Assembly: GCF_037975245.1 (NCBI RefSeq)
Contig: NC_092569.1
Location: 34,634,668-34,698,667 of the forward strand
Origin: Apostichopus japonicus
Lineage: Eukaryota > Echinodermata > Holothuroidea > Aspidochirotida > Stichopodidae
Length of the DNA: 64,000 nt
Reading direction: 5' to 3'
Shown piece by piece: positions 1 to 64,000 of the stretch; position 1 is the stretch's first letter, and each line of letters opens with the position of its first letter. Both the position numbers and the translations under genes were made by a program. The notes beneath the pieces are model-generated. The model was not told where the DNA came from. It was given only the letters and a program-made list of their open reading frames with translations, and ran no database searches.

Positions 1-500
1 CCTTTTTTAGCATAATCAGTAGAAATTTGTGAGATATAGCCGAAATTTTAAAATAAGTCTTGATACAATACTTCAAAGCTTCGCAGTATTCCGCGTACTG
101 CCGGGGTGACTATTGTTGCACGAAAAAAGAACCGGATATCCCATTGACGTTGCGCGGAACAGAAACTGTATATTGAATGTTGTGTCTGGTGTACTTATTC
201 TTCGAAATATGAATTCTCGTAGGCCTTGGCTTTGAATGCCATAACAAATTGTGACAAATAAAGATGGAAACACATTTGGCAGTTTCTGTGGGTGAAATCG
301 CCTCCCGTATTTAGTCAATCATTGCATGTGAAAACGAAAGAAACAAATATTTCATTATTGCAGAGTCGACCCAAACTGCGCCGGTATGGTCGTTCCCGAA
401 TCGAATCTACACTCCCCTTGAAAAGGGAAGGATTTACGCCCCTGTAATTATATTACAAACAACCTTATCACACGATAAATATTCGTTTTGCTGGATTAGG
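1..500. repeat. Tail of the 5' flank of a preceding array unit
   Basis: Long match to 30790-31330 (including CTGCCGGGGTGACTATTGTT and the GTCGACnCAAA stretch) and weaker to 37000-37300. It implies another unit to the left of the window or a lost one. 500-1560 is AT-rich with nothing recognised. Confidence 0.65.
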
Positions 501-1569
501 AATGGAAGTTGCGCAAAAGAGTTCAGTTAACTTTACATTGAACTTATACTTGAATCTCCTGTGACCATATTTCAGTAATACACCTACATTAAATCACATC
601 CAGTAATAAATATTTAATAAATCAAACTTTAATATCCATTATATCAGAGCATTATCTATTTACATCCCCTCCATATAAATGAATTAACTTTCGAAGGAGT
701 CTAAACTTGGGAAACAGCTGTTTAAATTCCAACCAGTACAAATCAGATGTGAAATTGAATGGTTATATTAACATGTACCATATCACCTATGTCACACTCG
801 TGTTTATATATCATAAAAAAAAAACAGCCCTTCATTGTGTAGACATGGAGTTAGATTAACATTATACATCTTTTAGCTTCATGGCTACTGTACATTGTCA
901 CATAGTTAGAGATTAATCAAGAAAGCTCCAAGAATAATTGGTGAAGATTTGTTATTTATTATTGTGTTTCTATGGTTTTAACATTGCGAGAGAAAAACAT
1001 GAAAGAATCAGAAGGAAATTGAATAATTTATGAAAAGGGGTTGGCTGAAAGCTTTATGCCAGAAAGAAGATGCTTCATTATTTTCTACTGTACCAACCCA
1101 ATGTACTGGCAGGTAAAACAACTGTTTGCAGATTGATAGTCTTATAGGTTACAAAGTTCACATCGTTTATAATACATCTTAAGGTTAGTCATCTTTCAGA
1201 TCGTTATCATAGATCGTATCATAAATATTTCCTTTTTATCGTAAACCATTCGTCGGCAATGAAGGAAGATGTCCTGGAGCGTGAGAAGCAAAGGGCAGAA
1301 GGACTCACGCCTACTGAGTGAGAAGGAGGACATAAATCAATTAAAACAGAAATAACGTCTGGATCTCTGACCGTTTCCACCTGAGTGAAATAAGGTATTT
1401 CTTTCTATCTTAAAAGATCACAGTAAGCCAGCAAACACGCCGAGTGAATTTGTTTGAAGACGGAGGTGTTTACTTGTTGAATTAAAATCAAAAATTAATT
1501 GCAAAGAAATGCAAGCAGAATGGCCTACATGCTACATACTTTACTAAAAAATACATACTTTACTATTTA

Positions 1570-3230
1570 TATTGCATCATTTCATAGCAGAAGCAAACCT
1601 GTATATCCTAGCTAGACCAGTTCATGTGCTATTCCACCATAGAAACATACCTCCATACAGTTCCGCCATAGGTTTGGATCCTTTCCGCCATAACAGAAAG
1701 CTCGAAACTTATGGCGGAAAGATACATTTTAGAATTGGATTTTACACAGGCATGTATAGGTTTAATTTTTTTGTTTTGCGTGGAAGGATAGGTACACCGT
1801 CTTCAAATTTGACGGTTCGCTGGATAAACTGAGTTGTAGTTAAGACAACTTTGGGGAATAGATACACAATTTGTGATGTACATGTTGATTGAATAGTTTT
1901 ATTTGTAAGTTCATAAGAGTCTATACAATGTCTTCAAATATTTAATAGTTCGTTGAATAAATCAAATTATTTAGGTTGATTGTTTATTTAGAAGACCGAT
2001 TCTAATTGTCAAATTAAAGGCATTGAAGACTCGCTCAAAACCGCATGCGGCCATCTGAAAAACTTAACTTTCTGTTACTTGGAGTGACGTTTTGTTCGTG
2101 TCGCTACAAAGTGCAAACAGCAATTTAACGTGATACCTTGTTATCTAGCTGGACCTGAGATGTCCATCGCTGTATCGTATACACTATGCTGTTTCTATTG
2201 ACCGCAGCTGTAGGCTATGTACTTACTGTACACTAGTGTCTAATTACCGACGTTAACAAGCTGTGTGTGTATTTATTGGGATCGATGTTGGTGTCTAACA
2301 CTTCTGTTACACCTCATTCGAAACTAGGTCAGATTACCGGCATTAGTATTTCTTTTTGCGGGATTCTTCACACCCTTTATATGACCGATTTTGTGGGACT
2401 AGATACTGTGAAGCGAAGCAATATGCAGTGCATATAGGCCTACGAAATTGCTTTACCGCCATCGGGGTGACACAGTGGAATGGCACTTTTTCTATGGCGG
2501 ATAGAGCACATTTTCTATGGCGGAATATACCGATGGTAGAAAGACATGGCCCCAGCTAGGCCTACACCCTCTCTTTGCCTTGTCGGTATCAGACCTGGAG
2601 ATACTACAGTCACTGCGAGTTAATTGGGTTTTCTTCGATAAGCGTTAGGAGCGCTTGCAGCCTAAACTTAAAATGCTTTCTGCAGCTAACTTAAAAGTTA
2701 AGCTTTAATAGTATTTTAGGCAACGTTACCATAACTTAGTATACTAGCCTAGGCCTAATTTCGGCACAGCTTACTTCAGTGTAGGTCTCACGTAACGTAG
2801 GCTATGCCTAACGTAAATTTTTGAGGATCAAATTAAAAAAAAAAAAATAAAACAAGCATTACTCTTTTAGGCAACTCAACCGTTTCTACGAGTAAAAACG
2901 AACTGTAACACACATTAAGTTACAAATTCAGTAGCTTACTATCATCTCATAGTGACAATAATTGGTCCTGGCTTGTGGGGCAGGTCAGCACTTTGCTTAG
3001 ACTGTGGCTATGTCGGTCGTTGCTAAGGAAGCATTAGTGAAGTATATAGTGCTAGTACAAGAAGGGCATACGTTATTCCTAGCTTACAAACTGGATTGAA
3101 AATGGTCACCTATCTATCGTGATATCTTGCCGAGACAAAGGTAACCATTTTTAATCCAATTTGAAAGTCAAGGAATAATAGATGCCTTTCGTGTACTAAT
3201 ATACTTATTTAATATTCCTTAAGAACGACC
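1570..3230. repeat. Intergenic block, copy I (first part)
   Basis: Matches 52200-53830 over nearly its whole length. It contains several TTCCGCCATA / TATGGCGGAA motifs (1660-1720, 2495-2525) in both orientations. No coding signal. Confidence 0.65.
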
Positions 3231-3266
3231 ATGTGGAACGCAATGTTAACATTTATAAGATAATTC

Positions 3267-3616
3267 GAGATATGTTCAATTTAATTCGAGATATCTTCAA
3301 TTTAATTCGAGATAAACAATATCTCGAATTAAATTGAAAAAATCTCCAAGTATTTCAGATATCTCCAATTCAATGTAAGATATCAGAAATTGCATTTTCG
3401 ATATCTTGAATTTTATTTAAGATATCTCAAATTGATTTAAAGATATCAGGACTAATGGAAGATATAAAAAAAATGGAACATTATTTAAGATATTTCGAAT
3501 TGAATTCAAAAAAGGAATTCGAGATATCCAAAATTGACTTAGAGATATCAATAATTCGAATTACAGATATCCAAAATAGAATTCAAGATATCAAGAGTTG
3601 CATTAGAGATATTGTT
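3267..3616. repeat. GATATC-rich degenerate tandem array
   Basis: Repeats of about 16-20 bp built on AATTCGAGATATC. Same position and kind as the left arm of the element at 53850-55241, but here the right arm is missing. Confidence 0.65.
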
Positions 3617-4143
3617 AATGAAGTCTGCAAGTAAGGAGAAGATAGCTGCTTATGTCCTAGGGATAGCTTAAGGGGATTACAAAGTTGGCATTACTTAGAA
3701 GTGTAAAGACTTGCTAATAGGATTAAAGGATAGAGCTAGAGATTAAGAGAGGGGTTTAGGGCAGTTGGGCTGTGGCTTTTGTGAGGTGAGGAGCGAAAGT
3801 TTTAACGAGAGACAAAGAAAGGGAGAACTGAGGTTGTGTGAGAGGATAGCAGTGATAAGGTTGGAAGGTGGCAGAGTTTGTTGATGAAGGCTGGATGTTT
3901 TGAGATTTTGAAAGGAAGCAGTGGCATTTTGTGGAGTTCGATAATAAAAGAAGAAAAGCATCGAATAACATTGTCCTGAACTTATTACCCCAAACTACGC
4001 AACATGGTGGCAACGGTTTAAAAGAAGAAATGCCTCGGTGTTTGCCTACTACCATTGTGTTAAATCCACTACCAGCTAAAAGTCAATAAGATTCAAAGGA
4101 TATAACTTTAGCTAATGCCTCGTCTGCATGAGAATGAAGATGC

Positions 4144-4148
<5 letters not shown>
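3617..4148. other. No feature seen
   Basis: Purine-rich stretch around 3720-3960 without coding signal. Open frames here are short and low in complexity. Confidence 0.4.

Positions 4149-4200
<52 letters not shown>
4149..4200. repeat. (TA)n microsatellite
   Basis: Uninterrupted TA dinucleotides. Confidence 0.95.
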
Positions 4201-4202
<2 letters not shown>

Positions 4203-4284
4203 AGGTTTTGAAATGTTAGCAGAAACAAACAAGTGGGATAAATCACAGTGGGCAATATTTTTGGTTATTTGTTTTCATACATTA

Positions 4285-4550
4285 TGCTATAATGCATAGG
4301 CGTACGGGACAATTTCAGTTTGGGGGGGGGCAGAGATATTTGTGCCCGAAAGTTCCCGTGACACTATCTAAGCGGAGCGCCACCATCGGTTGGCGCGTAG
4401 CGTATACAAGAACATTTTTGGCAAAAAATGCCTCTCAGATTGCCGGAAACGGCACATGTGAGGCCTTGCAAGTTGCATCTAAACATTCTTTTTTTTTTAT
4501 AATCTCACGTTTTAGAAATTTATACTTCCCCAAAAATGTGGTAAATTAGA
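4285..4550 (+). repeat. Dispersed repeat with GCGCCACCATCGGTTGGCGC core
   Basis: Starts near CATAGGCGTACGGG with a G tract, then TCTAAGCGGAGCGCCACC and TTGGCGCG. Related copies: 9395-9560 and 9780-9990, and inverted in 7405-8690. Non-coding, probably a non-autonomous element. Confidence 0.5.
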
Positions 4551-4989
4551 AGAAGAAAAAATGGTTACATCACTTTGAAGGGGAAAAATAGGACAGTATA
4601 TTTTTTAAGTTCATATTTAGTTACCGTATTTATTATTTTTACACAGTACTCAGCTATCTCCAGAAAAACATACATTGTTCAACGACGTAGGAGGGATAAT
4701 GTCGCTGTGTCGGGTGAGACTGCAATTTGTCTCACAAAACAGTATAAAATGTAACAAAGAATATGATAAACCTGTACTTCTAGGCTTGTAGGCACCCCCC
4801 CACCATCCATTTCATCAACAAGCACTCATGCCGGAGATGTCCAGGTATACAGTTGACTAGTTAAATAAAAATTGATCGTGTAAAAAGCGTGGTATCCCAG
4901 GTGAGCTTCGCTTACGGTGGTGTTACACGGAAATATTCGGGCATCATGATGCTAAATAAAGAAAATCAATAAATTGTCTGGCAAAAATT

Positions 4990-5290
4990 AGAAAAAGATT
5001 CAAGCAAGCTACTGCTTTAACAACTTTACAATGAATATTATAATTGTCCTTGACTACCATTTTGAAGATCTTTGATACATTCCATAACTTCGCCCTCATC
5101 AGTGGATTGCAGTAACATACAGTGATCATGTATACACCAGCTCTTCCTCATTTTGGAGTGACTACTACACCCTTGACGAGGAATATGACGGTCATATAAG
5201 AAGATACAAAAGAATACGTTATAAGTAGAATTAGAATCATTTAATATTAGAACATCAGTCAAAACCATCTGTGAAAGATCCTGATGAAAT
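4990..5290 (-). mobile_element. Fragment of a non-LTR reverse transcriptase (5' part)
   Basis: Minus-strand frames read STDEGEVMECIKDLQNGS and, after a shift, YNIHCKVVK, matching the region before RT motif 1 of non-LTR elements. It is the same family as 55985-57630. The remainder of the RT is absent here. Confidence 0.5.
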
Positions 5291-5344
5291 AAGTTATAGC
5301 ACTTTGCGTCAATTAACGGTGTAACTTTGTAGACCGATCAACCT

Positions 5345-5770
5345 CGGTACATTTACCGCAGTTTTACCATGGTATTACCGCGGTATACGTAGGGTAAAAG
5401 TGAGGTTCATTTGCTGCGGTAAATTTACCGCAGTTTTACCATGGTATTACCGCGGTAAAAGTGTGGTACATTTACTACGGTAAATTTACCACAGTTTTAC
5501 CATGGTATTACCGCGGTAAAAGTGTGGTACATTTACTACGGTAAATTTACCACAGTTTTACCATGATATTACTGTAGTAAAAGTAGGGTAAGTTTATATG
5601 GTACATAAACTACATATGTGAAATTCCTACAATTGTGCCATGATTAACCACAGTAAAAATAGGGTAAAACTATACGGTGCAATTATACTATGGTAAATTT
5701 ACCATAATTGTACCATGATTTTACCACGTACAGTAGAACATATATGGGTCACACTATGAAACATGATGGT
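5345..5770. repeat. 61-bp tandem repeat, palindromic
   Basis: About seven degenerate units containing GGTAAATTTACC, ACCATGGT and ACCGCGGTAAAA. The clearest full units are 5409-5469 and 5470-5530. Confidence 0.75.
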
Positions 5771-6236
5771 AAATTTACAGCAATTTTTCCATGATTTTGT
5801 CCCATATTTTTGCAATACTGATATGACAAACCTTTTGTTCTACTCATATCTTAATGTTGGCAATATAAATTACCTGTGGATATGAGTTGAATAAAGAAGA
5901 GAGACAAACTGCTATTCTTATATGTTATAGTATGCATATCTTTTCCTTAAAAAAAAAAAAAACAAGCAGAGGATAGATACATATAGAATTCCTTCATGGA
6001 ATCCCTGATATATTTGAAAGGAGACAACAATTAATTCTTTTTTCATTATTAGGGAGAACCTAAAAGCCTTTAAAATGAAAAAAAGAACTATATAAACTAG
6101 CACACATAAGGCATAGCTTCTGTGCCTCAACACTGAGGCACACAAAAATTGACCAATCAGTGTCCTCAGATTTGGGTATTCTCTGTCAGGTCCAGTTAAA
6201 GACTTGGCAAGTCTATGTAATTATGCTCAGAGTACT

Positions 6237-6465
6237 AGAGCGGTGAGGTGGCAGAACGGGAGAGTGCACGTCTGCAGTACCTGAGGTCCCTGGTTCAAAC
6301 CTCGGTGTCGACACTGACACCAATTTTCACCCCGCTCCTTTCTCATGGCAGGAAAGTGGCTACACGTGGAAGCGGTACTCACGTCCTTCGGAGGGGACGT
6401 TAAATTGCGGTCCCGGGAGCAGGACTACACACCCCTGCCTCGTTACTTCAGGGCAAAAAAAAGTG
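6237..6465 (+). mobile_element. tRNA-derived SINE
   Basis: Box A TGGCAGAACGG (6249-6259) and box B GTTCAAACC (6293-6301) match RNA polymerase III consensus at tRNA spacing. A body follows with CCTTCGGAGGGGACGTTAAA (6385-6404), resembling conserved cores of invertebrate SINEs, and then an A-rich tail at 6455-6463. 5771-6236 holds nothing I recognise. Confidence 0.65.
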
Positions 6466-6775
6466 TAAAGCGTGGTAAATTTACGGTAAAATTGGGGTAA
6501 AAGAAAGGTAAAACTGTCCTAAATTTGGGGTAAAAGCGTAGTAAAAGTGTAGTAAAAGCGCGGTAAAAGTATGGTAACACCGTGGTAAATTGCGGTAAAA
6601 GTGAGGTTAAACCATGGTAAATTTGTGGTAATTTACTGCGGTAAACCGCGGTTTACCGCGTCCATAGGGCCAATTCACCGCGGTAATGTACAACAAATTT
6701 ACCACGTTTTACCCCGGTTTTACCGGGGTAAAAGTGTGGTATGTTACCGCGATAAATTTGAGGTAAATTTTTTCC
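6466..6775. repeat. GGTAAA-rich degenerate repeat, second block
   Basis: Same vocabulary as 5345-5770 (GGTAAAA, CCGCGG, GGTAAATTT), less regular. The two blocks look like one array split by an insertion carrying the SINE. 6776-7400 shows no feature. Confidence 0.6.
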
Positions 6776-7404
6776 TGGGTACTCCACCAACAGGTTTGGT
6801 AACTGATTCGCGTAGGCGCTGGAGTATCATCCAGACTCATAATGACTCGTGTATCCCACAAAGGGAGCTTAAACACTTTGCTACATGAGATTAGTATGTT
6901 ATTAATTTTTAATACTCATCTGCTCGACCACCAGATGAAAAATAGAACTTTGCAACTGGGTTGAAATAAGAATTATGGATTTCATTGATAGCGTAAATTA
7001 AATGAGGAACCGCGCCGATATACCTCTGAGGCTATCTGCACAGGCCACTAGATAATGAAAGCCCGAAGCACTCGCTAATCTCCTTGCAGTATATTATTAT
7101 TTTTTATCATAGTATATTGTATATCACGTACAAGCAATATAACACTATATGTGTAAATAATATTGTGCAATCAGTTTGGTTAGCAAAGACACCCAGGATA
7201 GTCTTGAAGTGTTTTTGAGCAAATTACATATATCAAACGAAATTTGAGACACATACATATATGGTGCTAAGCCTGGGTGCTAAGCTGCTAGTCATGTTGT
7301 TGCAATCATGTTAGTCATTATACCTCAGGTTCTATTTTAGTATTTATGTACATATGTTCACAAAATATTTTGTTTGTGATTAAGTTCACTGGTGCCAACT
7401 ACAG

Positions 7405-8690
7405 GGCCGTAGCCTGCGGGGGTAGGTAGGGGGCGGGGCAGTTGCCCCTTGACATTTTCACTTCCTAAATATAAGTTAGCCTACGATAATATGAACGTCT
7501 GGACAGTTTGCGAAATATATCAGTGCCCAATGTTTTTACTAAGAATATTGAGGCACTCAGTCACCTTCACAGCCTACTAACTGAGCCCAAATGCCCATAC
7601 CCTTCCTCCCCAGTAGGTCCCTTTTTGGCATGTAAAACAAATAATGATAACACAAAACTAACAATTACTTTACACCAAACTCCCCATATAGATCCCCCTC
7701 AGCATATATAGGCTACGGCTACTATCAGAATGCCCTACAGCACACAGCGTGCTTTTATTTCTTCACTTACCTGTGTAGAACAATGAATAACGCAGAGTTT
7801 ACAAAGAAACGTAAAGCCTTCATTTTTCCTCTACAAAGTGATTTTACCAAATATTTTTTTCCCATTAACCTTTTCTGAAGTGTAATTTAGAAAAATGAGA
7901 TCCCAAAATGTTTAGATGCAATTGACAAGGCCTGGGAAGTGCCATTGCCGGAACCTGGGAGGCATATTTGGCAATGCATGGAATGCGAAGAGGGAAAACT
8001 TATTTCGTTGTCTAGACTAAGTTTGTTGTTGTCTAAACTTAAGTTGTTGCTGCTGTTCTAATATGCCGTTGCTCAAACTCACGTTGATGTCTAAACTTCC
8101 GTTGTCTAAACTTACGTCGTTGTCATCCGCGCTGTTCAACATTATTGCTCAATCCCGTAATGTAAAAAATAGGCGTTTCGCACGAAATTAAACAAACATC
8201 ACCAGCGCAGGAGAATGCATGATATGTACCACTACAACTACTAGGCCTATTACTGTTACACCAGGGAATTCCATAAAAACTCACTGGTTACACCTAGAGC
8301 CATATTAGAGCTCCAAATACTGCTACTAATAGACTCAACAATGAAAATAATTCTAAACAGTCTGCATTACCCACATATCCTAATTAACGACGTGCGTATA
8401 GTAGGCATATGCAGCGGAAATTGAACTAGTTTGAGAAGAGCTATTCTTTTTACATAACGTGGTCGAGCAATTGTTGAACAGCGCCGATGGCAACAACTTA
8501 AGTTTAGACAAAGAAATAAGTTTGCCCTTTTCGCGTTCCATAAAACATTCTTGCTACACTCTCGCCAACCGATGGTGGCGCTCAGATAGTGTCATGATGG
8601 TCCCTTTTAGGAAATGGCCCACCCACTAAAAATTTCTTTAAAAGGCCCTGGTATAACGCACCTCAAAGCATCACTGTGTAACATTTGTAC
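7405..8690 (-). repeat. Dispersed repeat (inverted copy) with nested MITE
   Basis: Contains GCCAACCGATGGTGGCGCTC near 8570 and GGGAGGCATATTTGGC near 7957, the reverse complement of the 4285 / 9395 family, split by the MITE at 7979-8540. 7575-9640 matches 57720-59640. Confidence 0.5.
7979..8540. mobile_element. MITE, about 560 bp, copy I
   Basis: Inverted ends: left GAATGCGAAGAGGGAAAACT, right CCCTTTTCGCGTTCCA, continuing inward through TTATTTCGTTGTCTA and CTTAAGTTGTTGC for about 50 bp. The left end is mutated. Compare 58125-58665. Confidence 0.65.
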
Positions 8691-9189
8691 GATACATAAT
8701 GTTCTCGATGTTCCTCAACTGTGTATGGAACGCGAAAAGTGAAAAGTTTAAGAATGTTTCCGTTTTGGTTTAAGTTTCAATAAACCATGATACGGCTCTA
8801 AGTCACACCCGGATGTTAAATAGCCAAGTCTTCCTTAATTTAAGTCCAATCACTTGTCAGATGTTGACTTTTGTTAAAATTTATCTATGACTGACATATC
8901 AATCCAGGGACCAAACAGAAGCAACTTGAAGATTTATAGATGTGAGTGCCACCCCCCCCCCCCCCCTACTTCGCGCCCGCCGAAGCTTCATACTACACCC
9001 GTTTAACTATGACTATCTAACTCGAAATCATTTGTGATTCATAATTATTAATTTTCAACTAATAAATTAAACATCTCCGAAATTTAGCGATAGTACCTGT
9101 GTTTTCAACATTTCGTTATTTTAAGTTGACTATGTACATGAGATTAACAACACCATGTGCAACCACATAATACTTTGTCATTAGTTGAC

Positions 9190-9340
9190 ATGGCTGGTAT
9201 TAGAAGATTTATTTAGGGATATTGTAATCTATATATATTTATAAATGTTACCCTATGTTTTGTGAGTAGTTCGACGGCAACCCTGATAATGACTTCATAT
9301 AAACATATAAGTATATGAAATGTGTGTGTATATGTCCTAG
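9190..9340. repeat. Conserved array-border segment, copy I
   Basis: Carries GTGAGTAGTTCGACGGCAA. Repeated at 37940-38060 and 59340-59560, always 3' of an exon C, marking the unit border. Confidence 0.6.
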
Positions 9341-9394
9341 AAACCAAGAATCGTTAAGAATCCACTTGCAATTATCCGTTTCCAACCAACTAAT

Positions 9395-10130
9395 AATACT
9401 TGGGGGGGGGGCAGGCGCGGCGGAACGGGAAAATTATTGGGGGGGCTAATATGTGGAGACTATCTAAGCGGAGCGCCACCATCGGTTGGCGCGGAGCGTA
9501 CAAGAAAATTTTGGGTTTTTCAAACCCCCCAGATGGCCGGAAACGGCACTTCCCGAGTGTTTCATGCTGCGACTACCTAGCCCTAAAACATGGGTCTCAA
9601 GCCTGCAATTTATCAGATTGCACGTAAAAATCTTTAAAAACATTGTAATTTGTATATTCGATGGTGTTTTAAGAGAGTAGCTATTACTCGACGTGTGCTC
9701 GCAAAGACGTTTTTGAGTGTAGTAAATTACTACTTGCAATTAAATGCAATAATTACAAGGGAGTCGGAAGCTATTTTTGATTGGTACGGCGGTTCAGAGT
9801 GTGGCCAACTATCATAATTATCGGGGGGACGTTTGGTAGGTCAAACTACGCTACGCGCCACCATGGTTGTCGCGTAGCGTAATGGAGAAAATTTTGAAAA
9901 TATGCCTCCCAGATTGCAGGAAATGGCACTTCCCGAGCTTGAAAACAAGACCCCTGCCATGCCAGAGTAGTCACATTTAGCCTACTTGCCGTCATCATTA
10001 TTGAAAATTATTGAAACATATACCTCCGAGATTTTTTTCCCCATTTTTTAGTCCTACTTTTTTTTTTTTGCGTCGTGAATATTGGTCCGGCGTTCGCCGG
10101 ACCTGCCCGTACCGGCTCCGACGCCCCTGA
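9395..10130 (+). repeat. Two degenerate copies of the GCGCCACC repeat
   Basis: First copy 9395-9570, second about 9780-9990, with a perfect 10-bp inverted repeat ACGCTACGCG (9848-9857) / CGCGTAGCGT (9871-9880). It ends with CCGGCTCCGACGCCCCTG. 10130-10540 has nothing recognised; 10555-10640 is G/C-tract rich. Confidence 0.5.
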
Positions 10131-11012
10131 ATTAAATAAATGTCATAAGAAAAAAACAGAAAGCATTTCTTAATGTCAACAAATGGGTAATTCCAAAACC
10201 ATGTGCAGTTGCCAACAAATTTCTATGACCTAGCACTGTCATCATGTCATGAATGCATGTACCCTATACAGTACAGGTGAAATGCTAATATTGTGTTTTT
10301 GTTCGTTTAATAATTGATTGCGTTTAAACATAAAGCCATGTTCCACGCCTTGCGTGTACTCGTAGTGTAATCGCAAATGTTGATGAGTGTAGCGTTTAGC
10401 TTATTACCCTCTTATTTAAAACAATAATATTTGATGAGGCAGACAATCAATTATCATATTTAAGTATTACACCTATATAGTATACGTGTGCATCGGACAG
10501 ATCGACAAGTATGCATTAAAAAATGGGCAGATGCACGTTTCGGAGCCTTGGTAAATATTGGGGGGGCTTATCATGCATTTGCCCCCTCAACTTTTTCATT
10601 GGGGGGCTGAGCCCCCCAAGCCCCCCGGTTCCGCCGCCACTGGGGGGGGGAGGGTGAGGGTTGACTACGAGGGATGCAACAAATTAAGGAAAAATGCACA
10701 AGTTTACTATGTTTTATTCTTTTATTCTTTTGTGAGACTCATGCAATAATCAATTTTCAAACTATCAAACAACAGTACGCTGGTTAATATTAATAATTTG
10801 ACATCAATTTCAATAAATATCTCCTCATTCCCTTTGAAAATGAATTATTTAGTCGAATCGTCCCGTCTGTAATTTGTGTTGCATTATACTTCTTCTTTCT
10901 TGTCTATGGCACGTCTAGCTGTCCGATGCTCGAAGATTTGTGTCGATCTTTTCTTATTTTTCCTTTTGTAAAACCTGCTCTTTTGTGCAATGTTATTTAT
11001 ACAGTGTTTTGT

Positions 11013-11256
11013 CTACACAGGCCGTATTTTCATATCTGTGTACTGCAGGCTACATCCATAACTGTTCAAACTATAACTATACCAGAACATGTGCGTTCCT
11101 CGAGTTGAGCCGTCGTAGTCTCCGTTGAGGTGAGAATCAGCGCAATAAGCGCATTTGTCGCTGCCAACGGGAAAATACTCACAATAATAGCTATGACTGG
11201 GACAGTAAGACAGACATTGAGAAGCAGAATAATAACGTCTACACTCCCATCGATTA
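11013..11256 (-). pseudogene. Orphan 5'-truncated FReD exon C
   Basis: In-frame coding from RWECRRYY through SDKCAYCADSHLNGDYDG to YTDMKIRPV and a TAG stop at 11013. The first part of exon C (splice acceptor, FSTKDRDNDG, GAWW) is missing. Its ending matches genes 2 and 3 better than gene 1. It keeps a matching 3'UTR with AATAAA signals at 10713-10718 and 10721-10726. It is best read as a relic of an older terminal exon left beside a replacement copy. Confidence 0.75.
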
Positions 11257-11264
11257 TATGGCAA

Positions 11265-12420
11265 TCAACCCATGGTACAGCTATGCTACTTCTGAGGATT
11301 CCATGTTGATGGAACTAATATAAACTCATGGCAACAGTTTGTCAAGTTTGCTGGAACGAGATAGGACTGATATGACAGCGCCCTCTGTTAGTTTTGTTTG
11401 CGACTGGATAGTCCCTTTGTTATTGAACACATTCAAGACAAAGTTGTCAAACTGAGAAAAAATCTTAATATGTTTTTTTTTTCTTCAAATTGACCAATTT
11501 ACAGACTTAACAAACGATTCAAATTAATTCCATCTATTTATTAATGTTTATGTACTTATAATGATCCTATAATTCTCAGTATTCTCATCTGAGTACTGTT
11601 TGCTAACACTTAACGTAAATTTCCAAACTTTATTACAGTATTGTATTAATATTTGGAGATGTTAGTGGTAAGATAACACCGTCTTTCATATTTGCTACAA
11701 TTTAGAGGGTAAACTTAGAAAGTAACTTTATAATTCAGTTTGTTTTGTCTCACTGAAGACGTATTGTTTAATTAACAATATCAATAATTACCTACATTAT
11801 GTGTAGCACATTATATTAAGAACCTCACAGCTTACTTAAGCAACACGAAGGTCCAGTACTAGATTTATTTAAGACTGTTTACCAAAGGAAGCTTAGAACA
11901 AAGTTGACAAGATTTCTAATAAATCAAGTCAAAATAGCGGATGCGACTTTTTAGTACTAAAGGTATTTTGAGTTTGCTATTTTCCGTAAAGAAAAGCAAT
12001 GCAATTAGTAGATTGTTTGTGAACTTAGGAACACGCGTTATTGTATTTTTGATTTTAAATAAAATGGGCTATTTTCCTAACGAAAGGACTGTTTACTCGG
12101 CAGAGGGTTGTAAAAATACAAACCACTGTTCACATGCTATTCCATTTAATGGGACTTGTTTCAGAAATAATGAGCTCCCCGCCCCCCCATAAAAACAAAC
12201 ACGTCACAAACAGGAGAGAAAAGAAATTATTTGTATGATATAATGATAAATTATACTGATTATATTATTAATGACAACGCTAAGCAAAATGTTTTGGACA
12301 GGAATCGAGGAGCGGAGGGGGGGGGGGGGGGTATTTGATAGAAGCTGTAATGGGTAGAAAAATAAAGTTAAGCAGAAGAAGATAAGTATTACTTTTACAG
12401 TGTCATCATTATATGAGTAT
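11265..12420. other. Unit-1-specific spacer
   Basis: Between the orphan exon C and the real 3'UTR of gene 1. AT-rich with a G tract near 12318. No coding or RNA signal seen. Confidence 0.45.
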
Positions 12421-12639
12421 CAACTTCATGAGATTACAAACAGGAAAAGAAAAATTCAGAATGTTCGTAACAGAATAAATGTTTACTAAATGTGTTGTGT
12501 CATAGAAACCAAGTATCTTTACGTTTACACTTTCACGCAATTGTATATTCCAACAACAACATTTTTTTGGGGGGGGGGTGGCAGTGACTACGAGGGATAT
12601 GAAACATTAAAGAAAATGGAAAAGTTTACTTTAAGTATT

Positions 12640-12651
12640 TTTATTTTTATT
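12640..12651 (-). promoter_or_regulatory. Gene 1 poly(A) signals
   Basis: Two adjacent AATAAA hexamers on the minus strand about 270 nt after the stop codon. The flanking 3'UTR sequence and signal are conserved below the other exon C copies. Confidence 0.55.
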
Positions 12652-12921
12652 CGTTTGTAGAACTCGTACAATAATAAGTTTGCAAACTATCAAACACCAG
12701 GTTAACATTAATAGATTGACATCAATTTCAATTAATATCTTCTCATTCCATTAAAATGAACTATTTGTCGATTCGCTCTGTTTGTCATTTTTGTTGCATT
12801 TACTTCTTCGTTCTTGTCTATGGCACGTCCAGCTGTCCGACGCTCTAAGATATGTATGGATCTGTTCTTACTCTCTAAGTAAAGCCTGCTCGTTTGATAA
12901 GTTATTTGTTCTGTGTTTTAT

Positions 12922-13259
12922 CTATACCGGCCGTATTTTCATCTCTGTGTATTGTATACCACAATCGTTTCCACTAAGATAATCCCAGTAGATGTTCGTT
13001 CCTCGAGTAGAGCCGTCGTAGTCTCCGTTGAGGTGAGAATAAGCGCATTTAGCGCATTTGTCGCTGCCATCAGGAAAATATTCACAATAATAACTATACT
13101 GACAATAAGACCGACGATAAGAATAATTACAGTGATAATAACGATAGAACCACCAGGCTCCTCTGTGTCTCTCAGCACAGTCGAAGGTACTCCATCCATC
13201 GTTGTCCCGGTCTTTTGTACTGAATTGTTTATTGTTGCTACCAGACAAAGCATTATAAC
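12922..13259 (-). CDS. Gene 1 exon 11: terminal FReD segment C
   Basis: 338-nt last exon, phase 1 in, stop TAG at 12922-12924. It holds the calcium-site signature FSTKDRDNDG, then CAERHRGAWW and the terminal SHLNGDYDG ... YTEMKIRPV. About 36 residues, mostly Tyr and Cys, separate GAWWF from SHLNG, where most FReDs have about six. Its C-terminal loop (IYWDYLSGNDCGIQYTE) differs from genes 2 and 3 (YSLNxYGCSLQYTD). Confidence 0.92.
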
Positions 13260-16200
13260 CTGCAACAAACGAGAAAGAGTACATAAACCGGTCAATTGAT
13301 AAACTTTGAACGAAATGAACATCGGATACAAGTTAGAGGGCAGTGCGTTTTTGTCCTACCAAGATAAAAACGTCAATTCCGCGTATTTTGTTGTTTTTTG
13401 TGTTCAAATATTTAGGATACATGAGTAGGTATTTTGTCTTTGCAAGGAAGTTATTATACAATTTTGTTTTTGTTTCGTTTGAAATACAGTGCCACAGCAG
13501 TAGCCACATGCAGATGGGGAAACTTTACTAGAGCTTGGTTACTAGAGTTGTTAATATCGCTCTTAATTTATATTTATCGACATTTATTTACAATAATATT
13601 CTTCATTATATTTGTACATTATTTCTCTAAGTCCACAACTGAGTGGTTTCCTAGTCTATCAAAACTCGAGTTATTGTTTTCTTGTGTGTTTCGGTGTCAA
13701 ATCTTATCATTTATTGAATAATAGTAAGAGTAATTCAATTTGCATAGTCTGCATAATTTGCAAGTTTTCAAGTTCATTTTTATTCAACCCTTTGCTTTTT
13801 TATTTTGTACCACACTGTTTAACATAGGATCTTCTCGAAGCTGATTGAGGATGGACGCCGGGAGAGGGGGTGGGCTGGACTGTGTCAGTTTAGGAAAGCA
13901 AGGGTATCATTTAAAAAGCTAGTCCTTAGTAATTTAACCTGTTATTATTACTAACAAAGGAATAATTGCAATTTGCTGCAGAAACCATCTCCTCACAAAA
14001 CAAAAATGAAGTAGACCGCATAATTCTTTCTGTCAATATTATGGTTCTAATATAATATATGTCCTGCTCCAAATTCCCTGTTCCACTGGGCAGGGCAATA
14101 AGGGTGTTGTTGCCATCGATTGTTCAATACTTTACCCGATTTAGCACGTTGTAATCATTGTATATTTCAACCTGAGGCCACACGTTGGACGTATACACGC
14201 AAATTGAAATATGCACTATATACATGACAGATCATGAAATAAATAACTATAAATGAAGAACAGAACCGAAATAGTATAAGGGAAATGACTATAAATATAG
14301 TAGCTAATGTTTTAGGTTTTGAAAAAGTAAAAAAAAACGTCAATGTATTACGTTACGAAAGGATTCAATAATATTGATTATTGGCACTCTATTATTTAAT
14401 ATTTATCGACATGTGCAATCTAGTTTCGTACGTATATCGTTTTCGAGCAGATTGTGCTATTACAAATTGTTACTCTGCAAAATATAGACAAATAGTTAAA
14501 AATGAAACATTTCTGATTCCTCTGTTTGAATTTTTCTGTAGATGATAAACCATAGATGACGTTATATCAAATAATAATTTATAAATAGCGCCTCAACGTT
14601 TGCACATATGAGGATCATCGAGTATACAAACCACTGGAAGTCTCGATACACAGTAACGGGAAAGGACACGCGACATGCTTTCAGGTAGTACTAACATATT
14701 ATTTACCCCTTTTTGAGTTCGAAGTGTTGCGAGTCACTGCCCTACTGTCTACTGCCATAGTCTTATAAATTGCGTTTGGCGGCCATCGCTATCATGAAAG
14801 GCGTGTGTTACTTGCAAGCACGGCGAGGAGACCTTTGTTGCTAAGGAATAGCGAATCTTATTGTCTGCTTCTTGTGTCTATACACATAGTCCTGATAAGA
14901 TACGTTCGTTCCAGCTGTAGTTCAATTGTTTGAAAGAAAGTAGCAATTTTGGAACTGAAAATTGCAGTGAGCATGAAAAAAAGATAACATTTGGCCAGGA
15001 TTGTGGTAGATGACATTAGTTGTTGTAGAATACACATTCAAGGAGTACTATACAAATTAAATGCTACAGAGGAGCACGTCACCTGAACCTCCAAGGTTGG
15101 CATGTTTTTAGTCTTCGCGCGCCTCCTAATTGACATTATCGTTCCAGATGTATGTATGCGTCGATGATTAGAACATCAACTACTCACCTGTATTTCCACT
15201 GTATGATCCAACTGATAGTCGATACTTGTCTGCCTCGTTATTAATGCTGAAAGTCGAATAGATGGCGTAATACGATGATGAAGCGGAATCCCTTAGATCA
15301 ATACGAAGCTGGTACGTTTTCTGGTTGGTCATAGAGTGGATATATTTATTTCCTAGCCAGTGGTCTTGATTTTTATTACCGAAACCGTTCTTGTAGTCCG
15401 TCCAACCAAGATAAAAGTTAACGGAGGCACTCGATCGTCGCTGGATTACCTATGAAATGAAGAAAAAATATAATCCAACTATATAATCTACTACGTCTTA
15501 AGGGCATGACATCAAAATCCAACAAAATAGTAAACAAAGATATGTATATTGTAAAAGTAAATTAGTTTTGAAGAGTATTTTGTTTCTTGATTTCTCTTTA
15601 CCTAAAATGGTAAGTTCATCTCAACGAGATCTGCAGTGCATTATTTTTAGGAAATTAAAGTATAATGTAAGGAAGCTAAGAATATAAATCCTTAATTATT
15701 TACGTAACTCACAGTCCAACCTCCTCCGTTACTTTCCATCTCACAGTAAACCTGAATGCCGCTTGTCCAACCATCAGGATAAATGGTGTACACACCATCA
15801 CTGAGTGTACCGGACACATAAAGCTCGTGGCAATCTTTTGGGACCACCTCGCGAGTGCACGTAACTCCGTCCCCTTCGTAGTTTGGATTGCAGTAACATT
15901 TACGGACACCACTCCTCGTAGCACAGGTTGCGTGACTACTACACTGGTAACTCGCTTGTATAATCTGGTTGTTTCGGCAAGTTGATTTTCGTGTACATCT
16001 TGAATTGACGTAAAAATCGCCAACCTGATTTAAGACATTCAGCGAAAACAAAAACAAAAAACTTATCAATAAATTAGGAATTTGCGGTTGTCACAGTGAA
16101 ATGTACAGCATTTTAACGGTGAGTGGCGAATGATAAAGGTATGAGTATGAACCTTTATTCAAGTTTTATGAAGTATTTGAAGCCAACTCCGAAGTAGGAT

Positions 16201-19200
16201 GCGAAAGGATCCGCTATAAAATAAAATAAAAATAGCTGCAAATATTGCATTCAACGGCTTACCGCGACTATACATTAGGCCTACAAATAGTTCTAACCGC
16301 AAGACTGTGGAAAAAGTTTCTATGGATGTTTGTGTCAGGCTCATAAGTGGATGCACACTCGTAGGGAGTGGTCTCGTGATTCCCGACTAAACGTAATACT
16401 TTCCTCGTCTGACAGTTTTGACTGGACTGAAAAATGGGTCAATAGCCCCTCCCCAACCACGATGCGCACGCCACTGGATTATCTGTAAATGTACTGATTT
16501 TATCGACAAGTATAAATAATAAAGGTTTCCTTCTAATTGTATGGACAATGATTAAGAACAAAGCATTATAAAATTTCCTGAATGAACCGTACTGACCCCT
16601 AATACACTTCCTATGTCGGCTACGAAGCAGTTGTGGGTGCACGTCTCTCCGTCCCCTTAATAGTTTGGATTGCAGTAACATTTACGGACACCGTTCCTCT
16701 CAGCACATGTTGCGTGATCACTACACTGGTAACTCGATTGTATAATCTGGTTGTTTCGGCAAGTTGATTTTCGTGTACATCTTGAATTGACGTAAAAATC
16801 GCCAACCTGATTTCAGACATTCAGCGAAAACAAAAACAAACCTTAATAAACCTTAAATAAATTAGGAATTTGCGGTTGACACAGTGAAATGTACAGAATT
16901 TCATCGGTGATTGGCGAATGATAAATCCTTCGAACGATAAAGGTATGAGTATGAACCTTTATGCAAGTTTTATGAAGTATTTGAAGCCAACTCCGAAGTA
17001 GGAGGCGAAAGGATCCGCTATAAAATAAAATAAAAATAGCTGCAAATATTGCATTCAACGGCTTACCGCGACTATACATTAGGCCTACAAATAGTTCTAA
17101 CCACAAGACTGTGAATAAAGTATCTATGGATGTTTGTGTCGGGCTTATAAGTGGATGCACACTCGTAGAAGTGGTCTCGTGATTCCCGACTAAACGAAAT
17201 ACTTCACTTGACTGACAGTTTTGACTGGACTGGAGACAGAAAAATGGGTCAATGGCCCCTCCCCCCAACCACGATGCGCACGCCACTCGATTATCTATAA
17301 AAGTAATGCTTTTATCAACAAGTATACATAATTAAGGTTCCTTCTTATAATATGGATAATAATTAAGAACAAAGCATTATAAAATTTCCTGAATGAACCG
17401 TACTGACCCCTAATACACTTCCTATGTCAGCAACGAAGCAGTTGTGGGTGCACGTCTCTCCGTCCCCTTGGTAGTTTGAATTGCAGTAACATTTACGGAC
17501 ACCGTTCCTCTCAGCACAGGTTGCTTGATCACTACACTGGTAACTCGCCTCTACAATCCGGTTGTTTTGGCAAGTTGATTTTCGTGTACATCTTGAATTG
17601 ACGTAAAAATCGCCAACCTGATTTAGGACATTCAGCAAAAAGAAAAAGCAAAAGCTTATAAATAAATTAGGAATTTGCGGTTGTCACAGTGAAATGTACA
17701 GAATTTCAACGGTGAGGTGCGAATGATAAATCCCTCGAATGATCTAGGTATGAGAAGGAACCTTTATGAAAGTTTTATGAAGTATTTGAAGCCAACTCCG
17801 AAGTAGGAGGCGAAAGGATCCGTCATCAAGAAAGTAGCTGCATATATTGCATTCAACGGCTTACCGCGACTAAACATTATGCCTACAAATAGTTCTAACC
17901 ACAAGACTGTGAATAAAGTATCTATGGATGTTTGTGTCGGGCTTATAAGTGGATGCACACTCGTATGAGTGGTCTCGTGATTCCCGACTAAACAAAATAC
18001 TTCCCTTGACTGACAGTTTTAACTGGACTGGAGACAGAAAAATGGGTCAATGCCCCCCCCCCCCCCCCCAACCACGATGCGCACGCCACTCGATTATCTA
18101 TAAAAGTAATGCTTTTATCAACAAGTATAAATAATAAAGGTTAATTTCTAATTATTTGGACAATGATTAAGAAAAGAGCACTATAAAATTTCCTGAAAGA
18201 ATCGTACTGACCCCTAATACACTTCCTATGTCAGCAACGAAGCAGTTGTGGGTGCACGTCTCTCCGTCCCCTTGGTAGTTTGAATTGCAGTAACATTTAC
18301 GGACACCGTTCCTCTCAGCACAGGTCGCGTGAGCACTACACTGGTAACTCGCTTGTATAATCTGGTTGTTTCGGCAAGTTGATTTTCGTGTACATCTTGA
18401 ATTGACGTAAAAATCGCCTTCCTAATTCCACGAATAAATAAAGTAAATTAATTATGAATTTGCGGTTGTCACAGTGAAATGTACAGGACTTCAACGATGG
18501 GTGGACATTGCAAACTTCACCTGAATGATCTAGGTAAGGATTTGGATCTTTATGAACGTTTAATAAGGTCTCTGAAGCCAACTCATATGTAGGAGTCCGC
18601 AAGATTCGCCATGAAAAAGTAGCCGTCAAATGTTGCATTAAAACGGCCTATGCGACTATACATTAGGCCTACAATTGGTTCTCATCGCAAAACTATCGTT
18701 AGTAGTATCCATGCATTTTTGTGTAAGGTTTAAAAGGGAATGACATCTGAAGGAGTAGTCTTGTGCTTCCTGACTAAATGTAAGTAAAACATTTGCTTTT
18801 TATTATGCGGAAAAAGTCATTAAGAGCAAGCACTTAAAATGAAAGAACCGTACTGACCATTAATACACCTCCTTTGTCAGCAACGAAGCAGTTGCATTGG
18901 TTCAGATGGATGCATTGTTCTTGCTGTCTCAGATAATTACCGACGCAAACACATTGCTCTGTTTCTGTGCGAGAGGTAGCCGAGATGCAAGTATCAGGGT
19001 CGTCACAAGTCCTCTCGCAGGTCTCATTGCTAAATATCTCATTAGCTGGACACCATTCAGGGATTGTTTCTAGAGAACAGGAAAGAACAAAATGAACATA
19101 ATAGTAACCTGAGACAGTCACGACAAATATGACATGTGGCATAGAATAGTTTGTCGTCATTACTTAAATACGTGGTTGTCAGAAGGTTAAAGGAAAGGAA

Positions 19201-22200
19201 CATACACTCAGAAGCTGCTCTAATAAATGTAGAACATTTTAAATAGGTAGTGGCCGTTCCTTAGTCACATTAATGTTACTATTTATTCTGATAACGAGAT
19301 AAAACACCATCATTTGTTGTGCAATTAGTCTGAAACCAGGTAGTCATGGCTTGTTTCTGTTTCAGAGTTCTCTAGGTGTAAGTATACTGCTTTCTGACAA
19401 CAATGGTAATTAATAACATCATCAAATTTCTTTTCGTTGGTTGTTCTGATCAAACTGGGAGACGAACCTGGTTTAATTGTAAACGTTATGTTGTACTAAC
19501 GTTAGGAACGGTTCCTAGTTCAGAGCCATGGTCGGTGTTGAGTACGAAGCAGTATTGTAGTGAGTGCGTAATCACACTTTAGCTAATGGAGGCATTTTGG
19601 AATTCTAGTATGGATACTAATGCAAGATTAAGTGTTTGAACTTGCACTAGTAGCTTGTACTTGCACTCATATCATATCATATTCTAATTGCTACGATATG
19701 TATTGTAGCGCCGTTGTACTCGCTGATGTATACTCGTACTATATATATTGTAGCAGTTTCTTCAAAACATATTTGACATGCCAAATTTACTTCCAAAAGA
19801 TCCTTTCGTTTTCAGAATAAACCGTTCATTTTCTGCGCGTTTACGTTTTAAATTTAATAAATGATCACGATTTTTATGATTTTTGGGCTTTGTATTTAAT
19901 AATGTAAAAGACACTTACCATCTGATATTTCAAATGTTCCTAAACTAGATATATAATAATCCCCCCATTCATCTGAGATACGAAACTCGTCGTATGTTAC
20001 ATAGTAAGTTTGTCCAGCAACGTTCTCAAAGTCCATTCGCAGTTGGTATCGCTTTTGATTTGTTAAGACGGCAATTTTCTCATTTCCGATCCAAAAGTCA
20101 CTCCCTAGAAAGCCAACGCCATTTCTGAAGTCTTTCCAACTTCTACTAAAATTTACAGAATCCGATCTTCGTCGCTGTAATACCTTCAAAGAATATCAAA
20201 AAAGTTAACTAGGACGTGATTGAATTGTTATTATTTGTTCCCTACTGCAATGCGATTTGTTGCTAACAGCTATTACACAGAAATACTTATACTTATATTT
20301 CTAACTTCAGTTTGTAGTTTGGGCTAGATATTTACAGTTTCCTTGGAAGAAGAACTACGCTGTACCTAAGTACAATCTGGTACTTAAATTCCACAATATT
20401 AAAAATAATTAATTCAAACTTTCGTTTCGATGAAAAAAGCGAGATTCTATTTGAAATAACGACTTTGTATTACATCGCTATATATTGCTGCAATCAAAAT
20501 CTGAAGTAAATTTGTACAAAACTATTTAAAGTTGAAAAGAAAACATCAAGTAATCAGCCATACCGTCCTTCCACCAGTATCAAGATCATTGTTACAGTAA
20601 GCCTCAAACGGTTCCGGATAGCCATCTGGTTTAATAAGGTACACTCCAGATGTAATGTGGGTAGAGGAACATGCATTCGATACTTCTTTGCAGTCTCTCG
20701 GATACGCAGGTTGTTGAAAAACAAAGTATGAAGAACCTGGATGGAAAGTAAAACAAGGTTAACATTTTATTGTGACTGAAAAATCATTTTAGCTAACGAA
20801 AATATCGCCTAAGATGCTTTATCTCAATTGCCTCTCTCCACCCAGGGGTTAATGGGTACATGTCAGGTAACTTGTCATTGGGCGCAGTATATAACTGCAG
20901 CCGTCTGGAGGGATTGTCTCTGGGACAGGTTATTATTGAACAGGGGTAATATAACGTCTGTAAAGCTCTTTGAAACCTATCGCTGTTTAAAAGCGTTACA
21001 TGAATCAAATATTATTATTAATATTTTTACTATAAGACTTTTTAGCTAATTGTAAGAGAACTGGTTTCGTTATTAAGCGAGTTAAGGCAATGCATCAGTT
21101 TAAATATCAATTATTACTCAACTACCATATAGTCGAATATATCACGACTAAAGTTAAATGAAGTAATCGTTATTGAATTCTCAGATGTAACTGATTTGAA
21201 GCATTATATGTGATTAGTTTTTAGCCTGCAATGGAAATTCAAAGACCAAGTAACTTGATTTCTTTTTAACCAAGCTTCCGTAGCTATCAATCATATCCAA
21301 GTGAGATCAAAAGACTCACGAAAACAGGAAAATCCCTTTTGTTTAAAGTACCTGAGAAAATATCGTAGGATATAAAAAGATCGAAAGTATACTACTCAGA
21401 GGAAATCAACCACAAAATAGATATTCGGAAAAAGTAACACGATTGAAAAACAAAACGTCAAGAGCGACCATTAAAAAGCTAACATTTCCAGCCATTCAAG
21501 TTGTCCAACTGAGGTGTTAACGTTTACATTGCATAAGTTATATACCTTACAGAGGTTACTTCTTATAATAAGAAAAATCATATGATATAAATAATACACC
21601 TACCTGAAGATCTTCCCTCGGCACTGACGATTATCTGTGTAATAAAAGATTTACTGAATACATTACAAGACATAGAGAGTATTGCAGTCAACATAAAGCA
21701 GGATCAGATTAAATCTAATGTTAATAAAACCAGTTTGAGGGAAAGAAAGAACCTTTCGCAAACTGGTCTAAAATATGTTAGTTTCAGAGTAAAGTCGAGT
21801 TATACTTTGATAAAATCTCCGGATAACCACTTACAATGATGTTTTTCTTTTGTCTATATTCCATATCTGATTTACAGGTCAATGATCACTTACAGGGTAG
21901 AACTTTCTTCCAGGAAACATTAGATTACTGGCATTTTCCGGTTGTACAGCTACTCTGGCACATGATACGTACGTGAAGGACAGCTTTGTTGCTTAATGCA
22001 GACAGATGTTCTTTGTTCAAGTCATATTTTGACATTAGAACATTTCAAACATGGGTTGTAACACATTTGTGTTTAACAGTCCTTAATAACACGTAGGGAT
22101 CATTAACATCGCCCCAGCTATTCTTGTTGGACGAAGATTACCGTGTCTTGATACTTACCGTGCACAATGAAACTCTGAGTTTTTAATGGTGTCATTTTAC

Positions 22201-25200
22201 TTGTAAGGTAAGTTCATAGCCATAGATTTGTATATCTTGCTAACTAAACAATTGTAGCAGCGCTACAGAAGCTCAGCTAAGCTTCTATTTGAAATCATTA
22301 TGTGTATAGTGTTGTGCTGATATCGCCAATATCGGACCTGGCCGATATCCGATTTTTTTCAATCTCAAAATCGGCCCAATACCGTTACCGATATTTTTCA
22401 ACAGCCAGTATGAATGTCAAATCGCACTTATAGTCATATTTTAATACATAAATAATCAGAATTATCATCGGCTATCGTAAAATATTATATTGCACAGCAC
22501 ACAAACAGTAACCACTTGATAATTCCTTTGTGTCTATTCTATAACATTAGACCTAACCTCTTTTTAACTGAATGATCATAGTCCCCAACAAGATGATATG
22601 CAAGAAACTATGTGCTAGCATTTTGTTCTTGGAACAACACAAGTCCATTATTCCTGTTACTTCTGTTGAACGGTTCGTTACTCTGTTTGACCCACTACGT
22701 TCAAAACTTAAGCTGCAAGTCTTATACAAATTGTTGTCACATAGAGCCCCGTCATTCTTAGCAAAGAATGTTAAAAGATGACGACAAGTTATGAATAAAA
22801 CTGACTTCATATAGAAAATACATTAGCGTATCCTGGCTAAGAACTTTTACTACTCTTAGTGATTAACAGAACCAAAACCACGATATTTTCTTTATTTTTT
22901 TTTAACTTCCGTAAAAAATATATCCTACCATTTGCCGGTTATACTGACAACTAAGCCTAGCCAAAATTAGCAAGTGCCTCGTCCTTGAATTATTCGACAA
23001 ATTGTTTCAAACAAAATTCTCAAAATACAATCTTTTCAACAGTCATTTATGTTTTAACAAAATGCATCCATGATACTCATTGCAACTTTTTAAAAGATAC
23101 AGACTTTTTGGAATGATTCAGTAGGGGGTGTCCACGTGTTATAAATTGTATTCTCAGCTGAGGACTAGAAGCACTGTACATGTTAATGTGGTAATTTACT
23201 ACTGTAGTTATACATATAGTCACATAGCCTGGTGAAACTTACTTTAAAGCGCTACAAAGACTGCTATGTACGTAACGTTCAGTGGCCTGACTGGTCTGCT
23301 TACAGATCGTTATATCATTAGATCGGTAAATATTTTCAGAACTTGCGTCATGCTTGTTTGACCAGCTAGAACAGATTAATAAATCATCGCAAGAAACAAG
23401 AAGTAGCTTTGTTGTGGGGGAAAAAAGAGCAGAAATTGGAATTGGCTCCAACAATATAGGTCATTCTCACACGTATTACACACACAAACTGTGTGTGGGG
23501 TCAAATTGGAAATCTGTAGTCCTTTTACAGAGAATAACATCGAAGTAGATTGGATTTGATCGAGTCTCCCACGGGTGGGATTATGTCCTACAATGACGGG
23601 AAGTTAAGATGGAAGACATTTGGCTACTCACATCAAAACACATGCTGGTCATGCATACTGAAATATTGCGAAACAAATAACATGATCATTGCATATGATT
23701 GTGGCCCACATTTCATTATAACTGAAATCTTTACATAAGCCCCTGTTTTGGACCTTCCCATGACGACAAAAATATTCTTCCTGTACATTTTTGGTTTACT
23801 GCCATTCAAACTGATATCTACGATGCAAAATGTTAGAAGTACGTTATGGTACAGCAAATGTAAGCCAACCTTAAAAACGCTACCTTAGAAGAATAGACTT
23901 TAAGCAATACAATTATATCTGTTATAACATGATGATCATGATGATGATAAAAATTGCAAGAGATAAAGAATGTCAACAAAAAGGACAATATAAAAAGAGG
24001 AAGTTAAGCAAGAATGAAGGAATTTAATCTCTTTTCTTTCAGACCAAGTCATTCATGACCAAAATTCCATAGTGTGATATTGTTCTGCCATAAGGGTAAA
24101 GAATTGAACCAATACTCGGCTTTAATTTTGTAAAAGTATGTAGGATCGGAAGCAGCTTAAACACAATTTTTTCTTGTGTTTTAATGCCGAATAATTAAGA
24201 TATAAAGATATTAGAACATCCGAGCATATCGTAGTTCAAAGTTCATTTAATGACGATGTTGTCTTTCAAGACAAAAACATCTGAGCATAGCATTTCCAGT
24301 AGTGAAATAGACAATTCTCTAAATAAACCAGAAAAGAAGGTTTAGATCATTCCTGCAATTTTAGCAGTTCTCTGATGTTTTTTCTCTCCATCAAATGTGT
24401 GAAAATGCTTCAAAGCTGTGATTGCTCATGGGTGATAGTTTTTACATGTCGAACATGCTAGGAATGACTCTTTGGCACGATTTAGTATCCTTCTAGAAAA
24501 ATATTTTCCTCGGATACAGAAAATGCTATCACACTTACCTAATGTCATGAAAAAATTAAAATCTACATTTTATACTTTTCCGTTGTCAACAGATTGAAGC
24601 GGTCAAGGCGATTTGTTTGGGATATAGCCAAAGTTTTTTTTGTCGTCGAGAATGTTATTCAGGAAGCACAGACGGTGTGCGACGTTATTGTTGTTGTAAA
24701 ACATTGTGTTTCATGTCACCGTATGCTGAGTATCACATGCCGTTTGTTCCCTTGAATATAATGGAGGAATTAAACTCGATATCCTTCAACATATAAAGCG
24801 AATTATTACCATACATTGAGTAGTGATAGATGTTATGATAATACTTTCTAGTTTTTGCAACGTGTTAGAAAAGAGACCTTTAAATACAGCGCAATGTATT
24901 TTATGTTGTTTAATTTGTAAGAGTCTATCATCGATGTTTTTTTTTAAGTATAGGGAGAGTTTCCTTTGTATACTGAATTATATAACAGGTTACTGTAAAA
25001 GATATACGAAACGTTACGTTTTATACTACACCAAATAGCCACATCACGAAGGGAGGGTGTGAGTCGGGCAGGAGGGAGTGATTGAGAGCAGCAAAGAGGG
25101 GGGGGGGGTATGGGTGGGATCGGTGACTACTCCCATCGCATCATGTTATAGATGGAGTACACTGTCATTGGTCCTATTATAAGAAGTCAGGTCATTAAGT

Positions 25201-28200
25201 ATGAAAGACGACATACATGAGAATATCTTCGCGTTGGTTTTACATTTTATTACTCTATTTAAATTGAGACTATTAAACGTAACAAGAACGTTTACATGAT
25301 CGCCACGACTTTAAGGAACACCTTGTGTAGAAATCAAAGTAAACTACGGTATTTGTAATTAGAGAATTAACAGATAACTTAAAGGATCATGAATATCTGT
25401 CTTTCTCGTAGTAGTTTATTTTCAAGTTATACGTTAACACCTAATACACTATTTCGCACAGTTGTAGTTAGCATATGCATTACATATTTAGTTCTTTACA
25501 CGGTGAACTAGCCTTAAATATTCTAATATGTGACAGAAAACATCACTTTGGATTGTCATTAGAATGTTTGTGAACTGCATTGTGTCAAAAGGATTTTTTC
25601 AATAAAAATGAAATGTAATTTATCTTTTGGTGAGAATTTTCTCACTCAAATTATGTTGTATTACTTGTTCTCTGCTTTGTTTTACTGTTATAGATTATGT
25701 CTTAGAATAGAGAAAAAAGACAAACATAACACAGCAAAGCTATAAATTGCAAAGTATAATGATTTAAAAGACAATCAACTAGAATGAGAATCAATCATGT
25801 TATAGAAGATTTCTTTGCACCTGCATTGCGTTATTCCGCTTGTTATATCGGCCTTTATTATTTTTTTTTGTATGATTGGGTGAAATTTTAGATTTGCTTG
25901 TCGCACTTTGTCCAGAATACAGCCTAAATTTAAAGCAATAATGTAACAAAACTGATTAAATGAAAAAAATATACAACTCCTCCGTGCAATTGTCTTTATA
26001 TGATAAGGCATTTATTCAGCTTTTTTCTTGTCTTATTTTTTTGTCTGGATTGACTACACAAAGACTAACGAAACATCTAACTACGATTTTATTTTGAGTA
26101 TGATTTTATAACGTCTATTCCATTGGAAAGAGACTTTCAATCGTTTTAATCTTCTAATTTATTCAAATTACAGATCGTCTAATAACAGTATCAATTTTAA
26201 ACAATGTTCTTAAAATAATATCAGTTGTAATTATTATCACTAAATCGTTAACGTCGTTGCACATTTTATTATAATAGCGCGACACGTTAATTAGGAATAC
26301 ACAGTTAATCAAGTCGCACACATTCGACATATAATGCGATACTTTATAGGTGTTTCATTTTAACTCACAAGAATCAAAACTAAAGTAAAAACAGCTTAAT
26401 GTTCATAAAAGTACGTTAAACGAAAAGGTATGTTACTTTTTCTTAAATTAATTTATTGAATGCCATATGAGCATATTTGGGGATGTGCACATTTTCTGTC
26501 ACTGTTTTAGTCACCTAACGATGTATAAAAATATCTCAATTAAGTTTCCCATTCAGAATCAAAATCTTATTTTTTCCTTGTAATTTCCATCTTATCTTGG
26601 CATTGTAATACGACATTAAAGTCTGAGTCGCTATCAAGGAGTTACCTTTGGTCAAGTTATATTACTTTTCGACATAACCATTGAGAAAATCACTGTCACT
26701 TTTAAAAGGCTTGTGACTGAGTTTTTTCTTTACAAACTTTATCATTTCAAATAAAATAAATGACCATGTGTTACATTTTGTGTGCTCTAATATCCTTCAT
26801 ATTTAAAATAACGGTATATTGGGATTACATTTCCTGGGAATATCTAACAATATAGCCCAACTGAAGGAAATGAGAGAAAATTGGAAGCTAGACACCCAAA
26901 TCGCCTGAGACATTTTCATGATCGCGTATCATACCATCAGAACGTACTTTCTGAAAATTAGATTTGTCATTTATTTCTGGCTTTGTGGAAGTCTTTTATC
27001 TTTGCTATTTCGTTCGGAAATAAATCTATGTAGACTAAGTTTTCTATTTTAAGCAGTAATTTTAGTTTCAATAAATAAGTTTTAAAATAGATTGTCGTGT
27101 ACAACAGTTGGATTCATATTTATTCAACTTTTTTTCCTTGAATATGTACATGTACAATAATAGTGATCATAATAATATATTTTCAAAATACATTTCAGAG
27201 GACCTTTATTATTGTTGCAGACTGTTTTTCAAATTTTGGCACACATATAATGATATCTATTAAAGAGATCTCTATGAGCATGTGAAGGTTTTAAACAATT
27301 AGGTGTTATTTAGAAATATAAGCCTGAAACTTTCGCGTTTGCATGATAGTTTACAACAATGTAATTAAACGCAAAACTGAGAATTTCTTCAAATTTGATT
27401 AAACCTGAACCACACTTTCAAGTTAAAGATATCTAATTTACAGGATGTATCTTATCGTTATGGTTTTGTTCACTGTAGTTACTCAACTGTTGACTATTTG
27501 AAATAGAAGTCTTGTTTTAGATTAGTTAACGCATATGTTGCTTTAATGTATTCGTAAGGATAACATGAACAAAGACCAGCAACAAAGTGTCTGTTCGGAA
27601 ATCATATCAAAATAAGCTGAAAAAGGAAGTTGCCTTCATGCAGATGAAAATCAAGTTATACGTATGTACTTTATATCGAATTATAACATAAAAGTAAGGC
27701 ATTATAACAACAGGAAAAAAATGGAAAAAATTTAACCATACAAAGCGTACCGAATATCGCTCTGTATCAAGAGGGAATCTCATAATTGGATTTTTTACAA
27801 GAAGAAAATGTTAACTCATGTATCTAAAAGAAAAAAAAAAGTATATTTTAGTTTTTAATTATCGCTGAAATAAATGAATTATTTTATTTAGCTATCGTAC
27901 TTGTAGCCAAAATTATGAATCATAAATTTATGAGAATTTATAGAATGATCTACATGTGAATTTAAGCTCACTAATTCATCATATGAACTGAGTGTTGTAA
28001 CGTGTTGGTAGGTATCTGTGAAAGTTAGGGTTGGCTATTGGGGGAAACCTTGTGAACTTACGTGCTGTGAAGGATATGTGGAGAGCGATATACTCATAAG
28101 TTTGAAAAGAGATAAATTTTTCCTGACCATATCACGAAACTTGATTGACTTTTAAAAATTGGTGTGTAACGAAAACACGTTGAGATGTATGCATGAGCTT

Positions 28201-28673
28201 TTTTTTAAAGTATTTTACATTTGAGAAAATTTTAGAGAATTATGTTTTTAAGCATAGAAGAACCGATTAAAGTTTTTATTCCAATATATGTGGTTAAATT
28301 AAAGACGTTTTGTTATTTTTTGAAACACTGCTGCCCTTTCGCGAAGTTAAAAATTCAAATTTTTAAAGTTTTTTTTTAAAGTTCTTAAAAATAAATATTT
28401 TAAATTGAAGGCCTTCTGACTGAAATTTATCAGGATTTTTTGTCGATATTTTTCTATTTCTTCGAAGACGCTAACACTTCACTTTGTCACATAATTTAAT
28501 ATTTACAGAGTCAGCTCAAAAACACATTGGTGTAACTTATGTTATTTTTGAAACAGAAGATATTCAATGGAGTAAAATAAAATATATTAAATAATAGAAA
28601 GACTTACCATTTCTGTTCCAAACGAGTTCCAAATCGTCAAAACAGTCAAACAAACTATGAAACACTTCTCCAT
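12922..28673 (-). CDS. Gene 1: secreted FReD(partial)-TIL-EGF(x4)-FReD protein, 11 exons
   Basis: Gene model from eleven exons, listed separately: 28608-28673, 21604-21634, 20564-20736, 19919-20183, 18858-19069, 18212-18421, 17408-17617, 16597-16806, 15713-16024, 15188-15449, 12922-13259. All junctions agree in phase and the summed length is 2289 nt (762 codons plus stop). Order in the protein: signal peptide 1-22, linker, partial FReD about 33-178, TIL about 179-249, EGF repeats 250-319, 320-389 and 390-459, EGF plus FReD segment A 460-563, FReD B to about 650, FReD C to 762. The third EGF exon has an in-frame stop. Skipping it keeps the frame and gives 692 residues. FReD proteins bind carbohydrate or acetylated ligands and often act in innate immunity (family knowledge). 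The first FReD lacks a C segment and has Arg in its GGWT motif. Alternative reading: two fused or alternatively spliced genes. Confidence 0.75.
13260..15187 (-). other. Gene 1 intron between FReD B and C
   Basis: No coding signal. 13331-13860 matches 38950-39470 and 60400-60830, so this intron is inherited across units. Otherwise AT-rich. Confidence 0.6.
15188..15449 (-). CDS. Gene 1 exon 10: FReD segment B
   Basis: 262-nt exon, phase 0 in, phase 1 out. It reads VIQRRSSASVNFYLGWTDY, KNGFGNKNQDHWLGNKYI, YQLRIDLRD and DKYRLSVGSYSGNTG. This is a canonical middle FReD. Acceptor TTTCATAG|GTA, donor ACAG|GTGAGT. Confidence 0.9.
15713..16024 (-). CDS. Gene 1 exon 9: EGF repeat 4 fused to FReD segment A
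   Basis: 312-nt 0-0 exon, open throughout, with no intron between the modules. EGF part: VGDFYVNSRCTRKSTC to EGDGVTC. FReD part: KDCHELYVSG, GVYTIYPDGW, IQVYCEMESNGGGWT. The GGGWT motif is intact. Donor ACT|GTGAGT. Confidence 0.88.
16130..16480 (-). repeat. Intronic repeat copy 1
   Basis: A sequence ending (minus strand) AGTGGCGTGCGCATCGTGG lies in each EGF-EGF intron. Its copies at 16935-17290, 17750-18090, 41345-41700 and 62800-63145 show that the element predates the exon duplications and was copied with them. Confidence 0.6.
16597..16806 (-). CDS. Gene 1 exon 8: EGF repeat 3 with premature stop
   Basis: 210-nt 0-0 exon with intact splice sites (AAATCAG|GTT; GGG|GTCAGT) and all EGF cysteines. 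Codon 50 is TAA (16657-16659) where the sister exons have CAA in the NYQGD motif. The neighbouring codon also differs, but silently (TAC to TAT). Inclusion would truncate the protein at about residue 438. Skipping keeps frame. Confidence 0.7.
16935..17290 (-). repeat. Intronic repeat copy 2
   Basis: Close match to 16130-16480 between EGF exons 2 and 3 of gene 1, with the terminal GTGGCGTGCGCATCGTGG and a C-rich tract. Confidence 0.6.
17408..17617 (-). CDS. Gene 1 exon 7: EGF repeat 2
   Basis: 210-nt 0-0 exon coding VGDFYVNSRCTRKSTC, RIVEASYQCSDQATC and CYCNSNYQGDGETC. Intact. It sits about 0.8 kb from EGF exon 1 with matching intron sequence, so the exon and its intron were duplicated together. 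Confidence 0.8.
17750..18090 (-). repeat. Intronic repeat copy 3
   Basis: Same element between EGF exons 1 and 2 of gene 1. The C tract is expanded at about 18053-18069. Confidence 0.6.
18212..18421 (-). CDS. Gene 1 exon 6: EGF repeat 1
   Basis: 210-nt symmetric (0-0) exon coding EGDFYVNSRCTRKSTC, YQCSAHATC, KCYCNSNYQGDGETC and NCFVADIGSVLG. The spacing C-x5-C-x8-C-x-C-x8-C with NYxGDGxTC fits EGF_3-type repeats. Acceptor AATTAG|GAA, donor GGG|GTCAGT. Confidence 0.8.
18858..19069 (-). CDS. Gene 1 exon 5: TIL (trypsin-inhibitor-like) domain
   Basis: 212-nt exon, phase 1 in (CTCTAG|AA), phase 0 out (ATG|GTCAGT). It reads ETIPEWCPANEIFSNETC, then CERTC, TCISA, QCVCVGNYLRQQEQC and LNQCNC, a TIL-type cysteine spacing. 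TIL domains occur in protease inhibitors and as structural modules in secreted proteins. Inhibitory activity is not claimed. Its tail NCFVADKGGVLM resembles the tail of the EGF exons. An upstream in-frame ATG at 19160 could give an alternative start (see findings). Confidence 0.75.
19919..20183 (-). CDS. Gene 1 exon 4: first FReD, segment B'
   Basis: 265-nt exon, phase 0 in, phase 1 out (GATG|GTAAGT). It reads VLQRRRSDSVNFSRSWKDF, then GFLGSDFWIGNEKI, then YQLRMDFEN, the expected central FReD motifs (VxxRRxDGSVxFxRxWxxYxxGFG; FWLGNxxI; LRxDxxD). No C segment follows before the TIL exon. The phase-1 end would also fit directly onto exon C at 13259. Confidence 0.85.
20564..20736 (-). CDS. Gene 1 exon 3: first FReD, segment A'
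   Basis: 173-nt exon, phase 1 in, phase 0 out. It encodes the N-terminal FReD segment with YPRDCKEV, SGVYLIKPDGYPEPFEAYC and a final TGGRT. The FReD hallmark is GGWT. Here the Trp codon is AGG (Arg) at 20567-20569, while gene 2 keeps TGG. Acceptor TTTCCATCCAG, donor ACG|GTATGG. Confidence 0.75.
21604..21634 (-). CDS. Gene 1 exon 2: short linker exon
   Basis: 31-nt exon between TTACACAG and GTAGGT, reading IIVSAEGRSS plus one base. It starts in phase 0 and ends in phase 1, exactly what is needed to join the signal exon to exon A'. Conserved in position in gene 2, where it is 32 nt long. Confidence 0.6.
21635..28607 (-). other. Gene 1 large first intron
   Basis: About 7 kb, AT-rich. It contains a decayed hAT-like element (22308 to about 23420). 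The counterpart in gene 2 (45245-50041) is shorter: roughly 25760-28410 is absent there, and gene 2 has about 560 bp near 47060-47625 that gene 1 lacks. No other exon recognised. Confidence 0.6.
22308..23420. mobile_element. Decayed hAT-like element, right end deleted
   Basis: Left end TAGTGTTGTGCTGATATCGCC and body match 45951 to about 47057. The right terminal inverted repeat is missing. It has no transposase frame. Confidence 0.5.
28608..28673 (-). CDS. Gene 1 exon 1: signal peptide
   Basis: ATG at 28673 opens a 22-codon exon starting MEKCFIVCLTVLTIW, a basic residue followed by a hydrophobic core, typical of a secretory signal. It ends in phase 0 at ATG|GTAAGT. The orthologous exon of gene 2 (50042-50107) is nearly identical with the same start and donor. 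The intron to the next exon is about 7 kb. Confidence 0.75.
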
Positions 28674-28680
28674 GATTTCG

Positions 28681-28770
28681 AGTTTGTATAAATGACACGC
28701 GAAAATATATTTGATGAAGTGCAAGATGGCAAATGACACAGGGTATCTATTCAGGGGTGTCCAACACCCT
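28681..28770 (-). promoter_or_regulatory. Gene 1 putative core promoter / 5' flank
   Basis: Upstream of the ATG are AATATATTTTCGCGTGTCAT and TTATAC, conserved in gene 2 with few changes, plus a short inverted repeat (GGGTGT 28755-28760 / ACACCC 28764-28769). The start site is unknown and a separate 5'UTR exon cannot be excluded. Confidence 0.25.
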
Positions 28771-29509
28771 GTTGAATGACCGTAGTAGTATGGATGTCCA
28801 TTAATGCCATCATTTTATTTGAAATATGATTTGATGAACAGCTTATACAAATGTACTGCACATCTAAAGTATTATTGGCTTGTGTGTAAAGACATGCGCA
28901 ATCCAACTTAATATTTTGTAAAGCTATTTTTATCTTGAAATTTCAGTCAATAGTGCAGTAAGCTTCAGTTGCATAATGTTGAATTGTCCTTGTTCCGATA
29001 AATACAGCATACCACCTACTGTATACTAATGGACTATCGTGCCTCTAGTTACAATGCCAGCAACAGTATTGCAATTCAAAACATGTAAATGTATTTACTT
29101 TTTCAAACGAATATCAATTACGATGATCAATTTTAATCTATAATACATTTAGTGTGGTTCATGTTAAATGTTCTGTAGTTGTGTGCCAAAAGACGTCAAT
29201 GCTACTAAGCTGATGAAATTAACAGGAATGTTGATTTACTTGTTCTGGTTAAGCTGCTATTATCGATATTTTTAAGAAACATTTATGAGTGATTATTTTA
29301 GCTAAGTTGCTTCGCTTTTGGTTGGAAGGCAAAATTAAAGGAGTATCGAAAGGACAGGAATTAAACTACTAATCAGCACTACATAACATGCATGAACTAG
29401 TACAATACATCTTATATACCGTGAAATGTACGGTATGATCTATTCTACACTATCAATTTGTATGTATTAATATATAATTAACACAGTTTGGAACATTCGA
29501 AGTTTGTCA

Positions 29510-31330
29510 GTGATATTCTATATGAACAATACTTCCTTGTTTTTATGATGCCTACGTCACACCCTGTTTGTGGGATCGAGTATCCTCACAAGTGATTGAA
29601 TAAACATGTCAGCTGTTTCACTGGGCTTTGACTAATTTGTTTGTTGACTGTCATAATTACATCAATAATGACCGTAAATGATAAGGAAAAATCTTTTTCA
29701 ATTATATAGGATATTTAATCAAAGGAGCATGTTTTGACCTATGAAAAGGTAGGTTGATATTAGATTTTTGAATAAATATATTATTACCAGCATGCCTATG
29801 ACTTAGCTGACAGTAGCGTAGCCAGAGGTAGAGGAAAAGCTGTCCCTCCCACACACACAAAACATTGTCAGGGACGAAAACTGGAAAGGCAAAGAAAATT
29901 AACCAAATAAAAATAAATAGCTATCATATACAATACTGGATAGGTTACTTTGTGTTACATCACGGCGCTAGGTGCTTCTCAGGAGGTTTCACTCTTTAGC
30001 GATATGCCAACTAAGTACAGAAATATCTTTCACTTCGAGTCAGTTATTGACATTTCTAGACAAAGTTCCGTAAGTAGCACGGCACTGGATTGTCGTCTTT
30101 AATGAAAGTCACTGAGAGAGGAGATAAATCCGTATACCTACCCTCATGTCCTATTATGTATTTTAAATGCATTATGTATTCAATATATACAAGGCCGTAG
30201 ACACAGGGACCATGGGAACACAAACCTGACCGAACCCCCCCCCCCCTTAACCCCGAAAGTTTCTAGCAAATGGTTATAACACCCTAACGCAAATGTGTTT
30301 AATATATAATGAAAATGATAGCATCATGCTTCTAAACACCCTTACCGAGACACAATGTTCAGAAAGGTGAGGGTACACTTCACCCTTAAGCCCCACCCTC
30401 TCTTAAGATCCCTCTCTAAAAGGACGTCCACCTAAAAATTGGATTGAATTTCGTAACAGGGTGTACAGACTGTACATTTTCATGCAATTGCATATCAGAA
30501 CAGGCGTTAAGTCAACCTTAGTAGTTATCGGTAGTTCACGCACATTCTGTGAACCGTCAGACATAGTACAGTATGAATTAATTGAAACTTGTTTTGCCAA
30601 TGCCAGTTATTCCAGAAATATTAAATAAACAAAATAAAATTGATACTCTTTTCTACTATAGCGATGCATTCCACGGCAGTACTTAATCTTTTAGCTTACT
30701 CTTTTTATTATTTCAGAAAAAAAAAAACATTGTTATGTAAACCAGTTGAACTTTTCGGATACGTTGGAGGTAACAAATGAAACTTTTAAAATAAAACGAG
30801 CATAATCAGTAGAAATCTGTGGGATAATATAGTTGCAGTTTTAAAATAACTCTTGATACAATACGTCAAACCTTCGAAGTATTCCGCGTACTGCCGGGGT
30901 GACTATTGTTGCACGAAAAAAGAACAGGATATCCCATTGACGTTGCGCGAAAGAGAAACTAAATATTGGATGTTGTGCCTGGTTTACTCACTCTTCAATA
31001 TATGAATTCTCGTATTCCTTGGCTTTGATTGCCATAACAAATTGTGACAAATAAAGATGGAAACACATTTGGCAATTTCTGTGGGTGAAATTGGATCCCG
31101 TATTAAATCAATCATTTCATGTGAAAACAAAAACAAACAAAATATTTTATAATCACAGAGTCGACACAAATTGCGCCAGTCTGGTCGTTCTCGAATTGAA
31201 TCTACATTCCCCTTGAAAAAGGAAGGATTTACGCCCCTGTACTTACATTAGAAACAACCATATCACACGGTGCATATTCGTTTTGCTGGATTAGGAATGG
31301 AAGTTGCGCAGAAGAGTTCAGTCAAAAGGT
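29510..31330. repeat. 5' flank of gene 1, duplicated elsewhere
   Basis: Contains TATGAACAATACTTCCTTGT and a C tract near 30235. Homologous to 50950-52100 and 35640-37300, and its end to 1-500. Confidence 0.6.
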
Positions 31331-34300
31331 TGGTTTAGAGACTCAAAGATTAGAAGTCTCGTTGTAGGTTATTCAATATGCAAGGTGTCAGTGAACTTTC
31401 GGCTAATCAAATGATTTCTTCTCTGGAATTTGTTTGGCCATGATAACAATCTGTTCAGGTGATGCAGAATTTATTCAGCAGGTGGTTCAAGTCCACCAAC
31501 AGGTAACATTAAGCCACTCACTTTCCAAGAAGGATATCAAACCTTTGAGCACTTAATGTGACTTGATATAGAAAAAAGGCTAATCCTATGATAGAAATTT
31601 TGTATGACAATTGGCAAAGCGATCAATGTGTAAATTAGTAAAGGCATCATTATTGACGCACCTTCGTAATTGACGCATATTCAAATTTTGCTAAACGAAT
31701 CAGCAGGCAACAAAGCAGAGTTACATATTTCATGAGTTTGAATCCACTTAAGGTATATGCTGATCAAATTGTGTTTTTTTTTAAAATCTTTTGACATCCT
31801 CTCCCAAGTTTTGCACGTATTTTTGGCATTTAGAAATCTTACTTCCAACAAATAACCAAAATTACCTAAACATGAAACCACTAATCCCAGGAACCTGGTC
31901 TGTCTGAGTTGAATGGCTCAATATCGGGGTATAAAATACTTGACACGGCAGACATTTTGTGGTCAAATTCTGCTCACTATACTCTTGAAGGGGCAATGCC
32001 AGTACAAAAAGATCTCTTAATGTACAGTTAGCTTGTTACAACAATGTGACAGTATATGTGTACCATTGGTAAACATTTCATATTTTTTCAACAACACATA
32101 CATTAACACTTAAACGAGACAGTGCCCCCCCCCTTGTAAATAAAGAATAGGAGCTGGTGTTGTTAAAGCTCATTACCAGCTTTGTATGGTTAAAACACAA
32201 ACAAACCCACTGGTGGGACTATGAGGGTTGGGAGAGGGGCTGATTATGTCTCCTTCCACATTTTCCCAGAACTTGAGCAAATTTTCAAATACACAACTAG
32301 AAACCCAAATTTCTAATGAGGGGTGGGGGCACCCCCTTGTTCCCTCTCTCAGGTTTGCCTCAAAACTAGTACTTGGTGTGACCTGTATTTTTCTTAAACT
32401 AAGTAATTTTTTGTGTTGTCCTTTTTCTAGGAATACATGTGCTGGCTCCAAAAGAGTCTATCTCTTTTTAGCACTGTGGGTGAAATAGACAGTTTAATAG
32501 CTATTTTTGGTTAAGAAGGAATATTCTTGGTGATAGATGTTTAATTTAAAATGTGCCTATGGACACTGAAACCCATTTATATGTTAAGTAATGTGTCTGT
32601 TAATTTATTTATTAAGCATTACTTGACAGCTGGTAGGTCACTGGACCCCAGATACCAGGGAGTGAAGGGCATAGGGTTGGAGGGGGAAGTTGAGACAAAG
32701 GCTAAATTATGAATATTCAATGAACCAACCTTTGTGTTTGATTGGTTTAAGGTGGTCATGTGTGAGATGCCTTGAACAATTATTATAGAATGTATTCTTA
32801 TTATTATGGGATGTATTCTTATTATTATTATTATTATGGGATGTATTCTTATTATTATTATGGGATGTATTTTAGGAATTATGGGATGGAATGAATAGGG
32901 TATGATGGTAGGGGGGCAAAATTAAGAATAGTTACTGAAGCTGAGTTGCTTATAGGTAGATTAGAATAGAGGAAGGATTAAGTTTGAGATGGTTGGGCAC
33001 GCGATCATAATTATTTTCTAAAACTAACTTCACCAGTATTAGAATAGAGGACTAGTATAAAATTAATTTAAAGTTAAGTGGACACTTGAAGCGTTTTTAT
33101 AGATGTTTTGTGAATACCTGGAGCTTGTTCTTTAAATGGATATTTTATTTTAGTAAACACCTGGAACTGTTTTACATGGAGATTTTATATTCAATAAAAG
33201 TTTATCACCCGAAGTTGTAGCCATGGAGGCAGACCTACATTTCATCCTGTTCTAATATCTGGCAACCATACTATTTGTTGTGCTAATTTTCTGCTGTGAT
33301 GGAACTATAAATCCTCTTTTTAATTCTACGTCCTTGTTTGGCACCGGAAGCAACGACCCAACCCCATTGATGAACAGCCCCTTCTAGAGACCGAGACGCC
33401 CCAAGGGGATATTTTTCCCCGAGTAGCGAGCTACCCAGAGAGCCACCCTACCCCAGAGACGTCCCCAACTAAGGGAACCGCCCTCGAGGTTTCCTAATGA
33501 GACAACTTCACTTTCAATTACGTTAGGTCTTCTCGCCCCGCGATTTTGTTTTTATTTCGTTGGGACCGATAAGTATTTTATTTTCCAATAAGTTCAGTGG
33601 AGTCGTTGAGCTCCAAAATATGTAAGTATACACCCCCGAATATAATTTTACATTTTACTTGAAGTTTAAGTAACCCCTTTGAATTTAATGCAACGTCCAT
33701 GTGCATAGTAACATTTCTATTTCAAACCAAGTTGTATCGTCCAGAATAAAGGATACAAAATTATTGATGTGGTTAATGATTGCTACAATAAAAATTACAT
33801 GGTATATGAAGCTGGTAACAAAAAATTACGATATTAATATAAAACTAATGAAACATCGCGATAACTAATAAGGGCATTATAATTAGTTTGATACTCCGAG
33901 CTTAGAGGGTCTATTAACAAATTATGTATGTATAGTTTTAATTAAATGTCACTCAATTTGTCAAAAATCAAGTATTTGGATTGCTTAACAAAATGGGGTT
34001 TATTATCATTCTTTCAGAAACTCAGGCGATGTTAAGAATACATTTGGCAAACATTTCTGTTTTAAACCGAGTTTTATCGTCCAGAGTAAAGGATTAATTA
34101 CAATGACAAAGGCGGTTAATTATTGCTACGGTAAATATTCCATAGTTTATGAAGCTGGTAACAAAGATTTCCATCTTCATGAAAAAAGGTAATCAAATAT
34201 CACGAAAACTAAAACGGCATTAGGCCTACTTAGAGATTAGACCGGCTATTATGAAGATTAATATACCAAGGTTACAATACTGGTTGTGGGGAGGCTGACA

Positions 34301-35550
34301 AATATTTGGAAGCTTAGAGCAGATAAAGGCAAAATAATGATTGTTCTTCTTCAATCATGGGTTATGGGATCAAGTGGATTATGTCTTTCTTTTCCGTAAT
34401 GGATGAATTTAGGCAGAATTTCAACAATAAAACTAGTTTTCAAAACGCTAATAACTCGAAGAAAACATGTTTTGTGTTTTTAATATCATGTAAATAGTAC
34501 CTTCAGATGACAATCAGAAATTGCTAATGTATTTTAAACATGATGTCATTTGAGGTTAGAAACTTCTTACGTTTAATCTTGCATCTGAGGAATTGAACTA
34601 ATGTATTAGATAATACAGTCTTGTAATTGTTATTGATGAACTTCGGTAAAATCCTGTTTAAGGTTCTTGATAAAGTCTTAAAATTATAACAAAAAAGCTG
34701 GGCTAATAATTTAAATATGCAAGTTACGAACAAGCGATTAAAAATGATAATGTTATGTAACAGTTACAGACCTAAAGTGTTCTAGCGGTGAGGGGATGGT
34801 TGGGGGGGGGGGGGTGAAAACCATTAATGAAATGATTGAGATTTTTGACATTGACCATCAAATTACATTCGTTACTCATTTTATTTTAATAATGTAATTA
34901 TCAATAGTGTAGCAATCATTACTCAATGTAATTAGTCAGTCAGATGACGTTATTATGTTATGTTATTATGATAAATGCCCAGTGTCTATAGAACAATCGG
35001 ATCATTTGCTTAATTGGTTTAAATTGTCTCCAAATATCTCTACAACTGACTATTGACTCAATTTGGAAATCTCTATGGAAAACGTTTATTCATTGAAACC
35101 AACGGCAGCAATCAATAATTTTCCTAGATATTTAGATGGTGATATGTGTTACTTCTTCAATGTTTGCTTATAGCTTAGGTGTATGGTTACAGTTACAACG
35201 ATCGGCAATAACAAGTCCGCCATCAACAGATACATAAACAACAAGTCGGTACTTTTAAGAAAAGTCCAGCTCAACCCAAGTCCCCTTACATCGAGACTAC
35301 AACAGTGTGTGGTTTTGGTTAAACTCCACAATAGAACACAACGCCGAAGATTAAGAAATAGGTCATGTTGCCATATAGTTGGAAAGAGAGGGCGTAATCA
35401 CAATATCTGTATAACCACTAAGAAGAGACCATTAAAGATTACTAAAGCGAGGAAGAGATGTACAATCGAATACATGCATGTCCGTGTAAGCTAAATCTCT
35501 GGGTGTCATTTATTTCGATTGTGCTAAAGCATTGCGAAATAAACAGGCAG
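31331..35550. other. Unit-1/2-specific spacer
   Basis: No match to the other intergenic blocks and no convincing gene. It contains the ATT-rich minisatellite (32770-32875), a GC-rich tract (33335-33545) and G tracts near 34800. Confidence 0.45.
32770..32875. repeat. TTATTATTATGGGATGTATTC minisatellite
   Basis: About four units with a variable (TTA)n part and a constant GGGATGTATT. Confidence 0.8.

Positions 35551-35552
<2 letters not shown>

Positions 35553-35617
<65 letters not shown>
35553..35617. repeat. (AT)n microsatellite
   Basis: AT dinucleotides, broken only at the end. Confidence 0.95.
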
Positions 35618-35621
<4 letters not shown>

Positions 35622-35639
35622 TATAAAGTCACTAATATA

Positions 35640-37300
35640 TAATTATAGTTGTGCAGCGGAATACTATATGAACAATACTTCCTTATTTATTGTACTACGG
35701 CACATCCTGTTTGGGGAATGGAGTATTCCCACATCTGAGTGTATAACAATGTCAGCTGTTTCATTGGACGAGGAATATGTATGAACTATAATATTAACAT
35801 CCATACTGTTTATCTTATATACGTGATATTCAAACTTACGACCTGTATTGACAAATTAAAAGGTACATCGTATCATATTTTGCTTTGGCCTAAACCTCTT
35901 TTATATTGAACGGCTTAGCTAAAGACGGTTCAAGCGCTTCATGTTACCCTTGCCCGCAGTTCTCAGGTGGTAGTGAGGGTTGGTTCCTAACAGTTTTAGC
36001 TAACGGATAACAAATGCCAGTCATATTTTTGCATGAAAAATTAAATGAGTGTTAGCATGCCTACAATAAGTTGCTGACAGTGTCGTAGTCAGAGTTAGAG
36101 GGAAAGTGCCGCCCCCCCCCCTTACTCCTTTGTCACTGTATTTTCGGGGACGAAACTGGGATGGCATAGAAAATTGGCAAAATAATAAACAGCTATGATG
36201 TATGATGTTGGGATATGCTACTTGATTTAACAGCACGGTGTGATCTGCTTCTCAGAAGGTATTCCTCTTTAGCTATAGTTCTCCTTGGCATAGAAATATA
36301 TGTAATTCAACAAGTTAACTTGAGTAAGTACTTAATACTTCTAGTCAAAGTTGCGTGAGTCGTACGGCACTGGAATTTCGTCTTTAATAAAAGATCACTG
36401 AGAAAGGAGATAATTTTGAATACCTACTCACGAGTATTACTATGAATTTGTAAATGTGTGATATCGTTAATATATACAAGTACCTGCCCTGTCCCCAAAG
36501 TTTCTTGCAATAGTTAGCATTTTATAAAGAACCTTAATGTAGTCCTAATAATGTTAATGATACTATTATTTTGCTTCTACGATCTCTTATCGACAGAACA
36601 CTTCTCAAAGGCGAGTGACACTACTCCCCGTAGGCCCACCCATTAAGCCCCTCCTTGTACGGACGTCAGAACAATTTTGTGTCCCCTAAATTTGAATTGT
36701 CTTTCGTAGTAGAGGGGACAGGCTGTATTTGTTATGCAAAGTCATATCGATACAAGCGTCAATTCAACATCCATCGTAGTTATGCAATTCACGCACGTTC
36801 CGTAATCCGGTCTGAAAATGTAAAATGTTATTTTTTTCGAAATTTTCTTTGTCGATGCCTCTCATGCACAAAAAATAAATAAAATAACAAATTTAAATGA
36901 TACTCTTTTCACCTATAAAGGTGTAATCCATAGCCGTGTTATCTAGATCGTCTAGCCTACCTTTGTACATTTATAGACAAATTACGTAAACCAATTTAAC
37001 TTGTGGGATACCATGGTAATAAGAAGCGGAATGCTTGATAATGTCGAATTTTTGTCATATAAATGTCATACTTTCATGTGTAGCACACCCAGTGGAAATG
37101 CTGAAATCAAACAAATGAATGAAGCGAATTTGTTAGTATTCATCGTTATTTCTGGGGTGACTATAGTTGGAAAAAAATAAAACAGGATATCCCATGTGAG
37201 CGGCCTTTTCAGGAGCGGAACAGAAACTATAACAGTGCTGTTTGGCTGTTTGATGTACACTATTTTCTGAAATATGAATTCTTCTAGACCTAACCTTTGA
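35640..37300. repeat. Extra copy of the gene 5' flank
   Basis: Aligns with 29510-31030 in order, yet no signal-peptide exon precedes it. It looks like the remainder of a lost unit between genes 1 and 2. Confidence 0.5.
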
Positions 37301-37939
37301 ATACTGTATCAGATTTTGACACGTTATTAAAATTACAATAATTTTTTGGTTAGTGTAACAGACCTGTCAGAAGTAAAGAAGAAATGCGAGATTTGATAAG
37401 ATCATTGTCTATTTTACAAATTTAACAAAGGTTGTTATTTAAAATTAAAAGTTTCTAGTTATTTTTTTTTTATTACGTCAATATTTAACTATTTATATAA
37501 AGTTTTGGCTAAAATAGAGGGCAGCAGAGCTGACGAAGGAAGCAGAAAAGGAAGCAGGGAAAGCTCAAGAGGATTTAAAACAGTTTTTTCTTACCTCATA
37601 ATGAAAAGTTATCTCATATTTGGAATATGGTTGCAGAATGTTACAATAAATATCTTGTTATCACTCTATGGGCATTTACTTCACACGGTTACAAACAGAA
37701 AAAAGGTCATAACGTTCGTTACAGAATAAATGTTAGGGTTAAACAACGTTTTTCCACATGTTTTTTTATTAATTGATTGGATTGACGTGACTGTATTGTG
37801 CAGTCCACACGTTGCATTGGTTAAGTATTTCAAGCATTGTAGCAGATTATTTGTGGTTTCTTAATTCGGTTTCTTTCCACTGTTTGATAAAGGTACTCGA
37901 TGACGTACGGTAATAGGATTTTATAATTGGCCGGTATTA

Positions 37940-38160
37940 GATGACTTATTTAGGGATGTTGTAATATATATATCTTAATATAAATGATACCATATGTTTT
38001 GTGAGTAGTTCGACGGCAACCCTGATAATGAATTCATATAAATATATAAGTATATGAAATGTGTCTGTGTGTGTCCAAGAAACCAAGAATTGTTAAGTTT
38101 CCACTTTCATGCAGTTGTTCATTTCCAACCAATTAATAATACTTGCTTGGAGGGAGGGGT
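37940..38160. repeat. Conserved array-border segment, copy II
   Basis: Matches 9190-9400 and 59340-59640, including GTGAGTAGTTCGACGGCAA. Confidence 0.6.
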
Positions 38161-38229
38161 TGGTAGCGGGAGGATTGACTACGAAGGAGGCAACACATTA
38201 AGGAAAAACAGACAAGTTTAATGTAATGT

Positions 38230-38241
38230 TTTATTTTTATT
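38230..38241 (-). promoter_or_regulatory. Gene 2 poly(A) signals
   Basis: Two AATAAA hexamers (minus strand) about 290 nt after the stop, at the same relative place as in the other units. Confidence 0.5.
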
Positions 38242-38526
38242 TTTTGATGAGACTCATGCAATATTCAATTGTCAAATTATCAAACAACAGTAAGCTGGTT
38301 AATATTTATAATTTAACATCGATTTCAATTAATATCTTCTCATTCCCTTAGAAAATTTATAATTTGTCGAATCGTCCCGTTTGTAAATTTTGTTGCATTA
38401 TAATTCTTCTTTCTTGTCTATGCCACGTCCAGCTGTCCGATGCTCGAAGATCTGTATGAATATTTTCTTACCTTTCTCAGTAAAAACTGCTCTTTTGGGC
38501 AATTTGTTATTTATTATGTGTTTTGT

Positions 38527-38875
38527 CTACACCGGTCGTATTTTCATATCTGTGTATTGCAGGCTACATCCGTAACCGTTCAAACTATAACTATACCAGA
38601 ACATGGGCGTTCCTCGAGTAGAGCCGTCGTAGTCTCCGTTGAGGTGAGAATAAGCGCAATATGCGCAGTTCTCGCTGCCATCGGGAAAGCTATAGCAATA
38701 GGGACAGAGAGACCGACAATAAGAAGCAGAAATATAGTATCGTCTACAGTCAAAACGATCGTAGAACCACCAGGCTCCTCCGTGTCTTTCAGCACAGTCG
38801 TAGCGGCTCCATCCATCGTTGTCCCGGTTTTTGTACTGAATTGTTTGTTGTTGCTATCAGATAAGCTATCATATC
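38527..38875 (-). CDS. Gene 2 exon 9: terminal FReD segment C, -1 frameshift
   Basis: The acceptor is intact and the reading starts GYDSLSDSNNKQFSTK. One base is then missing near 38828 (AAAAACC where gene 3 has AAAAGACC). Past the indel the original frame is open to TAG at 38527: RDNDGWSRYDCAERHGGAWW, a 38-residue Tyr/Cys-rich insert, SHLNGDYDG, YTDMKIRPV. As written, the shifted frame replaces all of this. Confidence 0.7.
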
Positions 38876-40388
38876 CTGCAACAAACGAGAAAGAGTAAAT
38901 AAACCGATCAATTTATGAACTTTGAATGATTCCAACATCGGATGGAATATAGAGGGCAGTGCGTTTTTGTCCTACTAATATGAAAACGTCAGTTCCGCGA
39001 GTTTTTGTTTTGTTTTTTGTGTTCAATATTTAGGATGCATAAGTAGGTATTTTGTCTTTGCAAGGACGTTGTTATACCTGTTCTGTTCTTTTCCGTTTGA
39101 ACTACAGTGCCACAGCAGGAGTCATATACAGATGGGGAAGCTACTTTTACCAAATACTAGGGTTACTAGAGTCGCTAAAATCGCTCTTTATTTTATATTT
39201 ATTTATCGGCATTTATTTACAATACTATTCATTCATTTATATATTTGATTGTTATTTCTAAGTTCACAACTGAGTAGTTTCCTACTCTGTCAAAACTCTA
39301 GTTATAAATTTCTTGTGTGCTTGTGTTTTAAATCTTATACTTTGTTGAATAATATTATGTTTAACTTAATTTGCATAACAAAATTTTCATTTCTCCCGCT
39401 TATTCAATCCAATTGCATATTTTTGTCTTGAACCACACAGGCTCTATTTGAACCTGGACAATGAGGGTGGGGGAAAGAGGGGTATGATGTTGCTTCATAT
39501 ATCATTAAAGTTAGGAAACAAGGGTATTATTTAATAATATAATATGTTAATATTACGTACAAAGTAATACTTGCATTTTGGTGTAAAAGTCATCTCCTCA
39601 TAAAACAAAATCAAAGAGACGGTTAATTTTTTTCTGTCAATATTATGGTTGTAATATAATATCTGCCCTGCTCCAAGTTCCCTGTTCTACTGGGCAGGGC
39701 AAGAAGGATGTTATTGCCATCGATTTTTTCAATTCTTTACTTTTTACATATATCACTTTGTCCTCTTTGAAGTTTGAAGTGTTGCGAGTTTCGTAGACAA
39801 CAGCGCGCGGTAAGGCAACAGATATTTACGTTAATTTTCAGAATACTCGTTTAGGTTGGGATGATAGTGATGTTGAGATATAATTTCTATGTGTCAGAAA
39901 TACATGGACACTGGATGCTATTATCATATCTACTGTCATAGTTTTATAGATTGCGTATGACGGTCACTCCTATCATGTTATAGGTGTTTGTTACGTGAAA
40001 ACTCGACAAAGAGACCTGTGTTGCCAAGGAACAGCGAATCTTATCGTCTGATTCTTATGTATGTACACATTGTTTACAGTGCTGAAAACACACGTGAGTT
40101 CCAGCTGCAGTTCAAACGTTCGAAAGAAAATAGCAATGTTTGGAATTGTAAATTGCTGTGAACATTGAAAAACGTATATCATTTAGCCAGGAATGCGGTA
40201 GCTATGAGATCAAGACATTAGTCGTTGTAGAATACACATTAAATACGTAGTATAAGAATTAAGTGCTACAGGGGAGCACGTCACATGATCCTCCATGGTT
40301 GGCATGTTGTTTGTCTTGGCGCGTCTCCTAATGACGTTATCGGTCCAGATGTGTATATGAGTCAATAATTAGAACATCAACTACTCAC

Positions 40389-40650
40389 CTGTATTTCCAC
40401 TGTGTGATCTAACTGATAGTCGATACTTGTCTGCCTCGTTATTAATTCTAAAAGTGGAATAGACCGCGTATTTCGATGATGAGCCGGAGTCCCTTAGATC
40501 AATACGAAGCTGGTACGTTTTCTGGTTGGTCATAGAGTGGATATATTTATTACCTAGCCAGTGGTCTTGGTTTTTATTACCGAAACCGTTCTTGTAGTCC
40601 GACCAACCACGATTAAAGTCAGTGGAGGCACTCGATCGTCGCTGGAAAAC
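40389..40650 (-). CDS. Gene 2 exon 8: FReD segment B
   Basis: 262 nt, phase 0 to 1. VFQRRSSASTDFNRGW, GFGNKNQDHWLGNKYI, YQLRIDLRD, SGNTG. Intact. Confidence 0.88.
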
Positions 40651-40910
40651 CTATGAAATGGAAACAAAAAAGTAATCCAACTATATCATCTACTAATCCG
40701 TAAGAGCATGACATCCAAAGCCATAAAATAGTTTAACAAAGATGGATATTGTGAAAGTGAGATAATTCGCAAGAGTATTCTGTTTCTTGATTTGTGTTGC
40801 TGAAATGGTCAAGTTCATTTCAAAGAGATCTGCAGTGCATCAGTTTGAGGATGTAAAGTATAATGTGAGGAAGTTAAGAGTTTATATCCTAAACTGTTTT
40901 TGAAACTCAC

Positions 40911-41219
40911 CGTCCATCCTCCTCCGTTACTTTCCATCTCACAGTAAACCTGAATGCCGCTTGGCCAACCATCAGGGTAAATAGTGTAAACACCATCACT
41001 GCGTATACCGGAAACATAAAGCTCGTAGCAATCTTTTGCGATCACGCGTATGCACGTCTCTCCGTCCCCTTGGTAGGTTGGATTGCAGTAACATTTACGG
41101 ACACCGTTCCTCTCAGCACAAGTTGCTTGACTATTACATTGGTAATTCTCAATTACAAGCCGGTTGTTCCTACAAATCGATTTTCGTGTACATCTTGAAT
41201 TGATGTAAAAGTGGCCCTC
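40911..41219 (-). CDS. Gene 2 exon 7: EGF fused to FReD segment A
   Basis: 309-nt 0-0 exon. EGF begins EGHFYINSRCTRKSIC. The FReD part has AKDCYELYVSG, GVYTIYPDGW and VYCEMESNGGGWT. Donor ACG|GTGAGT. Confidence 0.85.
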
Positions 41220-41344
41220 CTAATTTAAGACATTCAGCGAAAATAAAAACAACAACTAATAAATAAATTATGAATTTGCGGTTGTCACAGTGAAATGTAC
41301 AGAATTTCAACGATGGGTGGCAAATGATATATCCCCTCGAATGA

Positions 41345-41700
41345 TCTAGGTATGAGTATGAACCTTTATGAAAGTTTTATGAAGTATTTGAAGTCAACTC
41401 CGAAGTAGGAGGCGAAAGGATCCGCCATGAAAAAGTAGCTGCAAATATTGCATTCAAACGGCTTTACGCGACTATACATTAGGCCTACAAATAGGTCTAA
41501 CCGGAAGACTGTGAAAAAAATATCTATGGAATTTTGTGTCAGGCTTATAAGTGGATGCAATTCGTAGGGAGTGGTCTCGTGATTCCCGACTAAACGTAAT
41601 ACTTCCCTCGACTGACAGTTTTAACTGGACTGAAGACCAAAAAGAAAAATGGGTCAATGGCCCCTCCCCAACGACGATGCGCACGCCACTCGATAATATG
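41345..41700 (-). repeat. Intronic repeat copy, gene 2
   Basis: Same element in the single EGF-EGF intron of gene 2. Confidence 0.6.
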
Positions 41701-41811
41701 TAAATGTAATGTTTTTATCGACAAGTATAAATAATAAAGGTTAATTTCTAATTATTTGGACAATGATTAAGAAAAGAGCATTATAAAATTGCATGAATGA
41801 ATCGTACTGAC

Positions 41812-42021
41812 CCCTAATACACTTCCTATGTCAGCAACGAAGCAGTTGTGGGTGCACGTCTCTCCGTCCCCTTGGTAGTTTGGATTGCAGTAACATTTAC
41901 GGACACCGTTCCTCTCAGCACAGGTTGCGTGATCACTACACTGGTAACTCGCTTGTATAATCTGGTTGTTTCGGCAAGTTGATTTTCGTGTACATCTTGA
42001 ATTGACGTAAAAATCGCCTTC
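41812..42021 (-). CDS. Gene 2 exon 6: EGF repeat
   Basis: 210-nt 0-0 exon. EGDFYVNSRCTRKSTC, YQCSDHATC, CYCNPNYQGDGETC, NCFVADIGSVLG. Intact. Confidence 0.8.
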
Positions 42022-42453
42022 CTAATTCCACGAAAAAAAAAAGTAAATTAATTATGAATTTGCGGTTGTCACAGTGAAATGTACAGGATTTCAACGGTGG
42101 GTGGCCATTGCAAACTTCCCTGAATGATCTAGATAAGGGTATGAATTTTTATGAAATGTGGTCTTTGATGCCAACTCCGATGTAGGAGTCCGCGAGGTTC
42201 GCCATGAAAAGGTAGCCGTCAAATGTTGCATTAAAACGGCCTATGCGACTATACATTAGGCCTACAATTGGTTATCGCCGCAAAACTATCGTTAGGAGTA
42301 TCCAAGCATTTTTGTGTGTCAGGTTTATAAATGAGCGACATCTGAAGGAGTAGTCTTGTGCTTCCTGACTAAATGTAAGTAAAACATTTACTTCTTATTA
42401 TATGGAAAAAGTCATTACGAGAGAAGCACTTAAAATGAAAGAACCGAACTGAC

Positions 42454-42665
42454 CATTAATACACCTCCTTTGTCAGCAACGAAGCAGTTGCATTGGTTGA
42501 GGGGGATGCATTGTTCTTGCTGTCTCATATAATCACCGACACAAACACATTGCTCTGATTTTGTGCGAGAGGTAGCGGAGATGCAAGTATCAGGGTCGAC
42601 ACAAGTCCTCTCGCAGGTCTCATTGCTAAATATCTCATTAGCTGGACACCATTCAGGGATTGTTT
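42454..42665 (-). CDS. Gene 2 exon 5: TIL domain
   Basis: 212 nt, phase 1 to 0. ETIPEWCPANEIF, CERTCVDPDTC, QCVCVGDYMRQQEQC and LNQCNCFVADKGGVLM. All cysteines of the gene 1 copy are conserved. Confidence 0.75.
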
Positions 42666-43519
42666 CTAGAGAACAGAAAATTAAAAAAAATAAAGTAATA
42701 ATAACCTGATACAGTCACGGCAAATATGACATGTGGCATAGCATAGTTTGTCGTCATTACTTAAATACGTGGTTGTCAGAAGGCTAAAGTAAAGGAACAT
42801 ACACTCAGAAGCTGCTCGAATAAATGTAGAACATTTTAAATAGGTAGTGGCCGTTCCTTAGTCACATTAATTTTACTATTTATTCTGATAACGAGATAAA
42901 ACACCATCATTTGTTGTGCAATTAGTCTGAAACCAGGTAGTCATGGCTTGTTTCTGTTTCAGAGTTCTCTCGGTGTAAGTATACTGCTTTCTGACAACAA
43001 TTTTAATTAATAACAACATCAAATTTCTTTTCATTGGTTGTTCTATTTAAACTGGGAGACGAACCTGGTTTAATTGTAAACGTTCTGTTGTACTAACGTT
43101 AGGAATGGTTCCGTGTTCAGAGCCATGGTCGGTGTTGAGTACGAATCACTCTTGTAGTGAGTGCGTAATCACACTTTGGCTAATGGAGGCATTTTGGAAT
43201 TCTAGTATGGATACTAATGCCAGATTAAGTGTTTGAACTCGCACTAGAAGCTTGTACTTGCACTCATATCATAACATATTTTAATTGCTACGATATGTAT
43301 TGTAGTGCCGTTGTACTGTATACTATAAGTTTACTCGTACTATATATATTGTAGCAGTTTCTTCAAAACATATTTGACATGCCAAATTTACTTCCAAAAG
43401 ATCCCTTCGTTTTCAGAATAAACCTTTCATTTTCTGCACGTTTACGTTTGACATTTAATAAATGATCATGATTTTTTTTTGGCTTTATATTAATAATAAT
43501 GTAACTTGAAGACACTTAC

Positions 43520-43784
43520 CATCTGATATTTCGAATGTTCCTAAACTAGATATATAATAATCCCCCCATTCATCTGAGATACGAAACTCGTCGTATGTTA
43601 CATAGTAAGTTTCTTCAACAACGTTCTCAAAGTCCATTCGCAGTTGGTATTGCCTTTGATTTGTTAAGACGGCAATTTTCTCATTTCCGATCCAAAACTC
43701 ACTCCCTAGAAAGCCAAAGCCATTTCTGAAGTCTTTCCAATTTCTACTAAAATTTACAGAATCCGATCTTCGTCGCTGTAATAC
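43520..43784 (-). CDS. Gene 2 exon 4: first FReD, segment B'
   Basis: 265 nt, phase 0 to 1. It reads VLQRRRSDSVNFSRNWKDF, GFLGSEFWIGNEKI and YQLRMDFEN. Open and nearly identical to 19919-20183, which indicates constraint or recent duplication. Confidence 0.85.
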
Positions 43785-44167
43785 CTTCAAAGAATATCAA
43801 AGAAGATAAACGTTAACTAGGAAGTGATTGAATAAACATTATTCGTTTCCTACTGCAAAGCGATTTGCGGCTAACAATTATTACACAGAAATAAGAACTT
43901 ATGTTTCTAACTTCAGTTTGTAGTGTGGGCTAGATGTTTACAGTTTCCTTGGAAGAAGAACTACACTGTACCTAAGTACAATTTGGTACTTAAATTCCAC
44001 AATATAAAAATAATTGATTCAAACTTTCGTTTCGATAAAAATATCAAGATTCTATTTGAAATAACGACTTTGTATTACATCGTTATACATTGCTGTAATC
44101 AAGATTGAAGTAAATTTATACAAAGCTATTTAAAGTTGTAAAAGAGAAATCGAGTAATCAGCCCTAC

Positions 44168-44340
44168 CGTCCATCCACCAGTATCAAGATCATTATTACA
44201 GTAAGCCTCAAACGGTTCGGGATAGCCATCTGGTTTAATAAGGTACACCCCAGATGTATTTTGGGTAGAGGAACATGCATTCGATACTTCTTTGCAATCT
44301 CTCGGATACGCAGGTTGTTGAAAAACAAAGTATGAAGAAC
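44168..44340 (-). CDS. Gene 2 exon 3: first FReD, segment A'
   Basis: 173 nt with the same phases as gene 1. It keeps GVYLIKPDGYPEPFEAYC and an intact TGGWT, unlike gene 1. Donor ACG|GTAGGG. Confidence 0.75.
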
Positions 44341-45212
44341 CTGAATGGAAAGTAAAACAAAGTTAACATTTTATTGCGACTAGAAAATCATTTCAGCTAA
44401 CGAAAATACCGCCAAAGATGCTTTATCTCAATTGCCTCTCTTCACGGAGGGGTTAAATGAGTACATGTGAGGTAACTTGTCATAAGGCGCAATATATAGC
44501 TGCAGCTGTCTAGAGGGATTGTCTCTGGGACAGGTTATTATTGAACAGGGGTAATATAACGTCTGTACAGCTCTTTGAAACCTATCGCTGTTTAAAAGCG
44601 CTACATGAACCGAATATTATGATTATTTTTACTATAAGACTTTTTAGTTAATTGTAAGAGAACTGGTTTCGTTACTAAGCGAGTTAAGGGAATACATCAG
44701 TTTAAATATCAACTATTACTCAACTACCATATAGTCGAATATATCACGACTAAAGTTAAATGAAGTAATCGTTATTGAATTCTCATATGTTACTGTTTTG
44801 AAGCATTATATGTGATTAGTTTTCAGCCTGCAATGGAAATTCAAAGACCAAGTAACTTGAATTTCTTTTTAACCAAGCTTCCGTAGTTATCAATCATATC
44901 CAAGTGAGATCAAAAGATTCACGAAAACAGGCAAATCCCTTTTGTTTAAAGTACCTGAGAAAATATCGATGTGGCACGTAGGATATAAAAGATCGAAAGT
45001 ATACTACTCAGAGGAAATCAACCTTGAAATAGATATTCGGAAATAGTAAGACGATTAAAAAACAAAACGTCAAGAGCGACCATTAAAAAGCTAACATTTC
45101 CAGCCATTCAAGTTGTCCAACTGTGTTAACGTTGATAATACATAAGTGATATAACTTACAGAGTTTTCTTCTTATTATAAGATAAATCATATAATATAAA
45201 TAATACACCTAC

Positions 45213-45244
45213 CTGAAGATCTTCCCCACGGCACTGACGATTAT
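45213..45244 (-). CDS. Gene 2 exon 2: linker exon with +1 base
   Basis: Bounded by ACACAG and GTAGGT as in gene 1, but 32 nt long: a CCCCA tract (plus strand) replaces CCCT. The extra base throws exon A' out of frame, giving an early stop there. Confidence 0.55.
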
Positions 45245-45950
45245 CTGTGTAATAAAAGACATTTACTGAATACATTACAAGACATACAGAGTATTGCAGT
45301 TAAGAATAAACACTATCATATTAAATAAAATGTTAATAAAACCAGTTTGAGGGTAAGAAAGAACTTTTCGCAAACTGTTCCAAAATATGTTAGTTTAAGA
45401 GTAAAGTCGATTTAAACTTTGGTAAATTCTCCGTATCACCAATTTTAATGATGTTTTTCTTTGTCTTTATTCCATATCTGATTTACAGGTCAATGATCAC
45501 TTACAGAGTACAATTTTCTTCCAGGAAACATTAAATTACTGGCATTTTCCGGTTTTACAGCTACTCTGGCACATGATACGTATATTCACGTAAAGAACAA
45601 AGGCAATAGCTGGCTGCTTCCTTAAACAGCTGTGTTGCTTAATGCAGACAGATGTTCTTTGTTCAAGTTATATTTTGACATTAGAACATTTCAGACATAT
45701 GTTGTAACGTATATGTGTTTAACAGTCCTTAATAACACGTAGGGATCATTTACATCGTCCCAGCTATTCTTGATGGACCAAGATAACCGTGTCTTGATAC
45801 TTACCGTGCACAATGAAACTCTGAGTTTTGGAAGGTGTCATATTACTTATAAGGTAAGTTCATTGCCATAGATTTGTATATCTTACTTACTAAACAATTG
45901 TAGCAGCGCTGCAGAAGCTCAGATTAGCTTCTATTTGAAATCATTGTTTG

Positions 45951-47160
45951 TAGTGTTATGCCGTTTTTCTCCAATATCGGACCTGGCCGATATCCGATAT
46001 TTCAATCCCAATATCGGTCCCATACCGATACCAATATTTTTAAACAGCCAGAATGAATGTCAGATCGCACTTTAAGTCATACTTCAATACATGAAGTATC
46101 AGAATTATAATCGGCTATCGTAAATATTATATTGCACAACTCACAAACAGTAACCACTTGATAACTCACTTGTGCCTATTCTATAGCACTAGCCCTAACC
46201 TCTTCATAATTGAATGATCATAGTCCCCAACAAGATGATATGCACAAAACTGTATGCTAGCATTTTGTTCTTGGAAAACACACGTCCATTCCTGTTACTT
46301 CTGTTGAAAGATTCGTTACTCTGTTTGACCCACTTCGTTTAAAACTTAAGCTGCAAGTCTTATACAAATTGTCGTCACATAGAGCCACGAATTTCGTAGA
46401 AAAAAATGTTAAAAGATGACATCTAGTTATCAATAAACTGAATTCATCTAGAAAAAACATTAGCGTATCCTAGCTAAGAACTTTTACTACTCTTAGTGAT
46501 TAACAGAACCAAACCCGCACTACTTTTTTTTAAATTTTTATTAACTATATAAATTATATTCTACCATTTGCCGGCTATACTGACAACTAAGCCTAGCCAA
46601 AATTAGCAAGTGTCTCGTCTTTACATTATTCGTTAAGCAACCGAAAACAAATTGTGATACACAAACTTGATTCTCAGAATACAATCTTTTCCACAGTCGC
46701 TTATGTTCTCACAAAATGCATCCATGATACTCCTTGCAGCTTTTTAAAAGATACACAATTTTTGGAAGGGTGACTCCGTGTTATAACTTTAATTTTCAGC
46801 TGACGACGCAGAAGCACTGTGCAAGTTAGTGTGATGAGCTTCTACTGTAGTTATATACATATAGTCACATAGACTGGTGAAATTTACTTTAAAGCGCTAC
46901 AAAGACTGCTATGTACGTAACGTTAAGTGGTTTGACTGGTCGGCATTAGATCGGTAAATATTTTTCAGAATTTGCGTCATGCTTGTTTGACCAGCTAGAA
47001 CAGATTAATAAATCACCGCAATAAACAAGAAGTAGCTTTGTTATGGGGGAAAAAAACAAGCAAATATTCAATATCGGTTTGCCGTTATTGGCAATGAGGC
47101 TAAATTCTACTGATACCAATATGCCGCCGATATCATTAAACGATTATCGGCGCAACACTA
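45951..47160. mobile_element. hAT-like non-autonomous element
   Basis: Ends TAGTGTTATGCCG and, inverted, TAGTGTTGCGCCGATAATCG, each followed by CCGATATCGG-type subterminal motifs. 1210 bp. No clear 8-bp target duplication and no transposase. Located in the first intron of gene 2. Confidence 0.55.
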
Positions 47161-50041
47161 GTTTTGATTGGCACTAGATCAGTTTATCCATTTGTTTGTT
47201 TGAAAGATATAAGTCATAGGCGGGATAACGATACCAATTCCTTTCGTTCTATCTCCCTTTTTTCTTGCCTTATGCTCCTTCTTATATCAGACCTAGTTCG
47301 TTTATAATGTTAGAAAGTTGAATTTCTTCAAAGTGGAAACACTGTCACGAGCTTACTATATGCAATAGATCGTGATAATTATTTCTAGGAATAACATATG
47401 CTCCATTGCAAAGACAAAGAACCAACAGCATTGCACTTCGTAGTTTATCTTCATGCAATGATATAACGAAATAGTAAAAAATACATATTCCTCAGATAAA
47501 CCTGCTAAATATTGTGGATATCACATCTGAACTGTGCTGACCCAAAATTGCTCACAAAAATTGTACACGTACCATAATAGAACGACCTTAAACTTCTTAT
47601 CGACGAACCACAGAAAAACGAATAAGGCAGAAATCCGAATTGGCTCCAACAATATAGGTTATTCTTATACGTATTACACACACAAACTGTGAAAAGGTCA
47701 AATTGGAAATCTGTAGTCCTTTTACAGAGAATAACATCGAACTAGATTGAACTTTATTGAGTCTCCCACCGGTGGAAAATTAAGATGGAAAGTTCAGATG
47801 GACAATTAAGATGGAAGACATTTTGCTACTCACATCAAAACGCAAGTTGGTCATGAATACTAAACGATTGGCAAAACAAATAACATGATCATTGCATATG
47901 ATTGTGGCCCACATTAAATTATAACTTAAATCTTTACAGAATCCCCTGTTTTGAAACCTCACATGACGACAAATATATTCTTCCTGTACATTTTTGGTTC
48001 ACCGCCATTCAATCTAATATCTACAATGCAAAATGGTAGATGTACGTTATGGCACAGCGAATGTAAGACAACCTTAGTAATGCTATACCTCAACAAATCT
48101 ACGTAGTTCAGTAAGAAGAATCGACGTTTAGCATTATAACATTATATCTTTTATAACATGATGTTCATGATGATGATGAAAATTGCAAGAGATAAAGAAT
48201 GTCAATAGAAAGGACTAAAGAAAAAGAGGAAGTTAAGAAAGAAACAAGGAATTTCATTTGTCAGACCAAGTCATTCATGACCAAAATTCCACAGTGTGAT
48301 AATGCTCTGCCATAGGGGGAAAGAATTGAGCAAATACGAAAGTGAAGTATGAAGGATCGGAAGCAGGTAAAAAAATTACCATTTTTCTTGTTTGTTAATT
48401 CCGAATTATAATGACATAGACATGTTAGGACTTTCGCGCATATGGCAGTTCAAATTTAATGAAATGACGATGTTATCTGTCAAGACAAAAACATATTGTA
48501 TTGCATTTCCAGTAGTGAAATTAGACAATTCTCTTAATAAACCAGAAAACAAGCTTTAGATCATTCCTGCAATTTTAGCAGTTCTCTGTTGTTTTTCGTC
48601 TCCATCAAATTTTTGAAAATGCCTAAAACAATGTTTGCACATGGGTCATCTTATCAATAGTTTTAACACGTCTAACATGTCAAAAGTTACTTTTTGGCAC
48701 GAGTTTGTATCCTTCTAGAAGAAAATGGCCCTTGGGTACAGAAAATGGTATCACACTTACCTAAAGTCATAAGAAATTAAAATCTACATTTTATACTTTG
48801 CTGTTGCCAACAGAGTTAAGTACACAGTATAGTACTATCTCAACAAAGATATTGAAGCGGTCAGGGTGATTTATTTGGGATATAGCCAAAGTTTTGTTGT
48901 CGTCGATAATGTTATTGAGGAAGCACAGACGGTTTGCGACGTTATTGTTGTATCTGTATGAAAATTTTGTTTATTTTAACCAAATGCTGAGTACCACATA
49001 CCGTTTGTTTCCTTGAATATAATGCTCGTTTGAACGAAAGCCACAAATTTTGATATCAAGGAATTTAATTTGATATCCTTCAATATATAAAGCGAATTTT
49101 ACCATACATGCAGTAGTAATACTCTTCTTTGTGAAAAATACTTTCCTTTGTATACTGAATTAAATTACATGTTTCTGTCACAATATAAGAAATGTTAAGT
49201 TGTATACTACACCAAACAGCCATATCACGAGGAAGGGGTGAGTCGGGTAGGAGGGAGTGATTGAGGGCAGCGAAGAATTGGTTTATTCAAATTGAGACTA
49301 TTAAGCGTTACAAGGAAGTTTACATGTTTAACAACTTAATTGAACACCTTGTGTGAATATCAAAGTAAACTACGGTATTTGTGATTAGAGAATTAACAGA
49401 TAACATAAAGGATTATGAATGTATTTTTTTTCTCGTAGTAGTTCATTTCCAGGTTATACGTTAACACCTAATTAATTATATGGCACAGATGTAGTTAATA
49501 TATGCATAGAATATTTAATTCTTTACACGGTGAACTAGCCTTTCATATTCCAATATTTGACAGAAAACATCACTTTGGATGGTCATTAGAATGTTGGTGA
49601 ACTGGATTGTGTCAAAAGGGCTTTTTTCAATAAATGAAATGTAATTTAATTTTTGGTGAGAATTTTCTCACTCCAATTATGTTGTATTACTTGTTCTCTG
49701 CTTTATTTACTGTTATAGATTATGTCTAAGTAAATAATGTAAAGAAAAGACAGAAAAAGAAAAAAGGAAAAAGTATAAATATTTAAGAGATAATTAGCCA
49801 GAAGAATAATCAGTTAAGTTTAAAAGTTTTAGAAAGGTTATTCCGCTAGTAATATGAAATTTATCAGGATTTTTTATCGATATTTCCCTATTTCTACGAA
49901 GATGCTAACACTTCGCTCTCTCACATAATTTAATATTAACAGAATTAGCTCAACAACACATTGACGCAACTTATGTTATTTTCAAAACAGAAGATATTCA
50001 ATGGAGTAAAATGAAATATATTAAATAATAGAAAGACTTAC

Positions 50042-50107
50042 CATTTCTGTTCCAAACGAGTTCCAAATCGTCAAAACAGTCAAACAAACTTCGAAAAATT
50101 TCTCCAT
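50042..50107 (-). CDS. Gene 2 exon 1: signal peptide
   Basis: ATG at 50107. 22 codons beginning MEKFFEVCLTVLTIW and ending GTEM|GTAAGT, phase 0. Counterpart of 28608-28673. Confidence 0.72.
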
Positions 50108-50949
50108 GATTTCGGGTTTGTATATATGACACGCGAAAATATATTCGATGAAGTGCAATATGGCAAATGACACAGAGTATCTACTTAGGGGTGACCAACA
50201 CCCTATTGAAATGACCGTAGTAGTATGGATGTCTATTAATGCCATCATTTTATTTGAAATATGATTTGGTGAACAGCTTATACAAATGTGCTGCACGTCT
50301 ATAGTATTATTGGCTTGTGTGTAAAGAAGACTATTCGACATGCGCAATCCAACTAAATATTTTGTACAGCTATTTATATGTTAAACTTTCAGTCAATAGT
50401 GCAGTAAGCTTCAGTTGCATAATGTTGAATTGTCCTTATGCCGATAAATACAGCATACGACCTATTGCATAATTATTGACTATCGTGGCTCTAGTTCCAA
50501 GGACAGCAACGGTATTGCAATTAAATAAAGGTAAATGTATTTGGTTTTTAAAAGGAATATCAATTACGACGATCACTTGTAATCTATATTACATTAAGTG
50601 TGGTTGATAAAGGAAGGGATTTGTAGTTGTGTGCCAAACGACGTCAATGCAACTAAGCCGATGAAATGAGTATTGGCATGTTGATTTACTTGTTCTAGTT
50701 AAGCTGCTATTATAGATATTTTAAAGAAACATGTATGAGTGATTATTTTAACTATGTTACTGCGTTTTACGTTGGAAGGCAAACTTAAAGCAGTATCGAA
50801 CGGACAGGAAGTGGTACTACTAATCAGCATTATATAACTTGCGTTAACTAGTACAATACATCTTGAAATGTACCGTGAAATGTACTGTATGATCTATTTT
50901 ACACTATCAATGTGTATGTAAAAATATCAAATTAACAAGTTTTCCAGCT

Positions 50950-52100
50950 ATATAAACAATACTTCCTTGTTTAAGGATGCCTGCGTCACACCCTGTTTTC
51001 AGAATCGAGTATCCTCACATCTGATTGAATAAACATGTCAGCGGTGTCACTGGGCTTTGAATAGATTTGACTGTGCATTATATTTAAAAAAAATCATTGT
51101 CAATTATATAAGATATTGAATCTAATGGTACGATATCAAATTATTCAGTGGTATATAGCTTTTTTTAATAAAAATAATTTAGTTTAAGAGGGTTTGCTAG
51201 AGCTTCTTTGGAGGCATAGAGCTACTTTATATGCGTAGCTATAGGTGGTTTATCTAACCGTGGTACCTAGGGGGAAGGGGGTTCCTGAAGGTTGGTCCCC
51301 AACATGCAGTTTTAGCCAACGGATGACAACTGCCAGTCATATTTTTGCATGAATAGTTAAATGAGAGCCAGCTTTCCTACGCCAAAATATTTTGCTAACA
51401 GTAACGTAGCTCTAAGTGAAAGGAAAGTTCCACTACCACACACATAACATTTTCATGGACGATAACTGGGACGGCAAAAGGAAAATTAGTTAAAGAAAAC
51501 TAAATAGCTAGCATATATGACATTGGATAGGTTACTTGATTTTATAGCACTGAGTGAATTGCTCCTCAGAAGGCTTCCTCTCTTTAGCTTTATGCTTACT
51601 GAGCATCGAGAGAGGTTTCTATTAACAAGTTTGATTCAATAATTGGTACTTTTAGTCATAGTTCAGTGAATTGTAAGTCGTATTGTGGTCTTTACAAAAA
51701 AACAAAAAAAAACACATCTCCATTTGGATCCCTGAGAAAGGAGATAAATGCATACACTTACCCCTCACATACTAGTATGTAGTTTTACATGTTTGATTTA
51801 TTTAAAATATACAAGGCTGTAGCCACAGGGACCACGAACCTGACCACCCCCCCCCCCACCCTCCCCGAAAGTTGCTTGCAATGGTTAGCATTTTATAATA
51901 CCCCAACGCAAAGTCAAATGCTCTTAATGTATTGTAATTTTGTTACCAGAGGTACAGACTGTGAAATTACAAGTTAATATCAGTTAAGGCTCAAAGTCAA
52001 ACTTGTGTAGTAGTTATGCAATCACTCAAGCACATTCCGTAAGCCGTCTAAAATAGTGCAGTATTAATATCATTTTGATTGGTTTTGGTACTTAGGGATT
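50950..52100. repeat. 5' flank of gene 2
   Basis: Homologous to 29510-30600 with indels and a C tract near 51847. No gene. Confidence 0.55.
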
Positions 52101-52199
52101 TTAGGGGTTAATATCATAAACAGCAGTCGTCATCACTGTTTAGAAGTGGAATTATATTGGCCTTGTCTATATTTAAGGCTTCGGTGGTCATTGTTCATT

Positions 52200-53830
52200 A
52201 TTTTCATTACTTTATTCAGAAACAAACCTCTATATTCTAGCTATGCCAGTTCATGTGCCATTCCACCATAGGAACATACCTCCATATCGTTCCGCCATAG
52301 GTTTTGATCCTTTCCGCCATGGCAGAAAGCTCGAAACCTATGGCGGATAGGTACATTTTAAAAATGGATTTTACACAGGAATGTATCGGTGAAACTGTTT
52401 TGATTCGCGTGGAAGGATAGGTACAATGGATGTGACGGTTCGCTGGATAGACTGAATTGTAGTTAAGACAACATTGGGGAATAGACACAAAGTTTTTGAT
52501 GTACATCTTGATTGAATAGTTTTATTTGTAAGTTTATAAGAGTCGATACACTGTCTTCAAATATATATTGAATAAATCAAATTAGGTTAGGTTGATTGTT
52601 TATTAAAAAGACCGATTCTAATTGTCTATTTAAAGGCAATGAAGACTCGCCCAAAACCGCTTGCGGCCGTCTGAAAATGTTAACTTTCTGTTACTTGCAA
52701 GTGACGTTTTTGTTTGTGTAGCTACAAAGTGCAGACAGTAATGAAACGTTATACCTTGTTATCTTTAGCTGGACCTGAGATGTCCATCGCTGTATCGTAT
52801 ACACTGTGCTGTGGGTATTGACCGCAGCTGTAGGTTACAGTATGTACTTACTGTACACTAGTGTCTAATTACCGACCGTAGCAAGCTTTGTGTGTAATTA
52901 TTGGGATCGATGGTGGTGTCTAACACTTTTGTTACACCTCATTCAAAACTAGGTTAGATTACCGGCATTAACATTTCTTTTTGCGGGAGTCTTCACACCA
53001 TTTAAATGACCGAATTTGTGGGCCTAAATAGCGTGAAGCGAAGCAATATACAGTGCATATAGGCCTACAAAAGTGCTTAACGACATCGGGGTAACGCAGT
53101 GGAATGGCACTTCTTCTATGGCGGAAAGAGCACATTTTCTATTGCGAATATACCGACGACAGAATAACACGGCCCCAGCTAGGCCTACACCCTCTCTTTG
53201 CCTTGTCGGTATCAGACCTGGAGATACTACAGTCACTGCGAGTTACTTGGGTTTTCTTTGATAAGCGTTAGCAGCGCTTGCAGCCTAACATTAAAATGCT
53301 TTCTGCCGCCTAACTAAAAAGTTAAGCCTTAATAGTATTTTAGGCAACGTTACCATTACTTAGTATACTAGCCTAGGCCTAATTTCGGCACAGCTTACTT
53401 TAGTGTAGGTCTCACGTAACGTAGGCTATGCCTAATGTAAATTTTTGCGGATCGAATTAAAAAAAAAGATTACTCTTTTAAACAACTCAACCGTTTCTAT
53501 GGGTAAAAACGAACTGTAACACACATTAAGTTAAATATTCAGTAGCTTACTATCATCTTATAGTGACAATAATTGGTCCTTGCTTGACAAGTGGGGCAAG
53601 TCAGCACTTTGCTTAGGTTGCGGCTATGCCGGTCGTTGCTAAGGAAGCAATAGTAAAGTATATAGTGCTAGTGCACGAAGAGCATACGTTATTCCTAGCT
53701 TACAAACTGTACTGAAAATGGTCACCTATCTATCGTGATGTCTTGCCGTGACATAGGTAACAATTTTTAATCCAAGTTGTAAGTTAGGAATAATATATGC
53801 CCTTCGTGTACTAATATAATTATTTAATAT
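52200..53830. repeat. Intergenic block, copy II (first part)
   Basis: Counterpart of 1570-3230. The open frames here are short and not shared between copies. Confidence 0.65.
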
Positions 53831-53849
53831 TCCTTAGGAACGACCGTGT

Positions 53850-55241
53850 CGAACGCCATTTTAACATTTATACAATAATTCGAGATATCTACAATTAAAT
53901 TGTAGATATCTCCAATTAATTTCAAATATCTCGAATTAAATTGAAGAAATCTCTAATCATATCAGATATCTCCAATTCAACATGAGATATCAGAAATGCA
54001 TGCATTTTCGAATCTTGAATTTTATTTAAGATATCTCATATTGATTTTAAGATATCAAGACTAATAAAAGATATCAAAATGGAACATAATTAAAAAATAA
54101 TTCAAATTGAATTCGAGATATCAGAAATTGAATTCGAGATATCAAAAAAAGAATTCGAGATAGTACCCAAAACTGAATTAGAGATATCAAATAATTCGAA
54201 TTTGAGATATCCAAATTGAACTCGAGATATCAAGAATTGGAATTAGAGATATCCAAATTTGAATTAGAGATATCAAGAATTGCATTAGAGATATCAAGAA
54301 TTCGAATTGTAGCGCTAACAAGAAGAGTTCCATCTTAATCGGCAAATCTATGGCAGGAAAACGAGGCATATTTAATTTCGGTGGCTACTTATTATTACTA
54401 GATTGGTTTAGGCTACTAATACTAGACTTAGGGCTAGACCTTATGGGTAACATTAACTAGTAATACAAATAGTACTTCGATTCCATTATACTTAGGTACC
54501 ACGGCGACTGCGTCTGGCAGACTGGCACTTTAGCGTTACTTCCATTCAATGCTTCCACAAATCCCATTTCTTTAGATGGACCTGACAATTTCTATAGATT
54601 TTGTAACATATCAGTTTTCTGAAACTCAAGAGGGCCACAAAGGCACATGAGACGTATCTTTAAGGGCATATAATTCAGATTCTAGTAGCAGTGGCGGGCT
54701 TCGGGCGTGTTATGAATGCGTATAATCATGGCAATGTGAGATTCACATGTTAAACTACCGATGGGCCAAGCATATAAATAAATGGTTTCCATTCATAGGC
54801 AAACTTTCCGTCATATCCGTCACTACATTTCTAGAATTCCAGCTCATGAATTTGATATCCGTAAGGTTTCCGTAATTTCACTTATATCAAGAAGTTCTTT
54901 GAAAGATATCTTAACTAATCAATTTTCCATACAATCAGAAAATTTCATTGAAAGTGGAAGTACTGCAGTTAAGACGAAAGTCACGTGTACCGGAAACCGA
55001 ATTTGGATATTCCGAAATCGAATTTTTGATATCTCTAATTCAATTTTGGATATCTCTAAATGGAAATCTTGATATTTCCAATTAAATTTTGGATATCTCC
55101 AATATGTTAAATGTATTGATATCTGGAAATGAATTAGAGATATGTGGAAATGAAATAGAGATATCTGGAAATGATTAGAGATACCCAAAAATTTAATAAG
55201 AGATATCTGTATTTGTTGAACAAATGTTAAAATGGCATTCC
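53850..55241. mobile_element. Foldback-like element with GATATC arrays
   Basis: Outer inverted repeats CGAACGCCATTTTAACATTT (53850-53869) and its near reverse complement at 55218-55241. Inside each end is a degenerate array of ATTCGAGATATC units, the right array (about 54990-55215) in opposite orientation to the left (53880-54305). The middle 54310-54985 is unique and has no transposase. Confidence 0.6.
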
Positions 55242-55984
55242 ATGCTACGGACATAACCGCAACCTTGACCGGAAGTCCCTATTGTAAACAATGCCTTGTC
55301 GTTTCCAAAAAGCCCTGTGTGTATAGGTTGCGGGCTTTCTTCTGCAAGTGCTCCCTATAGTCATTTTGACTTCTAAATATCAAAACATGTAAAATTGCGT
55401 GAATTTTTGATACCAATGGTCGAAACTTGATACAAAAGTTTTCAATTTGGTAAAAAAGGGCGTAATATCGAGAAAAAAACCTCAAAATAGGAAGATTAAT
55501 AGACAAATGTCTGATATAATAGGTAAAATTTGAGAGAAATGTAACAAAAAACAATACACAATTGCATATTCATTGTATTTTTTTAGATGATTCGTTCAGA
55601 ACGCAAGAATATAGTCATTATGGACGTGAAAACAAGCCTGTATAAACAATATGTAACATTGCTACCTACATAGACCTAGCCTACTTCATTCAATTCAAGT
55701 TAATTGAATTTAACTTCAATCAATACAAAGTATACAACAAGTAGGCCCCTGGTAATGGTAATGGTAATACATTACGTAGAAGATGGTTGAGTTATGAAGG
55801 AAAGCTATTATAATACCGAAAGCTTGTAAGTATAAAACCCCTGCAAGTATAGACAAAAAAATATGCCATCTTTACAAATATAACCCTATAATAATAGAAA
55901 GAGCACCCACCCTCCCTCTCCCCATAGCTCTCGGATTGACGAGTTTAAGGTAGGCCTATGTATCATTGATTTTGCATAATGTAT

Positions 55985-57630
55985 TTGTTTTAATTACCTT
56001 TAAAAGATGTCATAGTTCATTTAAGTGACGCTGGTAGGCTGTTCCAAACTGTATAGGCCCAGTATAGTTAATATTGTGTTGTGTTCTTATAAATCTAAAA
56101 AGGGATCCTATCATCATAAATATGTCTGGTATTAAATACATGACCGTTTCTAGCAAACAGATTTGACACAAAGATCGGTAACCAAATTACAAGTGGCGTG
56201 CAAAATGAGCAAACCAGTTTGAAAATAAATATATATCATCCAAAATAAGAATATTAAATATATTGAAAAGGGCTTTGCTTGCATGGTGGTTAATTAATGT
56301 TTATCTGCAATATAACGAATACTCTTCTGCATTCAATAAAATTTGCTTGTATAAATATCAGCGACAAATCCCCAGCTGACAGTAACACAGTGAGGTAAAG
56401 AAGGAAGTACTAGACCTTTGTAGATAGTTGATAAAAGTTAACCTTGCTGAGAACTACCTGTTTCAATCTAATACATATATTGTTTAAGTAAGAAGACCAA
56501 ATCAAATTCTGATCGATTGTGACGCCAAGAAACGTAGTAGATACAGAAATGAACTAAAGTTGTTATTTCAAGTAATACCATTACTCCATCAAAATCCCTT
56601 TGAATATGGTGAGAACAAATAGCAGTCGACTCAGTTGCATTCAGAGGTAATTTATTCGCAGTGAACAAATTGGTTACAAAGACCTTCTCGTTATTAATGG
56701 CGTTAATGAGTGAGAGCAGATTTCGATTGTCGTTAAAGATGCTTGTATCATCAGCGTATAAAGTAAATTTAAACTTTGAACTAATTAGAGGTAAATCATT
56801 GAATTAAATGAGAATGGGTAATGGACCCAGAATAGAACCTTGTGGTACACCTGCTGCAATTGGTCACTAACTAGAATCTTGTGGTACACCTGTTGCAATC
56901 GGTCACTAACTAGAGCCTTATGGTACACCTGTTGTAATTGGTTACTAACTAGAGCCTTGTGGTACAGGGTGTTGTAATTGGTCACTAACTAGAGTCTTGT
57001 GGTACACCTGTTGCAATTGGTCACTAACTAGAACCTTGTGGTATAGGGTGCTGTAATTGGTCACTTTGAGATGACTTTGAGTTGTTCTCAATAAAGTTAA
57101 TTAATGGATGAGCTGTAGAGTAAGGGTTATTTGGTTTTAATATATTATGCTATAATGTGAAATACATTTAAAGCAACATTTATATGCTGATTTTTCAAAT
57201 ACCTTGGAAAAGACTGGCAATACAAGAATTGGACTATAGTTTTTCACTTTTTTTTTTTTTACTTTTTATTTTGTAGACAGGAACTGCACGTGTAATTTTA
57301 AGATCATTAGGCACATTGTACCACTACTAAAACACCTGTTTACAAGATGGCTGAATGGACGAACAGTAATGTAATTAAATTCTTTAACAACTTTACAATG
57401 AATATTATAATTGTCCTTGACTACCATTTTGAAGATCTTTGCTACATTCCATAACTTCGCCCTCATCGGTGGAATACAAAAACATACAGTTATCATGTAC
57501 ACACCAGCTCTTCTTGATTTTGGAGTGACTACTACACCATTGACGAGGAATATGACGGTCATATAAGAAGATACAAAAGAATACGTTATAAATAGAATTA
57601 GAATCATCTAATCATTACTAGAACATCAGT
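55985..57630 (-). mobile_element. Non-LTR retrotransposon, degenerate reverse transcriptase
   Basis: Broken minus-strand frames give, in RT order: TDEGEVMEC and YNIHCKVVKEF, VPNDLKITRAVPVYK, NYSPILVLPVFSKVFEK, GVPQGSILGPLP (GVPQG codons at 56837-56851), NDLPLISSKFKFTLYADDTS with the catalytic YADD at 56747-56758, FLGVTIDQNLIWSSYL near 56500, and a C-terminal RFIRTQHNINYTGPIQF-like tail near 56090. Many frameshifts and stops; not functional. A 39-bp minisatellite has grown inside it. Confidence 0.85.
56833..57063. repeat. 39-bp minisatellite derived from the RT GVPQG segment
   Basis: Six units of TAGAACCTTGTGGTACACCT plus about 19 bp. Each CTTGTGGTACACC is the complement of GVPQ codons, so the unit comes from the coding sequence it interrupts. 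Confidence 0.85.
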
Positions 57631-58124
57631 CCAAACCACCTGTGAAAGATCCTAATGAAATGAAGTTATAGCACTTTGCGTCAATTTACGGTGTAATTTT
57701 GTAGACAATATATTCCTTTCTAGAGCCCAAATGCCCATCCCTTCCCTCCCCAGTAGGTCCATTTTAGACATGTAAAACAAATAATAATAACACAAAAATA
57801 ACAATTACTTCACACCAAATTCCCCAGACAGATCCCCCCCCCAGCATATATAGGCTACGACTACCATCAGAATGCCCTACAGCACACAGCGTGCTTTTAT
57901 TTCTTCACTTACCTGTGTAAAACAATGAATAACCCAGAGTTTACAAAGAAAAATAGACTTCATTTTTCCTCTACAAAGTGATTCTACCGAATAATGTTTT
58001 CCTATTAAATTTTTTTGAAGCGTTAATGTTTAAAAAATGAGATCTCAAAATGTTTAGATGCAACTGATAAGGCCTGGGAAGTGCCATTTCCGGCAACCTG
58101 GGAGGCATATTTGGCAAAGCATTA

Positions 58125-58665
58125 TGGAACGCGAAAAGGGTCTAGTCTAAGTTTGTTGTTGTCTAAACTTAAGTTGTTGCTGCTGTTTTAATATGCTGTT
58201 GCTCAAACTCACGTTGATGTCTAAACTTACGTCATTGTCTTCCGCGCTGATCGACATTATTGCTCAACCACGTAATGTAAAAAATAGGCGTTTCGCACAA
58301 ACTTCAACAAACATCACCAGCGCAGGAGAATGCATGGTATGTAGGCTGCTACCACTACAACTACTAGGCCTACTACTGTTACATCAAGGAATTCCATAAA
58401 ATCTCCCTGGTTACACCTAGAGCCATACTGGAACTCTTATTACTGCTACTAATAGACTCAACAATGAAAATAATTCTAAACAGTCTGCACTACCCACATA
58501 TCCTAATTAACGACGTGCGTGTAGTAAGCATATGCAGCGCAAATTGAATTTAGTTTGAGAAAAGCTATTTTTTTTTACATCACGTGGTTGAGCAATTGTT
58601 GAATAGCGCCGCTGGCAACAACTTAAGTTTAAACAACGAAATAAGTTTGCCCTTTTCGCGTTCCA
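58125..58665. mobile_element. MITE, about 540 bp, copy II
   Basis: Ends TGGAACGCGAAAAGGG and CCCTTTTCGCGTTCCA are perfect inverted repeats, each flanked by TA (58123-58124 and 58666-58667). This suggests Tc1/mariner-type mobilisation. Non-coding. Confidence 0.75.
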
Positions 58666-59381
58666 TAAAACATTCTTGCTACACTCTCGCCAACCGATGG
58701 TGGCGCTCAGATAGTGTCATGATGGTCCCTTTTAGGAAATGGCCCACCCACTAAAAGTTTCTTTAAAAGGCCCTGGTATAACGCACCTCAAAGTATCACT
58801 GTGTAACATTTGGACGATACATAATGTTCTCGATGTTCCTCAACTGTGTATGGAAAGCGAAAAGTGAAAAGTTTAAGAATATTTCCGTTTGGGTTTAAGT
58901 TTCAATTAACCATGATACGGCTCTAAGTCACACCCGGATGATAAATAGCCAAGTCTTCCTTAATTTAAGTCCAATCACTTGTCAGATGTTGACTTTTGTT
59001 AAAATTTAGCTATGACTGACATATCAATCCAGGGACCAAACAGAAGCAGCTTGAAGATATATAGATGTGAGTGCCACCCCCCCCCCCCCCCCCCCTTCGC
59101 GCCCGCCGAAGCTTCATACTACACCCATTTAACTATGACTATCTAACTCGAAATCATTTGTGATTCCTAATTATTAATTTTCCACAAAAAAATTAAACAT
59201 CTCCCAAATTTAGCGATAGTACCTCTGTTTTCAACATTGCGTTATTTTAATTTTTTTATTTATTATTGCGTTATTTTAAGTTGTCTATGTACATGAGATT
59301 AACATCACCATGTGCAATCACAGAATACTTTGTCATCACTTGACATGGCCGGTATTAGATGATTTATTTACGGATGCTGTA

Positions 59382-59390
59382 ATATATATA

Positions 59391-59479
<89 letters not shown>
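59382..59479. repeat. (TA)n microsatellite
   Basis: About 98 bp of nearly pure TA. The same site in the other units has only a few TA steps. Confidence 0.95.
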
Positions 59480-59481
<2 letters not shown>

Positions 59482-59708
59482 GTTACCCTATGTTTTGTGA
59501 GTAGTTCGACGGCAAGCCTGATAATGACTTCATATATGTAAGTATTTGAAATATGTGTGTATATGTCCTAGAAACTAAGAATCGTTAAGAATCCACTTGC
59601 AATTGTCCATTTCCAACCAACTAATAATACTTGGGGGGGGGGTGGGAGGGTGGGGGTTGATCTACGAGGGATGCAACAAATTAAGGAAAATGCACAAGTT
59701 TACCTTGT

Positions 59709-59714
59709 TTTATT
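59709..59714 (-). promoter_or_regulatory. Gene 3 poly(A) signal
   Basis: AATAAA on the minus strand about 285 nt after the stop, in a 3'UTR stretch shared with the other units. Confidence 0.5.
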
Positions 59715-59998
59715 CTTTTGTGAGACTCATACAATAATCAATGTTCAAACTATCAAACAACAGTACGCTGGTTATTATTAATAATTTGACATCAATTTCA
59801 ATTAATATCTCCTCATTTCCTTAGAAAATTAATTATTTAGTCGAATCGTCCCGTTTGTAATTTTTGTTGCTTTTCTTCTTCTACTTTCTTGTCTATGGCA
59901 CGTCCAACTGTCCGATGCTCGAAGATCTGTATGGATATTTTCTTATTTCTAAGTAAAAACTGCTTTTTGGACAGTGTGTTATTTATACAGTGTTTTGT

Positions 59999-60357
59999 CT
60001 ACACCGGTCGTATTTTCATATCTGTGTATTGGAGGCTACATCCATAACTGTTCAAACTATAACTAAACCAGAGCATGTTCGTTCCTCGAGTAGAGCCGTC
60101 GTAATCTCCGTTGAGATTTGAATCTGTGCAATTAGCGCAGTTGTCGCTGCCAACGGGAAAATAATAACAATAGTAACTATAACCGGGACAGTCAGACCGA
60201 CAATAAAAAGCAGAAGAATACCATCTACAGTCCCAACGATGGTGGAACCACCAGGCTCCTCTGTGTTTCTCAGCACAGTCGAGGCTGCTCGATCCATCGT
60301 TGTCCCGGTCTTTTGTACTGAATTGTTTATTGTTGCTATCAGACAAACTATCATAAC
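59999..60357 (-). CDS. Gene 3 terminal FReD segment C
   Basis: 359-nt last exon, stop TAG at 59999-60001. GYDSLSDSNNKQFSTKDRDN, CAEKHRGAWWF, a 41-residue Tyr/Cys-rich insert (the longest of the three), SNLNGDYDG, YTDMKIRPV. Serines replace the Trp-Ser-x pattern after DNDG. Confidence 0.92.
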
Positions 60358-63300
60358 CTGCAACAAACAAGAAAGAGTAAATAAATCGGTCATTTTATAT
60401 GCTTTATATATTTACGATATATAAGGTGGTATTTTGTCTTTGCAAGGACGTTTTGATATATTTTTATATTTCAGTTTAAAATACAGTGCCACAACAGGAT
60501 TCACATACAGATGGGGAACTACTCTAACCAAATAATAGATTTGGGCTACTAGTGTCGCTAATATCGCTCATTATTTTATATTTATTTATCGTAATTTATT
60601 TATTTGATTGTTATTTCTAAGTTCACAAATGAGTTGGATCCCACTCTGTCAAAACTCTAGTTATAAATTCCTTGTGTGTGTCGGTGTTAAATTTTATGTG
60701 TTGAATAATATTACGTTTAATTTAATTTGCATAACCAAACTCTCCTTATTCAACCCATTGCTTATTTGTTTTCTTGTACCACACATAGGCTAACTTAGGC
60801 TCTCTTCGAACCTGGACAAGGAGGGTGGGAGGGGGGGGGGGAGGGGCTGTGTGATGTAGCTTCATATATCATTCAAGTTAGGAAAACAAGGGTATCATTG
60901 TAAGATCTAGTCCTGAGTAATCTAACATGTTATTATTACATACAAAGTAATACTTGCATTTTGCAGAAAAGCCATCTCCCCATAAAACAAAAATCAAATA
61001 GACGGCATCATCTGTCTGTCAATATTATGGTTGTGATATAATATCTGGCCGGCTCCAAGTTCCCTGTTCTACTGTAAACAGGGTACACAGGGTGTTATTG
61101 CAAAGGACGAAATAACTGGGTTCGCATAGCAATTTGCTACCCAAGAATTGCCAGTTGCTAATCAATATTACTTTTGATTAGCAAAAGATGCAGTACCTGC
61201 TAATGCTAATTGCTATTTCCAAGAATTGTCGAGCAATTATTGCTAATCAATTCTCTAAAACTATTTCGTCTCTTGTATTGCCATCGATTGTTCAATTCCT
61301 TACCCTATATCTATAGCACTTTGTAATATTTGTATCTTTTAACTTGAGCTGATACGTTGGACTATGAACGTAGATTGAAATTTACCCTATACACAAATCA
61401 TGAAATAAATACGTTTAAATGAACAATAGAATCGACATTGTATAAAGAGAATTTACTATTGATTTAGTAGCTAATATTTTAGGTTTCCACAAGGTAACCA
61501 AATTCGATGTATTACATTTATGAAAATCTTGAATGATATTAATTATCGGCATTTTATTATTTAGTTCTTATCGACATGTACAATCTAGTCTCGTACGTAT
61601 ATCTTCTTCGAACAGACTGAATGATTGATTGATTCAAATTTCTCGAAACTATATAGACGAATATTTAAAAATAAAACATTTCTGATTCCTCTGTTTCAAT
61701 GTTCTATGAATGATAAACCCTAGATTATTTTATATATAACATGATTATATTAACATAGCGCCTCAACGTTTGCACATATGAGAATCATCGAACATACATA
61801 CCACTTGAAGTCTCACTATACAGTAACGAGAAGAGGCATGTGACTACTCACCTGTATTTCCACTGTGTGATCCAACTGATAGTCGATACTTGTCTGCCTC
61901 GTTATTAATGCGAAAAGTCGAATAGACGGCGTAAAACGATGATGAGCCAGAGTCCCGTAGATCAATACGTAGCTGGTACCTTTTCTGGTTGGTCAGAGAG
62001 TGAATAAATTTGTTACCTAGCCAGTGGTCGTGATTTTTATTACCAAAACCGTTCTTGTAGTCCGACCAACCACGATAAAAGTCAGCAGAGGAACTCGATC
62101 GTCGCTGGAAAACCTATGAAATGAAGAAAAAAAGGTTAATACAACTATAGAATCTACCAATCCTTAAGAGCATGACATTCAAAGCCGAAAAATAGTTAAT
62201 AAAGATATAAATATTGTGAAAGTGAGATAATTCGCAAGAGTACTTTGTTACTTGATTTGCTTTCCTAAAATGGTCAAGTTCATCTCAACGGGATCTGCAG
62301 TGCATCATTTTGAGTAAAGTGAGGAAGTTAAGAATTTAAGTCCTTCATTGTTTGCATTACTCACCGTCCATCCTCCTCCGTTTCTTTCCATCTCACAGTA
62401 AACCTGAATGCCGCTTGACCAACCATCAGGGTAAATGGTGTAAACACCATCTCTGCGTGTACCGGAATAATAAAGCTCGTAGCAATCTTTTGGGAGGCTT
62501 GTGCACGTCACTCCGTCCCCTTCGTAGCCATCATTACAGTAACATTTACGGACACCGCTCCTCGTATCACAGGTTGCGTGACTACTACACCGGTAACTCT
62601 CATCTACAAGCCGGTTGTTCCTACAAGTCGATTTCCGTGTACATCGTGAATTGATGTAAAAGTGGCCCTCCTAATTTAAGATATTCAGCGAAAATAAAAA
62701 CGACTAATAAATAAATTATGAATTTGCGGTTGTCACAGTTAAATGTACAGAATTTCAACGGTAAGTGGCGATTGATAAATCCCCTCGAATGATATAGGTA
62801 TGAGTATGAACCTTTATGAAAGTTTTATGAAGTATTTGAAGCCAACTCCGAAGTAGGAGGCGAAAGGATCCGCCATAAAAAAAAGTAGCTGCAAATAGTG
62901 AATTCAACGGCTTACCGCGACTATACATTAGGCCTACAAATAGTTCTAACCGTAAGACTGAAAAAAAAAGTATCTATGAAATTTTGTGTCAGGCTTATAA
63001 GTGGATGCACACTCGAAGGGAGTGGTCTCGTGATTCCCGACTAAACGTAATGCTTCCCTCGACTGACAGTTTTGACTGGACTGGAGACAAAAAAATGGGT
63101 CACTGGCCCCTCCCCAACCTCGATGCGCACGCCACTGGATTATCTGTAAATGTAATGATTTTATCGACAAGTATAAATACTAAAGGTTTCCTTCTAATTA
63201 CATGGACAATGATTAAGAAAAAAGCATTATAACATTTCCTGAATGAACCGTACTGACCCCTAATACACTTCCTATGTTAGCAACGAAGCAGTTGTGGATG

Positions 63301-64000
63301 CACGTCTCTCCGTCCCCTTGGTAGTTTGGATTGCAGTAACATTTACGGACACCGTTCCTCTCAGCACAGGTTGCGTGATCACTACACTGGTAACTCGCTT
63401 GTATAATCTGGTTGTTTCGGCAAGTTGATTTTCGTGTACATCTGGAATTGACGTAAAAATCGTCTTCCTAATTCCACGAAAAAATAAATAAATTTATTAT
63501 GAATTTGCGGTTGTCACAGTAAAATGTACAGGATTTCAACGGTGGGTGGCCATTGCAAACTTCCCCTGAATGATCTAGGTGAGGGTATGGATTTTTATGA
63601 AATGTGGTCTTTGAAGCCAACTCCGATGTAGGAGTCCACGGGGTTCGCTATGAAAAGGTAGCCGTCAAATGTTGCATTAAAACGGCCTACTGCGACTAAA
63701 CATTAGGCCTACAATTGGTTCTCACCGCAAAACTATCGTTTGTAGTATCCGTGCATTTTAAAAGGGTTTAAAAGGGAATGACATCTGAAGGAGTAGTCTT
63801 GTGCTTCCTGACTAAATGTAAGTAGAATATTTGCTTCTTATTATATGGAAAAAGTCATTAAGAGCAAAGCACTTAAAATGAAAGAACCATACTGACCATT
63901 AATACACCTCCTTTGTCAGCAACGAAGCAGTTGCATTGATTGAGAGGGATGCATTGTTCTTGCTGTCTCAGATAATCACCGACACAAACACATTGCTCTG
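59999..64000 (-). CDS. Gene 3 (partial): TIL-EGF(x2)-FReD paralogue running off the window
   Basis: The 3' half of a third unit: TIL exon (63897 to beyond 64000), EGF 63258-63467, EGF+FReD A 62365-62670, FReD B 61852-62113, FReD C 59999-60357. All visible exons are open with matching phases and splice sites, so this is the best candidate for a fully functional copy. The signal, linker and first-FReD exons should lie beyond the window, roughly 1-15 kb further by analogy with genes 1 and 2. A 174-bp MITE sits in the B-C intron. Confidence 0.8.
61102..61275. mobile_element. 174-bp MITE in gene 3 intron
   Basis: Flanked by TATTGC on both sides (61096-61101, 61276-61281), with imperfect inverted ends around GACGAAATA / TATTTCGTC and internal GCTAATTGCTA motifs. 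Genes 1 and 2 have the uninterrupted site. Confidence 0.75.
61852..62113 (-). CDS. Gene 3 FReD segment B
   Basis: 262 nt, phase 0 to 1. VFQRRSSSSADFYRGW, GFGNKNHDHWLGNKFI, YQLRIDLRD, SGNTG. Intact. Confidence 0.88.
62365..62670 (-). CDS. Gene 3 EGF fused to FReD segment A
   Basis: 306-nt 0-0 exon. EGHFYINSRCTRKSTC, CYCNDGYEGDGVTC, PKDCYELYYSG, GVYTIYPDGW, VYCEMERNGGGWT. Donor ACG|GTGAGT. Confidence 0.87.
62800..63145 (-). repeat. Intronic repeat copy, gene 3
   Basis: Same element in the EGF-EGF intron of gene 3. Confidence 0.6.
63258..63467 (-). CDS. Gene 3 EGF exon
   Basis: 210-nt 0-0 exon starting EDDFYVNSRCTRKSTC (Asp replaces the usual Gly), with CYCNPNYQGDGETC and NCFVANIGSVLG. Intact. 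Confidence 0.8.
63897..64000 (-). CDS. Gene 3 TIL exon (cut by window end)
   Basis: Reads backwards from the donor ATG|GTCAGT: NCFVADKGGVLM, CIPLNQCNC, QEQC, CVCVGDYLRQ. The 5' half lies outside the window. Confidence 0.75.

Follow-up and report, generated by a model that had tools for sequence, protein, structure and literature searches.

An N-terminal half fibrinogen-related domain, probably a fixed module, in a multicopy TIL-EGF-FReD gene family of Apostichopus japonicus

Many gene copies in the genome of the holothuroid Apostichopus japonicus carry, upstream of a complete fibrinogen-related domain (FReD; exons A, B and C), a second A-B pair (A'-B') that has no C exon of its own. Judged from sequence, this half FReD (A and B only) is probably old, fixed and functional, as part of a long A'-B'-TIL-EGF(n)-[EGF+A]-B-C protein that would have arisen by fusion and in which B' would normally be spliced to the TIL exon. 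The window, that is, the whole stretch of 64,000 nucleotides analysed, contains the following features of genes 1 and 2.

28608..28673, minus strand: gene 1, candidate signal-peptide exon, 22 codons, donor in phase 0
20564..20736, minus strand: gene 1, exon A', encoding subdomain A at the start of the N-terminal half FReD, begins in phase 1, ends in phase 0
19919..20183, minus strand: gene 1, exon B' (265 nt), encoding subdomain B of the half FReD, begins in phase 0, ends in phase 1
19070..19918, minus strand: gene 1, B'-TIL intron, no C-like sequence
18858..19069, minus strand: gene 1, TIL-like exon, begins in phase 1, ends in phase 0, from a Pfam TIL match of 20.0 bits and splice sites
18212..18421, minus strand: gene 1, EGF-type exon 1, phase 0-0, ends set by eye, Pfam EGF_3 at 33.4 bits
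17408..17617, minus strand: gene 1, EGF-type exon 2, phase 0-0, ends set by eye
16597..16806, minus strand: gene 1, EGF-type exon 3, with an in-frame TAA at 16659-16657
15713..16024, minus strand: gene 1, single exon encoding EGF and exon A of the complete FReD
15188..15449, minus strand: gene 1, exon B of the complete FReD, begins in phase 0, ends in phase 1
12922..13259, minus strand: gene 1, exon C of the complete FReD, encoding the P subdomain and the C-terminal strand, stop codon included
43520..43784, minus strand: gene 2, exon B', layout as in gene 1
38527..38875, minus strand: gene 2, region of exon C, not in frame, low end approximate

The exon boundaries of the half FReD in gene 1 were read from the sequence. 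Exon A' begins in phase 1 after the acceptor ..catccag/GTTCTT and ends in phase 0 at ACG/gtatgg, and the B' donor is GATG/gtaagt in phase 1. The TIL acceptor, ctctag/AAACA, lies at 19069 and the C acceptor, ttgcag/GTTATA, at 13259, both in phase 1. Gene 1 reads GGRT in A' where most copies have GGWT, and A' contains three cysteines in 29 of 30 rows, the third being the odd one. A near-identical copy at 35.33 Mb has no stop at the site of the TAA in the third EGF-type exon. The candidate signal-peptide exon has a counterpart in gene 2 at 50107. Because its donor is in phase 0 but A' needs phase 1, an exon may be absent from the gene 1 model; a search between the candidate signal peptide and A' found no linking exon.

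The assignments were compared with domain profiles. B' matches Pfam Fibrinogen_C (PF00147) over profile positions 45-123 (72.2 bits, E 7e-20), as expected of a B subdomain, and A' alone covers positions 2-43 with 20.9 bits, which falls narrowly short of the cut-off of 22. A composite A'+B' query aligns with angiopoietin-1 from residue 5 across subdomains A and B (E 2e-28). The same PF00147 comparison finds all three segments, in order, in A-B-C. A'B' lacks the P subdomain and C-terminal strand that exon C supplies. The TIL exon covers the full PF01826 profile (1-55 of 55) at a score below the cut-off of 24.5 bits, and is hence termed TIL-like.

A preliminary description of this DNA had proposed that the C segment is absent from the first FReD and that genes 1 and 2 share one layout, and we find both to be so. 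Neither gene has a C-like match separating B' from TIL, and for gene 1 a single complete C exon, 12922..13259, was found. A C profile agrees, returning nothing in 33 of 33 B'-TIL introns (best 2.7 bits versus 64-203 in six controls), which rejects a hidden, diverged C for those 33 introns. In gene 2, the junctions at 43520 (end of B'), 42665 (TIL) and 38875 (C) are identical to those of gene 1, and we observe the layout in many further copies genome-wide. Among the best 150 candidates scored for each exon in genome searches, 127 of the B' matches have a TIL match at most 2.5 kb downstream (2 of the 150 TIL rows were omitted from this count), and at none of these 127 places does a C or B match intervene. 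The complete order B'<TIL<B<C precedes the next B' at 92 of the best 150 places, and 43 C matches without B' were counted, to which row 16912608, taken without strand, could add one at most. A few of the best 150 B' matches are truncated, and one of the best 150 A' matches contains a stop codon. A single TAG flagged in many B' matches was rejected as a nonsense codon on the basis of three flagged main-class loci (L029, L030 and L032), in each of which it is the tag of the intron's acceptor site, translated in frame.

Longer genomic views gave the same picture. A'-B'-TIL is present in 19 of 19 loci of 10 kb, a set that includes gene 1, the third gene of the window and near-identical copies. Exon C is in view in 13 of them, cut off in 4 and not found in 2 (L024 and L025, with 4.8-5.9 kb remaining past B). 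Nine shorter loci from older classes keep the order as far as each reaches, with A' not seen in L040. Among the 10-kb loci, second-half exons are defective in L014, L019 and L020.

The splice phases invite another reading. As the preliminary description stated, B' ends in phase 1 and both TIL and C begin in phase 1 (19919, 19069 and 13259 in gene 1; gene 2 alike), which it took as permitting two alternative proteins from one gene: a long one with a half FReD (B' to TIL) and a short one with a complete FReD (B' to C). The phases themselves do not point to such a pair, as they are expected by descent: the second B and the B of two single genes near 18 Mb also end in phase 1, which is why C begins in phase 1, and TIL begins in phase 1 because it must follow B'. 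Only phases 0 and 1 are used, and of the 28 junctions that would skip one or more exons 16 keep the reading frame, so B' to C is one among many in-frame junctions. The edge of B' that would join C also argues against a short product, since its last six residues show the lowest conservation of 83 windows, whereas the last six of B are average, with 31 of 82 windows scoring lower (this edge count excludes L037). Distance weighs the same way. Where C follows ahead of the next B', at 97 of the best 150 places, it lies at least 2.77 kb from B' (median 4957 nt; other-contig matches, 3 of 150 C rows and 7 of 150 B rows, omitted), and the path as a rule spans TIL, EGF, EGF+A and B. In gene 2, moreover, C has lost one base that other copies retain, which puts it out of frame; whether after B or B', it is read in the wrong frame and stops after 98 codons, so that short and long products would both be broken.

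Besides the matching phases, two observations favour the short product. Single A'-B'-C genes exist (L048 and L050, at 18 Mb), and among single genes their C is closest to that of the main class (114, 102 and 100 bits for L012, L017 and L026, versus 70, 70 and 63 with other single genes), so a short product would be a sound FReD. In addition, L021 has lost its EGF+A and B exons with A', B' and C still open, and B' to C would there be the route to an in-frame FReD. L021 is, however, the only clear A/B-less copy among the 97 places; the others without a B match are L041, where exon B is present but broken, and 35422478. Overall, a B' to C splice product is possible on the sequence, but a gene organised to make both proteins appears unlikely.

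Selection bears on whether the half FReD matters at all. A' and B' are under purifying selection between subfamilies: against a main-class copy, dN/dS is 0.09-0.23 in seven of eight pairs for A' (0.41 in the other) and 0.15-0.23 in seven of nine pairs for B' (two saturated). The second B gives 0.11-0.27 in six of eight pairs, with one saturated and one, the misaligned L037, at 0.68; the broken B of L041 was omitted from the dN/dS, A-B tree and edge analyses. Constraint between young copies is modest, since closely similar copies give a dN/dS of about 0.5 in A' and B' and likewise in A and B. Variability of A' and B' is 0.02-0.04 versus about 0.04-0.08 in flanking introns; the TIL exon (dN/dS 0.30) is as variable as intron or more across 20 rows. 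The view that A'B' is a decaying leftover, skipped or harmless, could draw on the values near 0.5, on the poorly conserved C-joining edge of B' and on the A'-B' block having phase 1 at both ends, such that skipping keeps the frame if the preceding exon ends in phase 1. Against it stand the low between-subfamily ratios, exons that vary less than introns, a B' of 265 nt in 34 of 34 rows (donor search limited to phase-1 ends at 247-285 nt) and the absence of A' or B' stops in 25 main-class rows, and we regard it as very improbable. The earlier argument that the half FReD is no random leftover is thus borne out, since pairing of B' with TIL and no C between, at 127 of the best 150 places, together with purifying selection marks a fixed module. 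About as improbable is the reading that A'B' forms a separate short gene or early-ended transcript, for example with B' read through its donor to a stop: seven open codons (GKCLLHY) do follow the B' donor before a stop, but the donor, which an early-ended transcript does not need, is kept as GTAAGT or GTGAGT in 28 of 33 readable rows, and TIL follows B' after 238-874 nt in 33 introns.

The ancestry of the two A-B segments points to fusion. In a midpoint-rooted A-B tree, all first A-B segments (12/12) fall on one side of one branch (100/97) and join the two 18-Mb single genes (99/97). These two genes, which lie on the same contig as the window, have A exons with the YPRDC/FPKDC opening and extra cysteine seen in A', and their B leads to C in phase 1 as does the second B of double genes. 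They differ from double genes in that C directly follows B, across 1527 and 606 nt, with matches to TIL, EGF and a second A-B absent between. Origin of A'B' as a local tandem copy of the second A-B was rejected, with a single group of first and second segments at p-AU 4e-5. Given the grouping of the first A-B with single-FReD genes, the double gene has the appearance of a fusion in which the first C was left out. A gene at 6.45 Mb (L047 with L059) has the TIL-EGF-A-B-C layout, in which a TIL-like exon and EGF are followed by a complete A-B-C, and the 0.9 kb upstream of TIL contains no B-like match. In the A-B tree this gene falls with L043 and L046 rather than with the second A-B of double genes. 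Trees of the C exon are poorly resolved, with open forks, and conflict with the A-B tree. Two such trees, the second omitting L042 and L045, disfavour one group of all double-gene C exons (p-AU 0.024 and 0.028) as well as one of double-gene plus 18-Mb C exons (p-AU 0.040 and 0.013).

In the preferred fusion model, A' and B' would derive from a single-FReD A'-B'-C gene placed upstream of a TIL-EGF-A-B-C gene, the first C having been lost or never brought along. B', with its good donor, would normally be spliced to the good TIL acceptor 850 nt away, and a B' to C product would be minor at most. The half FReD would then sit close to the N-terminus of a long protein, probably a secreted one, whose complete C-terminal FReD, with its variable C exon, would be the ligand binder. 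A role in assembly seems most likely for the half FReD, given its missing P subdomain and C-terminal strand and the odd third cysteine of A', and it may not fold alone. In fibrinogen-like domains, the C-terminal strand packs between two strands of the B sheet (PMC5928061). Conceivably, though we think it improbable, the half FReD acts as an acceptor in which the missing strand of the B' sheet is supplied by the C of a different chain, or by the chain's own C, for which A-B would compete; one C would serve two A-B halves, giving head-to-tail polymers with the variable C exons as binding surface. The FReD is usually treated as a single indivisible ligand-binding domain. A half FReD retained by selection across many members of a single gene family suggests that A and B together are able to play a separate role, and the family may represent a case in which joining of exons from two genes yielded a new immune or matrix protein.

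Comparison with known systems was made against open-licence PMC literature, and the portions considered of PMC11740861, PMC5638244, PMC13228809, PMC10344927, PMC7588048, PMC12119288 and PMC5928061 do not mention this layout. A'B' resembles the fibrinogen-like domains of angiopoietin and ANGPTL proteins in matching subdomains A and B of angiopoietin-1, but without the P subdomain and C-terminal strand described for those domains (PMC5928061). The FREP family of A. japonicus is strongly expanded, arranged in tandem clusters and reportedly up-regulated in visceral regeneration (Zhang et al. 2017, PMC5638244). The genes described here are likewise fibrinogen-related, expanded and tandem-clustered, although the half FReD, the TIL exon and the A'-B'-TIL-EGF-FReD layout go unmentioned in the portions of that paper considered. 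Biomphalaria FREPs and FReM are also FReD genes with extra domains, and several proteins per gene are predicted there through alternative splicing (PMC7588048). Their extra domains differ, being IgSF, EGF-like or PAN/Apple (PMC7588048). One Biomphalaria FReM combines an EGF-like region with a partial FBG (PMC7588048), but that partial domain is C-terminal, whereas in A. japonicus an N-terminal half accompanies a complete FReD.

Alignment of exon translations to the minus strand of the window bore out the first fibrinogen-related domain (FReD) without a C segment in genes 1 and 2, together with its exons and coordinates, and a splice-site listing likewise upheld the exon phases. Pfam Fibrinogen_C matches B' over profile positions 45-123, B over 45-133, and also exons A and C; A' (profile 2-43) reaches 20.9 bits, slightly below the cut-off, and the TIL exon has a sub-threshold match spanning the whole Pfam TIL profile. 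Gene 1 carries a TAA within its third EGF exon (window 16659-16657), and the C exon of gene 2 is short by one base (window about 38830); neither change is seen in the near-identical copies lying about 678 kb beyond. The 3' portion of a C exon stands alone downstream of the gene 1 C (window 11210-11016) and matches the C exon and 3' region of gene 2. A candidate signal-peptide exon (window 28673-28608) has a phase 0 donor that mismatches the phase 1 of A', and an intervening exon may be absent from the gene model.

We searched the 671.58-Mb genome, in which the window is G000:C9:34634668-34698667, and counted among the best 150 scored candidates per exon query. All 150 B' matches lie on contig C9. 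An A' match occurs within 2 kb upstream in 131 of these and a TIL match within 2.5 kb downstream in 127 (start-to-start 355-1787 nt), and at none of those 127 places does a C or B match intervene between B' and TIL. Most of the 23 B' matches lacking a TIL match (21) come from the group of about 60% identity; L037, a fetched member of that group, does have a TIL exon at 37% identity, as does L040, one of the remaining two, at 31%. The full order B', TIL, B, C ahead of the next B' was found in 92/150. Nineteen loci of 10 kb, including gene 1, the window's third gene and near-identical copies, all possess A'-B'-TIL. Their C exon was seen in 13 and lies outside the fetched stretch in 4; in loci L024 and L025 it was not found in the 4.8-5.9 kb downstream of B, and is lost, distant or overly diverged. 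Nine older-class loci at 4.2, 11.2, 19.1, 23.1, 27.8, 29.7 (three) and 32.7 Mb keep the same order within reach, except that A' was not seen in L040 and that TIL and B are broken in L041. Fifteen C exons were combined into a profile, which detected no C in any of 33 B'-TIL introns of 238-874 nt (best 2.7 bits) and scored 64-203 bits in six control loci that had contributed some of their C exons to it.

Between TIL and A, as few as one or two and as many as ten or more EGF-type exon matches occur within 10 kb (L011, L022 and others). Locus L014 (C9:34805400-34815399) has an additional EGF-A-B block that lacks C and whose A exon is interrupted by a stop, a second half FReD that is apparently decayed. 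Four B' copies recur with equal score, 677.6-678.4 kb apart, between C9:34.65-34.72 Mb and 35.33-35.40 Mb, reflecting either a recent segmental duplication or an uncollapsed haplotype.

The preliminary description had argued that the half FReD is no random leftover, and dN/dS between subfamilies, constant exon length and open frames support this. With a main-class copy as reference, dN/dS was 0.15-0.23 for B' in 7/9 pairs (two saturated) and 0.09-0.23 for A' in 7/8 pairs (0.41 in the L041 pair). The second B was comparable, at 0.11-0.27 for 6/8, with one pair saturated and a misaligned row giving 0.68. Among young copies, dN/dS is about 0.5 for each of A', B', A and B and 0.30 for TIL. Across 20 rows, A' and B' have a nucleotide diversity of 0.02-0.04, compared with about 0.04-0.08 for the flanking introns and 0.07 for TIL. 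B' measures 265 nt in 34/34 rows, the donor search being restricted to phase 1 ends; no stop interrupts A' or B' in 25 main-class rows, and one of the best 150 A' matches contains a stop.

Among 31 A-B segments placed in a midpoint-rooted tree, those that come first in 12 double genes (half plus complete FReD) form one group (support 100/97). This group unites with two single-FReD genes from the 18-Mb region (99/97), and the second A-B fall opposite, among other FReDs. Placing first and second A-B together as one group was rejected (p-AU 4e-5). The two single-FReD genes are:

L048, C9:18374500-18378200, A'-type A exon, B'-type B exon, C directly after
L050, C9:18276000-18279500, A'-type A exon, B'-type B exon, C directly after

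In these genes the short complete FReD occurs in its natural form. Their B and C exons are 1527 nt (L048) and 606 nt (L050) apart, with no TIL, EGF, A or B matches beyond scraps in the interval. On C9, 43 of 147 C matches have no scored B' match (among the best 150) within 30 kb upstream, and further single-FReD genes may therefore exist. Locus L047, at 6.45 Mb, reads TIL-EGF-A-B-C, with no B-like match within 0.9 kb above its TIL. The simplest history would have the A' and B' exons of an A'-B'-C gene fused to a TIL-EGF-A-B-C gene.

The phases had also been taken to permit two proteins from one gene, through B'-to-TIL and B'-to-C junctions. The phase match stands, but it is no argument for B'-to-C splicing because the phases follow from the FReD exons and 16/28 pairs of non-adjacent exons in this gene would join in frame. 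We consider it improbable that one gene regularly uses both junctions. Of 83 six-residue windows in B', conservation is lowest at the end that would face C (identity 0.31 versus 0.70 for the rest, 9 rows), and the B end is average (0.63 versus 0.66; 31/82 windows lower, 8 rows). Main-class B' ends read EISD/G or similar, and ends like those of normal B persist in some older classes (GGTA/G in L033 and L034, GGNA/G in L039 and L040). Also against B'-to-C use, the B' donor is GTAAGT or GTGAGT in 28/33 readable rows, the TIL acceptor is pyrimidine-rich and close to B', and C, where found, lies at least 2.77 kb downstream of B' (median 4957 nt). In its favor, the main-class C resembles that of the 18-Mb single-FReD genes, and in L021 (C9:35686700-35696699), where C follows A'-B'-TIL-EGF and the EGF+A and B exons are absent, B'-to-C splicing would be the route to an in-frame FReD.

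By score, the C exons of the main class (L012, L017, L026), L036, L041 and L040 match the 18-Mb C better than they match the other single genes. For those of L037 and of the genes at 4.2, 6.3 and 11.2 Mb, the other single genes give the better scores, and these C exons cluster with L044 (97/93) in a C tree with many open forks. A single origin for all double-gene C exons is disfavored (p-AU 0.028). Because the C-exon and A-B trees conflict, C exons have likely been exchanged between genes; the present main-class C is possibly the original partner of A'B'. GAWW and LNGDY in the P subdomain of double-gene C exons are separated by a Tyr-/Cys-rich insert whose length varies. When C exons, such as that at 13355-12939 of the window, are read in phase 0, the frame they would have behind A', TIL or an EGF exon, the reading is frequently open and highly hydrophobic: it stays open over 95 codons in 7/13 distinct exons versus 2.1 expected from synonymous redraws, with mean hydropathy 2.78 versus 2.00, the rows being related. 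This predicted frame, into which the one-base loss shifts the gene 2 C, resembles a membrane segment, partly explained by tyrosine-rich coding.

The A. japonicus FREP family is described as expanded and clustered (PMC5638244), and coelomic fluid of another sea cucumber is reported to contain fibrinogen-like proteins (PMC12119288). In the portions of the open-licence literature covered, the half-FReD layout is nowhere described. A' has a third cysteine in 29/30 rows, one beyond the need of subdomain A's single disulfide, which makes an inter-chain link plausible. In solved FReDs, the P subdomain is described as binding ligands and the C-terminal strand as packing between two B-sheet strands (PMC5928061). 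A'B' possesses neither P subdomain nor C-terminal strand; FReD-like ligand binding is thus unlikely and its sheet is incomplete. Together with the extra cysteine, these differences from solved FReDs make an assembly role most likely, as we infer, and a bolder reading is that A'B' is completed by the C segment of another chain.
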